NCBI GenBank assembly: GCA_022841665.1
Contig: JALHRB010000020.1
Location: 1-53,898 of the forward strand
Direction: 5' to 3'
DNA length: 53,898 nucleotides
From: Pseudolabrys sp.
GTDB lineage: Bacteria > Pseudomonadota > Alphaproteobacteria > Rhizobiales > Xanthobacteraceae
A program made the translations under genes and the position numbers. Numbering within the stretch: position 1 is the stretch's first letter; every line of letters starts with the position of its first letter. Under the pieces are notes generated by a model, which saw only the letters and a program-made list of their open reading frames with translations, was not told where the DNA came from and made no database searches. Of the stretch, positions 1 to 53,898 are shown piece after piece.

Positions 1-1041
1 GGCCGGCGGCTGCGGCGCGGGCGACGGCGGCGGCGCAGCGGCGTCTTTCAGCGCGGGCATATTGGCGGGCGCGCCGGCAGGACCGGCGGCGTCCTTTGCC
101 GGCACCGTCTCCGGCGGCGCGATGGCGAGCGCGAGCGCGGGCGGCTTGGCAGCGGGTTGGGCGTCAGGCTTGCCCTCCTCCATCGCCGTCTTCGGCCTGG
201 CGGGTTCGCCGATCACGTCGACGACGATGCTGCGGTCCTCGCGGAAGGTGCGCAGTTCAGGCGTGCCCTTGTACACGAAGGTGACCGCCGACATGTCGTA
301 GTCGATCTCACCGTCGATCGACTCCAGATGCGGCGGCAGCGTCGCTTTCGCGTCGGCCAGGTCCCATCTGATCTGCTGATCGAAATTGAGCTTGAAGCGC
401 CCGTCCTCGCGCTCGGGGATGGCGTTGGCGCCCTCCGGCATCTCGAAGACGTAGCGCGTGAAGGTCGGCTGCCGCGCGACGCGCACGCGCACCAGCGGCG
501 GCTGCTTCACCTTGGCGGTGAGTTGCTGCTTGTGCAACTGCTTCTCGGCCTGGCGCGCGCGGGCCGCGAGCTCGTCGACGACCTCCTGCGGCAAGCCCGG
601 CATGACGCCGGTCCAGGTCGACGGCAGCATGTCGACATAGAGCCGCTCGGCCGCCGGAATGGTGCTGACCTTTATATTCGGGCGAACGAGCGCGATGCGG
701 ATGGCGGTGCCGTCTGGATCGCGGCGCGCCGCGCTGATGTAGTCGCGCGCGCCGGCGCTCAAGGTATCGACCGAGATGCTCACCGGCTTCTTGAAGGCGA
801 TCACCATGATCGCGCCGGAGACGCTGACCGTGGCGCCGACTTCTTCCGCCATGCGGAAGACCATGCGCGCATAGCCGCCGTCGGTGAAAACCTTGACCTC
901 GCCCTTGACCGGATCGTCGGCTCTCGCGACCCCGCCGGCGAGCGCGGCGAGCGCGAACGCAAAGGCCGCGGCCAGCCTGCGCCACACAGGCGCGGCCGCG
1001 CGCAAACGCGCTTGCGACAGGTCGGTAAGCAATGCCGTCAT
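1..1041 (-). CDS. Secreted protein of unknown function at the end of the fliL-fliM operon (3' end outside window)
   Basis: About 347 codons are visible and the frame is still open at the window edge, so the C-terminus is missing. The ATG at 1041 opens a frame with an Arg-rich start and a hydrophobic stretch at about residues 14-33 ending in ARA, which looks like a signal peptide. A beta-rich region follows, then a Gln/Lys/Arg-rich stretch, and from about residue 284 a Pro/Ala-rich linker. It is the last visible member of the leftward fliL-fliM-DUF6468-motE-like set, 121 bp downstream of the motE-like gene, so a role in motor or envelope assembly is inferred. A CtrA-type box lies 55 bp upstream. 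An alternative ATG at 1066 opens an Arg-rich frame without protein-like composition, which I reject. I do not recognise the family; an AMIN-like N-terminal domain is possible. Confidence 0.7.
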   Translation of the reverse strand, partial: MTALLTDLSQARLRAAAPVWRRLAAAFAFALAALAGGVARADDPVKGEVKVFTDGGYARMVFRMAEEVGATVSVSGAIMVIAFKKPVSISVDTLSAGARDYISAARRDPDGTAIRIALVRPNIKVSTIPAAERLYVDMLPSTWTGVMPGLPQEVVDELAARARQAEKQLHKQQLTAKVKQPPLVRVRVARQPTFTRYVFEMPEGANAIPEREDGRFKLNFDQQIRWDLADAKATLPPHLESIDGEIDYDMSAVTFVYKGTPELRTFREDRSIVVDVIGEPARPKTAMEEGKPDAQPAAKPPALALAIAPPETVPAKDAAGPAGAPANMPALKDAAAPPPSPAPQPPA

Positions 1042-1095
1042 GACGCCGTTCCAGCCGGCGCACCATGCCGGTCGCGAGAGCCTAAAAGGGCGCGT

Positions 1096-1112
1096 TTAAC
1101 GCCGCGTTAACC
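1096..1112. promoter_or_regulatory. CtrA-type binding site (TTAA-N7-TTAACC)
   Basis: The sequence reads TTAA, CGCCGCG, TTAACC, an exact match to the CtrA consensus of alphaproteobacteria, and its two TTAA halves make it nearly palindromic. It lies between the motE-like gene and the first gene, 55 bp upstream of the latter's start. This suggests a cell-cycle-controlled internal promoter for that gene. Binding is inferred. Confidence 0.6.
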
Positions 1113-1162
1113 GTGGCGATCAGAGTCGCCGGATCGGCTTAAGACGGCGCTCAAGAAGGGGC

Positions 1163-2032
1163 TCAGTTCGTCGGCTTGCCTTCGATCTTCGGCAACTGGT
1201 CGACGCCGGTCGCCTTGGCCTGCGCGCCCGCCTTGCCGGCCAGCTCGACGGTCAGCTTTTCGGCCGCCTCCGGCGACATTTGCGCCAGGATTTCCGACAT
1301 CCGCCGCGCATTCATCTGGGTCGAAACCTCGACCAGTATCTTCATATCGAGCCGGTCGAAGATGCGGGCAGCTTCTTTCGGCTTCATGTTCTCGTACATC
1401 TGCACGATGCTCTTTAAGCGCGCCGCCTCCGCCTTGTCGCGTGCCCCGGCCGCGCTGTTGGCGCGCGACTCCATTTCCTTCAACTCGGAAACCTTGGCCT
1501 CCAGGCGTTGCTCGGCCGCCTTGATCAGGCTCTCGCGCATCTCCAGCTCGCGGCTGCGCGTTTCCAGCTCCTGGCGGCGGTCCTGCAGGCGCTCGAGAAT
1601 GGCGCGCTCGCCGGGCGAATTGATGCGGCCCTGCTCCAGCGGAATGCTCGCGCCGGCGACCTCGAGCTTGGGCGGGGCCGGCGGCTTGTCGCTCACCTTG
1701 AGCTTGTCGGCGGCGTTCTTGTCGTCGGCGCCGGCGCTGGGAACCGAGCCGGTGACGTCGCGGTCGCTGTTGAAGTTGAACATCTCCTGCGCCCAGGACT
1801 TCGGCGCGGGCGGGGCCTGCGGCGCGGCCCGGTCGGCAAAGACGATCTTGGGAAACTCCGGAATGGTCTCCGGGTCGATCACCTTCATGTCGGTCTTGTC
1901 GCGGCCTTGCAGCCGCTCGCCCAGCGTATAGCCGCCGTCGAACACCAGACCCGACACCTTGAGCGCGAACAGGCTGCCGATCGCGAGCAGCACGATCGGG
2001 ATCAGCCTGATGTCGCGCAACGTGATCGTCAT
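1163..2032 (-). CDS. MotE-like flagellar protein with MgtE-N domain
   Basis: 289 residues. There is one N-terminal membrane segment at about residues 8-26, a Pro/Ala-rich periplasmic linker to about residue 125, a charged coiled coil at about 130-195, and a C-terminal helical domain containing KEAARIFDRLD and ILAQMSPEAAEKL that matches the MgtE intracellular N-type domain. In Rhizobiales this architecture is MotE, a periplasmic chaperone of the motor protein MotC; many related organisms without MotC also carry it in the fliM operon. Its ATG overlaps the stop of the upstream DUF6468 gene by four bases (ATGA), showing translational coupling. The family is clear; the exact role in this organism is inferred. 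Confidence 0.8.
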   Translation of the reverse strand: MTITLRDIRLIPIVLLAIGSLFALKVSGLVFDGGYTLGERLQGRDKTDMKVIDPETIPEFPKIVFADRAAPQAPPAPKSWAQEMFNFNSDRDVTGSVPSAGADDKNAADKLKVSDKPPAPPKLEVAGASIPLEQGRINSPGERAILERLQDRRQELETRSRELEMRESLIKAAEQRLEAKVSELKEMESRANSAAGARDKAEAARLKSIVQMYENMKPKEAARIFDRLDMKILVEVSTQMNARRMSEILAQMSPEAAEKLTVELAGKAGAQAKATGVDQLPKIEGKPTN

Positions 2033-2445
2033 GCCGCGATGCCGTTAAGCCGCACGCGCGCGCGCTCGGCGAAGGCTTGCGCCGCCGCCGCGACCGACTT
2101 GGCGTCGGGCGCGGGCTCGGGCGGGCGGCCAGCGCCGGCGATGCGCGACAGGCGCATATAAAGCTCTTCGCCCGCCGCGAGCTGGCGCTCGATGTCGGCG
2201 GACAGCTGCTCGCTGCGCTGCAGGCGGTCGGTCAGGACCTGTTCGCCGTCGCGCATGGTCGATTTCAGGCCGGCGATGGCGCGCTCGGCGATGTCGGTGG
2301 CGGTGACCAGTTCGGAGATGGTCGCGCGCAGCGATTGCTCATCGGCCTTCAGAAGCCGGATCTGCCGGTTGAGACGGACACAATAGAGGATGGTCAGCAG
2401 CAGCAGCACCGAGACCATGCTCTCGATCAAAAAACCGTAATTCAT
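2029..2445 (-). CDS. DUF6468 membrane protein of the fliM operon
   Basis: 138 residues starting MNYGFLIES. There is one N-terminal membrane helix (about residues 5-22, with the run VSVLLLLTILYCV). A long amphipathic, probably coiled-coil region then follows to about residue 105 and ends in an Ala-rich helix. Bradyrhizobiaceae carry a protein of this size and layout between fliM and the motE-like gene, which is the basis for the DUF6468 call. The start at 2445 lies 2 bp past the fliM stop, and the 3' end overlaps the next gene by 4 bp, so it is a tightly coupled operon member. Its function is unknown; a motor or export accessory role is likely from context. Confidence 0.75.
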   Translation of the reverse strand: MNYGFLIESMVSVLLLLTILYCVRLNRQIRLLKADEQSLRATISELVTATDIAERAIAGLKSTMRDGEQVLTDRLQRSEQLSADIERQLAAGEELYMRLSRIAGAGRPPEPAPDAKSVAAAAQAFAERARVRLNGIAA

Positions 2446-2447
2446 GA

Positions 2448-3647
2448 TCACTGAGCCTCCATGCGGTTGTTGGCCTCGTCGGCCTTCTCGAACATGGCGA
2501 AGGTGGTGCGCGGCTTGCGCAACGGCTTGCCGACGCGCACAGCGACGCGGTCGCCGACCTTGCCCATCCGCCCTTCGGTGAGAGCGACGTCGCCGCAGCG
2601 CACGGTCACCATGGCGTCGGGCTTGAGCTCGAGCATCAAGGTGTCGCCGACTTCGAGGCTCATCATCCGCCGCAGCGGCAGCCGCGCTTCGTACAGCACG
2701 GCATCGACGCCGATCTGCGCCTGGCCGATCTCCGTGGCGAGGTGCCCTTCCCAGATCGGGTCGCGGCCGAACTTCTCGCCCATGAACATCTGGAGAAGCG
2801 TGGCGCGAATCGGCTCGATCGTCGCGTAAGGCAGCAGCAATTCGATGCTGCCGCCGCGGTCTTCCATGTCGATGCGCAGGCGCACCAGGATCGCGGCATT
2901 GGCGGGACGCGAAATGGCGGCGAAGCGCGGGTTGGTCTCCAGCCGGTCGATGTTGAACTTGACCGGCGACAGCGGCTTGAAGGCGAGCTCGGCGTCGGCC
3001 AGCACCACCTCGATCATGCGCTTGACCAGGTTGGTCTCGATCGTGGTGTAGGGGCGGCCCTCGACGCGCACCGTGCTCTGGCCGCGGCGGCCGCCGAGCA
3101 GCACGTCGATGATCGAATAGATCAGGCTGGAATTGACGGTGGCGAGACCGAAATTGTCCCACTCCTCGGCCTTGAACACGGCGAGGATCGCCGGCAGCGG
3201 GATCGAATTAAGGTAATCGCCGAAGCGCACCGAGGTGATGCGATCGAGCGAGACTTCGACGTTGTCGGAGGTGAAGTTGCGCAAAGAGGTCGTCATCAAC
3301 CGCACCAGGCGGTCGAAGACGATTTCCAGCATCGGCAGGCGCTCGTAGGACACCATCGCCGAGTCGATGATGGCGCGGATGCCGGAATTGTCGTTGAGCG
3401 TGACGTCGGCGAGGCTGAAACCGAGCAGACTGTCGATTTCTTCCTGATTGAGGATGCGCTCGGCGCCGCCCTTGGCCGACTGCGCGCCGCCGCCGTCGTC
3501 GACCATTGCGGCCCATTGCGCGGCAGCCTCATCGACGCCGGTTGAGGGCCCGGCCTCGGCCCCGGCGGGGGCACCCGATTCCGCTTCCAGCGCCAGACCC
3601 CATTCGGCGGCAAGCGCGTCCTGATCGATTTGGTCTTTGTTCGCCAT
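2448..3647 (-). CDS. fliM: Flagellar motor switch protein FliM
   Basis: 399 residues. FliM sits in the C-ring, binds CheY-P through its N-terminus, and with FliG and FliN sets rotation direction. The recognisable core starts with ILNQEEIDSLLGF near residue 65 and continues with the CheC-like middle domain (YERLPMLEIVFDRLVRLMTT) and the C-terminal SpoA (FliN-like) domain (LRRMMSLEVGDTLML). The ~60-residue N-terminal extension is acidic and Ala/Gly-rich, longer than in enterobacteria. No fliN or fliG is next to it. It follows fliL with a 43-bp spacer holding a perfect hairpin and precedes the DUF6468 gene by 2 bp. Confidence 0.95.
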   Translation of the reverse strand: MANKDQIDQDALAAEWGLALEAESGAPAGAEAGPSTGVDEAAAQWAAMVDDGGGAQSAKGGAERILNQEEIDSLLGFSLADVTLNDNSGIRAIIDSAMVSYERLPMLEIVFDRLVRLMTTSLRNFTSDNVEVSLDRITSVRFGDYLNSIPLPAILAVFKAEEWDNFGLATVNSSLIYSIIDVLLGGRRGQSTVRVEGRPYTTIETNLVKRMIEVVLADAELAFKPLSPVKFNIDRLETNPRFAAISRPANAAILVRLRIDMEDRGGSIELLLPYATIEPIRATLLQMFMGEKFGRDPIWEGHLATEIGQAQIGVDAVLYEARLPLRRMMSLEVGDTLMLELKPDAMVTVRCGDVALTEGRMGKVGDRVAVRVGKPLRKPRTTFAMFEKADEANNRMEAQ

Positions 3648-3668
3648 CTTCTACGGCCGTCTTAACGG

Positions 3669-3692
3669 GAGCATGATTTCGGGATCATGCTC
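3669..3692. repeat. Short palindromic element in the fliL-fliM spacer
   Basis: Perfect inverted repeat GAGCATGAT - TTCGGG - ATCATGCTC occupying most of the fliL-fliM spacer and touching the fliL stop codon. A related arm, GAGCATGATTT, occurs at 31213 next to another hairpin. Elements with GAGCATGAT ends are common between genes in Bradyrhizobium-type genomes. There is no T-run, so it is not a terminator; it may affect mRNA stability or fliM translation. Confidence 0.6.
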
Positions 3693-4203
3693 ACTGGACG
3701 ACGATCTCCTTGAACAGAACGGCGGTGATGCGGTTGGGCGCGACCACGGCGTTCACCCGTCGCGTCAGCTCTTCCTTAAGGCGGTAGAGACCGGCCGAGC
3801 CGTCGAGGTCGGTCGGGCGCAGCTCGCGCAGGTAGGTTTGGAAGGCGTCCATTACCCGCGGCATCAGCGGCTGGATCTGCTGCACCAGCGCCGCATCGGG
3901 CAGCTCGAGCACGACCTTCACCTTGAGATATTGCGTGCGATCGCTGCCGGCGTTGGACAGGTTCACCAGCACGTCGGGCAGGTCGACGAAGGTCGCGGGC
4001 TTGGCGACCGCCTCCTTCGGCTTATCGGCGGAACGGCCGAAGAAAAGGTAAGCGCCGCCGCCGCCGCCACCGAGCACAAGGACGCCGGTGGCTGCGATGA
4101 TCATCATCTTGAGGGAAAGCTTCTTGGTCTTTGCCGGCGCCTGCTCGCCCTCGCCTTCCGGCTCGTCCTTCTGAGCGTCCACCTTCTTCGCCTTGGCTGC
4201 CAT
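3691..4203 (-). CDS. fliL: Flagellar basal body-associated protein FliL
   Basis: 170 residues. It has a Lys-rich cytoplasmic N-terminus, a single membrane segment at about residues 32-56 (MIIAATGVLVLGGGGGGAYL), and a periplasmic domain containing VDLPDVLVNLSNAG and VVLELPDAALVQQIQPLM, typical of FliL. FliL forms rings around the stator and supports torque under load. It is the first gene of the leftward operon, divergent from flgF across a 365-bp regulatory region. The start at 4203 gives a normal-length protein. Confidence 0.93.
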   Translation of the reverse strand: MAAKAKKVDAQKDEPEGEGEQAPAKTKKLSLKMMIIAATGVLVLGGGGGGAYLFFGRSADKPKEAVAKPATFVDLPDVLVNLSNAGSDRTQYLKVKVVLELPDAALVQQIQPLMPRVMDAFQTYLRELRPTDLDGSAGLYRLKEELTRRVNAVVAPNRITAVLFKEIVVQ

Positions 4204-4568
4204 GCAGTCCCCAATTCACACATGTCGGGCGGGTCCGCGCGAAACGCCGCGCCACAAGCCATCGCCGTGGATGTCCAGGCTTCGCGCCCCCCACGGCGAA
4301 GGTAGGTGGCCATGGTTAACAGATGCTTTCCGGGGAACCCCAACCGGGAAACTTTTGCCGGGTAGCCTTGCCGAAAGGCGCTTTTTGCCGGCTCAAATCA
4401 AACGGTATTTTACGATAAGCCATTGATTTAATTAGATTTTCGTTTCTGGCACGGCGGCTGCACAGTCCCTAGCAGCCGCACCGGCTTGGGAGAGCTGTGG
4501 TGTGGCGGAACGTGCCGGCGACTGGCCTCGGGAGGGCCGGCCTGCCGGACGATCAAGGGGAGCTACCG
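4204..4568. promoter_or_regulatory. Divergent regulatory region between fliL and flgF
   Basis: No gene is visible in these 365 bp. The stretch near 4390-4440 is unusually AT-rich for this genome. The right-hand part carries the sigma54-like box for flgF. A TTAAC half-site at about 4316 could bind CtrA, but a full site is missing. I could not find a convincing sigma54 box pointing toward fliL. Confidence 0.6.
4447..4461 (+). promoter_or_regulatory. Sigma54-type promoter upstream of flgF
   Basis: TGGCAC-GGCGG-CTGC, with the invariant GG and GC dinucleotides at the required spacing and one mismatch to TGGCAC-N5-TTGC. It lies 107 bp before the flgF ATG. Alphaproteobacterial hook/basal-body operons are often RpoN-dependent with FlbD as activator, and fliX is present in this window. 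Confidence 0.7.
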
Positions 4569-5333
4569 ATGCAGAATGCGCTTCTGGTCGGACTGTCACG
4601 CCAGGTCGCGCTCAGGCGCGAGCTGGACGTGGTCGCCAACAATATCGCCAACCTGAACACCACCGGCTTCAAGAGCGCCGGGTCGCTGTTCGAGGAATAT
4701 GTCGGGCCGAACGCGCGCGCTGCCAACGTGTCGGGCGGCGACCGGCGCGTCAGCTTCGTGCGCGACCGGGCCACCTGGATCGACCTCTCCCAGGGCCCGA
4801 TCGAGCGCACCGGCAACCCGCTCGACATCGCGCTCGACGGCAAAGGCTACCTGGCGGTGCAGACGCCGCAGGGCGAGCGCTACACCCGCAACGGCGCGCT
4901 GCAGATCAACAGCAGCGGCGAACTGGTGACGAACGAAGGCTACCAGGTGCTCGGCGAGTCAGGGCCGATCACATTGCAGCCGAAGGATCGCGACGTGACC
5001 ATCAGCCCGGACGGCACCATCAGCGTGCGCGAGGGCAGCGCCGCGATCGACGCGCAGCGCGGCAAGTTGCGCATGGTCGCCTTCGACAAGCCGAGCCAGT
5101 TGCGGAAGGACGGCGCCGGCACCTTCAACGTACCGGAGGGCGTCACCCTGCAGCCCGACACCGATACACGCATCGTCCAGGGCGCGGTGGAGAAGTCGAA
5201 CGTGCGCTCGGTCGTGGAGATGGCGCGCATGATCGAGGTCACCCGCGCTTACACCCAGGTAGCGACCCTGCTGACGCAGCAGGCCGACTTGAACCGCACG
5301 GCGATCGAGAAGCTCGCCGAAGTGCCGAACTGA
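4569..5333 (+). CDS. flgF: Flagellar proximal rod protein FlgF
   Basis: 254 residues from the ATG at 4569, preceded by the strong ribosome-binding site AGGGGAG. The N-terminal rod motif (ELDVVANNIANLNTTGFK) and the C-terminal rod helix (SVVEMARMIEVTRAYTQVATLL) are both present, with a central D1 domain containing YTRNGALQINSSGELV. FlgF assembles into the proximal rod under FlgG. A longer frame from 4497 reads through the promoter-proximal leader and is not used. It is the first gene of the flgF-flgG-flgA-flgH operon behind a sigma54-like box. Confidence 0.95.
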   Translation: MQNALLVGLSRQVALRRELDVVANNIANLNTTGFKSAGSLFEEYVGPNARAANVSGGDRRVSFVRDRATWIDLSQGPIERTGNPLDIALDGKGYLAVQTPQGERYTRNGALQINSSGELVTNEGYQVLGESGPITLQPKDRDVTISPDGTISVREGSAAIDAQRGKLRMVAFDKPSQLRKDGAGTFNVPEGVTLQPDTDTRIVQGAVEKSNVRSVVEMARMIEVTRAYTQVATLLTQQADLNRTAIEKLAEVPN

Positions 5334-5351
5334 GCGAGGGAGATTCAGCTT

Positions 5352-6140
5352 ATGCGCGCACTTCACACCGCGGCGACCGGAATGATGGCCCAGGAACTCA
5401 ACGTCCAGGTCATCTCCAACAACATCGCCAACATGCGCACGACCGGCTACAAGCGCCAGCGCGCCGAATTCCAGGACCTGCTTTACGAGCACGTCAACCG
5501 CGCCGGCACGCAGACCTCGTCGCAGGGCAACATCCTGCCCGCCGGCATCGAGCTCGGCTCCGGCGTCAAGACCGTCGCCACGCCGCGCCTGATGACGCAG
5601 GGCTCGCTCTTGCAGAGCGGCAAGAACTACGACCTCGCCATCCGCGGCGAAGGTTTCTTCAAGATCCAGCTGCCGGACGGCCGCACCGCCTACACGCGCG
5701 ACGGCTCGTTCGAACTCGACGCGCAAGGGCGCCTGGTCACCGTGCAGGGCAACGTGCTGCAACCCGGCATCACCATTCCGCCGAACGCGACCTCGGTGTC
5801 GATCAATTCGCAGGGCCAGGTGTCGATCACGCAGCCGGGCTCGAACGTGGCAAACCAGGTCGGCCAGATCGAGCTCTCGCTGTTCATCAACAAAGCCGGC
5901 CTGCAGAGCATGGGCGACAACCTCTATCTGGAGACGCCCGCCTCCGGCCAGCCGCAGAACGGCACGCCGCAGACCGACGGCTTCGGCAACCTGCAGCAGG
6001 GCTATCTCGAGCAGGCCAATGTCGAGGCGGTGAGCGAGATCTCGGACCTGATCGCCGCGCAACGCGCCTACGAGATGAACGCCAAGGTGATCACCGCGGC
6101 CGACCAGATGCTGTCGTCCACCTCCAACATGATGCGCTGA
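5352..6140 (+). CDS. flgG: Flagellar distal rod protein FlgG
   Basis: 262 residues, the usual FlgG length. It starts MRALHTAATGMMAQELNVQV, followed by the rod motif VISNNIANMRTTGYKRQRAEF, and ends with EISDLIAAQRAYEMNAKV, the C-terminal helix characteristic of FlgG. It forms the distal rod that passes through the P and L rings. A GAGGGAG ribosome-binding site precedes the ATG, 18 bp after the flgF stop, so the two rod genes are co-transcribed. Confidence 0.97.
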   Translation: MRALHTAATGMMAQELNVQVISNNIANMRTTGYKRQRAEFQDLLYEHVNRAGTQTSSQGNILPAGIELGSGVKTVATPRLMTQGSLLQSGKNYDLAIRGEGFFKIQLPDGRTAYTRDGSFELDAQGRLVTVQGNVLQPGITIPPNATSVSINSQGQVSITQPGSNVANQVGQIELSLFINKAGLQSMGDNLYLETPASGQPQNGTPQTDGFGNLQQGYLEQANVEAVSEISDLIAAQRAYEMNAKVITAADQMLSSTSNMMR

Positions 6141-6150
6141 GGTGAGAACC

Positions 6151-7125
6151 ATGATCCGCATCCTCCTCGCCGCCTTCGCCCTCCTCTTCGCCGGCGCCGC
6201 CACTGCGCAAGAGCGGCCGGTGCTGAAAGCCTCCGCCACCGTCACCAGCGACGTGGTGCGCATCGGCGACCTGATCGACCACGCCGGTATCGTCGCCAAG
6301 GTGGCGATCTTCCGCGCGCCCGATCTCGGCTATACCGGCTCGGTCTCCGCCGAAGCCGTGGCGGAAGCCGTGCGCGCGCATTCCCTGATCGGGCTCGACA
6401 CCGCCGGCTTGAGCGAAGTGACGGTGACGCGCGCGGCGCGCAGCATCCCCTCCGAAGAGGTCGAGGAAGCGATCGCACAGGCGCTGTCGGCGCAATATGC
6501 GCTTGGCCCCGCCGCCGACATCGAGGTGACGTTCGAGCGCGAGATGCGCGCCATGCACGTGGACCCGAGCGCGACCGGCGCGTTGCGCGTCGGCCACATC
6601 ACTTACGAGCCGCGCAGCGGCCGCTTCGACGCCACCATCGAGATTCCGACGAGCGCGAGCAACCGCGGCACCTATCGGCTGGCCGGCCGCGCTACGGCGA
6701 CCATGGAAGTGGTGAGCCTCGTGCGCCCGATCGAGCGCGGCGGTGTGCTGAAGGAAGCCGACGTCGTGGTCGACCGGCGTCCGCGCGCCACCGCCGGCCG
6801 CGACCTCGTCACCGACCGCAGCCAGGCCATCGGGCTCGCCGCCCGCGGCCCCTTGCAGCCGGGCCGCCCGCTGCGCAGCGCCGAACTGATGAAGCCCGAA
6901 TTGGTGGCGCGCAACCAGGCCGTGACCATGATCTTCGAGGTGCCGGGCATCACGCTCACGGTGCGCGGCAAGGCGCTGGAAGCCGGCGCCGAGGGCGACA
7001 CCATCTCGGTGCTCAACGAGCAATCCAAGCGCACCGTGCATGGCGTCGTGGTCGGGCCCGGCCACGTGGTCATCGCGTCGGCGCCGGCGCGGCTCGCCGC
7101 CGCCGGCCGGGGCCAGTCCGAATAA
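6151..7125 (+). CDS. flgA: Flagellar P-ring assembly chaperone FlgA
   Basis: 324 residues from the ATG at 6151, with a clean Sec signal peptide (LLAAFALLFAGAATA, cleavage near residue 22). The C-terminal half holds the SAF-like domain (VLKEADVVVDRRPRATAGR) and the FlgA signature VPGITLTVRGKALEAG. It is longer than E. coli FlgA because of an extra N-terminal domain, which is usual in alphaproteobacteria. It chaperones FlgI in the periplasm. The upstream GTG at 6142 is a less likely start. It sits 10 bp after flgG and 89 bp before flgH. Confidence 0.93.
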   Translation: MIRILLAAFALLFAGAATAQERPVLKASATVTSDVVRIGDLIDHAGIVAKVAIFRAPDLGYTGSVSAEAVAEAVRAHSLIGLDTAGLSEVTVTRAARSIPSEEVEEAIAQALSAQYALGPAADIEVTFEREMRAMHVDPSATGALRVGHITYEPRSGRFDATIEIPTSASNRGTYRLAGRATATMEVVSLVRPIERGGVLKEADVVVDRRPRATAGRDLVTDRSQAIGLAARGPLQPGRPLRSAELMKPELVARNQAVTMIFEVPGITLTVRGKALEAGAEGDTISVLNEQSKRTVHGVVVGPGHVVIASAPARLAAAGRGQSE

Positions 7126-7214
7126 ACATGAACCGGCATGCGACCGATGACGTGCAAATGAGAAAGCGACCCAACCGACAGCGCGCGCGTGCGCCTTTTG
7201 TGAAAGCGACGTCG

Positions 7215-7961
7215 ATGAAAGCCAATATCGTGATGCGTCCTATCCTTCTGTCCGTTCTCGCCGGCTCGCTGCTGAGCGGCTGCGCGGCCTTCGACCGGAT
7301 CAAGAACATCGGCCAGGCGCCGCCTTTGTCGACGGTCGACAACCCGACGACGCGGCCGGGCTACAAGCCGGTGCAGATGCCGATGCCGGCGGCGCAGCCC
7401 GCCTCCTACAATCCCAACTCGCTGTGGCGGAACGGCTCGCGCGCCTTCTTCAAGGACCAGCGCGCGCACCAGGTCGGCGACATCCTCACGGTGAAGGTCA
7501 ACATCACCGACAAGGCCATCATCGACAACGAGACCAAGCGCAGCCGCACCGCGGCGGAAGACTCCGGCATCGACAACTTCTTCGGCAAGAGCAAGGTGCC
7601 GATCCTGAACACCGCCGTGCCGACCAAGATCTTCACAGCGGATTCGACCGGCTCGTCGGAAGGCAAGGGTTCGGTCAACCGCCAGGAGGCGCTGCTGACC
7701 AACGTCGCCGGCGTGGTGACGCAGGTGCTGCCGAACGGCAACCTGGTGATCGAGGGCCGGCAGGAAATCCGCGTCAACTTCGAAATCCGCGAGCTGATCG
7801 TGGCCGGCATCGTGCGGCCGGAGGACATCGAGAGCGACAACACCATCGAGTCGACCAAGATCGCCCAGGCGCGCATCGCCTATGGCGGCCGCGGCCAGAT
7901 CACCGACGTGCAGCAGCCGCGCTACGGCCAGCAGGTGCTCGACGTGATCCTGCCGTTCTAA
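7215..7961 (+). CDS. flgH: Flagellar L-ring lipoprotein FlgH
   Basis: 248 residues from the ATG at 7215, with a lipoprotein signal and lipobox LSGC (lipidated Cys at about residue 23). The body carries the FlgH motifs SLWRNGSRAFFKDQRAHQVG, DILTVKVNITDKA and VEGRQEIRVNFE-like strands, ending in RIAYGGRGQITDVQQPRYGQ. FlgH forms the outer-membrane L ring. Starts at 7128 or 7158 would add a basic tail before the signal peptide, and 7233 would give the shortest signal, so the start is uncertain by a few codons. It is the last flagellar gene of this operon. Confidence 0.92.
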   Translation: MKANIVMRPILLSVLAGSLLSGCAAFDRIKNIGQAPPLSTVDNPTTRPGYKPVQMPMPAAQPASYNPNSLWRNGSRAFFKDQRAHQVGDILTVKVNITDKAIIDNETKRSRTAAEDSGIDNFFGKSKVPILNTAVPTKIFTADSTGSSEGKGSVNRQEALLTNVAGVVTQVLPNGNLVIEGRQEIRVNFEIRELIVAGIVRPEDIESDNTIESTKIAQARIAYGGRGQITDVQQPRYGQQVLDVILPF

Positions 7962-8030
7962 CCCATGTCTGTTCGTAGTGGCTCACCACTTACTCCGTTC
8001 GTACCTGCGCAAGCGGGGACCCTGCGCTGG

Positions 8031-8050
8031 ATTCCCGCTTACGTGGGAAT
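8031..8050. repeat. Intergenic palindromic repeat fragment
   Basis: Hairpin ATTCCCGC-TTAC-GTGGGAAT, preceded by CTGG and followed by GAAC. Elements reading GGATTCCCGC..GCGGGAATGA are dispersed between genes in Bradyrhizobium-like genomes. It lies at the junction between flgH and the accessory gene pair to its right. Confidence 0.55.
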
Positions 8051-8148
8051 GAACAGAGCAGCTTTGACCCGAGGCGAGAAAGTCTAACGCCTCAAACGAG
8101 CTCCCGCGCCGTGTTGCGTCTCGCGAGCGTAAACGGCGTCAACGACGC

Positions 8149-8186
8149 GGCCTCCGGCGGCTCCCCTGCCGGAGGCCGTGTTCTTT
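8149..8186 (+). terminator. Rho-independent terminator after flgH
   Basis: Perfect 10-bp stem GGCCTCCGGC / GCCGGAGGCC (8149-8158 and 8168-8177) with a 9-base loop, followed by GTGTTCTTTT. It ends the flgF-flgG-flgA-flgH transcript and touches the stop of the convergent lipoprotein gene. Confidence 0.75.
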
Positions 8187-8603
8187 TCAGAATATTCGGG
8201 CCGGCTTTCCGTTCGCCACGGCGAGCAAGCCATTGACCGGCAGGTCTACCGGTGCGCCGTCGACCAGGAAGCGGTTCGGCGTCGCCGTCACCGACACCAC
8301 ATGCCCGCCGTAGTCAATGTCGCCGCCTCGGATTGACGGCGTGGCCGGCGCGCTCGACGATTCAACCGCGATCACGGCGCCGTCAGCGATGATCTGAACC
8401 TTGTTTTTCGTGCCGCCCGCATCGTCCGTAACGGCCAGTGATTCAACAATGATCTCGCGGCCGTACATATTGACGCCGACGGAAGACAGGACTTTCACGC
8501 CACCGTCGAGCAGATCCGCTCCGGTATCGGTCTTTTCCCAGCAGCCCGGCAAAACGGCGAGCGCGAGAACCGGGAGGAGATACGTCGCTGTTCGGATGGT
8601 CAT
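8187..8603 (-). CDS. Small lipoprotein of unknown function
   Basis: 138 residues with a lipoprotein signal sequence (TYLLPVLALAVLPGC; lipidated Cys21). The mature part is short and beta-rich, with VNMYGREIIVESLAV and DYGGHVVSVTATPNRFLVDG, and contains no further Cys. It follows the secreted-protein gene at 8644-9390 by 40 bp on the same strand, forming a two-gene unit inside the flagellar cluster. The unit has visibly lower GC than its neighbours, which suggests acquisition. I do not recognise the family. Confidence 0.75.
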   Translation of the reverse strand: MTIRTATYLLPVLALAVLPGCWEKTDTGADLLDGGVKVLSSVGVNMYGREIIVESLAVTDDAGGTKNKVQIIADGAVIAVESSSAPATPSIRGGDIDYGGHVVSVTATPNRFLVDGAPVDLPVNGLLAVANGKPARIF

Positions 8604-8643
8604 TGTGGCATCGTCGCTCGGTTGGCTCCTGGCATCCGGATCA

Positions 8644-9390
8644 TCAGTTGCCGGTCTGGACGATCGCGCCGGACGGACCGCCCGGATAGTCCAATCGGTA
8701 TCGTAAATAGTGCTTGGTCCGCGACGGCGTCATCGGCGGCGTGTGACAGCCGTCGTATGCATAGCGATAACCCCACTTCGCCGTGGTGTTCGCCTTGATC
8801 TGCGCGCGAATGGCCGCCCGCTGAGCCGCGGTCGTGAACGGAAATCCGGCGCTCCATCCGGGAATCGGACGCGAGCCCGGCGGCAACGGCAGGATCGCGG
8901 TCTCGACTGATACTTTGACGTCGTAGCGCGATTTCAGGCACTCGACGGTGATATGATGATCGCGCGATGGCCCGCCCGGCACATTGTCGAAGTATTCGAG
9001 AATTTCCGTCGTGAAAGGTTCGACGATATCGCACCGTTCGTTTGCCGGATTATATTTCCATCGCTTGCCGTTCACCGTCACGATTTGCACCGCGACGTCG
9101 CCGGCGGGAATCCCCACTTTGCCCTTCTCGTGAATATCGGTGTAGAGCACCAGCCCGCTGACATGCCCGTTGTTGGGCGGCGCGCCGCACTTCGGCGGAA
9201 TGCTGTTGAGGATGTGATTGCGTGCAGCAGCAGGCAACGAAGCCGGCAACGGAACAGTACCGGCGACCGCGTCCGTGTAGAACGCAGGCGGCGCACCCAA
9301 TGAAACTTGTGCATCGATCGCGACAGCGATCTGCGGCGCGAGAAAAATCCCGGCAACCGACACGATCGGAACCAGAAACTTTTTCATCAT
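8644..9390 (-). CDS. Secreted protein of unknown function
   Basis: 248 residues (247 if the second ATG at 9387 is used). There is a clear signal peptide (KKFLVPIVSVAGIFLAPQIAVA, cleavage about residue 24). The mature protein has four Cys residues, within PPKCGAPPNNGH, NERCDIVEP, VECLKSRYD and YDGCHTPPM, which could form two disulfides. Segments such as VAVQIVTVNGKRWKYNP and DVKVSVETAILPLPPG suggest a compact beta-rich fold. It probably starts the operon with the downstream lipoprotein gene. No ribosome-binding site stands out. Function unknown; secretion to the periplasm or outside is supported. Confidence 0.72.
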   Translation of the reverse strand: MMKKFLVPIVSVAGIFLAPQIAVAIDAQVSLGAPPAFYTDAVAGTVPLPASLPAAARNHILNSIPPKCGAPPNNGHVSGLVLYTDIHEKGKVGIPAGDVAVQIVTVNGKRWKYNPANERCDIVEPFTTEILEYFDNVPGGPSRDHHITVECLKSRYDVKVSVETAILPLPPGSRPIPGWSAGFPFTTAAQRAAIRAQIKANTTAKWGYRYAYDGCHTPPMTPSRTKHYLRYRLDYPGGPSGAIVQTGN

Positions 9391-9530
9391 TGTCGATCCG
9401 CGCGCAACGAACGAAAATTTGTTCGCGGGCCTGGATGCTGCGGTCAGAACAATTTGCCGATGCTAGAAAGATATATGAAAGCCGCCGCTGCGCAATCTGG
9501 TCGCGAAGTCAGACCATCACCGCGCAGCAG

Positions 9531-9557
9531 AAAAATGGCCGGGACAATGCCCGGCCA
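9531..9557 (-). terminator. Rho-independent terminator after dksA
   Basis: On the minus strand an 8-bp perfect stem TGGCCGGG / CCCGGCCA (9550-9557 and 9536-9543) with a 6-base loop is followed by a run of five T. It lies 35 bp past the dksA stop. Confidence 0.8.
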
Positions 9558-9591
9558 TAACTAATCGTTATGTACGCATAACGTTACGCTC

Positions 9592-10005
9592 TCAGTCGTC
9601 GCGGTAGACGCGCTCTCTTCGCTCGTGGCGCTCCTGCGCCTCCACCGACAAGGTGGCGATGGGCCGCGCTTCCAGGCGGCGCAGCGAGATCGGCTCGCCG
9701 GTTTCCTCGCAATAGCCGTAGGTGCCGTCGTCGATGCGGGCGAGCGCCTCGTCGATCTTGGCGATCAGCTTGCGCTGGCGGTCGCGCGCGCGCAGCTCGA
9801 TGGCGCGGTCGGTTTCCGAGGAGGCCCGGTCGGCGAGATCGGGATGGTTCTGGTTCTCCTCCTGCAGGTGCTGCAGCGTCTCCTTGGCCTCTTTCAGAAT
9901 ATCTTCCCGCCATGCGAGCAGCTTGGCGCGAAAATATTCGCGCTGGCGCTCGTTCATGAACGGCTCCTTATCGGACGGCCGGTAGCTTTTGGTCTTGGCC
10001 AACAT
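9592..10005 (-). CDS. dksA: DksA-family RNA polymerase-binding transcription factor, zinc ligands lost
   Basis: 137 residues from the ATG at 10005, which has GGGAG nine bases upstream; an in-frame GTG at 10014 overlaps that site. DksA inserts into the secondary channel of RNA polymerase and works with ppGpp. The coiled-coil tip residues are kept (D56, D59 and A61 in DLADRA), as is DDGTYGYC. Of the four zinc-finger Cys only the first remains (C99); the others are T102, S120 and A123. Reduced-Cys DksA proteins are known from alphaproteobacteria. It is commonly found beside flagellar genes in this group. Confidence 0.93.
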   Translation of the reverse strand: MLAKTKSYRPSDKEPFMNERQREYFRAKLLAWREDILKEAKETLQHLQEENQNHPDLADRASSETDRAIELRARDRQRKLIAKIDEALARIDDGTYGYCEETGEPISLRRLEARPIATLSVEAQERHERRERVYRDD

Positions 10006-10187
10006 CCCACCCACTCCCTGTCTTCTTATCGTTGTTGTCGAAGAAGCACCCTCCCACGATGCGGGAGGCTTATATACGCGCGCCGGACGCCGGACAACAA
10101 CGACGTAGCGCGCCGGGAATAGCCAGATTTGTGTGACGGTCCAATGACTTGGGCAGGCCGAAGGAACCCAACCGGCGCGCTTTCGCG

Positions 10188-10598
10188 CTAGCGGACGCCG
10201 GCTTTGGCCAGTTCGACCGCGACGCGCAGGTCGATTTCGCCCATGACGCGGTCGAGGCCGGCGTCGCCCGATTCGTCGGTCAGGCCTTCGGCCGCCACCT
10301 TGAGCCGGGCGAGCGTGGACTGGTCGAGCCCGCCATCGAGCAACCCGAGCTTGAGCTTGTCCAGCACGTCCAGGGCGTTACGGCCCTTGGCCACCGCCCG
10401 CTTGCGGCGCTCGGTCGGGTCTTCCACGCCCTGCAAGGCGATCAGCGCGTCGAGGGTGGAGATCGCCCGCAGCGAGCCGGCCGCCGCCGACTGGCGCGGC
10501 GTCTCCTGTTCGCTGACGCTGAAGCTGCCGCCCGTCGCGCGGCGGGCGGGCGCGGGCGTCGCGGCCAGCGCAGTCCCGTTCGGTCCGTAAATCCGCAT
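10188..10598 (-). CDS. fliX: Flagellar assembly regulator FliX
   Basis: 136 residues, starting MRIYGPNGTALAA, a typical FliX opening. A low-complexity Ala/Arg stretch follows, then a helical domain (STLDALIALQGVEDPTERRK, ALDVLDKLKLGLLDG). In Caulobacter, FliX couples early flagellar assembly to activation of the sigma54 activator FlbD. This matches the sigma54-like boxes found upstream of flgF, flgI and flgE here; flbD itself is not in the window. fliX is transcribed divergently from flgI, and a CtrA-like site lies in the shared upstream region. Confidence 0.9.
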   Translation of the reverse strand: MRIYGPNGTALAATPAPARRATGGSFSVSEQETPRQSAAAGSLRAISTLDALIALQGVEDPTERRKRAVAKGRNALDVLDKLKLGLLDGGLDQSTLARLKVAAEGLTDESGDAGLDRVMGEIDLRVAVELAKAGVR

Positions 10599-10660
10599 CG
10601 GTCAGATCCCCAGCCCGGAAATGGTCGGTCCCCCGTGGGTTCCACCCTGCCGGCTTATGG

Positions 10661-10675
10661 TTAACCCGCGGTAAA
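10661..10675. promoter_or_regulatory. Possible CtrA site between fliX and flgI
   Basis: TTAA-CCCGCGG-TAAA: correct 7-base spacing with the second half-site one base off. It lies 63 bp upstream of the fliX start. fliX is CtrA-controlled in Caulobacter, which makes this plausible, but the match is imperfect. Confidence 0.35.
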
Positions 10676-10791
10676 TGCTGGGCAAAAATTACCGGGTGGC
10701 GGCTGTTGCTGCCGGGTGAAGAGCCGCCGCGCCCTGCCCCGCGCTGCTAATTTCAGATGAAATATCAAAAGGTTGCCCTTTCAGACCGGCT

Positions 10792-10806
10792 TGGCACGAC
10801 GTTCGC
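10792..10806 (+). promoter_or_regulatory. Sigma54-type promoter upstream of flgI
   Basis: TGGCAC-GACGT-TCGC: invariant GG and GC correctly spaced, one mismatch in the -12 element. The expected transcript start would lie about 30 bp before the flgI ATG at 10847. Confidence 0.7.
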
Positions 10807-10846
10807 ATTCTTCATGGCCGGTCATACGTCACATTGGGGAGCAGTG

Positions 10847-11959
10847 ATGACGAGGACATTGCGGGCCGCCTGCTGGGCGGTGTTTCTGGTCATGTGCGTC
10901 CCGGTTAGCGCCGGGGCGACCTCGCGCATCAAGGACCTCGCCAATATCGAAGGCGTGCGCCAGAACCAGCTTATCGGCTACGGCCTGGTCGTCGGCCTCA
11001 ACGGCTCGGGCGACACCCTCACCAACATCCCGTTCACCCGGCAGTCGCTGCAGGCGATGCTCGAGCGCCTCGGCGTCAATATCCGCGGCCAGACTTTGCG
11101 CACCGGTAACGTCGCCGCCGTGATGGTCACCGCCAACCTGCCCCCCTTCGCCACCCAGGGCACGCGCATCGACGTCACCGTTTCGGCGCTCGGCGACGCC
11201 AAGAGCCTGCAAGGCGGCACGCTGCTGGTCACGCCGCTGCTCGGCGCCGACGGCAACGTCTATGCGGTCGGCCAGGGCTCGGTCGCGATCGGCGGCTTCC
11301 AGGCCGAAGGCGAGGCCGCCAAGATCGTGCGCGGCGTGCCGACCGTCGGCCGCATCGCCAACGGCGCGCTGATCGAGCGCGAGATCGAGTTCAACCTCAA
11401 TCGCCAGAGCCAGCTGCGCATGGCGCTGCGCAATCCCGACTTCACCACCGCCAAGCGCATTGCCGCCGCCATCAACGACTATATCGGCGTGCCGACCGCG
11501 GAATCGCTCGATCCCGGCACCGTCGGGATCACGGTGCCGCAGCAGTACCGCGGCAACGTCATCAAGCTCCTGACCGAGGTCGAGCAGCTTCAGGTCGAGC
11601 CGGACCTGTCCGCCAAGATCGTCATCGACGAGCGCTCGGGCATCATCGTGATGGGCCGCGACGTGCGCGTGTCCATGGTCGCGGTGGCGCAGGGCAACCT
11701 CACCGTCACCATCACCGAGACGCCGCAGGTGAGCCAGCCGACGCCGTTCTCGCGCACGGGCACGACGCAAGTCGTCAACCGCACGCGCATTGGCGTGCAG
11801 GAGGACGGCAAGAAGCTCGCGGTCGTGAAAGACGGCGTGTCGCTGCAACAGCTCGTCGACGGGCTCAACTCGCTCGGCATCGGCCCGCGCGACCTGATCG
11901 CCATCCTGCAGGCGATCAAGGCCGCCGGCGCGATCCAAGCCGATATCGAGGTGATGTGA
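10847..11959 (+). CDS. flgI: Flagellar P-ring protein FlgI
   Basis: 370 residues from the ATG at 10847 (GGGGAG eight bases upstream), with a signal peptide ending near VSAGA. The mature start SRIKDLANIEGVRQNQLIGY is the FlgI hallmark, and the body continues with GLVVGLNGSGD, a GTRIDVTVSALGDAKSL-type strand and the C-terminal VKDGVSLQQLVDGLNSLG. It forms the periplasmic P ring around the rod. The longer frame from 10757 reads through the promoter. Its stop overlaps the next start (TGATG), indicating coupling with the rod-binding gene. Confidence 0.96.
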   Translation: MTRTLRAACWAVFLVMCVPVSAGATSRIKDLANIEGVRQNQLIGYGLVVGLNGSGDTLTNIPFTRQSLQAMLERLGVNIRGQTLRTGNVAAVMVTANLPPFATQGTRIDVTVSALGDAKSLQGGTLLVTPLLGADGNVYAVGQGSVAIGGFQAEGEAAKIVRGVPTVGRIANGALIEREIEFNLNRQSQLRMALRNPDFTTAKRIAAAINDYIGVPTAESLDPGTVGITVPQQYRGNVIKLLTEVEQLQVEPDLSAKIVIDERSGIIVMGRDVRVSMVAVAQGNLTVTITETPQVSQPTPFSRTGTTQVVNRTRIGVQEDGKKLAVVKDGVSLQQLVDGLNSLGIGPRDLIAILQAIKAAGAIQADIEVM

Positions 11960-12285
11960 TGGACCGCTTCGCCCTCCCCGCGCCCGGGCTCACCCCGTCC
12001 GACCTCATGAACGCCAAGGCGGCGGTCGCCTCCAAGCTCAGCGTCGCCAACAAGGCGAAGGCCAAGGAGACAGCGGAAAACTTCGAGGCCGTGTTCCTCA
12101 ATTCGATGTTCCAGCAGATGTTCACCGACGTCGGGGGCGAAGGCCCGCTCGGCGGAAAGGGCGCCACCGGCGTCTGGCGTTCGATGCTGACCGACGAATA
12201 CGCGCGGTCCTTCGCCAAGTCGGGCGGCATCGGCATCGCCGACAGCGTCTACAGCGCGCTGATCGCCCAGCAGGAGATGCGCTGA
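11959..12285 (+). CDS. Rod-binding protein (FlgJ N-terminal domain type; CheL of Caulobacter)
   Basis: 108 residues containing the FlgJ rod-binding domain without the muramidase part: KAKETAENFEAVFLNSMFQQ, then FTDVGGEGPLGGKGA and YARSFAKSGGIGIADSVY. In alphaproteobacteria this small protein, often named CheL, sits between flgI and flbY and is thought to help rod assembly; peptidoglycan cutting needs a separate enzyme. It overlaps flgI at its start and the next gene at its stop, both as TGATG, so the three genes form one coupled unit. Confidence 0.88.
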   Translation: MDRFALPAPGLTPSDLMNAKAAVASKLSVANKAKAKETAENFEAVFLNSMFQQMFTDVGGEGPLGGKGATGVWRSMLTDEYARSFAKSGGIGIADSVYSALIAQQEMR

Positions 12286-12734
12286 TGGCCGCGCTCAGCG
12301 CCGGCGAAGCCGAAAAGGCGATCGCCAACCTCAATACCATCATGGACCGCCTGGTCGAGACGGTGGAGGAAGAGACCGCGCGGGTGCGCGCCGGCCATCT
12401 GCGCCATGCGCTCGAACTGGAAGATGCCAAAGGCGAACTCGCCGGCCGCTTCGCGCTCGAAAGCGAAAGGCTGAAAGGCTCCAAGCACGTGCTCGCCAAA
12501 GTGCCGCCGCAGGCGCTCGACGCGCTGCGCAAGCGTCAGGAGGCGTTCCAGGCGCTGCTCAAGACCAACCTGACGGTGCTGGCGACGGCGCACGCGGTGT
12601 CGGAAGGCATCATCCGGGGCGTGTCTGGCGAACTGGCGCGCAAGCGCGCGCCCTCGACCTACGGCGCGACCGGCCGCGCCAATGCGCCGGCCGCCAAAGC
12701 CAGCCAGCCGCTGGCGCTCAGCCGCAGCCTTTAG
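12285..12734 (+). CDS. FlgN/FlbY-like flagellar protein
   Basis: 149 residues, almost fully helical, with NLNTIMDRLVETVEEETARV near the start and QEAFQALLKTNLTVLATAHA toward the C-terminus. This resembles FlgN-type export chaperones of the hook-filament junction proteins and the Caulobacter FlbY protein of the flgI-cheL-flbY operon. The C-terminus is Ala/Ser-rich and probably disordered. Position and helical layout support the call; sequence similarity of this family is low, so the chaperone role is inferred. Confidence 0.75.
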   Translation: MAALSAGEAEKAIANLNTIMDRLVETVEEETARVRAGHLRHALELEDAKGELAGRFALESERLKGSKHVLAKVPPQALDALRKRQEAFQALLKTNLTVLATAHAVSEGIIRGVSGELARKRAPSTYGATGRANAPAAKASQPLALSRSL

Positions 12735-12769
12735 ACTTCATCAGGGATCGACCGGCGCGCCTAGCGCGC

Positions 12770-13327
12770 TCAGGACTCGTCCGGGAGCAATTCGGACACT
12801 TTCAGGCCGGTCACGGTGTCGATCTGGGTGCCGTCCGGCATGGTCAGCACATTGGTCTGGGTATTCAGGAAAGAACCGTTGTCCATCTGAACGATGAAGG
12901 CCGGGTCGAAATATTCGGCGCCGGTCACCGTATCGTATTGCTTGCCCGACACCATCGTCATGATGTTGCTGTTGGTGTCGAGCGTCGACCCGTCAGCAAA
13001 ATAGATCACCGGGTCGAGCACGTTCTTCTCCTTGACCATGTTGTGCGATTGCTCGAGCTCCTTGAACACTTTGGCGAGCACTTTCTCCTCGCGCTCCTGC
13101 TGGGCCTGCGCGGCGAGCTGGGTATAGAAGCTGGTGCTGCTGGAGACGCCGCTCTGCGCAATCAGCGCAAACGAGTTTGCGGCATCGAGGAATGACTGGC
13201 TGCCGCCTTTACTGGCAGCCTCCAGCGCGCCGAGCATGCCGCCCGACTTCTTGCTGGCCTGGATCGCCGACATGGTCGGCGCGATCCAGTCGGACATTGT
13301 TGGGCTTAAAGCGGCGACGCTGAGCAT
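12770..13327 (-). CDS. Unknown protein with two DTVTG-type repeats beside the flagellins
   Basis: 185 residues without a signal peptide. The N-terminal half is Ala/Ser-rich and helical (ANSFALIAQSG, FYTQLAAQAQQEREEKVLAK). The C-terminal part has two 30-residue repeats with period 38, at residues 107-136 and 145-174, each with the pattern hydrophobic-x-(D)-G-S-x-L-(D/N)-T and ending in D-T-V-T-G. It is transcribed away from the flagellin genes across a 301-bp region. I do not recognise the family. Its position suggests a flagellum-linked role, for example a secreted or filament-associated protein. Confidence 0.75.
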   Translation of the reverse strand: MLSVAALSPTMSDWIAPTMSAIQASKKSGGMLGALEAASKGGSQSFLDAANSFALIAQSGVSSSTSFYTQLAAQAQQEREEKVLAKVFKELEQSHNMVKEKNVLDPVIYFADGSTLDTNSNIMTMVSGKQYDTVTGAEYFDPAFIVQMDNGSFLNTQTNVLTMPDGTQIDTVTGLKVSELLPDES

Positions 13328-13628
13328 GACTCGTTACCTGAGTGCACCGGGATCATAAGGCGCGGCAGTTAAAGAAGGGTGTTCGTTACCGAAATGATAA
13401 CGCGCCCCCGCGCGCCGCGCCCGCGATCGTCGCCTTCATCCCTGCAACGCGGCGCCGACGGCATTCGAGAACAACATCCGAGATTAGGAAGTTTCCGCGG
13501 CAGGTGAGAACTCGTTAACCACGTTCTTTTACGGGCCATTTCATGGCGCCGTGAGAAGAAAGCCGCGATCCGATGGATCGATACATGTATCTGCCAGTAC
13601 GGCACAGTGACCAGAAAGGTAGCGTAAG
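13328..13628. promoter_or_regulatory. Divergent region upstream of the first flagellin
   Basis: No gene is visible in these 301 bp. The flagellin-proximal part contains GATCC-GAT-GGATC (13567-13579) directly followed by the 12-base palindrome GATACATGTATC (13580-13591), both likely in the flagellin leader. A TTAACCACG half-site lies near 13516. A GGGCCA/TGGC pair at 13533-13547 has sigma54-like spacing but a poor -24 element. Confidence 0.55.
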
Positions 13629-14441
13629 ATGGCTGACATCACTCTCTCGGCAGGCGTACGTTCGAACCTGCTGCAGTTGCAGCAGACGGCGACGCTGATC
13701 TCCTCGACCCAGACGAAGCTTGCGACCGGCAAGCGCGTCAACTCCGCTCTCGACAACGCCAACAACTTCTTCACCGCGCAGGGCCTCGATAACCGCGCCA
13801 GCGACCTGAACAACCTTCTGGACTCGATGTCCAAAGGTATCAATACCATTCAGGCCGCCAACAACGGTATCACCGCGATCACCAAGCTGGTCCAGTCGGC
13901 CCAGTCGCTGGTCTCGCAGGCCCAGCAGACGTCGGACACGGCCATTCGCGCCAGTCTGTCGACGCAGTTCGGCGCCATCCGCACCCAGATCGACCAGCTC
14001 GCTGGCGACGCCGGGTTCAACGGCACCAACCTGCTCAACGGCCAGAACTTGACGATCACGTTGAACGAAGCCGGCACCTCGAGCACGACCATCACGGGCG
14101 TGACCGACACCGCCAACGGCCTCTCGATCGCCGCGGCGGCCAACAACTGGGCCGGTTCCTCGGACATCGCGACCGCCTCCACCGCGCTCACGGCCGCCCT
14201 GTCGACCCTCCGGTCGCAGGCCCAGACGCTCGGCTCGAACCTGTCGACCGTGCAGATCCGTCAGGACTTCACCAAGTCGATGATTGGCACCCTGCAGGCC
14301 GGTTCGGACGCCCTCACCCTGGCCGACTCGAACCAGGAAGGCGCGAACTTGCTCGCTTTGCAGACCCGCCAGCAGCTGTCGACCACCGCGCTGTCTCTCG
14401 CCGCGCAGGCCGACCAGAACGTGCTGCGCCTGTTCGGCTAA
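13629..14441 (+). CDS. fliC: Flagellin (first of a tandem pair)
   Basis: 270 residues, a short flagellin with only the D0/D1 core. The N-terminal helix region includes GVRSNLLQLQQTATLISSTQ and TKLATGKRVNSALDN; the C-terminus ends LSLAAQADQNVLRLFG. The short central part (TITLNEAGTSSTTITGVTDT) is rich in Ser and Thr, possible glycosylation sites. The start has GAAAGGTAGCG upstream. It is followed by a strong terminator and by a second flagellin of identical length, roughly three-quarters identical by eye, so the two arose by tandem duplication. The flbT-flaF regulators follow. Confidence 0.96.
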   Translation: MADITLSAGVRSNLLQLQQTATLISSTQTKLATGKRVNSALDNANNFFTAQGLDNRASDLNNLLDSMSKGINTIQAANNGITAITKLVQSAQSLVSQAQQTSDTAIRASLSTQFGAIRTQIDQLAGDAGFNGTNLLNGQNLTITLNEAGTSSTTITGVTDTANGLSIAAAANNWAGSSDIATASTALTAALSTLRSQAQTLGSNLSTVQIRQDFTKSMIGTLQAGSDALTLADSNQEGANLLALQTRQQLSTTALSLAAQADQNVLRLFG

Positions 14442-14464
14442 GCCGGTCCGGCACCAAAGTTGGA

Positions 14465-14494
14465 AAACGGCGGCCTCCGGGCCGCCGTTTTTTT
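14465..14494 (+). terminator. Rho-independent terminator after the first flagellin
   Basis: 11-bp stem AAACGGCGGCC / GGCCGCCGTTT with the tetraloop TCCG, followed by further T residues. It makes the first flagellin a separate transcript from the second. Confidence 0.9.
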
Positions 14495-14610
14495 GTCCGC
14501 TTAGATTATGGCTAATAAAGCGTATATATCCGCTCCGAATAAACCATCCATTAACCCTAACATTTCATTATCGGCCGGAGCATATGGCCCATTACGGGCA
14601 GGAGTTTGCC

Positions 14611-15423
14611 ATGGCTAACATCGTTCTTTCCGGTGGCGTGCGTTCGAATCTGCTGCAATTGCAGCAGACCTCGAATCTGATCACGCAAACACAGACCAGG
14701 CTGGCTACCGGCAAACGGGTCAACAGCGCGCTCGACAATCCGATCAACTTTTTCACGGCCCAGAGCCTGAGCGTGCGGGCCAACGACCTCAATGCCCTGC
14801 TCGACACCATGTCGACCGGCATCAACACCATTCAGGCCGCCAACAACGGCATTTCGTCCATCACCAAGCTGGTGCAGACGGCGCAATCCTTGGTGAGCCA
14901 GGCGCAGCAGACGTCGGACACGGCGGTCCGCGCCACGCTTTCCAGCCAGTTCACCGCGCTGCTCAACCAGATCGACCAACTCGCCTCCGACGCAGGTATC
15001 AACGGCGTCAATCTGCTGAACGGCAACAACCTCACCATCACGCTGAACGAAACCGGCTCGTCCACGGTCACCATCGCGGGCGTGACGGATACGGCGAACG
15101 GTCTCAGCATTGCGAGCGCTGCCAACAACTGGGCCGGCGCCGCCGACATCACAGCGGCCTCGGCCGACCTGACGGCGGCGCTCGTCACGCTGCGGTCGCA
15201 GTCGCAGGCGCTGTCGTCGAACCTGCAGACGGTGCAGGTGCGCCAGGACTTCACCAAGGCCATGATCAACACACTCAACACCGGCGCCGACAATCTCACG
15301 CTGGCGGACAGCAACGAGGAGGGCGCGAACCTCCTCGCCCTGCAAACCCGGCAGCAATTGTCGACCACCGCCCTGTCGCTGGCCGCGCAGGCGGACCAGA
15401 ACGTCCTGCGGCTGTTCGGTTAA
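14611..15423 (+). CDS. fliC: Flagellin (second of a tandem pair)
   Basis: 270 residues, starting MANIVLSGGVRSNLLQLQQ after a GGCAGGAG ribosome-binding site. It has the same domain layout as the first flagellin and ends in the identical LSLAAQADQNVLRLFG. Differences concentrate in the central D1 region (for example TAASADLTAALVTLRSQSQA) and at D42-P-I against D-N-A-N. The 188-bp gap between the first flagellin's stop and this ATG holds that gene's terminator and an AT-rich stretch, so it probably has its own promoter. The longer frame starting at 14284 is a shadow across the first flagellin. Confidence 0.95.
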   Translation: MANIVLSGGVRSNLLQLQQTSNLITQTQTRLATGKRVNSALDNPINFFTAQSLSVRANDLNALLDTMSTGINTIQAANNGISSITKLVQTAQSLVSQAQQTSDTAVRATLSSQFTALLNQIDQLASDAGINGVNLLNGNNLTITLNETGSSTVTIAGVTDTANGLSIASAANNWAGAADITAASADLTAALVTLRSQSQALSSNLQTVQVRQDFTKAMINTLNTGADNLTLADSNEEGANLLALQTRQQLSTTALSLAAQADQNVLRLFG

Positions 15424-15495
15424 AGGCGTCCCGGCCCGGGAACCGATCCTTAAGCTTGCCGGGCTACCAAGACGGGCTGCAAGGAGAACGAGCGC

Positions 15496-15930
15496 ATGGG
15501 CCTCAAGGTCGAACTCAAGCCGGGCGAACGCTTCATCCTCGGCGACTGCCTTGTCACCAATGGCGACCAGCGCACGCGGCTGCTCATCGAGGGGCAGGCG
15601 CCGATCCTGCGCGAAAAAGACATCATGACCGCGGAGCAGGCGGACACGCCGGCCAAGCGCATCTACCTGGCCGTCCAGCTCATGTATACCTCGCACGATC
15701 CGGCTATGCACCACGAGACCTATTTCGCGCTCATGCGCGACCTGGTGCAGGCCGCGCCCAGCGCCTGGGCGCATGTCGTGGACGTAAGCAATCACATCCT
15801 AGCCGGCGAAATGTACAAGGCGCTCAAGAGCGCCAAGACCTTAATCGCTTACGAGAAGGAGTTGCTGGATCATGCAACAGGGGGCGAAGGCTTACGGCGC
15901 AATCGCCAAAAAGAGCGCAAGTCCGCGTGA
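15496..15930 (+). CDS. flbT: Flagellin mRNA translation regulator FlbT
   Basis: 144 residues, starting MGLKVELKPGERFILGDCLV, with QAPILREKDIMT and AKRIYLAVQLMYTS, all typical of FlbT. In Caulobacter and rhizobia FlbT binds the flagellin mRNA leader and controls its stability and translation, together with FlaF. A strong AAGGAG site lies 11 bases before the ATG. It is 72 bp after the second flagellin and its 3' end overlaps flaF by 59 bp. Confidence 0.95.
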   Translation: MGLKVELKPGERFILGDCLVTNGDQRTRLLIEGQAPILREKDIMTAEQADTPAKRIYLAVQLMYTSHDPAMHHETYFALMRDLVQAAPSAWAHVVDVSNHILAGEMYKALKSAKTLIAYEKELLDHATGGEGLRRNRQKERKSA

Positions 15931-16240
15931 GCTGGAAGCCGATCTGCTTCTGACGGCAGCCGCCAGGCTGCAGAACGTGCGCGACGGCTGGGAAGAGCGC
16001 AAGGACACCGAGCTCGAGGCGGCGCTGCTCTATAACCGCAAGCTCTGGTCGATCTTCGTCACCTCGGCGACCAGCCCGGAGAATCCGCTACCCGCCAACG
16101 TGCGGCAGAACGTGGCCAATATCGGCCTGTTCGTGCTCAAGCACACGCTGACGGTGCTGGCGAGCCCGAAACCGGAAAATCTGCATTCGCTGATCAATAT
16201 CAACCGCGAGATCGCCGCCGGCCTGCGCAGCCGCGCCTGA
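15872..16240 (+). CDS. flaF: Flagellin synthesis regulator FlaF
   Basis: 122 residues with MQQGAKAYGAIAKKSASPRE at the start and LYNRKLWSIFVTS plus LIAxLxNIxxFxxxH-like C-terminal helices (NVANIGLFVLKHTLTVLA). FlaF binds flagellin and is needed for its synthesis or secretion, opposing FlbT. The start lies inside flbT, preceded by GAAGGAGTTGCTGGATC, giving an unusually long 59-bp overlap. The usual FlaF N-terminus fits this start, so the overlap is real rather than a miscalled start. Confidence 0.93.
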   Translation: MQQGAKAYGAIAKKSASPRELEADLLLTAAARLQNVRDGWEERKDTELEAALLYNRKLWSIFVTSATSPENPLPANVRQNVANIGLFVLKHTLTVLASPKPENLHSLININREIAAGLRSRA

Positions 16241-16259
16241 CCTCGCTGGACCTCAAATG

Positions 16260-16293
16260 AAAAACCGCGGCCCCGAGGGCCGCGGTTTCTTTA
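16260..16293. terminator. Bidirectional terminator between flaF and flgL
   Basis: 12-bp stem AAACCGCGGCCC / GGGCCGCGGTTT with a 3-base loop. It is followed by CTTTA on the plus strand and by TTTTTCATTT on the minus strand, so it can end both the flaF and the convergent flgL transcripts. Confidence 0.85.
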
Positions 16294-16308
16294 TGCGCGT
16301 CGCGATCG

Positions 16309-17799
16309 TCAGAGATAGTTCACGAGACTGGTCTGGAACAGCATAGCCGTGGTCTGCATCGAGGCCTGCATGCGCGTCTGCAAGGACAGGATCTTGGAGG
16401 CGACTTCCTCGTCCGACACGCCGGCGATCGATTCCAGAAATTCGCCCAGGGTCGCCCCAGTCTGTTGATGCCGCGTCTTGGCGGCGGCCAGCGAGCCTTG
16501 CGCGCTGGCGAGGTCGGCCTGAATGTCGGTCACGGATTGGCCGCCGGCGTTGTTGATGTTGGTCGCAAGCCGGCTGTTGAGCGATCGGCTGAGCGCGGCG
16601 CCGTTCGGATCGGTCGGTGACACCGTCACCGTCGCCAAAGTCGCGATATTCTGCACCAGCGCACGAATGCCGTCCTCGTTGGCGCGTGCGCCGTAGGAAA
16701 CGCCGAGCGACTGGTCGATACGCGCCGTCGCGGTGCCGCGGGCCGGGTCGCTGCCGGTTTCGCCGGTGTACCAGATCACCGTATTGGCCGCGGTGCCGGC
16801 GGTCATAGCGGTGGCGGAGTTGAAGGGCGGGCCGCTGACGCGCTGGGGCGGCGTGGCGGTGTCGCCGGCGAAAAACTCCTCCGAGGCCTTGACCGCGGAG
16901 GCGGCGGTCAGCGCGGTGGCGGCGAGCGTGCCGAGACCGCCGGTGAGCGCCGCCTGGAAATTGGTCGCAGTTGCCGTCGCCGTCGCCCCGATGGTGAACT
17001 CGTTGACGCCGGCCGGCGAATTCGTGGTCGCGGTCAGCGTCAGGTTCTCGCTGGTGCCGTCGGGCAGAGTAAAGCGCACGGTAATGGCTTCGCCCGCTGC
17101 CGGCAGGCCGGTGAAGTTCACCGACATCGTCGCCGGCGCACCGGATGGGCCGGTCAAGGTCGCATTCGACAGCGTTGAGTTGGCCGAGGCGAGCTTCATT
17201 CCGAACACGCCGGCGTCCTCGGTCAGGCTCACCGACGTTCCGCCGTTGGCGACCGTCAGGCGCCCAAGTCCGCTGGCGCCAAGGTCGGCCTGCGCGCGTT
17301 CGTCCACGAGTTGCTTGAGGCCGGCGCGGGCGCCGTCGCCGTCGAGGATATGGGAAAGCGTCTCCACCGCCGGCCTGTCGGTCGTGCGGCCCGAGAACAG
17401 ATAACGGTCCCCGGCCTGCGCGTTGAGCAGCCCAAGCAACTCTTCGATCGAAGTCTGCGCCGTAGCCTGCGCCGTGATCGCGCCGGCACTGTTGCCCGTG
17501 GTGTTGGCCTGGATCATCACCGCCTTCACGGCGCTGCCGATGCCGGTCATGCGGTTGAGCGCGGTGTTCATCAGGCTGATACGCGACGTCACATTGTCGA
17601 TGGTGTCGTCATAGCCCTCGAGCGCGGAGAGCTGGGCGTTCAGGCTCACGGTCAGCCCGCGGTCGAGGCCGAGCCCGGCATAGGTCGCCGACTTCTGCCC
17701 GGTGCTGAGCTGGCGCTGCAGATCATTGAACTGCGCGCGCATGGCCACCAGTTGCTTGATGGCGAGGCCCGACTGGGCTCCGATCCCCGAGACGCTCAT
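16309..17799 (-). CDS. flgL: Flagellar hook-associated protein 3 FlgL
   Basis: 496 residues. The N-terminal flagellin-like helix (FNDLQRQLSTGQKSATYAGLG) and the SVGDRYLFSG-type motif (NAQAGDRYLFSGRTTDRPAV) are clear, and the C-terminus (ILSLQTRMQASMQTTAMLFQ) matches FlgL. It is much longer than the ~320-residue enterobacterial protein because of a Thr/Ala-rich insertion at about residues 190-330 with beta-strand composition, probably exposed at the hook-filament junction. It begins 7 bp after flgK and ends the leftward flgE-flgK-flgL operon. Confidence 0.92.
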   Translation of the reverse strand: MSVSGIGAQSGLAIKQLVAMRAQFNDLQRQLSTGQKSATYAGLGLDRGLTVSLNAQLSALEGYDDTIDNVTSRISLMNTALNRMTGIGSAVKAVMIQANTTGNSAGAITAQATAQTSIEELLGLLNAQAGDRYLFSGRTTDRPAVETLSHILDGDGARAGLKQLVDERAQADLGASGLGRLTVANGGTSVSLTEDAGVFGMKLASANSTLSNATLTGPSGAPATMSVNFTGLPAAGEAITVRFTLPDGTSENLTLTATTNSPAGVNEFTIGATATATATNFQAALTGGLGTLAATALTAASAVKASEEFFAGDTATPPQRVSGPPFNSATAMTAGTAANTVIWYTGETGSDPARGTATARIDQSLGVSYGARANEDGIRALVQNIATLATVTVSPTDPNGAALSRSLNSRLATNINNAGGQSVTDIQADLASAQGSLAAAKTRHQQTGATLGEFLESIAGVSDEEVASKILSLQTRMQASMQTTAMLFQTSLVNYL

Positions 17800-17806
17800 G
17801 CCGTCC

Positions 17807-19672
17807 TCACATCTGCATCAGGGTTTTCAGCATTTCGTTCACCGCCGAGAGGATGCGCGCGTTGGCGGCGTAGGAATTCTGCAGGGTCAAGAGATTGGCC
17901 ATCTCCTGGTCGACATTGACGCTGGCGCTGTCGTTGAATCGCTGCTGCAAGGCGTTGAGCACCACGTCCTGGCCCTGCTTGAGATTGTTGGCCGAATCCG
18001 CGGCCTCGCCCTGTCGGCTGATCACTTGGCGCAGGAACGTCGTGATCGAGCCGGAGAAGGGCGACGATGCCGTGCCTATGCCGGTATCGGGCGCGAACTG
18101 CATCACGCCGGTGGTGAGCTGCCGCAGGATGAAATCGGGCCGCGTGCTGTCACCCGACGCGGTGCTGCCCGAAAAGGCGACCAGCTTCGACGGATCGCCG
18201 GCGAGCGCGGTGTTCACCGAGATACGGCTGGCAAAGCCGATGCTCTGCGAGCCGAGTGCACCGAAAGCGCCGGTATAGGCCTGGTTGCCGTCGGTGAAGA
18301 ACGGCAGCTCGGCCGAACCGCCTGCCAGCGTGGTCGCGGTCTTGGTGACGGACAGCGCGTCGACGTTGACGATATTGCCGGCGCCGTCGTCGAGCACGCG
18401 CAAAGTCGTGCCGGCCGGATTGGAGGCCACCATGCCGGTCGCGGCGATGGCGGCGTTGATCTGCACCACGACCGAGGCCGTGCCGCCGGAGAAATCGATG
18501 CCGACGACCCGGTCGCCTGCGAGCGTGGTGGCGGCGTCCGACAGCGGCAGCGCGCCCGGATCGTCCACGCGCATGAAAGTGATGGCGCGCGCCGTGCTGG
18601 TCAGCGAATCCGTGTAGTTGATCGTGATGGTGTTGCCGTCCGACAGGCCGCCGATGTCGACGTCAAACCCCTGCTGCGGCGGCGACGAAACCGTCCCTCC
18701 GGCGGTGGTCTTGTTGGACAGTGCGGTCGCCATGGCGGCCGCTATGGCGTCGAGCTGCGTCTGTGCCTGGACCAGGTCCTCATCGCGCATCTGCAGGAAG
18801 GCCGCGATTTCGCCCGAGCGGATCGCTTTCGATTGGATCAGGTCGACGGCACTGCCGTTCGCCGCCACCAGCGCGAGGGTGCCGACGGTGCGCACCGACG
18901 GATCGGCGCTCCACGCCGAGGCCGCCGTCATCGTGCCTTGCAGGTCGAATTGCAATTGCGCGGCTTGCGAGCCGACAAGCTGCACTCCGGAATTGGTGAA
19001 TACCGCGACCTGGGCGTTGTCGCTGCTGACGACATTGATGTCCATCAGTTGCGAGAGCTGGTCGATATAGGCGTCGCGCTGGTCGAGCAAAGTCGCCGTG
19101 GCGCTGTCGTTGACGCTTGAGGCGGCGACCTTCTGATTGAGCAGCGCGATCTGCTGCATCGCGTGGTTCGCCCGCGACACCGCATCGGCAATGCCGAGCT
19201 CAGCGTCGCCGCGCAGGTTCTGGATGCGGTCGCTCATTTGATTGAGCTGCTGGGCGACCAGTTGCGCCGTGCTGATCACCGACGAGCGCGCCGCCGGGTC
19301 GTCCGGGCTGGTCGAGAGCGACTGCAGGGCCGTGGAGAAATTGTTGTAGACCGTCTCCAGCGCATTGTTGGAGCCGGGCGTGCCGTAGACGTCCTGCAGG
19401 CGTTGATAGAACTGCGCGCGCTGGGTGGCGTAGGAGGCGCCTGCGCTCTCGGTGCGGAGCTGGCGCTGCACATATTGATCCAGCTCGCGCTGGATCTCGC
19501 TGATGCGCACGCCGATGCCGGTGCCGTTGCCCGACGTGGCGACCTGGTTGACGGTCTTGCGGACGTAACCGGGCGTGTCGGCATTGGCGACGTTGGCCGC
19601 CACAAGCGACAAGGCCTGCTGATTGACCTTCAGCCCGGAAATCGCCGCCGAAAGCGCCTGGGTCAGACTCAT
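17807..19672 (-). CDS. flgK: Flagellar hook-associated protein 1 FlgK
   Basis: 621 residues. The N-terminus SLTQALSAAISGLKVNQQAL and VAANVANADTPGYVRKTV carries the rod/hook signature, the helical D1 region includes QRAQFYQRLQDVYGTPGSNN, and the C-terminus (VNVDQEMANLLTLQNSYAAN) is the conserved FlgK end. The central domain is Thr/Ala-rich and variable. FlgK is the first hook-filament junction protein. It follows flgE by 47 bp. Confidence 0.95.
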   Translation of the reverse strand: MSLTQALSAAISGLKVNQQALSLVAANVANADTPGYVRKTVNQVATSGNGTGIGVRISEIQRELDQYVQRQLRTESAGASYATQRAQFYQRLQDVYGTPGSNNALETVYNNFSTALQSLSTSPDDPAARSSVISTAQLVAQQLNQMSDRIQNLRGDAELGIADAVSRANHAMQQIALLNQKVAASSVNDSATATLLDQRDAYIDQLSQLMDINVVSSDNAQVAVFTNSGVQLVGSQAAQLQFDLQGTMTAASAWSADPSVRTVGTLALVAANGSAVDLIQSKAIRSGEIAAFLQMRDEDLVQAQTQLDAIAAAMATALSNKTTAGGTVSSPPQQGFDVDIGGLSDGNTITINYTDSLTSTARAITFMRVDDPGALPLSDAATTLAGDRVVGIDFSGGTASVVVQINAAIAATGMVASNPAGTTLRVLDDGAGNIVNVDALSVTKTATTLAGGSAELPFFTDGNQAYTGAFGALGSQSIGFASRISVNTALAGDPSKLVAFSGSTASGDSTRPDFILRQLTTGVMQFAPDTGIGTASSPFSGSITTFLRQVISRQGEAADSANNLKQGQDVVLNALQQRFNDSASVNVDQEMANLLTLQNSYAANARILSAVNEMLKTLMQM

Positions 19673-19719
19673 GGCCGGCCGCCGTTCCCGTTATCGCCCG
19701 CTACGCCGTGCAAATCCGC

Positions 19720-21720
19720 CTACCGCAGCATGTTCAGGAGATCCTGAACCATGGTATTGGTGGTGCTGATCACGCGCGTATTGGCCGAATAGGCCTGCTG
19801 CGTGACGATCAGCTTGGTGAACTCGTCCGCGATATCGGTGTTGGAGCCTTCCAGCGCGGAGCCTGTGATCTTGCCCCCGGGATTGTAGGTGGCCGCGCCG
19901 GATTCCGCCGTCGCCTCGAAGGCGCCGCCGTCGACACGCTTGAGGAAGTTGGCGCCGGTAAAATTCGCCAAGGTTATCTCGGCGAGATCGACCGACCGGC
20001 CGTTCGAATAGGTGCCGACGATGCGGCCTTTGTCGCTCACCGCCACCGACTGCAGCTGGCCGGCCGGATAGCCGTTCTGCTGCAGCATGTTCACCTGCGC
20101 GGTGCCGTTCGAATCGGCGAACTGGGTGATCCCGCCGGCATTGTGGTTGACCTGCACGTCGCCGAGCGACACGCCGTTCACAGTCACGTTGGTCAATGTA
20201 ACGGAGGCGACCGTCGGGTTGAGCTGGCCGTTGGCGCCGAAGGTGTAGGTCACGCCGGCGTTGACCCAGGCGGCCTGCGTGCCGGTGGCGGTCGCACTGG
20301 TCTGGTAAAACAGGTTCCAGCTGTCGGTATGGCCGGACCCGAGCGTGGCGGAGTCGACCTTGCCCCAGCGCAGCTGGATATTCACCGCGGCGCCGGAGAC
20401 GTCATAGGCGGTGATGGCGCCGCCCGAGATCGTTTCGTTGACGAAAGTCGAGACGTCGTTGGCGACTACCGTTCCATTGGACGGCAGCGCGGTCGAAGTA
20501 TTGATACCGAAGTTGAGTTTGGTCGCGTCGCCGCCGACGATGATAGTATCGGTCGAGGTCGCAGACGTGACCGTGACGTTGCCGTTCGCCGGGTCGGCCG
20601 AGGCCGTGCCGCCGACAATGCCGCTGAGCGCGGTGTTCAACTCGGCCAAGGTGGTGATCTCGCCGACGCCGGTGCCGAAGGTGAGCGTCAAAGTCGGGTT
20701 GGCGCCGATCTTGAAGGTGAGCGTCTGACTGGCCGCCGCCGCACCCTGCGTCAGCAGGTTGGTGGCATTGGTGGTGCCGGCCGACAGGCCGAGTTCGGTA
20801 AGGACCGCGAGCGTGCTGGTGCCGCCAATGACGATGTTTGTTTCGGCGTTGGCGCTGGTGAGCACGAGACGGTTGGAACCGTCGATGGCGGCTGAGACGC
20901 CGGTGGTGCCGGTCTGAGCGTCGATCGCGGCCTCGACAGCCGCCGCGTTGGCGCCGGCGCCGATGGCGATGGAAGTGCCGTTGATCACCAAATTGCCGCC
21001 GACCGAGCTCAGGGCGACCAGCGACGCCGATCCGGTCACAGCCGCGGCCGCGTCAGCCGACAAGGTGGCGCCGCTGCCGATAATCTTGGCGTTCGCCGGC
21101 GCGCCAGCGACCGGATTGGCGGAGAAGTTCGCCGGGTTGAGCAGTTCGGAGCCAGGCACCGCGGCGTTGTGGTCGAACGTCTTCGGATAGCTCGAGAGGT
21201 TGGCGCGATAATCGATGGTCGTGGTCGGCTGCGCCGGCAGGAAACCGTTCTGGAATTGCAGGACTTCTGGGACGCTGCCGGACAAGTTGCCGGTGGTGGC
21301 GTCGATCGGGATGCCCATCAGGTAATAGCCGGCGCCGTTGACGAGATAGCCGTTCTGGTCGACCTGAAAGTCGCCGCGGCGGCTGTACAAGTCGACGCCG
21401 CTGAACGACGGCCGGTTGTCGACGAAGGTTTCGGGCTTCTGCACCACGAAGAAGCCCTGCCCGTTGATCGCCATGAAGGTCGAGACCGAGGCGCTCTGGA
21501 TGTCGCCCTGCACCGTGTTGGTCGAGCGCGACTCGGCGGACACGTTGCCGGCCAGCTGGCGGCTCGGCGCGCTGTCGGGGATCATGTCCTCGAAGCTGGT
21601 GTCGATGCGCTTGAACGCCGTCGTCTGCGAGTTGGCGATGTTGCCCGACACGTTCTCGAGCGCATAAGACTGCGCGCGCATGCCCGACACCGCGGTGCTC
21701 AAGGCGCCAAAAATGCCCAT
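19720..21720 (-). CDS. flgE: Flagellar hook protein FlgE
   Basis: 666 residues from the ATG at 21720 with GGAG upstream. The start MGIFGALSTAVSGMRAQSYA and ENVSGNIANSQTTAFKRID are typical hook sequences, and the C-terminus (TDIADEFTKLIVTQQAYSAN) carries the hook helix. The protein is far longer than E. coli FlgE (~400 residues), owing to Ala/Thr-rich beta-domain insertions at about 245-460; enlarged FlgE proteins are usual in this lineage. A frame extending to 21798 would start inside the sigma54-like promoter. First gene of the flgE-flgK-flgL operon. Confidence 0.95.
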   Translation of the reverse strand: MGIFGALSTAVSGMRAQSYALENVSGNIANSQTTAFKRIDTSFEDMIPDSAPSRQLAGNVSAESRSTNTVQGDIQSASVSTFMAINGQGFFVVQKPETFVDNRPSFSGVDLYSRRGDFQVDQNGYLVNGAGYYLMGIPIDATTGNLSGSVPEVLQFQNGFLPAQPTTTIDYRANLSSYPKTFDHNAAVPGSELLNPANFSANPVAGAPANAKIIGSGATLSADAAAAVTGSASLVALSSVGGNLVINGTSIAIGAGANAAAVEAAIDAQTGTTGVSAAIDGSNRLVLTSANAETNIVIGGTSTLAVLTELGLSAGTTNATNLLTQGAAAASQTLTFKIGANPTLTLTFGTGVGEITTLAELNTALSGIVGGTASADPANGNVTVTSATSTDTIIVGGDATKLNFGINTSTALPSNGTVVANDVSTFVNETISGGAITAYDVSGAAVNIQLRWGKVDSATLGSGHTDSWNLFYQTSATATGTQAAWVNAGVTYTFGANGQLNPTVASVTLTNVTVNGVSLGDVQVNHNAGGITQFADSNGTAQVNMLQQNGYPAGQLQSVAVSDKGRIVGTYSNGRSVDLAEITLANFTGANFLKRVDGGAFEATAESGAATYNPGGKITGSALEGSNTDIADEFTKLIVTQQAYSANTRVISTTNTMVQDLLNMLR

Positions 21721-21782
21721 GACTTTTCTCCACTGTCGCAACCGCGCCGAAGCGGCGCGCAAAATCCCGCGACGGCTGCTTC

Positions 21783-21797
21783 GCAATCGGCGTGCCA
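21783..21797 (-). promoter_or_regulatory. Sigma54 promoter upstream of flgE (perfect consensus)
   Basis: On the minus strand TGGCAC-GCCGA-TTGC, an exact match to the -24/-12 consensus, 63 bp upstream of the flgE ATG. It faces the flgE-flgK-flgL operon. Confidence 0.85.
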
Positions 21798-21826
21798 CTA
21801 ATTTATATATGTAATTTCAATATCTT

Positions 21827-21859
21827 AAACGAAAGCGGCGGTCCGCTGGGGGCCGCCGC
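21827..21859 (-). terminator. Probable terminator after msrB
   Basis: On the minus strand the stem GCGGCGG / CCGCCGC is followed by TTTCGTTT. It lies 46 bp past the msrB stop and ahead of the flgE promoter. The loop is 11 bases long and the T-tract interrupted. Confidence 0.5.
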
Positions 21860-21904
21860 AAGGGTCCGTTTCTGCCGCCAGCGGCAGATTTTGCCGGGGG
21901 TGTC

Positions 21905-22411
21905 TTAAGAGGCCTGCGCCCCCGCCGGCTGAAACTTCATGGCCACGCCGTTCATGCAGTAGCGCAGGCCGGTGGGCGCCGGGCCGTCGTCGAAAACGTG
22001 GCCGAGATGGCCGAGGCAGCGCCGGCAATGCACCTCGGTGCGTGTCATGAAGAAGGAGCGGTCCTGCTTGGTGCCGATCGCGTCCGGCAGCGGCTCGTAG
22101 AAGCTCGGCCAGCCGGTGCCGCTCTCGAACTTGGTCTCCGACGCAAACAGACGGTTATCGCAGCCGGCGCAGACAAAGGTGCCCTGGCGCTTCTCGCGGT
22201 TGAGCGGGCTGGTGCCGGCGCGCTCGGTGCCGTGCTTGCGCAGCACGCCGTACTGCTCCGGCGTCAGGCGCTTGCGCCAATCGGCGTCGCTCAGCTTCTG
22301 GTAGTCGATGTCCTGCGCCGTCGTCATGGTTGCTGCCTCGCCGAAGTTTCGGGTTACGGTGAGCGCGGCGAACGCCACGCCGGCCGTCAACAGGGCCCGC
22401 CGATCCATCAT
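21905..22411 (-). CDS. msrB: Exported peptide-methionine (R)-S-oxide reductase MsrB
   Basis: 168 residues. It reduces methionine-R-sulfoxide in proteins. The zinc Cys pairs are C81-x2-C84 and C129-x2-C132, and the catalytic Cys is C152 in GLRYCMN. The N-terminus MMDRRALLTAGVAFAALTV is a hydrophobic leader with twin Arg, so the enzyme is probably exported, possibly by Tat. The ATG at 22411 overlaps the msrA stop (ATGA); a longer frame to 22474 would start inside msrA. Confidence 0.92.
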   Translation of the reverse strand: MMDRRALLTAGVAFAALTVTRNFGEAATMTTAQDIDYQKLSDADWRKRLTPEQYGVLRKHGTERAGTSPLNREKRQGTFVCAGCDNRLFASETKFESGTGWPSFYEPLPDAIGTKQDRSFFMTRTEVHCRRCLGHLGHVFDDGPAPTGLRYCMNGVAMKFQPAGAQAS

Positions 22412-23010
22412 CAGCTGTCTCCCTTGCGTGCGCCCCACAATTGCTCCAGCCGCTGATCGCGGCCGCAATTCCATCGGTAGAATTTATATTTGACCGGGTT
22501 CTTTTGATAGAAGTCCTGGTGATAGTCCTCGGCCGGGTAGAACGTGCCGGCCGCCGCGATCTCGGTGAATACTTTCTGCTTCAGTTGGGCCTCGATCTTC
22601 TTCTTCGAGGCCTGCGCCAGGCGCATCTGTTCTTCGCCGAAGGTGAAGATGGCCGTGCGGTACTGATCGCCGCGGTCGCAGAACTGCGCGTCCTTGGCGA
22701 GCGGATCGACGGTCCGCCAGTAGTAGTCGAGCAACTGCTGATAGGAAACTTTTGCCGGATCGTAGACGACCTCGACCGCCTCCGCATGGCCGGTGCCGCC
22801 GGCCGAAATCTGGCTATAGGTCGGATTGGCGGTCTTCCCCCCGATGTAGCCCGAGGTGGTCGAGAGCACGCCCGGCACCTCGTCGAAATCGGATTCCGTG
22901 CACCAGAAGCAACCGCCGGCGAAGACGGCCTTCTGGGTCGGCGCATTTTGCGCCGCGGCCAGCCCGGCGGCAGCCAGCGCCAAGATCAGACCGAGCAGCA
23001 GACGGGGCAT
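22411..23010 (-). CDS. msrA: Exported peptide-methionine (S)-S-oxide reductase MsrA
   Basis: 199 residues from the ATG at 23010, which has a near-perfect GGGAGGT ribosome-binding site. A Sec signal peptide (LLLGLILALAAAGLAAA) precedes the catalytic motif GGCFWC (C34 and C37), followed by DRGDQYRTAIF and AEDYHQDFYQ, all MsrA hallmarks. With the coupled msrB it forms a periplasmic methionine-sulfoxide repair pair. It lies divergently upstream of the TPR glycosyltransferase gene. Confidence 0.94.
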   Translation of the reverse strand: MPRLLLGLILALAAAGLAAAQNAPTQKAVFAGGCFWCTESDFDEVPGVLSTTSGYIGGKTANPTYSQISAGGTGHAEAVEVVYDPAKVSYQQLLDYYWRTVDPLAKDAQFCDRGDQYRTAIFTFGEEQMRLAQASKKKIEAQLKQKVFTEIAAAGTFYPAEDYHQDFYQKNPVKYKFYRWNCGRDQRLEQLWGARKGDS

Positions 23011-23182
23011 TCGGGACCTCCCGGGGTTCGTGGCACCTGCCATAGCGCATATACGGTCCGCGGCCGTTCAACAGCGCATCACTCCGCCATCACGGTTGTG
23101 CGAGGGACTTCATCCGGCGGGGAGGGTCTGGACGACTCAGCGGGGCTTTTTTACCCCTCATGGCAAGGGGGACCGCGCCGGA

Positions 23183-25426
23183 ATGCCGCCAACGCCACTG
23201 TCGAAGACCGCCGCCTTCAACCTGCCGCAGGTGCTGGCGCAGGCCCTGGCCCTGCACGAGCAGGGTCGGCTGGCGGAGGCCGAGTCGCTCTACGCCCAGA
23301 TTCTGGCGGTGCGGCCCGACCATTACGACGCGTTGCAGATGCTGGGCATGATCAAGCTCGCGCGCGGCCAAACGGCGGAGGCGCTGCGCCTGGTCGCCGC
23401 CGCCATGGGCACGCGCCAGCCCTCCCCGCAGATCCTGGTCAACCACGGCATGATCCTTGACGCCATGGGCCGGCGCGAGGAGGCGCTCGACAGCTTCGAC
23501 AAGGCCATCAAGCTCAAGTCCAGATTCGCCGAGGCGCACAACAACCGCGCCGCCGTGCTCGCCACGCTCGGGCGCGACGAGGAGGCGCTGGAAAGTTGCC
23601 GCAAGGCAATCGCCATCAAGCCGGACTACGTCGAAGCGCACTATAACCGCGGCACCTCGCTGCGCGCGCTCGGCCGCCTCGACGAGGCGCTCAAGGCCTT
23701 CGACCGCGCGCTGGCGCTGCGCCCGAACTACGCCAAGGCGCACAACAACCGCGGCGGCGCCCTGGAAATGCTCGACCGCAGCGAGGAGGCGCTCGCCGCC
23801 TTCGAGCGAGCGCTCGCGATCGATCCGAATTTCACCGAGGCACGCACCAATCGCAGCCGCCTGCTCGGCGTGCTCGGCCGCTACGACGAGGCGCTGGCGA
23901 GCTTCGCGCAAGGGCTCGCCGCCAACCCGAACGACCCCGAGCTCTATTGCCAGCGCGGCCGGCTGCTCATCGAGCTCAACCGCAACGACGAGGCGGGCGC
24001 GGACTTCGAGCGGGCGCTGGCGCTCAAGCCCGGCTATGCCGACGCGGCCTTCGCCGGCTGCTTCGGCGAATTACCGATCGTCTATCGCGCGGAGAGCGAG
24101 GTCGCGGGCCGGCGCGCCGCCTACGCGCAGAAGCTCGCCGCGCTGAGCGCCGACGCCGAGGCCGGCCGCCTGCAAGGCGACTTGATGAAGGCGATCGCCG
24201 TGCGCCAGCCGTTCCTGCTCGCCTATCAGGGCGGCGACGACCGCGACCTGCAAAGCCGCTACGGCGCGATGATCCACCGCATCGTGGCGCGGCAGTTCGA
24301 GCAGGCGCCGCTGCCGCCGCCCCCCGCCCCCGGCGAGCCGATCCGCGTCGGCATCGTCAGCGCCTTCTTCAACCGGCATTCCAACTGGAAAATTCCGATC
24401 AAGGGCTGGCTCAGCCAGCTCGACCGGCGGCGCTTCAAGCTCTACGGCTACCACCTCGTCGTCAAACGCGACGAGGAGACCGCGCTGGCGGAGAAGATGT
24501 GCGCGCGCTTCGTCAACCGCGCACTCGACGTTCCGGGCTGGCGGCGCGAGATTCTCGCCGACGCGCCGCACGTGCTGATCTATCCCGGCCTGCTGATGGA
24601 CAATACCTCGCTGCAGCTCGCCGCGCAGCGGCTGGCGCCGGTGCAGATGAACTCCTGGGGCCATCCGGAAACGAGCGGCCTGCCGACGCTCGACTATTTC
24701 CTGTCCAGCGACCTGATGGAGCCGCCCGGCGCAGAGGCGCTCTACACCGAGAAGCTGGTGCGGCTGCCGAACCTGTCGTTCCATTACGAGCCGCCGCGCG
24801 CCAGCCAGATCGTCATGACGCGCGCGGAGCTCGGCCTGCGCGCCGACGCCACCGCCTATTGGTGCGGCCAGTCGGTCTACAAATATCTGCCGCAATATGA
24901 CGATGTTTTCGCGCGCATCGCGGCAGAAGCCGGCAACGTGCAGTTCGTGTTCCTGCGCCACCAGGGCGGCCCGCTGGTCAACGAAATTTTCCAGGACAGG
25001 CTAGCGCGCGCCTTCGCCGCGCGCGACCTGAACGCGGCCGACCATTGCATCTTCCACGGCCGCCTCGGCCAGGCGCAGTTCGTCGCCGCCATGGGCCTGT
25101 GCGACGTGTTCCTCGACAGCATCGGCTGGTCGGGTTGCAACTCCGCGATGGAGAGCCTGCCCAACGACCTGCCGATCGTGACCACGCCGGGGCCCTATAT
25201 GCGCGGCCGCCACAGCGCCGCCATTCTGGAGATGATGGGCATGGGCGACACGGTCGCCGCCACCATCGACGACTACGTGGCGCTTGCCGTGCGGCTGGCG
25301 CGGCAGCCGGAGGAGCGCCAAGCGCTGCGCCGCCGGCTGGCGGAGAACAAGCACAAGCTGTTCAACGACCGCGCCTGCGTCACCGCGCTCGAAAACCTCA
25401 TCGAAGCTGCCGTGCGCGGCGCCTGA
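23183..25426 (+). CDS. TPR protein with GT41 (OGT/SPINDLY-like) glycosyltransferase domain; candidate flagellin glycosyltransferase
   Basis: 747 residues. About eight TPR repeats fill residues 10-310 (for example AHNNRAAVLATLGRDEEALE and NRGTSLRALGRLDEALKAFD). After a linker comes a GT-B domain from about residue 385 (RVGIVSAFFNRHSNWK), with NSWGHPETSGLPTLDYF near 488, SVYKYLPQYDDVFARI, and DVFLDSIGWSGCNSAMESLP near 640, as in O-GlcNAc transferase-like enzymes. No signal peptide, so it is cytoplasmic. Caulobacter FlmG, which glycosylates flagellins, has the same TPR plus GT layout, and this gene adjoins the flagellar cluster. The substrate is therefore inferred as flagellin, not shown. Confidence 0.85.
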   Translation: MPPTPLSKTAAFNLPQVLAQALALHEQGRLAEAESLYAQILAVRPDHYDALQMLGMIKLARGQTAEALRLVAAAMGTRQPSPQILVNHGMILDAMGRREEALDSFDKAIKLKSRFAEAHNNRAAVLATLGRDEEALESCRKAIAIKPDYVEAHYNRGTSLRALGRLDEALKAFDRALALRPNYAKAHNNRGGALEMLDRSEEALAAFERALAIDPNFTEARTNRSRLLGVLGRYDEALASFAQGLAANPNDPELYCQRGRLLIELNRNDEAGADFERALALKPGYADAAFAGCFGELPIVYRAESEVAGRRAAYAQKLAALSADAEAGRLQGDLMKAIAVRQPFLLAYQGGDDRDLQSRYGAMIHRIVARQFEQAPLPPPPAPGEPIRVGIVSAFFNRHSNWKIPIKGWLSQLDRRRFKLYGYHLVVKRDEETALAEKMCARFVNRALDVPGWRREILADAPHVLIYPGLLMDNTSLQLAAQRLAPVQMNSWGHPETSGLPTLDYFLSSDLMEPPGAEALYTEKLVRLPNLSFHYEPPRASQIVMTRAELGLRADATAYWCGQSVYKYLPQYDDVFARIAAEAGNVQFVFLRHQGGPLVNEIFQDRLARAFAARDLNAADHCIFHGRLGQAQFVAAMGLCDVFLDSIGWSGCNSAMESLPNDLPIVTTPGPYMRGRHSAAILEMMGMGDTVAATIDDYVALAVRLARQPEERQALRRRLAENKHKLFNDRACVTALENLIEAAVRGA

Positions 25427-25527
25427 CCATCCTCTTTTCAACGCAGCATTGCACGACAAGGGGCGTGTCGCCCCGCGCGTTCTGCGCTATGAAGGGCGGC
25501 AATGTCCCGTGAAAGGTTGAGTTTGCA

Positions 25528-26373
25528 ATGCGTTTCGAAGGCACCAGCGCCTATGTCGCGACCGACGATCTGAAAATCGCCGTCAACGCCGCCATCACTC
25601 TGGAACGGCCTTTGCTGGTCAAAGGCGAGCCCGGCACCGGCAAGACCGTGCTGGCGCTGGAAGTCGCCAAGAGCGTCGGCGCGGCGCTGATCGAGTGGCA
25701 CGTCAAGTCCACCACCAAGGCGCAACAGGGCCTGTACGAATACGACGCGGTGTCGCGCCTGCGCGACAGCCAGCTCGGCGACGAACGCGTCAAGGATATC
25801 CGCAACTACATCAAGCGCGGCAAATTGTGGGACGCCTTCGCCGCCGACGAACGCCCGGTGCTGCTGATCGACGAGATCGACAAGGCCGACATCGAGTTCC
25901 CCAACGACCTGTTGCAGGAGCTCGACCGCATGGAGTTCTTCGTCTACGAGACCGGCGAGACGGTGAAGGCGCGCCGCCGCCCGATCGTGGTCATCACCTC
26001 GAACAACGAGAAGGAGTTGCCGGACGCATTCCTGCGCCGCTGCTTCTTCCATTTCATCCGCTTCCCCGACGCCGACACCATGCGCGCGATCATCGAGGTG
26101 CACTTCCCCGGCATCAAGCCGCGGCTGGTGGCGGAGGCGCTGAAGCTCTTCTACGATATCCGCGACGTGCCCGGCATGAAGAAGAAGCCGTCAACGTCGG
26201 AACTGCTCGACTGGCTCAAGCTGCTGATGGTCGAGGACATCGGCCCCGAGCTGCTGCGCGAGCGCGACCCGAAGAAGCTGATCCCGCCGCTGCACGGCGC
26301 ATTGCTCAAGAACGAGCAGGACGTGCATCTGTTCGAGCGGCTGGCGTTTATGGCGAGGCGCGAGGGGCGCTAA
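25528..26373 (+). CDS. MoxR-family AAA+ ATPase (CoxD-like)
   Basis: 281 residues. Walker A is GEPGTGKT (about residues 33-40), Walker B is VLLIDEIDKAD (about 110-120), and the sensor region is VVITSNNEKELPDAFLRRC. The C-terminal lid includes KKKPSTSELLDWLKLL. MoxR ATPases act as chaperones with VWA-domain partners to mature metalloenzymes. The matching CoxE-type VWA protein lies 13 kb away at 39383-40555, and a molybdenum hydroxylase at 43797-46476, so a maturation role similar to CoxD is inferred. It converges with the DUF4410 gene with 3 bp between the stops. Confidence 0.9.
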   Translation: MRFEGTSAYVATDDLKIAVNAAITLERPLLVKGEPGTGKTVLALEVAKSVGAALIEWHVKSTTKAQQGLYEYDAVSRLRDSQLGDERVKDIRNYIKRGKLWDAFAADERPVLLIDEIDKADIEFPNDLLQELDRMEFFVYETGETVKARRRPIVVITSNNEKELPDAFLRRCFFHFIRFPDADTMRAIIEVHFPGIKPRLVAEALKLFYDIRDVPGMKKKPSTSELLDWLKLLMVEDIGPELLRERDPKKLIPPLHGALLKNEQDVHLFERLAFMARREGR

Positions 26374-26376
26374 GTC

Positions 26377-27123
26377 TCAGTTCGCCGGCTCGGCCGCCTC
26401 GGCGCCCGCCGGCTTCGCCAGCCAGCCCTGCTCTTTGGCATAGGCCACGATCTTCTCGCCCGCGGCGTGGCCGACCGCGCGCGCTTGCGCCTCCACGTCG
26501 GCGGAGAGTTTCTCCGACGCCACGCCGCCCGCGGCGGTGATGGCGGCAATCGCCGCCCCCGAAGCCATGCCGACCGGCGCGGTTGCCACCATGCCCGGGC
26601 GGCGCCGGCTCTGCGCCTCGGCGGTGAAGCTCAGCACCTGGCGCTTGCCGGCGCTTGAGAGGCGTGAGACCGCCATGTCGGCGACCACGCCGCTGCGGCC
26701 GGCGCCGAAGCCGATGACGTTGCGCTGGGTCCTATTGCCTTCGTCGACCGCGCGCAGGCGGCCGGTCACCACCAGCGCGTCGTCCGACAGCGACAGTCCC
26801 TCCTCGCTGCCGGGCTGCGCGTCGAGCCCGGCCGCGCGCAAGGTGGCGACGATGGTGGCGACGATCTCGTCGTTGACGCGCTCGGCGGTGCGCTGCTTGC
26901 GCTCATGTGTCGGGAAGCTGCCGATCTTGCGCTCCAGCCGCGCGGTGAAGCCGCGGTCGAGCGCGACCACGTCCGGCGAGAACACGAAATCGGACACGAT
27001 GATGGCGCGCGGCTTCGCCCCGCCGCTGCCGGCGCCGCCCAAGCTGAGATTGCTGACGTTGGTGTTGGCGCAGCCGGCGAGCGCCAGCGCGGCGAGAGCG
27101 AGAAAGGCCGAGGTCAAACGCAT
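26377..27123 (-). CDS. DUF4410 lipoprotein
   Basis: 248 residues with lipobox LAGC (Cys18). The mature region matches the DUF4410 pattern: PRAIIVSDFVFSPDVVALD near the start, then AERVNDEIVATIVATLRAAG, ALVVTGRLRAVDEGNR, and an Ala/Gly-rich C-terminal helix. Such lipoproteins are periplasmic or outer-membrane-anchored and of unknown function. It follows the MipA-like gene by 41 bp on the same strand and may be co-transcribed with it. Confidence 0.8.
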   Translation of the reverse strand: MRLTSAFLALAALALAGCANTNVSNLSLGGAGSGGAKPRAIIVSDFVFSPDVVALDRGFTARLERKIGSFPTHERKQRTAERVNDEIVATIVATLRAAGLDAQPGSEEGLSLSDDALVVTGRLRAVDEGNRTQRNVIGFGAGRSGVVADMAVSRLSSAGKRQVLSFTAEAQSRRRPGMVATAPVGMASGAAIAAITAAGGVASEKLSADVEAQARAVGHAAGEKIVAYAKEQGWLAKPAGAEAAEPAN

Positions 27124-27164
27124 GCTGAAACCGTTCGCAAAAGAGAAGGACGACCCGCGTCAGC

Positions 27165-27989
27165 TTACCACAGCGGACGCATGTCGAAGGAGTAGGTCGC
27201 GCCGATGCCTACCTGAACCTGATCGCGCGAGCCGCGCAAGGTGGTAATCGGCGAGTCGGCGGCATCGCCGGCCAGCCGCTCGTATTCGACGAAGATATGC
27301 GTCGCCCATTGCGGCGACCACTGATAGCGCGCCTGCGCGCCGGCGCCGTACGAATAGATGCCGCCGCCGGCCGCGTAGACCGGCAGGCCCGAGGCCGCCG
27401 ACTGCACGGCGTTCACATCGAAGTAGGGCGAGATGGCCTTGTCGCTCGCGATCGTCATGCGCGGGCCGCCGGAGAAGGTCAGCCCGGGCGACACCGGCGC
27501 GACGACGTCGGCCATCAGGTCGCCGACCACGCCGTGGTGGCCCCCGAAGCCCTGCCGGATTTCGCCACGGCCGCGCAGCCAGGGCGTGAACCAGTATTCG
27601 GCGAAGGCGCCGGCTTCGAGCGTGAAGTCGACATTGCCGAGCCCGTTGAGGTCGCTGTCGGCGCTTTCCCGGCGCGGCAAGCGCGCCTTGAAGCTCGGCC
27701 CGGCGCGGAAGCGGCCGGAGTCGATGATGCCGACGCCGAAGCCGTCGCGCGGCGAGCGGAACCGGTAGGGCGTGCCGGCGCGGCGAATGTCGAACAGGGG
27801 AAGCGGCACGACGGTGTAGCGGTCCGACCCTTCATAGGTCGGCACCATGCGGCCTTCGACGCCCAATGTGATTGTCCAATCGGCCTTCTGGCCCGGCGCC
27901 CAGATAGGCTTCACGAAGGCCATATCCTGCGCCGAAGCGAGGCCGCATCCGCTCAAAAAGGCCGCCAGAGACACCAGCCAACGCCGCAT
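27165..27989 (-). CDS. MipA/OmpV-family outer membrane protein
   Basis: 274 residues from the ATG at 27989 (GGGGAA upstream), with a signal peptide ending in ASA. The mature part has alternating beta strands typical of a small barrel and the family features GVEGRMVPTYEGSDRY near the start and a C-terminal strand QVGIGATYSFDMRPLW ending in an aromatic residue. MipA/OmpV proteins are outer membrane barrels, in E. coli a scaffold for murein enzymes. A frame reaching to 28448 overlaps the neighbouring oxidase gene and is not used. Confidence 0.85.
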   Translation of the reverse strand: MRRWLVSLAAFLSGCGLASAQDMAFVKPIWAPGQKADWTITLGVEGRMVPTYEGSDRYTVVPLPLFDIRRAGTPYRFRSPRDGFGVGIIDSGRFRAGPSFKARLPRRESADSDLNGLGNVDFTLEAGAFAEYWFTPWLRGRGEIRQGFGGHHGVVGDLMADVVAPVSPGLTFSGGPRMTIASDKAISPYFDVNAVQSAASGLPVYAAGGGIYSYGAGAQARYQWSPQWATHIFVEYERLAGDAADSPITTLRGSRDQVQVGIGATYSFDMRPLW

Positions 27990-28080
27990 TGAATTCCCCT
28001 CCCCCCTGCGCAGCCTACCCGCGTCAGGTTTCCCAACGCTTACGCCCGGCCCGGGGTTCGTGCCCATAGGTAACCATATC

Positions 28081-29433
28081 TTATTGCACTGCGGTAGCGC
28101 GTCCCGCAAGCTTGGCGGCCTTGCGCGCCCGGGCTCGCTCGTTGCGCCGGGCCAGCGCCTGGGCGAACCGGTCGGCCGGCCGGGTGCCCCAATAGATGCC
28201 CTGCGCCACCGCCCGGCCGAGCCGGCCGCCGGCCCAGACCAGCTCGTAGGGCGCAAACAGCCGCCAGGTCTGGTCGTTCTCGACGATGCCGCGGGCGACC
28301 AGGTCGCCGCCCATGGCCGTGGTATTGAGCCCATGGCCGCCGAAACCGCTCGCCACCCACAGGCCGCGCTCGATCTCGCCGATCTGCGGCATCCTGTGCA
28401 CCGTGCGCCCGAGCGTGCCGCGCCACAGATGTGCGACTTCGACCTCACCGAGCGCAGGGAAGTTGCGGCGGATGTCGTTGACCAGCCCGCGTCCGATCCG
28501 GCGCGGGTCCGCTTCCCAGGCGCGCATGCGCCCGGACCACTGCAACCGATTGCCCCCGACGATGCGGTAGTGATTGTCGGCGCGGTTGGTGTCGCTGACC
28601 GCGCCGCGCCAGCGGATCACGTCGTCGAGCTGCGGGCCGAGCGGCTCGCTCACCATCACAAAGGTGGTGATCGGCAGCAAGGTGGCCGCCAGCCGCGGCA
28701 TCAATTCGCCGAGCTGCACATTGCCGGCGAGCACGACATGCGCCGCGCGCACGCGCCCGCCCGGCGTGGCGATGCGCTTGCGCACACCGGCAGGATCGAT
28801 CTCCAGCGCCGGCGTTTCCTCGAAGATGCGCGCGCCGGCTTGCTCCGCCAGCGCCGCCAGCCCGAGCGCGTAATTGAGCGGATGGATGTGGAAGGCGCGG
28901 CGGAAATGCGCCGCGTTGAAGTAGCGCGGATTGTCGAGTTCACCGCGCACGCGCGCGGCCGGCCAGAATTCGACGTCGGCGCCAATCCAGCGCAGCCGCT
29001 CGATCTCCGCGCGCACCTCCCTGTCGTTGTCGGTCTTCGACACGTGCAGCCAGCCGGGCACCGGATCAACGCCCGGCAGCTCGGCCTCCGCGACCGTGGC
29101 GCGCACGTAATCGAGCCCCTGCTCCGACAGCGCCCATAGCTGCTTGGCGTGATCCAGCCCGACGCGCTCGACGATGTCCTCGATATGCGCGCCGAAGCCG
29201 GGCAGCACAAAGCCGGTGTTGCGACCCGACGCCGCCGAAGCGATGCGGTCGGCCTCGAGCACCGCCACCGACCAGCCGCGGCGAGCGACCTCGCGCGCCA
29301 CGGTGAGCCCTGCGAGCCCTCCGCCGACGACGCAGACGTCGACGTCGGCATCGAAATTCAGGCGCGGACGCGCCGGGCTTGCAACCCGGGTCGCCTCGTA
29401 CCAGTTCAGCGATGCGGTATCGCCGTCACTCAT
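28081..29433 (-). CDS. FAD-dependent oxidoreductase of the DAO family
   Basis: 450 residues. The FAD-binding motif VCVVGGGLAGLTVAREVA starts near residue 33, and ADRIASAASGRNTGFVLPGF is the flavin-attachment region seen in glycine/D-amino-acid and gamma-glutamylputrescine oxidases. The C-terminal FAD motif is GLWVASGFGGHGLNTTAMGG. The NWYEAT start resembles putrescine-pathway oxidases (PuuB/OrdL type), but no other pathway gene is nearby, so the amine substrate is unknown. Cytoplasmic. Divergent from the phosphatase gene. Confidence 0.87.
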   Translation of the reverse strand: MSDGDTASLNWYEATRVASPARPRLNFDADVDVCVVGGGLAGLTVAREVARRGWSVAVLEADRIASAASGRNTGFVLPGFGAHIEDIVERVGLDHAKQLWALSEQGLDYVRATVAEAELPGVDPVPGWLHVSKTDNDREVRAEIERLRWIGADVEFWPAARVRGELDNPRYFNAAHFRRAFHIHPLNYALGLAALAEQAGARIFEETPALEIDPAGVRKRIATPGGRVRAAHVVLAGNVQLGELMPRLAATLLPITTFVMVSEPLGPQLDDVIRWRGAVSDTNRADNHYRIVGGNRLQWSGRMRAWEADPRRIGRGLVNDIRRNFPALGEVEVAHLWRGTLGRTVHRMPQIGEIERGLWVASGFGGHGLNTTAMGGDLVARGIVENDQTWRLFAPYELVWAGGRLGRAVAQGIYWGTRPADRFAQALARRNERARARKAAKLAGRATAVQ

Positions 29434-29545
29434 CGCATTTACCGTTGTCCTCGGCGCCTAGCGCTGCGGGGCGCATGCTAGACTGCCGCAGATTCGAAAT
29501 CACGACTTGTAATCCAGCCCATCGTCCACCGGAACCGTTATCGAT

Positions 29546-30076
29546 ATGCGCCGCCTGCTGTTGTTCCGTCATTCCAAAGCCGAACGGTCGGAGCCGGGCC
29601 AGGATGACCTGTCGCGCGCGCTGGTGGAGCGCGGGCGCAAGGACGCCGGCCGCATCGGCGCCTACATGGCGAGCCATGCGCTCAAGCCCGACCGCGTACT
29701 GGTGTCGCCGGCCGCGCGCACGCAGGAGACGTGGAAATACGCCGCCGCCGCGTTCAAGCCCGCGCCCGGCGCGAGCACTGTGGAAAAGCTCTACGACGCC
29801 ACCCCGCACACGCTGTTCGCGGTCATCAAGGATGCCCCGCCCAACGCGCATACGCTGCTGGTGGTCGCCCACAATCCGGGCCTGCACGAACTGGCCCTGA
29901 TGCTGATCGCCTCCGGCGACATCGACGCGCGCGAGCGCCTGCACGAAAAGCTGCCAACCTCCGGCCTCGTCATCATCGACTTCGCCTTTGACGACTGGGG
30001 CAAACTGCACCCGCAGTCGGGCCGGCTCGAGCGCTTCGTCAGCCCGAAATCGCTAGACGCCGCGGCCGGGGTCTAA
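29546..30076 (+). CDS. SixA-type histidine phosphatase
   Basis: 176 residues of the histidine phosphatase superfamily. The catalytic RHG variant is LLLFRHSKAE (His9), the second core Arg is in PAARTQETW, and the second catalytic His is in VVAHNPGLHEL. This short form matches SixA, which acts on phosphohistidine in HPt domains or the nitrogen phosphotransferase system. An HPt protein lies at 49489 in the same window, though no direct link is shown. It is followed by the universal stress gene 72 bp downstream. Confidence 0.88.
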   Translation: MRRLLLFRHSKAERSEPGQDDLSRALVERGRKDAGRIGAYMASHALKPDRVLVSPAARTQETWKYAAAAFKPAPGASTVEKLYDATPHTLFAVIKDAPPNAHTLLVVAHNPGLHELALMLIASGDIDARERLHEKLPTSGLVIIDFAFDDWGKLHPQSGRLERFVSPKSLDAAAGV

Positions 30077-30148
30077 AGCCAAGACGAGGCTCAACGAACC
30101 CGCGGAAACGTGGCATGATGCCCCCGCCGCAAAATGTGGGGAGCGGTC

Positions 30149-30574
30149 ATGTACAAGCAGATCCTGGTTCCGGTCGACACCGCCGACATCGCATTGGCCC
30201 AGCCCGCCATCGCGGCGGCCTGCGCGCTGGCGCGCGGCTCCGGCGGCTCGGTGCGCCTGGTCAACGTGCTGCCGATGACGCCGGTAATGCTGGCGGAATA
30301 CGTGCCGCCGGATTTCGACACCCAGCAGCGCAAGGCTGCCGAGGACGCGCTCGCCGCGCTCACACGCGAATGCGGCATCGAGGCGGCGCACATCTCGTCC
30401 ACCGTGCGCCAGGGCGGCATCTATCACGAGGTGCTGGAGGAAGCGAAAGCGATGAACGCCGACCTCATCGTCATGAGCTCGCACCGCCCGGCCATGCGCA
30501 CCTATTTCCTCGGCTCCAATGCCGGCCACGTCGTGCGCTACGCCAAATGCTCGGTGCTGGTGGTGCGCAACTAG
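30149..30574 (+). CDS. Universal stress protein (UspA family)
   Basis: 141 residues from the ATG at 30149 (GGGAG upstream). It starts MYKQILVPVDTADIA and ends with the nucleotide-binding signature SNAGHVVRYAKCSVLVVRN, the G-x2-G-x9-G(S/T)-like loop in slightly altered form (L-G-S-N-A-G-H). A single Usp domain is present, probably as a dimer in the cytoplasm. It converges with the membrane protein gene 6 bp away. Confidence 0.88.
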   Translation: MYKQILVPVDTADIALAQPAIAAACALARGSGGSVRLVNVLPMTPVMLAEYVPPDFDTQQRKAAEDALAALTRECGIEAAHISSTVRQGGIYHEVLEEAKAMNADLIVMSSHRPAMRTYFLGSNAGHVVRYAKCSVLVVRN

Positions 30575-30580
30575 CCTGGC

Positions 30581-31171
30581 TTACACAGGCAACAGCTCGC
30601 GCGGCGGCGCCTCGATGCGATAAACTCCCGGCCGGTTGAAGCGCAGAAATTTTCCGCCGCGCCACAGGAATAGCGCAATGAACGCAACGACGAACAGCGC
30701 GCCGGCCGTGGAGCCCGCCTGCAGCGCACGCACGACCAGAAACGCCAGCCCGAGCGTAATGACGGTCGCGACCGCGAAAGCCGGCCAATACAGAACGGGG
30801 TGATTGCCCTGCTCGCAGCGCGGCGTGACGCCGGCCGCGGCGACGCGCCGGTGTAATTCCTCGACGAAGACCGAATATTTTTCGTCCTGCCGCTCCATTT
30901 CGACCAAGCCCTTCCAACTGGTCGAGATGACGGTGAGCTTGGGCGTACCGCTCGCCCACACTTCGGTGATGAAACGGTGCGACTGCATGCCCACCGGTTT
31001 GTAGGCCATGCGCATGCGCTGAACATTTGCATAAGGCACGTGGCCCGAGCGCGGGCCTGCCGACCAATCGATGCCGTCGTCGGTCAGCGTGAAATGCCAC
31101 CCCGTGCCGACCAGCGACGGCTTGTAGGTGTAGCTGGTGCGCTCTTGCGCCGCGTCGGGTTCCGCCGTCAT
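30581..31171 (-). CDS. Membrane protein of unknown function
   Basis: 196 residues from the ATG at 31171; a GTG at 31180 would add three residues. The N-terminal ~115 residues form a soluble PH-like or beta-rich domain (GWHFTLTDDGIDWSAG, YANVQRMRMAYKPVG, TVISTSWKGLVEMERQ), followed by two membrane helices near 128-150 and 155-172 separated by a short loop, and a basic C-terminus. I do not recognise the family. Confidence 0.75.
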   Translation of the reverse strand: MTAEPDAAQERTSYTYKPSLVGTGWHFTLTDDGIDWSAGPRSGHVPYANVQRMRMAYKPVGMQSHRFITEVWASGTPKLTVISTSWKGLVEMERQDEKYSVFVEELHRRVAAAGVTPRCEQGNHPVLYWPAFAVATVITLGLAFLVVRALQAGSTAGALFVVAFIALFLWRGGKFLRFNRPGVYRIEAPPRELLPV

Positions 31172-31196
31172 GCGTGACACTGCGATGACGGATCAG

Positions 31197-31223
31197 CAAA
31201 TGCGAAGCATTTGAGCATGATTT
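31197..31223. repeat. Short hairpin joined to a GAGCATGAT arm
   Basis: Perfect inverted repeat CAAATGC-GAA-GCATTTG (31197-31213) followed directly by GAGCATGATTT, the same arm seen in the fliL-fliM spacer. It lies just upstream of the membrane protein gene and 156 bp before the first coiled-coil gene. Confidence 0.45.
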
Positions 31224-31368
31224 ATGCCGTTAACCATGATCGCGGTCAGCATCGCCCTAGGCCCATGCCGCATGCCGCGAGTGTTCCCATAACCAAGGGT
31301 ATATAATATCTTAACGGAGCACGGGTGGCATTTTCCGCGTAGCGTGTGCGTCAGTTGGAGGCGTTGTC

Positions 31369-32856
31369 ATGGCGAAGCTGTCGGATCTGTTTGGCCGGAA
31401 GGGCGTCGCTGCCGGGCCCGACACTTTGACTGGCACCACGCCGGGCAACGGTAACGGGGCCCGCACCCGCGGCGAGCCGATCAGCCTGGAGAACTATTCC
31501 GACGTCGGCTCGCGCATGGGCGAGGAAAACGAAGCTCTGCGCAACCTCTTGTCCGACACCGGCCGCAAGATCAACGAACTCGACGATCTCAAGCAGGCTT
31601 TCGACAAGCTGGTGCAGCCGTTCAACTCGACGCTGCGCGCGCTCGAGCAGGAAAAGTCGCAGACGCTCGGCCTTACCGGCCGCCTCGACGAGGCGCGCGC
31701 CGCCTACGAGACGCTGCGCAACGAATTTTACCAGATCGAGAAGCGCGCGACCGCGCTCGAAGCCGACAACGACAAGCTGCGCGACGACCTCGAGCTCGCG
31801 CGCGAGTCGAACCGCTCGCTGGAAAGCGCCCGCCTCGAGCTTACCGACGAGATCAACGCGCGCCATGCGCAGATCGGCGAGCTGGAGCGCCAGCTCGCGC
31901 AGGAAACCTCGCAGCGCCGCACCTTGAGCGAAAATCGCCGCACCTTGCAGGACCAGCTCGACGCCGCCGAGAAGCGCATCGTCGAACTGGAAGGCGAGCT
32001 CGCCGCCGCGCGCGAGAAGCTGGCCCTGCTCGAAGACGAGAAGCGCACGCTGCAAGCCGCCGTCGACCAGGGGCTCAATGAGATCGCCCGTCTCACCCGC
32101 CGCCTGACCGAGAGCGAAAACACCCTCACCGCCACGCGCGCCCAGCTCGGCAAGGTCGAGGCGAGCTTCGCGGAAGCCTATGCCGAACGCGGCCGGCTCG
32201 CCGCCGCACTCGACGAATCGAAGGAAGCGCATCAGGCCGAGCGCAACAGCCTCAACATGCGGCTCGACGCGCTGCAGTCGCGCGCCGCCACCGCCGAGCG
32301 CCTGCTGTCGGAAGCCCGGCAGAACCTGATCGCCCGCACCGAGGAAGTGCGCGCCTTCGACCGCAAGTCGGTGGAAGCGACCATCGCTCGCAACAACGCC
32401 GAGAAGCGGCTGGCGCAGATCGAAGCCGCGCACGAGGCGCGCGAGCGGCAGATCCGCGACCTCGAGCAGGCGCGCACCGCGCTCACCGAGCGCAACGCCG
32501 CCATGACCAAGACGCTGAAGACGCGCGAGACCGCCCTCGCCCGTGCCGAGGAAAAGATCGCCTCGCTCACCGAGCGCAACGGCCATCTGGAAGCCGACAT
32601 CTCGGTCAGCCGCACCAACATCGAGAAGCGCGTCGAAGACCTGAACTCCTCGCTCCAGCGCGAGCGCATGGAGCGCGCGGTGGTGGAAGGCGCGCTGGAA
32701 GCCGCGCGCAAGGACAATTCGCGCCTGCAAAGCGAGGTCGCCGCGCTGCGCTCGATGCTGCGCCGCGGGCTGCCGGTCGAGGAGCCGATTGCGCCGGGCG
32801 AAACGGCCAACGACGAGGCCGCGGCGAAGGCGGCCGAGCAGACCGCCAAGGTGTAA
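31369..32856 (+). CDS. Coiled-coil protein, filament-type (paralogue of the gene at 35540)
   Basis: 495 residues with no signal peptide. Residues 1-45 are Gly/Thr-rich and probably disordered (GRKGVAAG), then one nearly unbroken coiled coil runs from about 48 to 470, and the tail is acidic. It aligns without gaps to the second coiled-coil protein over NE(A/L)LRNLL, EARAAYETLRNE, RAQIxELExxLxQET and MERxVVEGALExxRKD. Length and layout resemble crescentin-type bacterial intermediate filament proteins; Rhizobiales genomes often carry such pairs annotated as hypothetical. A cytoskeletal role is inferred. The start has TTGGAGG upstream. Confidence 0.82.
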   Translation: MAKLSDLFGRKGVAAGPDTLTGTTPGNGNGARTRGEPISLENYSDVGSRMGEENEALRNLLSDTGRKINELDDLKQAFDKLVQPFNSTLRALEQEKSQTLGLTGRLDEARAAYETLRNEFYQIEKRATALEADNDKLRDDLELARESNRSLESARLELTDEINARHAQIGELERQLAQETSQRRTLSENRRTLQDQLDAAEKRIVELEGELAAAREKLALLEDEKRTLQAAVDQGLNEIARLTRRLTESENTLTATRAQLGKVEASFAEAYAERGRLAAALDESKEAHQAERNSLNMRLDALQSRAATAERLLSEARQNLIARTEEVRAFDRKSVEATIARNNAEKRLAQIEAAHEARERQIRDLEQARTALTERNAAMTKTLKTRETALARAEEKIASLTERNGHLEADISVSRTNIEKRVEDLNSSLQRERMERAVVEGALEAARKDNSRLQSEVAALRSMLRRGLPVEEPIAPGETANDEAAAKAAEQTAKV

Positions 32857-32991
32857 GGCGCGGGCGCGGCCAGCCGCCGCACCTAAACAATCGTCCATAT
32901 TCGGAACGCGGGGCGTGGGCTCCGCGTCTTCATTTCAGGCGGCGCTTTCGGCGCCGCGTATGAGATTCATTCAGTCGTCGGAGGAGCAACA

Positions 32992-33537
32992 ATGATCCGT
33001 CACACCTTGACCGCAGCCGCGCTCGCAACAGTGCTTGCGGTTCCCGCTTTTGCCCAGCAGCAGCCGAATTCGGGTTCCACCGCCACGCAGGCCGCGCCCA
33101 GCGCGCAGCCGGCCCCCGGCATGCCGCACCAGAACACGACGGCCCAGATGGCCAACCAGAAGCCCGGCTTCGTGCAGAACCAGTCGGCGATGGAATGGCG
33201 CGCTTCGAGGCTGATCGGCGCCAGCGTCTACGGACCGGACAACGCCTCGATCGGCGAGATCAACGACGTGATTATCGGCAGCGACGGCCAGTTCAAGGCC
33301 GCGGTGATCGGCGTCGGCGGGTTCCTCGGCGTCGGCGAGAAGAACGTCGCGCTTCCGTTCGAGGCGCTCAATGTCGCGCGTAAGCCGAACTCCGAGGCGG
33401 TCGACAAGATCACCGTGAGCTTCAGCAAGGACGAGCTGAAGAACGCGCCGGCCTTCGCCTACTACGAGGCTTCCGGCAGCACCGCGACCACCGGGTCGAG
33501 CACCGGCACCGGCGCGGCCGGTTCGATGAAGAAGTGA
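32992..33537 (+). CDS. Exported PRC-barrel domain protein
   Basis: 181 residues. A Sec signal peptide ends at AFA, followed by a Gln/Ala/Pro-rich linker. A PRC-barrel domain runs from about residue 65 (WRASRLIGASVYGPDNASIG, then EINDVIIGSDGQFKAAVIGV and GEKNVALPFEAL). The C-terminus is a Ser/Thr/Gly-rich tail. Exported PRC-barrel proteins are common in Rhizobiales and often stress-induced; the role here is unknown. A GGAGGAG site precedes the ATG, and a strong terminator follows. Confidence 0.88.
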   Translation: MIRHTLTAAALATVLAVPAFAQQQPNSGSTATQAAPSAQPAPGMPHQNTTAQMANQKPGFVQNQSAMEWRASRLIGASVYGPDNASIGEINDVIIGSDGQFKAAVIGVGGFLGVGEKNVALPFEALNVARKPNSEAVDKITVSFSKDELKNAPAFAYYEASGSTATTGSSTGTGAAGSMKK

Positions 33538-33561
33538 CGCGCGACAAACCATCCATGTCAG

Positions 33562-33588
33562 GCGCCCGGCCCCGTGCCGGGCGCTTTT
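33562..33588 (+). terminator. Rho-independent terminator after the PRC-barrel gene
   Basis: 9-bp perfect stem GCGCCCGGC / GCCGGGCGC with a 5-base loop and TTTT. Confidence 0.88.
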
Positions 33589-33623
33589 CATTTGTCCCCT
33601 GACAAAACGCCCTCCCGGCCTAT

Positions 33624-33863
33624 ATGCGGAGCATGCGCAGCCTCTATGTCATCGTGCCGCTGTTCGGCCTACTCGCTGTGGCGTTCTGGTTCGCCGGCAC
33701 CGCCTGGGTGCGGTTCGAGGGCGATCCCATCCCGCTCTACGGCTGGATCGCCATTGCCGGCGGGGTTTTCTTCTCGCTGCTGGTCGGCATCGGCCTGATG
33801 GCGCTGGTTTTCTATTCGAGCCGTCACGGCTACGACGATTCAGGCGACGGACGGTCCCGCTGA
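33624..33863 (+). CDS. Small membrane protein
   Basis: 79 residues with two strong membrane helices (about 6-26 and 42-64), joined by RFEGDPIPLYGW and ending in a polar tail SSRHGYDDSGDGRSR. The second start at 33633 is possible. It has its own terminator and sits between the PRC-barrel and methyltransferase genes. Function unknown; resembles short Rhizobiales inner-membrane proteins. Confidence 0.75.
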   Translation: MRSMRSLYVIVPLFGLLAVAFWFAGTAWVRFEGDPIPLYGWIAIAGGVFFSLLVGIGLMALVFYSSRHGYDDSGDGRSR

Positions 33864-33891
33864 CGCAGTTGACAGAACCGGTGCATCACTG

Positions 33892-33919
33892 CCCTGCGTC
33901 GCCGGATGCGGGGCTTTTT
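33892..33919 (+). terminator. Rho-independent terminator after the small membrane protein gene
   Basis: 9-bp stem CCCTGCGTC / GATGCGGGG (with two G-T pairs), loop GCCG, followed by CTTTTTCTT. Confidence 0.75.
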
Positions 33920-33965
33920 CTTGTCTGCGCTGCGGTATAGTCGTGGGTGAACCGAAAGCGCCCCC

Positions 33966-34721
33966 ATGAACAAGTCCCTCGCCCAAGAGCAGTTCGGCAA
34001 GACCGCCGCGCACTACCTCACCTCGAAACCGCACGCGCAGGGCAAGAGCCTGGAGCGGCTGGTGACATTAACCTCACCGCAGAAAGGGTGGCGCATGCTG
34101 GACGTCGCCACCGGCGGCGGCCATGTCGCCTACGCCTTCGCGCCGCATGTCGCGCGCGTCTGGGCGACCGACATCACGCAGGAAATGCTCGATCAGGTGA
34201 AGGCGGAGGCGACCAAGCGCGGGCTCACCAATATCGCCGCCGAATTCGCCAAGGCCGAGGAACTGCCGTTCGACGACGAGAGCTTCGACCTCGTCACCTG
34301 CCGCATCGCGCCCCATCATTTCGACTCGATCCCGAAATTCCTCGCCGAGGTGCACCGCGTGCTCAAGCCCGGCGGCGTGTTCGCGCTGGTGGACAATGTC
34401 GTGCCGGAAGGCAGCGTCGGCGACTACATCAACGCCTTCGAGCGGCTGCGCGACCCGAGCCACCTGCGCGCCTGGACCATGCAGGAATGGCGCGACGCGT
34501 TGACGAAGGCCGGGCTCGCCACCGGCCACGAGGAGCAGATTTACAAGACGATGGAATTCAAGAGCTGGGCGCAGCGCTACGACGGCGTCATGCAGGCGCT
34601 GCTGCGCGCCATGCTCAAGCAGGTGACGCCGGCCGTGGGCGAGGCCCTCGAGCCGCAAGGCGAAGGCGAGGACCTCACCTTCCGGCTCTGCGAAGGCCTG
34701 TTCATCACCACGCGCGCATAA
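33966..34721 (+). CDS. SAM-dependent methyltransferase (UbiE/Methyltransf_11 type)
   Basis: 251 residues. Motif I is WRMLDVATGGGHVAYAFAPH (about 42-60), the acidic residue after beta2 is in VWATDITQEML, and motif IV-like PFDDESFDLVTCRIAPHHF and the VHRVLKPGGVFALVD motif follow. This is the class I fold acting on a small molecule; the substrate is not predictable. It is cytoplasmic. Transcription ends at a bidirectional terminator shared with the convergent membrane protein gene. Confidence 0.9.
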   Translation: MNKSLAQEQFGKTAAHYLTSKPHAQGKSLERLVTLTSPQKGWRMLDVATGGGHVAYAFAPHVARVWATDITQEMLDQVKAEATKRGLTNIAAEFAKAEELPFDDESFDLVTCRIAPHHFDSIPKFLAEVHRVLKPGGVFALVDNVVPEGSVGDYINAFERLRDPSHLRAWTMQEWRDALTKAGLATGHEEQIYKTMEFKSWAQRYDGVMQALLRAMLKQVTPAVGEALEPQGEGEDLTFRLCEGLFITTRA

Positions 34722-34736
34722 GCTTCCCCCCGAAAT

Positions 34737-34776
34737 AAAAAAAACCGCCGGCGCGACGCACCGGCGGTTTTCTTGT
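34737..34776. terminator. Bidirectional terminator between the methyltransferase and membrane protein genes
   Basis: 11-bp stem AAAACCGCCGG / CCGGCGGTTTT, with eight A residues on the left and CTTGTT on the right, so it can end transcripts from both strands. Confidence 0.85.
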
Positions 34777-34793
34777 TCAGGCGAAGCGCGGCC

Positions 34794-35225
34794 TTACTTC
34801 TTCTTGCCGCGGCGCTTCTTCTTGACCGGGCCTTCGTCCGGCGCGGTGATCCAGTGCGCATTGTAGGCCTCGTTCACCAGCCAGCCGCCGACGACCGGGA
34901 TCACGCAGGAGCCGATCAGGATGTGCGCCTCGCGATATTTGAGCGGGCGGCCGAGGACCGCGGTGCCGACCATCGGCGAAACCGCCGCGCAGCCGAGCGT
35001 GGTCGCGCCCCAGGCGCCGAGCCGCGTCAGGCCGCTGGCGTTCTGCCAGCCGTTCCAGCGCCAGTCGTTGATGGCGAAGAAGGCCGCGGTCGATGCCGCG
35101 CCAGCGCCCACCGCGACCGCGGTGATGCGCTTGTCCACCTTCTTGCGGCCGTGCGCTTCGGCACCCTGCGTGGCGAAGGCGAAAGCCGCGACGATGGCGG
35201 CAAAAATCACAAACTTACGGTTCAT
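34794..35225 (-). CDS. Membrane protein with basic C-terminal tail, function unknown
   Basis: 143 residues. An N-terminal signal-like helix (FVIFAAIVAAFAFATQGAEA) is followed by two or three further hydrophobic stretches (VAVGAGAASTAAFFA, LGCAAVSPMVGTAVLG, ILIGSCVIPVVGGWLV). The end is KKKRRGKKK, a strongly basic tail on the cytoplasmic side. It is well conserved in appearance with proteins of Bradyrhizobiaceae, but I know no function. It is divergent from the second coiled-coil gene. Confidence 0.75.
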   Translation of the reverse strand: MNRKFVIFAAIVAAFAFATQGAEAHGRKKVDKRITAVAVGAGAASTAAFFAINDWRWNGWQNASGLTRLGAWGATTLGCAAVSPMVGTAVLGRPLKYREAHILIGSCVIPVVGGWLVNEAYNAHWITAPDEGPVKKKRRGKKK

Positions 35226-35539
35226 TCCTCAGTCTCCCCGGTCGAAGTTCCAAGAATCGCGGCGCGTTTGTCTGCTTGTTCGCGATTCAAGTCGAGCAAG
35301 CGCCGGTTGGCGCGCACACTTATGCACAGGCGTCCGGCCCCCGGCCGCTGACCGGATGAGCCGCCCGAGCATCTCCAGGCGGCAGGGATAACTCGTTGAA
35401 AAACCTAAAACTTTTACGGCAGCGGGCCCATTAACCCCCCGTTTACCATCCGCCGTTCAGATTCTGTTAGGACAGGTTACCAAAGTGATTCGGCGTCGCT
35501 TCGGCCGGGCGGATCGGCGCTTTCTGGGGGATCACTGCG
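35226..35539. promoter_or_regulatory. Regulatory region upstream of the second coiled-coil gene
   Basis: No gene is visible in these 314 bp between two divergent genes. A CtrA-like site at 35430-35446 lies 93 bp before the coiled-coil gene. The sequence around 35395-35420 is relatively AT-rich and may hold the promoter. Confidence 0.5.
35430..35446 (+). promoter_or_regulatory. CtrA-like site upstream of the second coiled-coil gene
   Basis: TTAA-CCCCCCG-TTTACC: correct spacing, one mismatch in the second half of the consensus TTAA-N7-TTAACC. Confidence 0.5.
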
Positions 35540-36985
35540 ATGAGCAAATTCGGGGGCTTCTTCGCCCGCAAGGCCGGGCTTTACGACCGGGCCGATGAGG
35601 CCGGAGTCGCACAACCCGCACAACTGGCCGTGGTCCCGCCGGAAAACCCGCTCGAGCTCGACGAGGAATTGTTCAGCGCGCTCGGCGCCCAGACCGGCAG
35701 CGACAACGAGCTCCTGCGCAACCTCCTGCTCGACGCCAACGCCAAGATCGGCGAGCTCGACACCATCAAGGCCGCGGTCGGCAAGCTGGTCGATCCGGTC
35801 GGCAAGGCGCTGCGCTCGATCGAGACCGAGAAATCCGAGAAGGCCGCGCTGCAGACGGTCCTCAACAACACGCGCACCGCCTACGGCAAGCTGCGCAACG
35901 AAGCGGCCGAGCTGGAGAAGAAATCCGCCGCCGCCGACCGCGAAATCCAGGCGCTGCGCCAGGAGCTGTCCACCACGCAGACTTTGCTGCGCACCGTGGA
36001 AGCGACCAAGTGCGAGATCGCCATCGACGTCGCCGCCCGCCGCGCCCAGATCGCCGAGCTGGAAAGCCGCCTCGTGCAGGAGACCGGCGAGAACAAAACG
36101 CTGCGCGACGAGAACCGCCGGCTCGACGAGCGCCTCACCGCCACCGGCAAACGCATCATCACCATCGAGGCCGACCTCAATTCCACGCGCCAGAAGCTGA
36201 TGATGGCCGAGGACGAAAAGCGCGCGCAGCAATCCGCCTTCGAAAAGGCGAGCGCCGAGGCCGCCCGCCTCTCGCGCAAGCTGGCCGAGACCGAAGCCGC
36301 GCTCGCCGCCTCGCAAGGCCGCCTGCGCCACGTCGAAGCCAATTTCGCCGAGGTGAACACCGAGCGCACCCGCATCGCCGGCGCGCTCGACGAAGCCAAC
36401 GAGCGCCACGAGCACGAACTCACCACCCAGCGCATGCGTTTCGACACGCTGACCGCGCGCGCGGCCGCGACCGAGAAGCTCTTGGGCGAGGCGCGCGAAC
36501 ACCTGATCGCGCGCGCCGAAGAGGTCCGCGACTACGACCGCCGCGCCGCCGAGATCGCCATGGAGCGCGACGGCCTGTCGGCACGCATCGCCGCCATGGA
36601 AGCCGAGCGCATCCAGCGTGATTCGCAGGCCCAGGAGAGGGAGCAGGCGCACTCCACGCTGATGGAGCGCACCACCGCGCTCGCGCGCGCCTATGCCAAC
36701 AAGGAAGCCGCCTTCGAGCGCGCCGAAGAGACGATCGCCATGCTCGGCGACCGCATCGCCGCGCTGGAAGCGGCGCGCGCCGACGACCGCTTGGCGGCCG
36801 AGAAGTCGATCGAGGAACTCACCGCCGCGCTCCGCCGCGAGAAGATGGAGCGCTCGGTGGTCGAGGGCGCGCTGGAAACCGGCCGCAAGGATTTCTCGCG
36901 CGTGATGCGCGAACTGATGGCGCTCCAGCGCAGCCAGCAGGCAGCCGAGGAGCCCCCCGCTCCGCGGGCCGCCAACGCCGCATAG
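35540..36985 (+). CDS. Coiled-coil protein, filament-type (paralogue of the gene at 31369)
   Basis: 481 residues, no signal peptide or membrane segment. A short Phe/Gly-rich head (MSKFGGFFARKAGLYDRAD) is followed by a proline-rich patch and a coiled coil from about 52 to 465. It shares colinear blocks with the first coiled-coil protein, so the two are paralogues separated by four unrelated genes and one convergent gene. The head MSKFGGFFARK parallels MAKLSDLFGRK. A strong terminator follows. A cell-shape or polarity role, as for crescentin-like proteins, is an inference from architecture. Confidence 0.82.
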   Translation: MSKFGGFFARKAGLYDRADEAGVAQPAQLAVVPPENPLELDEELFSALGAQTGSDNELLRNLLLDANAKIGELDTIKAAVGKLVDPVGKALRSIETEKSEKAALQTVLNNTRTAYGKLRNEAAELEKKSAAADREIQALRQELSTTQTLLRTVEATKCEIAIDVAARRAQIAELESRLVQETGENKTLRDENRRLDERLTATGKRIITIEADLNSTRQKLMMAEDEKRAQQSAFEKASAEAARLSRKLAETEAALAASQGRLRHVEANFAEVNTERTRIAGALDEANERHEHELTTQRMRFDTLTARAAATEKLLGEAREHLIARAEEVRDYDRRAAEIAMERDGLSARIAAMEAERIQRDSQAQEREQAHSTLMERTTALARAYANKEAAFERAEETIAMLGDRIAALEAARADDRLAAEKSIEELTAALRREKMERSVVEGALETGRKDFSRVMRELMALQRSQQAAEEPPAPRAANAA

Positions 36986-37012
36986 CTGCACCGCAAATCC
37001 TGAAAATACCTT

Positions 37013-37050
37013 CGGCGCCGGGCCTCATCCGCCCGGCGCCGTCATTTTTT
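37013..37050 (+). terminator. Rho-independent terminator after the second coiled-coil gene
   Basis: 11-bp perfect stem CGGCGCCGGGC / GCCCGGCGCCG with a 7-base loop, followed by TCATTTTTT. Confidence 0.9.
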
Positions 37051-37162
37051 GCGGCGGTTGCGGCCGGAACCATCGGCCGCCCATTGATTTAGCGCAATGA
37101 ACCGGGCGCCGGGCGCGCTCACTATTGTCCGGTCACTCCGGCGGGGGCCGAGGGTTTGCGTG

Positions 37163-37378
37163 ATGCCATACCGTGAGAATGCCGACCTGCCGCCGGGCGT
37201 GCGCACCCACCTGCCCGACCATGCGCAAGCCATCTACCGCGAGGCCTTCAACCAGGCTTATGCGGCGCATGCCGGCGACGCCGAACGCGAGAAGCGCGCG
37301 CATATGATTGCCTGGGCGGCCGTCAAGCGCAGCTACGAGAAAGCCAACGACCATTGGGTCCCCCGCGAAAGCCACTGA
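37163..37378 (+). CDS. ChaB-family protein
   Basis: 71 residues from the ATG at 37163. The sequence MPYRENADLPPGVRTHLPDH followed by AQAIYREAFNQAYAAH and HMIAWAAVKRSYEKA matches the ChaB fold, a small helical protein first linked to the calcium/proton antiporter ChaA in E. coli. Neither chaA nor other transport genes are nearby. It is 31 bp upstream of hemN on the same strand. Confidence 0.85.
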   Translation: MPYRENADLPPGVRTHLPDHAQAIYREAFNQAYAAHAGDAEREKRAHMIAWAAVKRSYEKANDHWVPRESH

Positions 37379-37409
37379 CCGGCGGAAACCCCGCCCAGAA
37401 GACCAATCC

Positions 37410-38735
37410 ATGAGCACCGCTCTCGCGCTCGCCGATCGCAACGTCCCGCGCTACACGTCCTATCCGACCGCGCCGCATTTCAGCGCGGCGATCGACGCCG
37501 GCGTCTATCGCGGCTGGCTGGAGGCGCTGCCGCCCGAAGCGGCGCTGTCGCTCTACCTGCACGTCCCGTTCTGCACCGAGCTTTGCCACTATTGCGGCTG
37601 CAACACGCGCGCGGTGCGCAAGCGCGGGCCCATCGACGCCTATGCCGAGCGCCTGCTCGACGAGATCGCGCTACTGCCGATGCTGCACGGCCGCAAGCTG
37701 ACGCATCTGCATTGGGGCGGCGGGACGCCATCGATCCTCGGGCCGGAATGGCTGCAGAAGATCGCCGACCGTCTCGGCGCGACGTTCGATCTGTCCGCCC
37801 TGAAGGAACACGCCATCGAACTCGACCCGCGCCGGCTCGACCGGACGCTGGTGCGTGCGCTCAAGAACATCGGCATTACCCGCGCCAGCCTCGGCGTGCA
37901 GGATGTCTCGCCGCACGTGCAGCAGGCGATCGGCCGCATTCAGCCTTTCGAATTGGTCGAGCAAGCCGCCGCATGGCTGCGCGACGAGGGCATCACGGAT
38001 CTCAATGTCGACCTGATGTACGGCCTGCCGGCGCAGAGCGTGCGTGACGTTGCGCGCAGCGCAGAGCTTGCCGCGGGCCTCGTCGCCCAGCGCATGGCGC
38101 TGTTCGGCTATGCGCATGTGCCGTGGTTCAAGACGCACCAGAAGCTGATCGACGAGCACGCTTTGCCGGGCCTGGCCGAGCGGCTGGAACAGGCGCAAGT
38201 TGCCGCCGACACGCTTGTCAGCCTCGGCTACCAGGCGGTCGGCCTCGACCATTTCGCATTGCCAAGCGACGAACTCGCCATCGCCGCGCGCGAAAAGCGC
38301 CTGCGGCGGAATTTCCAAGGTTACACCACCGACGAAGCCGACGCGCTGGTCGGGCTCGGCGCCTCGGCCATCGGCAAGCTGCCGCAGGGCTTCGTGCAGA
38401 ACGCGCCCGATCTCGCGGGCTATGCGCGCGCGGTGAGCGCGGGGACCTTCGCCACCGTGAAGGGGCTCACGTTGAACGACGACGACCGCCTGCGCGGGAC
38501 GATCATCGAGCGGCTGATGTGCGACCTGGAGCTCGACCTCGCCGCCTTCGGCGGCCCGGCGCGCTTTGCGGCGGAGCTGGAGGCCTTGGCGCCGCTCGCC
38601 AAAGAAGGCCTGCTGCGCGTCGACGGCGCGCGCGTCGCCGTCAGCGAGCGCGGGCGGCCTTTCGTGCGGATTGCCGCGGCGGCCTTCGACGCCTACGCGG
38701 CCAAGAGCCAGAAGCGCCACTCGGTCTCGGTTTAA
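37410..38735 (+). CDS. hemN: Oxygen-independent coproporphyrinogen III oxidase HemN
   Basis: 441 residues of the radical SAM family. The cluster-binding motif is C55-x3-C59-x2-C62-x-C64 (CTELCHYCGC), as in true HemN rather than HemW, which lacks the extra Cys. The start DRNVPRYTSYPTAPHF is a HemN hallmark, and LHWGGGTPSIL and DLMYGLPAQS follow. It converts coproporphyrinogen III to protoporphyrinogen IX under low oxygen. No FNR/FixK box was evident in the 31-bp gap, so it may be read with the chaB-like gene. Confidence 0.94.
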   Translation: MSTALALADRNVPRYTSYPTAPHFSAAIDAGVYRGWLEALPPEAALSLYLHVPFCTELCHYCGCNTRAVRKRGPIDAYAERLLDEIALLPMLHGRKLTHLHWGGGTPSILGPEWLQKIADRLGATFDLSALKEHAIELDPRRLDRTLVRALKNIGITRASLGVQDVSPHVQQAIGRIQPFELVEQAAAWLRDEGITDLNVDLMYGLPAQSVRDVARSAELAAGLVAQRMALFGYAHVPWFKTHQKLIDEHALPGLAERLEQAQVAADTLVSLGYQAVGLDHFALPSDELAIAAREKRLRRNFQGYTTDEADALVGLGASAIGKLPQGFVQNAPDLAGYARAVSAGTFATVKGLTLNDDDRLRGTIIERLMCDLELDLAAFGGPARFAAELEALAPLAKEGLLRVDGARVAVSERGRPFVRIAAAAFDAYAAKSQKRHSVSV

Positions 38736-38747
38736 GGGCGCCATCTT

Positions 38748-38853
38748 GTCATTCCGGGACGGCCCGAAGGGCCGGGCCCGGAATCCATACATCGCAGCGC
38801 CGCAGGTTATGGATTCCGGGCTCGCTCGCCTTCGGCTCGCGCCCCGGAATGAC
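38748..38853. repeat. Large imperfect palindromic intergenic repeat
   Basis: 106 bp with outer arms GTCATTCCGGG and CCCGGAATGAC and inner arms GGAATCCATA and TATGGATTCC, with GC-rich minor hairpins between. This is the dispersed palindromic repeat type common between genes in Bradyrhizobium/Rhodopseudomonas genomes. It directly follows hemN and could fold into a long cruciform or mRNA hairpin. Confidence 0.8.
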
Positions 38854-38881
38854 GGAAAAAATGCTCGCGCCAAACAAACGC

Positions 38882-38931
38882 CTCCCCACCCTCCCCCTTA
38901 ACGAAGGGGCGAGGGAGGGAGCTTTATTATT
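38882..38931 (+). terminator. Possible terminator downstream of hemN
   Basis: Imperfect 18-position stem (about 14 paired) of CT-rich against GA-rich sequence with loop AACG, followed by CTTTATTATT. Confidence 0.4.
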
Positions 38932-38939
38932 CTTATACG

Positions 38940-39012
38940 CAACGCGGAAAACGCGGATAACGCAACGCAGACGCTACGAACGCGAGACGCTACGGACGCT
39001 ACAGACGGCACG
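38940..39012. repeat. Low-complexity array of short ACGC/ACGCTAC units
   Basis: The stretch contains repeated ACGCAACGC, AACGCGGA and GACGCTAC(G/A) words in irregular tandem order, with no reading frame of its own. It sits between the hemN repeat and the DUF6455-like gene. It may be a degraded tandem repeat. Confidence 0.5.
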
Positions 39013-39024
39013 AAAAGGAATCGG

Positions 39025-39318
39025 TCACCGATCCTTCGCCGCCTTGTTGCGGGCAAATTCGACAGCATTCGGGCAGAAAGCGGGCGCCGCATTGATCGTC
39101 ACGGGCGCGCGCGCCAGCCAGTCGTTGCACACGTCCTGCGCATCGCAGCGCTGGCAGGCGTCGATCGCCTGCGCCAGATGCGAAACGCCGGTCGGCCACG
39201 CGGCCGGCACGGTATTCAGCCCGAGCTTGCGGGTCATGACCGCCATGTTGGCGGCAGGGAAGAGGGCCTCGGCTTTCGGTGCGGCGGTAAGCATGGGTGT
39301 GTCTTTCTTCGGGACCAT
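39025..39318 (-). CDS. DUF6455-like Cys-containing small protein
   Basis: 97 residues from the ATG at 39318; a GTG at 39333 and an ATG at 39294 are alternatives. Three Cys cluster as C-x2-C-x5-C in ACQRCDAQDVCNDWLA, and a fourth follows in AAPAFCPNAVEFAR, the pattern of DUF6455 proteins of alphaproteobacteria. These may bind a metal or iron-sulfur cluster. It has no signal peptide. Function unknown. Confidence 0.75.
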   Translation of the reverse strand: MVPKKDTPMLTAAPKAEALFPAANMAVMTRKLGLNTVPAAWPTGVSHLAQAIDACQRCDAQDVCNDWLARAPVTINAAPAFCPNAVEFARNKAAKDR

Positions 39319-39382
39319 GGCGTCACTGTCCACGAATCGGGCGCGCGCGCCTTGATCCAGCGCAAGCGGTTAGCGCCTAAGC

Positions 39383-40555
39383 CTACCTCACCAACTCCCG
39401 CATCGCCCGATCCAGCCCCTCCAGCGTCAGCGGATACATGCGCCCGCCCATGAGCCGATGCACGAGCTGGATGGAATGGGTGTAGCCCCATTCCTTCTCC
39501 GGCACCGGGTTGAGCCAGACGCAGGCCGGATAGGTGCGCGTCACGCGCTCGAGCCAGGCGGCGCCCGCCTCGTCGTTGTAATGCTCGACCGAGCCGCCGA
39601 CCGCCGCGATCTCGTAAGGCGACATCGAGGCGTCGCCGACGAAGATCACCTTGTAGTCGTGCGGATACGTGTGCAGCAGGTCCCAGGTCGGCGTCGTCTC
39701 CTGGAAGCGGCGGCGGTTCTCCTTCCACACTTTCTCGTACAGGCAATTGTGGAAGTAGAAATGCGCCATGTGCTTGAACTCGGAGCGCGCCGCCGAGAAC
39801 AATTCCTCGATCGCCTTGATGTGCCAGTCCATCGAGCCGCCGATGTCGAAGAACAGCAGCACCTTCACGGCGTTGTGCCGCTCCGGCCGCATGTGGATGT
39901 CGAGATAGCCCTTGTGCGCGGTGCCCTTGATGGTGCCGTCGAGGTCGAGCTCCTCGGCCGAACCGGTGCGCGCGAACTTGCGCAGCCGGCGCAGCGCCAC
40001 CTTGATGTTGCGGGTGCCTAGCTCGACGTCGTCGTCGAGGTCCTTGAACTCGCGCTTATCCCACACCTTCACGGCGCGGCGGTGCGTGCTCTCGCCGCCG
40101 ATGCGGATGCCTTCCGGGTTGTAGCCGGCGTTACCAAAGGGAGACGTGCCGCCGGTGCCGATCCATTTCGAGCCGCCCTGGTGGCGGCCCTTCTGCTCGG
40201 CCAGGCGCTTCTTCAGCGTCTCCAGCAGCTTGTCGAGCCCGCCCAGCGCCTCGATCTGCTTCTTCTCTTCCTCGGTGAGATATTTGTCGGCCAGCTTCTT
40301 GAGCCATTCGGTCGGGATCTCGGCCTCGGCCGCATCGCTCATCAGTTCGAGGCCCTTGAACACGTGGCCGAACACGCGGTCGAACTTGTCGAGGTTGCGC
40401 TCATCCTTCACCAGCGCGGCGCGCGACAGATAGTAGAAATCCTCCACCCGGCGCCCCGCGAGGTCGGCCTCCATGGCCTCCATCAGCGTGAGGTATTCGC
40501 GCAAGGTCACCGGCACGCCGGCGCTTTTGAGTTCCTGGAAGAAGGTGACGAACAT
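39383..40555 (-). CDS. CoxE-type VWA-domain protein
   Basis: 390 residues from the ATG at 40555. The N-terminal half is helical (FFQELKSAGVPVTLREYLTL). The C-terminal VWA domain has VKVLLFFDIGGSMDWHIKAI near residue 235; its MIDAS is D-x-G-x-S rather than the usual D-x-S-x-S, as in CoxE-type proteins. VWA proteins of this type work with MoxR ATPases; the likely partner is at 25528-26373. In carboxydotrophs CoxD and CoxE mature the molybdenum CO dehydrogenase, and a molybdenum hydroxylase lies 3.2 kb away here. An upstream frame to 40786 reads through a repeat and is not coding. Confidence 0.9.
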   Translation of the reverse strand: MFVTFFQELKSAGVPVTLREYLTLMEAMEADLAGRRVEDFYYLSRAALVKDERNLDKFDRVFGHVFKGLELMSDAAEAEIPTEWLKKLADKYLTEEEKKQIEALGGLDKLLETLKKRLAEQKGRHQGGSKWIGTGGTSPFGNAGYNPEGIRIGGESTHRRAVKVWDKREFKDLDDDVELGTRNIKVALRRLRKFARTGSAEELDLDGTIKGTAHKGYLDIHMRPERHNAVKVLLFFDIGGSMDWHIKAIEELFSAARSEFKHMAHFYFHNCLYEKVWKENRRRFQETTPTWDLLHTYPHDYKVIFVGDASMSPYEIAAVGGSVEHYNDEAGAAWLERVTRTYPACVWLNPVPEKEWGYTHSIQLVHRLMGGRMYPLTLEGLDRAMRELVR

Positions 40556-40634
40556 GCGGCCTCTTTTCCCGGGCGCGGCGCAGCGTGCAGCCATAAGCGC
40601 GATTACGCGCGCCTTCGACGCGCTATGGCGAAAC

Positions 40635-40701
40635 GGTGCGCCGCAGACCCGGGATCTTCCCAAATTCCGAACTTTTGGCGGTCCCGGATCAGCGGCGCAC
40701 C
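40635..40701. repeat. Intergenic inverted repeat
   Basis: Arms of 22 bp at 40635-40656 and 40680-40701 (GGTGCGCCGC... and ...GCGGCGCACC) match at 19 positions around a 23-base AT-richer centre. A further GCACCGCATCCGGGAC follows to about 40730. This is a second dispersed repeat type, different from that at 38748. Confidence 0.7.
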
Positions 40702-40826
40702 GCTTCGCGCTGCACCGCATCCGGGACAAGCCACGAGAATTCGCTCTGGCGCCGGCCGCGTCAAGCCGGGTACAAATACACCCCAAGAACGATAAAAGCG
40801 GACTGCCGGGGGATTACGCTGTGGGA

Positions 40827-42188
40827 ATGCGCGACCGCGCCCTGTGGGCGCTGGCTGTCGTCGTGTCGCTGGCGCTGCTGACAGCGCCGGCGCTCTGGAA
40901 CGGGTTCCCGCTCTTGCAGTGGGACACCGGCGGCTATCTCGCCCGCACCTATGAAGGCATCCTGGTGCCGAGCCGCGCCGTCATCTACGGCCTCATTTTG
41001 CGCGCCGGCGTGCCCTTCGCCTTCTGGCCGGTGTTGCTGCTGCAGGCGGCGCTGACGATCTGGGTCGTCGCCCTGACGCTGCGCGTGCACGGCTTCGGCC
41101 GCCGGCCGCTGCTCCTGCTCGGCGTCATCGCGGCGCTCTCGATCCTCACCACGCTGCCGTGGCTCACCGCCATCCTGCTCACCGACATCTTCTGCGGCCT
41201 TTCCGTGCTGGCGCTTTACATGCTCTTGATGCGCGCCGACGCGCTGACGCGGCCCGAGCGCATCGCGCTCGTCATCCTCATCGCCGTCAGCGCCGCTACG
41301 CACAACGCCACCCTCGCCGTGCTGCTCGCGCTCACCGCGGCGGGCGCCTTCGTCCGCCTCCTCGACCGCGAACGCATGCCGCGCGTGCGGCTCGTCAACG
41401 CGGTGGTTGCGCTCGCGCTCGGCGCGCTGACGGTGTTCGTCACCAATTACGCGGTCGCCAAAAAGCTCGCGTGGACGCCGGGCGGCTTTTCCATCGCCTT
41501 CGGCCGCATGCTGCAGGACGGCATCGTCCACAAATATCTCGACGCCCACTGTCCCGACCCGCATCTGCGCCTCTGCGCCGTGAAGGACCGCATCCCGCAG
41601 GATGCCGACACCTGGTTCTGGGGCAGCGACCTGTTCGACTCGATGGGACGCTTTGCCGGGCTCGGCAAGGAGATGGAGATCATCGCGCTCAATGCGATCG
41701 TCGAATACCCCACTTTGCAGCTCAAGACGGCCGCGATCGCCACCGCGCGGCAGCTCGTCAAAGTGCGCACCGGCGAAGGCGTGCTGGACGACCTCTGGCA
41801 CACCCGCATCATCATCGAGCAGTTCACGCCGGCGCTGGCGCCGGCGATGAAAGCCGCGCGCCAGCAGGCGCAGGGCATCGATTTTACGCCCGTCAACGCG
41901 CTGCATTATCCGCTGGCGCTCATCGGCATGGCGCTGCTGCCGCTGATCGCCTGGCTCGCCTTCCGCCGCCGGCTGCCGAAGGAACTGGGCGAACTGGCCG
42001 CCGTCTGCATGCTGGCGCTCTTGGCCAACGCCTTCGTCTGCGGCGCCTTGTCCAACCCGCACGACCGCTATGGCGCCCGCATGATCTGGCTCGCCGGATT
42101 TGCCGTGGCGCTCGCGCTTGTGCGCGTGCTGGACGAGCGCCGCGCGCTTGCCCGCGGCGTTTCGCCCGCCCCGGCCCCATTGAACTAA
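40827..42188 (+). CDS. Polytopic membrane protein of unknown family (DTGGYL protein 1)
   Basis: 453 residues with about ten membrane helices and no cleavable signal. A conserved loop after the first helix reads PALWNGFPLLQWDTGGYLAR (Asp at residue 33). Next come the motif VPFAFWPVLLLQAALT and a large extracytoplasmic segment with TPGGFSIAFGRMLQDGIV and CPDPHLRLC. It is a tandem paralogue of the next gene. An acidic residue in the first periplasmic loop of a many-helix protein recalls GT-C glycosyltransferases, but I see no diagnostic match, so function is unknown. The ATG is preceded by GGGGGA 11 bases upstream; a GTG at 40821 is also possible. Confidence 0.82.
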   Translation: MRDRALWALAVVVSLALLTAPALWNGFPLLQWDTGGYLARTYEGILVPSRAVIYGLILRAGVPFAFWPVLLLQAALTIWVVALTLRVHGFGRRPLLLLGVIAALSILTTLPWLTAILLTDIFCGLSVLALYMLLMRADALTRPERIALVILIAVSAATHNATLAVLLALTAAGAFVRLLDRERMPRVRLVNAVVALALGALTVFVTNYAVAKKLAWTPGGFSIAFGRMLQDGIVHKYLDAHCPDPHLRLCAVKDRIPQDADTWFWGSDLFDSMGRFAGLGKEMEIIALNAIVEYPTLQLKTAAIATARQLVKVRTGEGVLDDLWHTRIIIEQFTPALAPAMKAARQQAQGIDFTPVNALHYPLALIGMALLPLIAWLAFRRRLPKELGELAAVCMLALLANAFVCGALSNPHDRYGARMIWLAGFAVALALVRVLDERRALARGVSPAPAPLN

Positions 42189-42277
42189 ATCAAGGCGGCC
42201 GCGTTCCCTTCGCGCTAACCGTAACTGGGCGCGGAAATTGCTGCCATCGGCAAGCAGTTTCGCGAAGGGGCTGGTGG

Positions 42278-43669
42278 ATGGCCGAAACCGTCGTTGCCCG
42301 CAGCACGCCCGTTGCGCCTGAAATCACTGCGCCCACTCAGACTTGGCAATGGTTATTGGCCTTTGCCGGCATGGTGCTGGTGCTGAGCGCCCCTGCCCTG
42401 TGGAACGGCTTCCCGCTCATCTTTCCCGACACCGGCGGCTATCTCACGCGCCCGATTTTGCGCGAGCTCGGCATGGGCCGCTCGGCTTTCTACGGTTGGC
42501 TGCTCTACATAAGCGTGCCTTTCGCCTTCTGGCCGGTGGTGCTGGCGCAGGCGGCGCTGACCGCCTGGGTCGTCGTGCTCACCTTGCGCGCGCTGTCGCT
42601 CGGCGGCAGGCCGTGGCTTGCTTTGGCCGCCGTGCTGCTGCTCGCGCTCGGCACCGGTCTCGCCTGGTCGGCCGCCTATTTGATACCCGACATCTTCTTC
42701 CCGCTTGCGGTGCTGGCGCTCTATTTGCTGGCCTTCAGGCTCGACAGCCTTGCGACATGGGAGCGCATCGGCCTCGTGGCCGTCATCGCCGTGGCCATCG
42801 CCAGTCACATGGCCGCGCTCGGGCTTTGCGTCGCGCTCGTGGCCGTGCTGTGGCTCGCCGCGCGCGTGACGCGCCTGCCGCGGCCACGGTTGCGCTACAC
42901 CGTCGCCGCGGCGGCCGCCGGCGTCGCGCTCGCGCTTTTGTCCAATTTCGCCATCGCGCACAGCTTCCGCTTCACGCCCGGCGGCGCCAACTTCCTGTTC
43001 GGCCGGCTGGTCGAGGACGGCATCGTCGCCCGCTACCTGGACGACCGCTGCCCCGACCCAGCCTTGCGCATTTGCGCTTATGTCCGCGACATTCCCGACC
43101 ATGCCGACGACTGGCTGTGGGGCCCGGACACGGCCTTCTACAAGCTCGGCGGGCACGCGGGATTCGGCGGCGAGGCGCGCGAGATCATCGTCGAAACGCT
43201 GAAGCGCTATCCGCTCGCTCATGTCGCCGCCGCGCTTAAGGCGACCGCGGTGCAGTTCGTCACCTTCGCGACCGAGGTCAGCTCGGTGGACAATCACCCC
43301 GCCGTCGGCACCCTAGCCGAATACACGCCGCAACTTCTGGCGCGGGTGATGGCCGCGCGCCAGCAGCAGGGCTACTTCGACGCCTTCCCGCTCAATGTCG
43401 TGCATATCCCGGTCGCCGCCCTCGGCATCGCCGGGATCGCGGCCGCTTTCGCCTTCCGACGCCGCCTGGCGCTGCCGCCGGAGGCCGCCGCGCTCTGCCT
43501 CACCGTCTTGCTGGCGCTCGCCGTCAACGCCGCGATCTGCGGCGTCTTCTCCCACCCGGTCGACCGCTACCAGAGCCGGCTGGTGCTGCTGGCTCCCTTC
43601 GCACTGGCCCTGCTTCTGGTCCGCCGGAACCTGGCAGACCCGCTTGGGCGCTCCGCAGATTTAGCCTAG
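42278..43669 (+). CDS. Polytopic membrane protein of unknown family (DTGGYL protein 2)
   Basis: 463 residues, paralogous along its full length to the preceding gene. Shared blocks are PALWNGFPL, DTGGYL (Asp51), VPFAFWPVxLxQAALT, TPGGxxxxFGRxxxDGIV, CPDPxLRxC and DRYxxRxxxL near the C-terminus. It has about ten membrane helices and a hydrophilic N-terminal extension of 25 residues. The 89-bp gap to the first copy holds no terminator, so they are probably one transcript. Function unknown. Confidence 0.82.
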   Translation: MAETVVARSTPVAPEITAPTQTWQWLLAFAGMVLVLSAPALWNGFPLIFPDTGGYLTRPILRELGMGRSAFYGWLLYISVPFAFWPVVLAQAALTAWVVVLTLRALSLGGRPWLALAAVLLLALGTGLAWSAAYLIPDIFFPLAVLALYLLAFRLDSLATWERIGLVAVIAVAIASHMAALGLCVALVAVLWLAARVTRLPRPRLRYTVAAAAAGVALALLSNFAIAHSFRFTPGGANFLFGRLVEDGIVARYLDDRCPDPALRICAYVRDIPDHADDWLWGPDTAFYKLGGHAGFGGEAREIIVETLKRYPLAHVAAALKATAVQFVTFATEVSSVDNHPAVGTLAEYTPQLLARVMAARQQQGYFDAFPLNVVHIPVAALGIAGIAAAFAFRRRLALPPEAAALCLTVLLALAVNAAICGVFSHPVDRYQSRLVLLAPFALALLLVRRNLADPLGRSADLA

Positions 43670-43796
43670 ACTTCTTCTTTAGAAGCACTCCAAAGACGGC
43701 GGGGAGCCGCCGCTTCCGCGTGCCGGCAAGACGCGAAGCCTTCGAGCCCGCGTCATAAAAAATCCGCGCCCGTACGGCGCGGAGGGGGAGACGTCC

Positions 43797-44264
43797 ATGG
43801 CCAAAAAATCACTCACCGTGAACGGTAAACGCGTGTCGGTCAGCTACGACGATCCGCAGATGCCGCTACTCTATGTGCTGCGCGACAACCTCGACCTGCA
43901 CGGCCCGCGCTTCGGCTGCGGGCTCGGCCAGTGCGGCGCCTGTACGGTCCATATCGACGGCGCCGCCGTACGTTCCTGCGTCACGCCGCTGTCGGCCGTG
44001 AGCAGCAAACAGAAAGTCGTGACCCTGGAAGGTCTCGGCACAGCGCAGAAGCCGCATCCGGTGCAGAAGGCGTTCATCGACGAGCAAGCCGTGCAGTGCG
44101 GCTACTGCATCAACGGCATGATCATGCAATCGGCCGCCTTCCTGGCCAAGAACAAGAAGCCAAGCGAGGCCGAGATCAAGGCTGCGCTCGCCAACAATCT
44201 CTGCCGCTGCGGCACGCATGCCCGCATCGTGCGCGCCGTCAAGCGCGCTTCGGCTCAGGCTTAG
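43797..44264 (+). CDS. 2Fe-2S subunit of a molybdenum hydroxylase (IorA/aldehyde dehydrogenase small subunit type)
   Basis: 155 residues with two [2Fe-2S] clusters. The plant-type cluster uses C41, C46, C49 and C61 (FGCGLGQCGACTVHIDG), and the second uses C101, C104, C136 and C138 (QCGYCINGM and LCRCGTH). This is the xanthine oxidase family small subunit. It passes electrons from the molybdenum subunit encoded 10 bp downstream. No FAD-binding middle subunit is present, as in isoquinoline 1-oxidoreductase-type enzymes. Confidence 0.95.
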   Translation: MAKKSLTVNGKRVSVSYDDPQMPLLYVLRDNLDLHGPRFGCGLGQCGACTVHIDGAAVRSCVTPLSAVSSKQKVVTLEGLGTAQKPHPVQKAFIDEQAVQCGYCINGMIMQSAAFLAKNKKPSEAEIKAALANNLCRCGTHARIVRAVKRASAQA

Positions 44265-44274
44265 GGAGGCGACC

Positions 44275-46476
44275 ATGAACATTCAGATCTCGCGGCGTCA
44301 GGCCCTGCTCGGCTCCGGCGCCCTCGTCGTCAGCTTCTCGCTAGTTCGTCCGCTCGGCGATGCGCTGGCGCAAAGCCAGGCTAAGCCGCTCGCGTTGACC
44401 GAAGTCGACTCCTTCCTCGCCATCGACAAGGCCGGCAAGGTCACGGTCTATTCGGGCAAGGTCGATCTCGGCACCGGCGTCACCACGGCGCTTCGCCAGA
44501 TCGTGGCGGAAGAGCTCGACGTGCCGATGGCCCGCATCGAGCTGATCCAGGGCGACACCTTGCTCACGCCCGACCAGGGCAACACCTGGGGCAGCCTCAC
44601 CATTCAGCTTGGCGGCATGCAGTTGCGGCAAGCCTCGGCCGCCGCGCGCCAGGCGCTGCTGGCGGAAGCCGCCAAGAAGCTCGGCACCGACCAGCTCACG
44701 GTTGCCGACGGCGTCATTTCCGGCGGCGGCAAGAAGGTCAGCTACGCCGAATTGATCGGCGGCAAGAGCTTCTCGATCAAACTCGACCCGAAGCAGCCGG
44801 TGAAGGAGAAAGCGCCGAAGGACTACAAGATCGTCGGCAAGTCGCAGCCGCGGGTCGACATCCCCGGCAAAGTCACCGGCAGCTTCGTTTATATGCAGGA
44901 CTTCAAGGTGCCGGGCATGCTGCACGGCCGCGTCGTGCGGCCGCCGGCGATCGGCGCCAAGCTCGAAAGCGTCGACGACGCCGCGCTCAAGAAAATCCCC
45001 GGCGTCAAGGTCGTGCGCGAGGGCAACTTTCTTGCCGTGGTGGCCTCCAGCGAGTGGGACGCCATCCGCGGCGCCAATGCGCTCAAGGCCACCTGGTCGA
45101 AATCGGAAACGCTGCCCGATCAGGCCAAGCTGTGGGAGCACGTGCGCGCCACCAAGGTCGCCAAGGAGGACGTCACCGGCAATACCGGCAACACCGCCGA
45201 GGCCATGGCGAAAGACGGGGCCAAGACCATCAAGGCGACCTACGACTTCGCCATCCACATGCACGGCTCGATCGGGCCTTCCTGCGCCATCGCCGAGTTC
45301 AAGGACGGCATGCTGACCTCCTGGTCGGCCTCGCAGGCCACCCACAATCTGCGCAAGCAGCTCGCGCAGATGTTCTCGCTGCCCCCGGAAAAGGTGCGCT
45401 GCATCTATTTCGAAGGGGCCGGCTGCTACGGCCGCAACGGTCACGAGGACGCCGCCGCCGACGCCGCTCTGCTCGCCAAGGCGGTCGGCAAGCCGGTGCG
45501 CGTGCAATGGTCGCGCGCCGACGAGCACGGCTGGGAACCGAAAGGCCCGCCGACCCTGATGGACATGCGCGCCAGCATGGACGCTCAGGGCAACGTGACG
45601 GCATGGGAAGGCGACTTCTTCATGCCGCAGCAGACGCCGGCCGGCTTCCTGGTGCCGCTGGTGGCGGCTTCGCTCGCGGGCATGCCGTATGCCGATCACA
45701 TCGCGCCCGGCAACGTGTTCCAGAACTCGGCGATCCAGTACAAATTCCCCAACATCAAGACCGTGTGCAAGCGGCTGGAGACGACGCCGTTCCGCCCATC
45801 CTGGATCAGGACGCCTGGGCGCATGCAGAACACCTACGCCAACGAGTGCTTCGTCGACGAGCTGGCCGCCGCGGCCAACATGGACCCGATTGAGTTCCGG
45901 CGGAAATATCTCGACGACAAGCGCGGCCTCGAACTGCTCGACCGCCTGGCGGCGCTCGCCAAGTGGGAAAAGCGGCCGTCGCCGCAAAAGGCGGCGAGCG
46001 GCAATGTCGTGAAGGGGCGCGGCGTTTCCTACGTGAAATATGAGTTGGTGCGCACCTATGTCGGCGTAGTGGCGGAGGTGGAGGTCGACCGCACCACCGG
46101 CGTCATCCTCGTGCCGAAGTTCTACGTCGCCCACGACTGCGGCCAGATCGTCAACCCCGATGGCCTGAAGAACCAGATCGACGGCAATGTGATCCAGACC
46201 GTCAGCCGCACTCTGTACGAGGAAGTGAAGTTCGACCGTTCGCGGGTGACCAGCCTCGACTGGGAGGGCTATCCGATCCTCAAATTCCCGCAGGCGCCGG
46301 ACGTCGTCATCGACCTGATCGACCGTCCGAACGAGAAACCGTGGGGCGCCGGCGAACCGGCCGCCGCGGTCATCCCGTCGGCGATCTCCAACGCGGTGTT
46401 CGACGCCACCGGCGTGCGCTTGCGCTCGGTGCCCTACACGCCGGCCAAGGTGAAGGCGGCGATGCAGTCGACCTGA
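44275..46476 (+). CDS. Molybdopterin-binding subunit of a molybdenum hydroxylase (IorB type)
   Basis: 733 residues from the ATG at 44275 (AGGGAGG upstream). A Tat signal with SRRQALLGSGALVVSFSL near the N-terminus shows export of the folded, cofactor-loaded complex with the small subunit. Molybdopterin-contact segments include LGGMQLRQASAAARQALLAE and RTPGRMQNTYANECFVDELA, and the active-site Glu lies in GAGEPAAAV near residue 690. The substrate (an aldehyde or N-heterocycle) cannot be told. The expected cytochrome c partner is not in the window. A strong terminator follows. Confidence 0.93.
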   Translation: MNIQISRRQALLGSGALVVSFSLVRPLGDALAQSQAKPLALTEVDSFLAIDKAGKVTVYSGKVDLGTGVTTALRQIVAEELDVPMARIELIQGDTLLTPDQGNTWGSLTIQLGGMQLRQASAAARQALLAEAAKKLGTDQLTVADGVISGGGKKVSYAELIGGKSFSIKLDPKQPVKEKAPKDYKIVGKSQPRVDIPGKVTGSFVYMQDFKVPGMLHGRVVRPPAIGAKLESVDDAALKKIPGVKVVREGNFLAVVASSEWDAIRGANALKATWSKSETLPDQAKLWEHVRATKVAKEDVTGNTGNTAEAMAKDGAKTIKATYDFAIHMHGSIGPSCAIAEFKDGMLTSWSASQATHNLRKQLAQMFSLPPEKVRCIYFEGAGCYGRNGHEDAAADAALLAKAVGKPVRVQWSRADEHGWEPKGPPTLMDMRASMDAQGNVTAWEGDFFMPQQTPAGFLVPLVAASLAGMPYADHIAPGNVFQNSAIQYKFPNIKTVCKRLETTPFRPSWIRTPGRMQNTYANECFVDELAAAANMDPIEFRRKYLDDKRGLELLDRLAALAKWEKRPSPQKAASGNVVKGRGVSYVKYELVRTYVGVVAEVEVDRTTGVILVPKFYVAHDCGQIVNPDGLKNQIDGNVIQTVSRTLYEEVKFDRSRVTSLDWEGYPILKFPQAPDVVIDLIDRPNEKPWGAGEPAAAVIPSAISNAVFDATGVRLRSVPYTPAKVKAAMQST

Positions 46477-46494
46477 TCGCTGCCCTGCCGAGAC

Positions 46495-46527
46495 AGAGCG
46501 CGCCTCCAAAGGCGCGCTCTTTTTTTG
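46495..46527 (+). terminator. Rho-independent terminator after the molybdenum hydroxylase operon
   Basis: 11-bp perfect stem AGAGCGCGCCT / AGGCGCGCTCT with a tetraloop, followed by seven T. Confidence 0.92.
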
Positions 46528-46633
46528 CCGCCGGGCGGGGTGGACGCCGCCGCCCAGGATGAATCCCGTGCGCCGCCGTGGTATCGGAAGGCGGGCGGCG
46601 GAATGCCGCCCCGTCCTTGAGGAGTGCCCGCCG

Positions 46634-47374
46634 ATGGCCGATGCCGCCGTGATGCAACAACTCGTTCCCACCGGAAAGCTGCGGATCGCCATCGCGGTGT
46701 CCCCTTCGCCGTCCGCGCAATTCGCCGTCAAGGACGGCGACACCTTCAAGGGCGTCGCCGTGCAGCTCGGCCAGGCGCTCGCGAAAAAGCTCGGCGTCGA
46801 GGGCGTGCTGGTGCCGCACCAAGCCTCCGGCGAGATCCAGAATTCGGCCGCCGACAACAAATGGGACGTCGCCTTCCTGCCGGTGGACGAGGAGCGCAAA
46901 AAGTTCGTCGACTTCGGCAACGCCTATCACCTGTTACAGAGCACTTTCCTGGTCGCGCCCGGCTCCAAGATCGCCTCGGTGAAAGACGCGAACGCCAAGG
47001 GCACCGGCATCGGCGGTGTCGCCAACACCGCCACTTTCCGTGCCGCAACCAAGGCGACGCCCGACGCCACTCACATCGAATTCGCCAAGGTGGACGCTGC
47101 GGTCGCGGCCATGCAGGAGAAGCGCATCGAGGCGATCGCGCTGTCGCGCGAGTCACTCGCCGGCCTGGTCGCGAAAATTCCCGGCTCGCGCATCCTCGAC
47201 GATGCCTTCCTGAATTCCTCGACCGCCGTCTGCGTGCCGAAGGGCAAGCCGGCGGCGCTCGCTTACGTGAGCGAGTTCATTGAGGAAGCGAAAGCCTCCG
47301 GACTCGTGCGCCGCGCGCTCGACGAGATGGGGCTCACATCGTCGCAGGTCGCGCCGGCCGGCATGAAGCCCTGA
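46634..47374 (+). CDS. Family 3 solute-binding-fold protein lacking a signal peptide
   Basis: 246 residues from the ATG at 46634 with GAGGAG upstream. It has the amino-acid-binding ABC type fold: GKLRIAIAVSPSPSAQFAVK, GVAVQLGQALAKKLGVEG, WDVAFLPVDEERKKFVDFGN and a C-terminal helix EFIEEAKASGLVRRALDEMG. Proteins of this fold are normally exported, but no hydrophobic leader is present at this or any upstream start (46559 adds only a basic/acidic stretch). No permease or ATPase gene is nearby. It may act in the cytoplasm as a sensor or binding protein. The thioesterase gene follows by 11 bp. Confidence 0.82.
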   Translation: MADAAVMQQLVPTGKLRIAIAVSPSPSAQFAVKDGDTFKGVAVQLGQALAKKLGVEGVLVPHQASGEIQNSAADNKWDVAFLPVDEERKKFVDFGNAYHLLQSTFLVAPGSKIASVKDANAKGTGIGGVANTATFRAATKATPDATHIEFAKVDAAVAAMQEKRIEAIALSRESLAGLVAKIPGSRILDDAFLNSSTAVCVPKGKPAALAYVSEFIEEAKASGLVRRALDEMGLTSSQVAPAGMKP

Positions 47375-47385
47375 AAGAGCGCGCA

Positions 47386-47838
47386 ATGTCCGGGAACGCC
47401 GCGCGGCCGCGCAAGCCGGCGCCGCAACTAGCCGACTACCCGCACCGAGTGGCCGAGATCATCCGCTTCGGCGATCTCGACGCGCAAGGGCACGTCAACA
47501 ACGCGGTCTTCGCGACCTATTTCGAGTCGGGCCGCGTCGCCTTGTTTCGCGATCCCGATCTCGGCATCGGCGTGGCCAACGCCACCTTCGTGCTGGTCCG
47601 TCAGGAGATCGACTTCCTGCGCGAGCTGCGCTGGCCGGGCAACGTCGTCGTCGGCACCGCGCTCGCCGAGCTCGGCCGCACGTCGTTCACGATGGCGCAG
47701 GCGATCTTCAACGGCGACGAATGCGCGGCGGCCGGGCGCGCGATTTTGGTGATGCTCGACGCCACGACCCGCCGTCCGCAGCCGCTGGCGCCGGCCGCCG
47801 TCGCGCGGCTCGAGCGCTGGAAATATCGCGGCGCCTAG
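47386..47838 (+). CDS. Hotdog-fold acyl-CoA thioesterase (4HBT family)
   Basis: 150 residues. The family motif is AEIIRFGDLDAQGHVNNAVF followed by ATYFESGRVALF; the Asp before the G-H-V-N-N motif is the catalytic residue type of 4HBT enzymes. It hydrolyses an acyl-CoA of unknown chain in the cytoplasm. It follows the binding protein gene by 11 bp, so they may be one transcript. Its TAG stop overlaps the stop of the convergent flavoprotein gene in a shared CTAG. Confidence 0.88.
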   Translation: MSGNAARPRKPAPQLADYPHRVAEIIRFGDLDAQGHVNNAVFATYFESGRVALFRDPDLGIGVANATFVLVRQEIDFLRELRWPGNVVVGTALAELGRTSFTMAQAIFNGDECAAAGRAILVMLDATTRRPQPLAPAAVARLERWKYRGA

Positions 47839-49061
47839 GCGGGCACGTCGGGCGTATGCACATGTTCCGGCCTGATGCCGAGGCCGATCAGCCGGGCTGG
47901 AATACGCTGCAGCCAAGAAAAACGCTGGATCAGGCGCGCCACCAACGGCAGGCGGATGCGGCCGGTACTCGTGAGCGCCGGAAACACCACGCGATTCTGG
48001 ATCAGCACTTGCAGCCGCTGTGTCATGCGCGTGGGGAATTCGCGCCGCGCCTGTACCGCACCCAGCGCCGCTTCCGTCACGCGGCCCTCTTGCAGCGGCT
48101 GCCATAAGATATTGGCGGCCGCCACCGCGTCCTGCACCGCCAGGTTCACGCCGACGCCACCGACCGGCGACATGGCATGCGCAGCGTCGCCGATCAGCAG
48201 GAGGCCCGGCTTGTGCCAGCGCGGCAGCCTGTCCACCGCCACGGTCAGCAGTTTGACGTCGTCCCAGCCTCTGATTTCGCCGACGCGATCGCGCACGAAA
48301 GGCGACATGGCCGCCACCGATTCGCGAAACGCGTCGAGGCCTTTGGCCTTGACCGCGGCGAAGCCGTCCTTCGGAATGACGTAGGCGCATTGCCAGTAAT
48401 CGCCGCGATCGAGCATCACCATCATGCGGCCTGCTTCGATGTGGCCGAAGGTCTCGGCTGAATCGGCCGCGTGTCGCGACAGGCGAAACCACAGCACGTC
48501 GATCGGCGCGCCGATATTCTCGACGCGGAAACCGGCGCGTTCACGCAGCGTCGAGTGGCGGCCGTCACAGCCGACGACCAGATCGGCGCGGATATCCATC
48601 TCGCCGTCTGGCGTCGTCGCGCGCAGTCCGGTAATGCGGCCGCCGTCTTCGACCAAGGCCGTCGCCTCGGCGCGCATGTGCAGGTCGAAGGTGGGATAGC
48701 GCCTGCCCTGGTCGGCAAGGAAATCGAGGAAATCCCACTGCGGCATGAAGGCGACGAAGCGGCAATGGGTGGGCAAATGGCTGAAGTCGGCCAATGTCAG
48801 TCTTTCGGCGCCGACTTGACCGGACAGCCGTTCGACGCGCGAATGAGGCAACTTGAGGAACGCCTCGAGCAGCCCAAGCTCGTGCATCAATTCCAGCGTC
48901 GAAGGATGAATGGTATCGCCGCGAAAATCGCGCAGGAAGTCGGCGTGCTTCTCCAGCACAGTGACGCGCACGCCCGCGCGCGCCAGCAAGAAGCCGAGCA
49001 TCATTCCGGCAGGGCCGCCCCCGGCGATGCAGCATGTGGTGCTGATCGCGGCGGGTGCCAT
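47835..49061 (-). CDS. FAD-dependent monooxygenase (UbiH/PHBH type)
   Basis: 408 residues. FAD-binding GGGPAGMMLGFLLARAG is at residues 14-30, the DG motif is LVVGCDGRHSTLRERAG near 160, and the GD motif is GLLLIGDAAHAMSPVGG near 290. This is the p-hydroxybenzoate hydroxylase fold. RGDTIHPSTLELMHELGL is typical of aromatic-ring hydroxylases acting on quinone precursors or phenols. The substrate is unknown. It follows the ferredoxin gene by 5 bp, so an electron-transfer link is possible, although such enzymes usually take electrons from NAD(P)H. Confidence 0.88.
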   Translation of the reverse strand: MAPAAISTTCCIAGGGPAGMMLGFLLARAGVRVTVLEKHADFLRDFRGDTIHPSTLELMHELGLLEAFLKLPHSRVERLSGQVGAERLTLADFSHLPTHCRFVAFMPQWDFLDFLADQGRRYPTFDLHMRAEATALVEDGGRITGLRATTPDGEMDIRADLVVGCDGRHSTLRERAGFRVENIGAPIDVLWFRLSRHAADSAETFGHIEAGRMMVMLDRGDYWQCAYVIPKDGFAAVKAKGLDAFRESVAAMSPFVRDRVGEIRGWDDVKLLTVAVDRLPRWHKPGLLLIGDAAHAMSPVGGVGVNLAVQDAVAAANILWQPLQEGRVTEAALGAVQARREFPTRMTQRLQVLIQNRVVFPALTSTGRIRLPLVARLIQRFSWLQRIPARLIGLGIRPEHVHTPDVPA

Positions 49062-49066
49062 GGACG

Positions 49067-49387
49067 TTACGCCTGCTTCTCCGGCGTGCGCACGATGAGC
49101 CCGTCGAGTTCGTCGCTGACCTTGATCTGGCACGACAGCCGCGAGTTCGGCCGCACGTCGTAGCCGAAGTCGAGCATGTCCTCCTCCATCGGCGAGGGCG
49201 CGCCGGTCTTTTCGCGCCAGGCTTCCTCGACATAGACGTGGCAGGTGGCGCAGGCGCAGGCGCCGCCGCACTCGGCCTCGATGCCGGGGATGTTGTTGCG
49301 GATGGCGGTCTCCATCACGGTCGAGCCGACGTCGGCATCGACCGTGCGCTCGGTCCCGCTGGAATCGATATAGGTGATCTTCGGCAT
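49067..49387 (-). CDS. Adrenodoxin-type 2Fe-2S ferredoxin
   Basis: 106 residues. Cluster ligands are C40, C46, C49 and C86 in C-x5-C-x2-C ([11 protein letters not shown]) and RLSCQI. The fold matches vertebrate-type ferredoxins, which serve P450s, Rieske oxygenases or cluster assembly. It precedes the flavoprotein by 5 bp. No P450 or ferredoxin reductase is in the window. Confidence 0.92.
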
Positions 49388-49488
49388 AGAGGCGTTCGGT
49401 GGGATACCGCCGGAAGTGGCGGCGCGCCGTCTATATAGCCATTTGCCAAGGTGCGCTACCCTTGCCGCGCTACCCTTTGGCGCGTTCG

Positions 49489-49842
49489 CTAGCCGGCCAG
49501 GATGGCCGCGATCTCCCCGCGTACCGTCCCGATCTCGGCGGCGAGCCGCTCGATCGCGTCCTCACGGCCCGGCATGGCCGCGGCCTGCTCGACCGCCTCG
49601 GCCGCCGCCGCCACCGGCTGCGCGCCGATGCCGAGCGCCGAGCCTTTCAGCGTATGCGCCAAAGTGCCGACCGCCTTGGCATCGCCCGCCCGCATGCGCG
49701 CGAGCAGAAGCTCGGCCTGCCGGTCGAACAATTGCAAAAGTTCGCGCTCGAGCCCGGCGTCGCCGAAAGTCATGCGTGTCAGATGCGCGCGGTCGATCGC
49801 CGCCGGCGCCGCGTCGAATGTCTTGATCGCAAGCTGAGCCAT
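49489..49842 (-). CDS. HPt domain phosphotransfer protein
   Basis: 117 residues, helical, with the phosphorylatable His63 in [14 protein letters not shown], the HPt signature H-x-L-K-G-S. Start at 49842 has GGGGAGG upstream. A single-domain HPt relays phosphate between a hybrid kinase and a response regulator; none of these is in the window. A CtrA-like site lies about 100 bp upstream, and the gene is divergent from the giant coiled-coil gene. Alternative frames extending to 50082 or 50095 are shadows. Confidence 0.9.
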
Positions 49843-49943
49843 ATGGCCGCCTCCCCGGGATCTGAGCGTCCCTTGTCGCGGCGCAGTCTGGCCCGGCCAG
49901 GGCCAAGACCAGGTAAATGCGGGGCGGCAACGCGGAACCCTGG

Positions 49944-49960
49944 TTAACGGCGGCGTAACC
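49944..49960. promoter_or_regulatory. CtrA-like site upstream of the HPt gene
   Basis: TTAA-CGGCGGC-GTAACC: correct spacing with one mismatch to TTAA-N7-TTAACC, 102 bp upstream of the HPt start. Confidence 0.45.
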
Positions 49961-50083
49961 GCGCCTCGACGTTGTCCTGCGGACGTTGCCCAAGGCGGCA
50001 GAGTGGCCGCATCGCGGCCGCATTTCGGCAGGCACAATTGGCTGCGCGGGACGCGAATAGCGAAGGCAGCCGCGGGGCGCATG

Positions 50084-50099
50084 GTTAATGCCCATTAAC
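50084..50099. promoter_or_regulatory. Perfect inverted repeat with TTAA halves upstream of the giant coiled-coil gene
   Basis: GTTAATG-CC-CATTAAC. The TTAA halves are 6 bases apart rather than the 7 of a CtrA box, so it may be an operator for another dimeric regulator. Confidence 0.45.
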
Positions 50100-50291
50100 G
50101 ATGATTAAAAACTCCTTACCGGCGTAGTTTCTTTCGCACACTCAAGACGATAGGATGAAAACGGGCGGTCAATGGGGCATCCGTTTGGAGGCTGGAATGG
50201 CTTGCGCGGCACGGCGCAAGGCTCAGTCCATTGATCAAGACGGTTCGGGCCGCGGCAACTAGTCCGGCGTAACGACGAGGCGACGACCGAA

Positions 50292-53200
50292 ATGGCGAAT
50301 ATCCCGCAGAAATCCAAGGATCCGACGGAAGAGGCACTGAACGCCATCGAAGAGGCGCTCGCCATCCGCCCGGCCGAGGGGCGCCAGGCCCCGCCGGTGC
50401 CCTCGCCCGCCGCCGACCTTGAGATTGGCCAGTCCGTCGCGCCACCGGTCGCCAACGACCTGTTCCGCGAGGAGCCCTCGCCCGCCGCCTGGACCGACGA
50501 TGCCGCGCCGCGCGCCGCCAATGACGACCGCGTCCCGATCGGCCAGATCCTGCAAGGCCTACGCCGCCGGCCGGCGCGCACGCCCTATTTGCTGGCCACC
50601 GTCGCCGCCGGCGCTTGGCTCGCCGGCGCCGCCGCCACCGCCTATCTCTACGCCGCCGAGTTGCAGGCGCTGCTGAGCGCGCCGCGCACCGGCGTCGTCA
50701 CGACAATCGCGCTCGCCAGCGCCGCCGTGCTGCCGGTGATCTTCTTCTACGCCCTCGCTATCCTGTTCCGCCGCTCGCAGGACATGCGCATCGTCGCCGA
50801 GTCGATGGCCGAGGTCGCCATGCGCCTTGCCCAGCCGGAAACCGCCGCGCGCGAAGCCATCGTCACCGTCGGCCAGGCCATCCGCCGCGAAGTCGCCGCC
50901 ATGGGCGACGGCGTCGAGCGCGCGCTCGCCCGCGCGGCCGAGTTGGAAGCCCTGGTGCACAACGAAGTCTCCGCGCTCGAGCGCGCCTATAACGACAACG
51001 AAGTGCGCATCCGCGACCTGCTCAGCGAATTGTCCAACCAGCGCGAGACGCTGGTGAACCAGGCCGAGCAGGTGCGCAACGCCATCGCCAGCGTGCACCT
51101 CGACCTCTCGCACGACATTACCTCGGTCGGCGACCTCGTCTCCGACAAGGTCAGCGAAGTGGCGCAGCGCGTCACCCGCTCGCTGACCGAGAAGGGCGAG
51201 CACATCACGCTCGCGCTCGGCCACGCCGGCGACTCCATGATCGACACCTTGAGCGAGCGCGGCTCGACGCTGCTCGACCGGCTGGAGACCACCAGCGACC
51301 GCGCCACCACGGCCATCGCGTCGGCCAGCGAACGCCTCACCGACAGCCTCAAGTTCAAAACCGAGAACGTGCACGACGAGTTCGCCGAGCTCGCCGCCCG
51401 TCTTCAGCAGATGATGACCACGCGGCTCGACCAGGTCGCGCAGGGCTTCTCGCACAAGACGACGCTCACCATCGAGCAATTGGCCGCGAAGTCGCGGGAG
51501 TTCACCGACGCGCTCGACGACGCCGGCGGGCGCATGACCGAGACCATCGCGGCGCGCGGCCAGGACGTGAACAACGCGCTGCGCGCCACCGGCGAGTCGC
51601 TGGTGAAGGACATCGGCACGCGCGGCGCCGAGGTGGTCGGCCGCATCGACCAGACCGGCAAGGCGGTATCCGAGACCATCATCAGCCGCAGCAACAGCGC
51701 CGCCGACACCTTCCGCGAAAACGCCGAGGCGCTGGCGCAGTCGATCGCCGGCCGCGGCGACGCGGTCAAGGATATGCTGGCCGCCCGCCTGCAGGCCTTC
51801 GAGGAGATGTTCAACACCAACGGCACCGAGCTCACCGAGAAGGTTTCCCGCGACACCGCCACGCTCGGCGGCCTGATCACCCGCCACATCGCCGAGTTCG
51901 ATCACACCGTGAAGACCTATGGCGGCGAACTGGTGAACCGGCTCGGCTCGCGCACGCAGGAGGTTTCCGACGCGATGCGCGCCTATCTCGACACCTTCGA
52001 CAGCCGCGTCAGCAGCCGCGGCACCGAAGTGGCGGCGGCGCTCGACCAGCGGCTCGGCCAATTCGAGGACCTGTTCAACACCCGCACCGGCGACATCGCC
52101 CGCATGCTCGGCGAAGGCGGCAAGGAGGTGGTCGGCGCGCTCGACGCCCGCATCGCCGAGATCGCCGGCACCATCAATGCCCGCGGCACGGAAGTCGCCG
52201 CGTCGATCGGCGCCAAGGCCGACGAGATCGACCGCACCCTCGGCGAGCGCGCGCTCGAGGTCGCCACCACGCTCGACACCCGCATCGGCCGCTTCGAGGA
52301 ACTGCTGGTCGGCCGCGCCGAGACCGTCACCACCCAGATCGAGACCCGCACCAAGGCGGCAGCCGAACTGCTCAACGCCCGCGTCGAGGAGCTCAGCCAG
52401 GCGATCAAGACCAACTCCAGCGAGGCCGAGCGCGCCCTCGGCCAGCTCGCGCTGACCACCACCGACGCCATCCGCACCAGCGCCAGCGCCGCCGAGCGCA
52501 CGATGCTCGGCGTCAGCCAGGAGGTAGCCGAAAGCTTCACCACCCGGGCGAACGAGATCGTCTCGACCGTCGGCGCCCGCACGCACGAACTGGAGACCCT
52601 GCTTTCCGACAAGAGCGGCGGCGTAGTCGCCGCCATCAGCGAGAAGGGCGCGGAGTTCGCCGGCAAGATCACGCAGGCCGCCGACCAGGCCATGTCGTCG
52701 ATCGAGGAGAAGGGCTTTGCTTTCACCCGCGCCGTGGTCGAGAACTCGACCGAGATTTCGCGCCTGATCAACGCCGCCGGCGAAAGCGCCGCCAGCGCCG
52801 TTACCCGCTCGCTCACCGACCTGCACGACACCGCCGAGAAGGCGATCGCGCAGTCGAAGGAGACCGCCTCGGCCACCGTCACCGAGATGCTGGAAACGCA
52901 CAACATGCTGCGCGCGGACACCACCGCGCTGTTCGAGCGGCTGCGCGAAGCCAACATCATGCTGCAGGAAGTCCTCTCCGGCTCGCACGAGAACATGAGC
53001 GCGCTCGAGAACACGCTGATGCTGCGCGTGTCGGAATTCGTCACCGCCATGAACGAGGTCACCGCCGCGACCGGCCAGGCGACCGCCCGCGTCGAAAGCA
53101 ACATCGGCAACTTCCGCGACGTCACCGGCCAGGTGCTCGCCGATCTCGGCCAGCTGTCGGCCAAGTTCGACGCGCAGGGCCAAGAGCTCGTTAAGGCAGC

Positions 53201-53898
53201 CGAACTGGTCGACCGCAGCAACCAGCGCACCGAGCAGACCGTCGGCGAGCGCCGCGCCCAGCTTGAGTCTCTGGTCTCCGCCCTCGACACCCGCTCCGAC
53301 GACATCGAGCAGCGCCTCCAGCGCTTCTCCGGCCTGCTCGACGAAACGCTGGAAGCGGCCTCCATGCGCGCCCGCGACATCGCCCGCGTCGTCGCCGACA
53401 GCAGCACGGAAGGCGCGCGTGCCATCAGCGAACAGTACGACAAGCTGCGCGAGCATGCCGAGACCGAGCGCCGCCACGCCGCCGATGCCATGCGCGACGT
53501 CTACGAGCAGAACGCCGGCGATGCCGAGACGCTGCTGCGCGACGCCGCCGAACGCTTCGCCGATACCGTGCGCGGCATGAAACAGATGGCGCAGGAGATG
53601 CAGCGCGAGCTGGAAGCGACCCGCGCCGAACTGCGCCGCGGCGTGTTCGAGCTGCCGCAGGAGACCGCCGAGAGCACCGCGCAAATGCGCCGCGTGATCG
53701 TCGACCAGATCGAGGCGCTGGCCGAGCTCAACCGCATCGTTGCCCGCCACGGCCGCAACCTCGACGCGGTCGAGCCGGTGCGCCGCCGCGAGGAGCCGGC
53801 GCTCGCCATCGTCGGCGGACGCGGCGAGACCGCCCGCGCCGAACGCGCCCGTACCGAACTGCCGCGGACGCCGCTGCGCAGCGAGCCGGAGCATTTCG
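50292..53898 (+). CDS. Giant membrane-anchored coiled-coil protein, GPR/RgsE-like polar growth ring protein (3' end outside window)
   Basis: 1202 codons are visible from the ATG at 50292 and the frame is open at the window end. The N-terminus is acidic and Pro-rich (EGRQAPPVPSPAADLE). Two membrane helices lie at about residues 97-118 and 136-158 (TIALASAAVLPVIFFYALAI). About 1000 residues of helix follow, with degenerate 11/33-residue repeats such as SSRGTEVAAALDQRLGQFED and NARGTEVAASIGAKADEID, like the apolipoprotein A1/A4/E repeats. This layout matches Agrobacterium GPR and Sinorhizobium RgsE, which form a ring at the growing pole and are needed for polar growth. The assignment rests on architecture and lineage. 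Antisense reading is open for most of this length but lacks any protein-like domain. Confidence 0.8.
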   Translation, partial: MANIPQKSKDPTEEALNAIEEALAIRPAEGRQAPPVPSPAADLEIGQSVAPPVANDLFREEPSPAAWTDDAAPRAANDDRVPIGQILQGLRRRPARTPYLLATVAAGAWLAGAAATAYLYAAELQALLSAPRTGVVTTIALASAAVLPVIFFYALAILFRRSQDMRIVAESMAEVAMRLAQPETAAREAIVTVGQAIRREVAAMGDGVERALARAAELEALVHNEVSALERAYNDNEVRIRDLLSELSNQRETLVNQAEQVRNAIASVHLDLSHDITSVGDLVSDKVSEVAQRVTRSLTEKGEHITLALGHAGDSMIDTLSERGSTLLDRLETTSDRATTAIASASERLTDSLKFKTENVHDEFAELAARLQQMMTTRLDQVAQGFSHKTTLTIEQLAAKSREFTDALDDAGGRMTETIAARGQDVNNALRATGESLVKDIGTRGAEVVGRIDQTGKAVSETIISRSNSAADTFRENAEALAQSIAGRGDAVKDMLAARLQAFEEMFNTNGTELTEKVSRDTATLGGLITRHIAEFDHTVKTYGGELVNRLGSRTQEVSDAMRAYLDTFDSRVSSRGTEVAAALDQRLGQFEDLFNTRTGDIARMLGEGGKEVVGALDARIAEIAGTINARGTEVAASIGAKADEIDRTLGERALEVATTLDTRIGRFEELLVGRAETVTTQIETRTKAAAELLNARVEELSQAIKTNSSEAERALGQLALTTTDAIRTSASAAERTMLGVSQEVAESFTTRANEIVSTVGARTHELETLLSDKSGGVVAAISEKGAEFAGKITQAADQAMSSIEEKGFAFTRAVVENSTEISRLINAAGESAASAVTRSLTDLHDTAEKAIAQSKETASATVTEMLETHNMLRADTTALFERLREANIMLQEVLSGSHENMSALENTLMLRVSEFVTAMNEVTAATGQATARVESNIGNFRDVTGQVLADLGQLSAKFDAQGQELVKAAELVDRSNQRTEQTVGERRAQLESLVSALDTRSDDIEQRLQRFSGLLDETLEAASMRARDIARVVADSSTEGARAISEQYDKLREHAETERRHAADAMRDVYEQNAGDAETLLRDAAERFADTVRGMKQMAQEMQRELEATRAELRRGVFELPQETAESTAQMRRVIVDQIEALAELNRIVARHGRNLDAVEPVRRREEPALAIVGGRGETARAERARTELPRTPLRSEPEHF

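Follow-up and report, generated by a model that had tools for sequence, protein, structure and literature searches.

The window, by which we mean the whole analysed stretch of 53,898 nucleotides of a Pseudolabrys genome, carries two neighbouring genes on the plus strand, here called A and B (Table 1). The sequence-only reading had described them as a tandem pair of membrane proteins of about 460 residues. This description was borne out: both open reading frames were found at the expected positions, and the two proteins share 44% identity over 415 aligned columns (E = 3e-84). The five motifs that had been proposed for the pair, PALWNGFPL, DTGGYL, VPFAFWPV, TPGG...FGR...DGIV and CPDPxLRxC, are all present in A and in B. 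A search of the 125 contigs of the window's genome (95% complete) returned A and B as the sole two matches and no third copy. Downstream of B (43797-46476) lie genes for a 2Fe-2S protein and for the molybdopterin-binding subunit of an enzyme resembling xanthine dehydrogenase; next comes the gene of a solute-binding protein at 46559.

Table 1. Location of the gene pair, its candidate functional residues and the helices of protein B. Helices were taken from the AlphaFold2 model.
Feature	Window position	Strand	Residues	Remark
VWA/CoxE-like gene	39386-40786	-		upstream of A; just over the Pfam cut-off
Gene A	40827-42188	+	453 aa	ten predicted membrane helices (our own assignment)
A Asp33 codon	40923-40925	+	33	follows helix 1, candidate for catalysis; Tyr37 lies four positions further
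Gap between A and B	42189-42277	+		89 bases
Gene B	42278-43669	+	463 aa	ATG at 42278; tandem paralogue of A
B Asp51 codon	42428-42430	+	51	candidate for catalysis, directly ahead of helix 52-61
B Asp138 codon	42689-42691	+	138	second invariant Asp; start of helix 4
B Cys258 to Cys266 (CPDPALRIC)	43049-43075	+	258-266	invariant Cys pair, probably a disulfide, within the large external segment
B Arg430-Tyr431	43565-43570	+	430-431	last external loop
B helix 1			19-43	D51 after it
B short helices			52-61 and 70-78	between helices 1 and 2
B helix 2			85-105	
B helix 3			112-125 and 128-133	two parts
B helix 4			137-153	D138 at its start
B helix 5			160-176	H177 follows
B helix 6			178-197	
B helix 7			205-227	
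B large segment			228-369	between helices 7 and 8; holds C258, C266 and W281
B helix 8			370-392	
B helix 9			401-424	R430-Y431 after it
B helix 10			438-452	

Distribution, pairing and genomic neighbourhood

Profile searches detected the family in 150 of 296 genomes of a Xanthobacteraceae sample, covering 33 of 47 genera. In Bradyrhizobium, matches were found in 108 of 117 genomes, six of which contained fragments only (G1406, G1417, G1420, G1426, G1427, G1468). Since nine of the 117 genomes had no match and six held the gene only in pieces, the gene is dispensable in this genus. With B as the query, 32 of 60 genomes of near relatives matched; these were 32 of the 36 Pseudolabrys genomes, including the window's own, and none of the 24 others. 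The same query matched 21 of 397 genomes in a sample of the order, again with its own genome included, namely 14 of Bradyrhizobium and six of other families. Profiles matched 29 of 385 genomes and 18 of 277 genera in a sample of the class, with distant members in other alphaproteobacteria. A phylum sample gave matches in 17 of 398 genomes, and outside the class there was one marginal partial match (E = 7.7e-4). Plasmid records searched with A gave no match at E 1e-5. A scan of the named genomes confirmed 344 stretches, the best 79 loci of which were taken for analysis. These came mainly from Pseudolabrys and other Hyphomicrobiales metagenome-assembled genomes (MAGs), Bradyrhizobium, Rhodopseudomonas, Nitrobacter and Pseudorhodoplanes, with Niveispirillum and Azospirillum contributing more distant members.

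The pairing of A and B was counted in 36 Pseudolabrys genomes, many of them fragmented drafts, with the copies told apart by bit score. Both genes were located close together on one contig in 22 genomes, six of which contained a third, B-like copy (G002, G012, G013, G014, G023, G030). Three genomes had A and B on separate contigs (G001, G016, G021) and one had a whole A together with a fragment of B at a contig end (G005). Among the draft assemblies, A occurred without B in three (G015, G019, G024) and B without A in three (G006 with two copies of B, G007, G034), and neither gene was found in four genomes (G003, G020, G022, G025). The A gene of G018 and the B gene of G034 were split. Pairing of the paralogues, for which the sequence-only reading had proposed a survey, is frequent in the genus but not universal. 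As in the six Bradyrhizobium genomes named above, the family matches only piecewise at G018:C209 2793-4098 and G034:C186 18159-19464. Some of the piecewise copies contain stops or frame breaks, due either to decay or to assembly error.

A tree of 91 rows was calculated by a quick method with SH-aLRT support only and carried a long-branch warning among the distant rows. In this tree A clusters with the sequences from Bradyrhizobium, Nitrobacter and Rhodopseudomonas, which occur there as single copies (36 rows, support 100). B belongs to a clade of 24 rows composed of Pseudolabrys, related MAG sequences and one Variibacter sequence (support 94). B has the appearance of a duplicated A that may have become specialised for another acceptor or linkage. 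The family pairs of genomes G1113 and G784 are sisters in the tree (support 100 and 99), and consequently their duplications were separate events. Repeated tandem duplication suggests a diversification of acceptor or linkage. Sister family pairs from separate duplications lie at L188 (7489-10370) and L184 (7573-12699), in two genomes of the class other than the window's.

Genomic neighbourhoods were compared for the 79 named loci and the window, and many of these 80 ended at contig edges. The recurring neighbours, each named from one representative, were a VWA/CoxE-like protein (31), a serine acetyltransferase (28) and an alpha/beta hydrolase (22). No glycan gene was found in ten representatives of the recurring neighbours in Pseudolabrys and Bradyrhizobium. 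A few distant loci showed a different picture. At L184 a family member, a GT2 glycosyltransferase, a GtrA protein and a second family member are encoded in this order on the same strand, separated by 18, 3 and 12 bases; behind the second family member lies a polysaccharide deacetylase/GH18/GT2 protein. At L195 a GT2 gene is found about 2.4 kb from the family member, and at L176 the family member adjoins a GH5 cellulase, with a GT2 gene about 3 kb off. The remaining distant loci (20 neighbourhoods in all), judged by eye, had mostly housekeeping surroundings. Using three query proteins, phmmer detected GT2-like proteins in three of 100 neighbourhoods (L101, L184, L195) and GtrA in L184 only, so that GT2 plus GtrA beside the family was found in one of 100. 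The scan has low sensitivity, as the GT2 gene of L176, which Pfam found, escaped it. Beside one distant family member, at L187, a 538-residue protein is encoded on the minus strand (9263-10876) which had no Pfam match at E 0.001.

Sequence searches and conserved residues

Searches of Pfam, NCBIfam and the PDB sequences with A and B gave nothing over the cut-off, and the same was true for distant members and family alignments. The earlier statement that no known family is evident therefore holds for these sequence libraries. Weak rows, among them SLATT_4, Wzy_C, FUSC-like, CPP1-like and glutathione transferase, remained below the cut-off and fit chance. When 79 members were compared singly with Pfam, no family exceeded the cut-off, and PMT_2 was absent among the best 25 of 35 weak families. 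In other Pfam searches at E up to 10, no row of PMT_2/GT83 (PF13231) appeared. Among titles and the opening parts of abstracts no paper naming the family was found. In literature searches with four motif strings, only DTGGY occurred among the matches listed, in papers unrelated by title.

A profile-profile comparison was performed with locally built alignments of PMT_2, GT87 and the MFS. The family scored 33.1 against the PMT_2 profile (P 0.0042), compared with 19.7 when the profile was reversed and 17.9 against MFS, in a test of low power. In the same test, GT87 and MFS, which have unrelated folds, scored 27.1, while PMT_2 and GT87, both GT-C, reached only 22.3. Because the unrelated pair outscored the related one, the comparison with PMT_2 has little power.

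Conservation was determined from 185 distinct sequences (matches of at least 370 residues), of which 62 were kept at less than 62% pairwise identity; numbering follows B, whose D51 and R430 correspond to D33 and R414 of A. P46, D51, D138, C258, C266 and R430 are present in all 62 members, H177, G248, W281, N417, Y431 and R434 in 61, and G44, R68 and P312 in 60. D51, D138, C258 and C266 are unchanged in all 185 unfiltered rows. In the most distant row (L051), the first Cys appears as V in one alignment and as C in two others. An alignment of 79 rows spanning both clades showed D51, D138, H177 and R68 to be invariant and Y55, R430 and Y431 to be nearly so.

The motifs had been described as strict, and this applies to only part of them. 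The Asp of DTGGYL, both Cys residues of CPDPxLRxC and the last Pro of PALWNGFPL occur in 62 of 62 members. Within DTGGYL the counts are D 62, T 52, G 50, G 40 and Y 57, position 54 being Gly in 40, Ala in 11 and Asp in five members. PALWNGFPL keeps mainly its N (59 members), its G (60) and its final P (62), and TPGG falls below the 85% threshold for listing across the 62 members. Several of the strictest positions lie outside the motifs first listed, namely D138 and R430 (62), H177, W281, Y431 and R434 (61) and R68 (60).

Predicted structure and comparison with GT-C enzymes

AlphaFold2 models were calculated from 79 aligned sequences, the two of the window and 77 of the family. The latter remained from 106 sequences of the named loci after three short ones had been removed and an 85% identity filter had been applied. 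The models reached a pLDDT of 94.0 for B and 95.9 for A, with a pTM of 0.93 in both cases. Which helices span the membrane is our own assignment from the secondary structure of the models. GT-C_A enzymes are described as having an N-terminal module of TM1-7 in which TM1 and TM2 are separated by two juxtamembrane helices, TM3 is broken by a kink and the first juxtamembrane helix bears an essential Asp at its tip (PMC12041299). According to the DSSP strings, both models show this seven-helix module together with the juxtamembrane pair that separates helices 1 and 2, and D51 is located at the corresponding place, immediately before helix 52-61.

The loops placed in the cytoplasm contain on average 2.3-2.8 Arg and Lys residues each, four flanking residues per side counted. 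The large external segment has on average 13.3 basic and 16.4 acidic residues, outer loops being counted without flanks. These values agree with an N-in topology in which D51, D138, H177, C258, C266, R430 and Y431 would lie outside. Secondary structure together with the charges of the loops hints that the Cys pair and the conserved Asp both face the extracytoplasmic side. C258 and C266 probably form a disulfide within a putative cap.

The models were compared with the PDB using Foldseek at E up to 10. Among the best 50 of 174 rows for B, a probability of at least 0.5 was obtained in 25 rows, every one of them a GT-C enzyme. They include ArnT (0.99), PglB (1.00), AglB, Pmt1-Pmt2, Pmt4, OST/STT3, ALG3 and DPY19. 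The translocon-assembly chains 8b6l_I, 9n9j_I and 6ftg_5 among the counted rows are presumably STT3A. The highest rows below this probability were WaaL (0.18), a GT-C_B enzyme, and a pyrophosphatase (0.13). For A, 27 rows among the best 50 of 177 had a probability of at least 0.5, again all GT-C, and the highest other row was CLC7 (0.23). These matches have no E-value below 0.001, query-normalised TM-scores of 0.27-0.46 in the counted rows and rmsd values of mostly 13-20 Å over full-length alignments. No transporter or channel exceeded a probability of 0.23 among the best 50 rows per model, which argues against the transport family that the sequence-only reading had offered as one option. The likeness to GT-C glycosyltransferases, which it had drawn from an Asp in the first external loop and the many helices, gains support from the predicted structure, the helix order, the place where the conserved Asp sits and the remaining invariant residues.

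With ArnT, PglB/AglB/STT3 and PMT the family has in common the predicted fold, the order of helices, the Asp after helix 1, the split helix 3 and probably an active site on the outside. It differs from these GT-C_A enzymes by the lack of a sequence match, ten helices by our assignment, the invariant Cys pair between helices 7 and 8 and the strictly kept RYxxR of the final external loop.

A further likeness concerns GT136, which was compared by the published description of ORF12, its motifs and domains. According to that report (PMC11127046), ORF12 is a pentofuranosyltransferase of Citrobacter youngae with the motifs D31-x3-Y35 and R349-Y350. The variants D31A, E34A, H106A and R349A were inactive, Y350A retained trace activity, Y35A was strongly reduced, and H174A and E176A equalled the wild type (PMC11127046). 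In the ORF12 model Y350 and H106 contact the donor phosphate and Y35, H174 and R349 the sugar, with D31 as the base (PMC11127046). The family has the corresponding pairs D51-x3-Y55 after helix 1 and R430-Y431. In contrast, the essential E34 is without counterpart, position 54 being mostly Gly or Ala. ORF12 counts 11 helices. It also bears a C-terminal beta-rich domain, which is absent from the models of A and B and was reported to be unnecessary for catalysis (PMC11127046). Candidates for the role of H106 in the family may be D138 or H177.

Proposed function and candidate acceptors

A and B most probably represent an undescribed family of periplasmic glycosyltransferases of the GT-C_A fold which use polyprenyl-phosphate sugar donors. 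The fold itself is well supported by prediction. The data establish the homology of A and B, how far the family extends, which residues are conserved, and confident models whose top-scoring solved structures are GT-C enzymes. From these we infer the activity, the type of donor, the topology, the disulfide, the part played by each residue and an acceptor among the envelope glycolipids or glycans. Both would be proteins of the inner membrane whose active site faces the periplasm. D51, in front of the first juxtamembrane helix, would be the catalytic residue and activate the acceptor. R430-Y431, R434, R68, H177 and D138 may line a pocket for the phosphate and the sugar of the donor, with R430, Y431, R434 and R68 holding the polyprenyl-phosphate sugar. 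Attack of the acceptor on the donor sugar would then release polyprenyl phosphate. The stretch that links helices 7 and 8 might act as a cap, braced by the probable C258-C266 disulfide, and help to bind the acceptor. If active, the A/B family would found a new glycosyltransferase family, and the analysis suggests a putative function for a gene that Pfam and NCBIfam leave blank.

It appears unlikely that A and B belong to a named GT-C family, GT83/PMT_2 or GT136, beyond the reach of the sequence libraries. The D-x3-Y and RY pairs are those of ORF12, and a low-scoring collinear alignment with PMT_2 sets D51 opposite an Asp conserved in 29 of 29 PMT_2 rows and the RY pair opposite the RY of one PMT_2 row. 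Against such membership stand the single searches with 79 members, none of which brought a Pfam family over the cut-off or PMT_2 among the best 25 of 35, and the missing C-terminal domain of ORF12. A transporter or flippase of lipid-linked sugars is a far more remote prospect. The proteins are polytopic with invariant charged residues, and polysaccharide genes lie near the family in a few distant loci (L176, L184), but the cassette of L184 has its own GtrA, the profile comparison revealed no MFS similarity and no transporter or channel passed a Foldseek probability of 0.23 among the best 50 rows per model.

We also regard it as rather improbable that the GT-C fold is present without sugar transfer, in a lipid-binding or scaffold protein or with B as a non-catalytic heterodimer partner of A. 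B is mostly found with A, in tandem in 22 of the 36 Pseudolabrys genomes and on separate contigs in three more, close pairs arose independently in G1113 and G784, and in Pmt1-Pmt2 two paralogues form a GT-C complex. However, D51, D138, H177 and R68 are invariant in the 79-row alignment that spans both clades, with Y55, R430 and Y431 nearly so. Moreover, three of the 36 genomes have A without B and three B without A, draft assemblies allowing. In Bradyrhizobium A needs no B, since genomes with a full-length match carry one each.

A concrete candidate role for A lies in the envelope sugars. The lipid A of Bradyrhizobium carries an alpha-mannose disaccharide at its distal end (PMC6102379, PMC7663294) and that of Rhodomicrobium one alpha-mannose at C-4' (PMC7795004). 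In the available parts of these papers genes are named for galacturonate transfer and none for mannose (PMC6102379, PMC7663294, PMC7795004). Speculatively, and with a low chance of being correct, A might place the 4' alpha-mannose on the lipid A of Bradyrhizobium and its relatives, and B might add a second or different sugar in Pseudolabrys. As a candidate lipid A mannose transferase, A is proposed from its presence and enzyme class. If this were true, a new CAZy family would fill a known structural gap. Loss of the gene in some Bradyrhizobium means that either those strains have no lipid A mannose or the mannose proposal is wrong, and the lineages with a lost or broken gene provide a natural comparison.

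The distant family pair of L184, which flanks GT2 and GtrA genes, resembles the three-component Gtr systems (GtrA, GtrB and a GT-C enzyme), unlike the pair in the window, beside which no GT2 or GtrA genes were found. Elsewhere, the window's genome contains two GtrA genes, five PMT_2 matches (four over the cut-off) and two GT87 genes. Consequently, other parts of such pathways are present in the cell.
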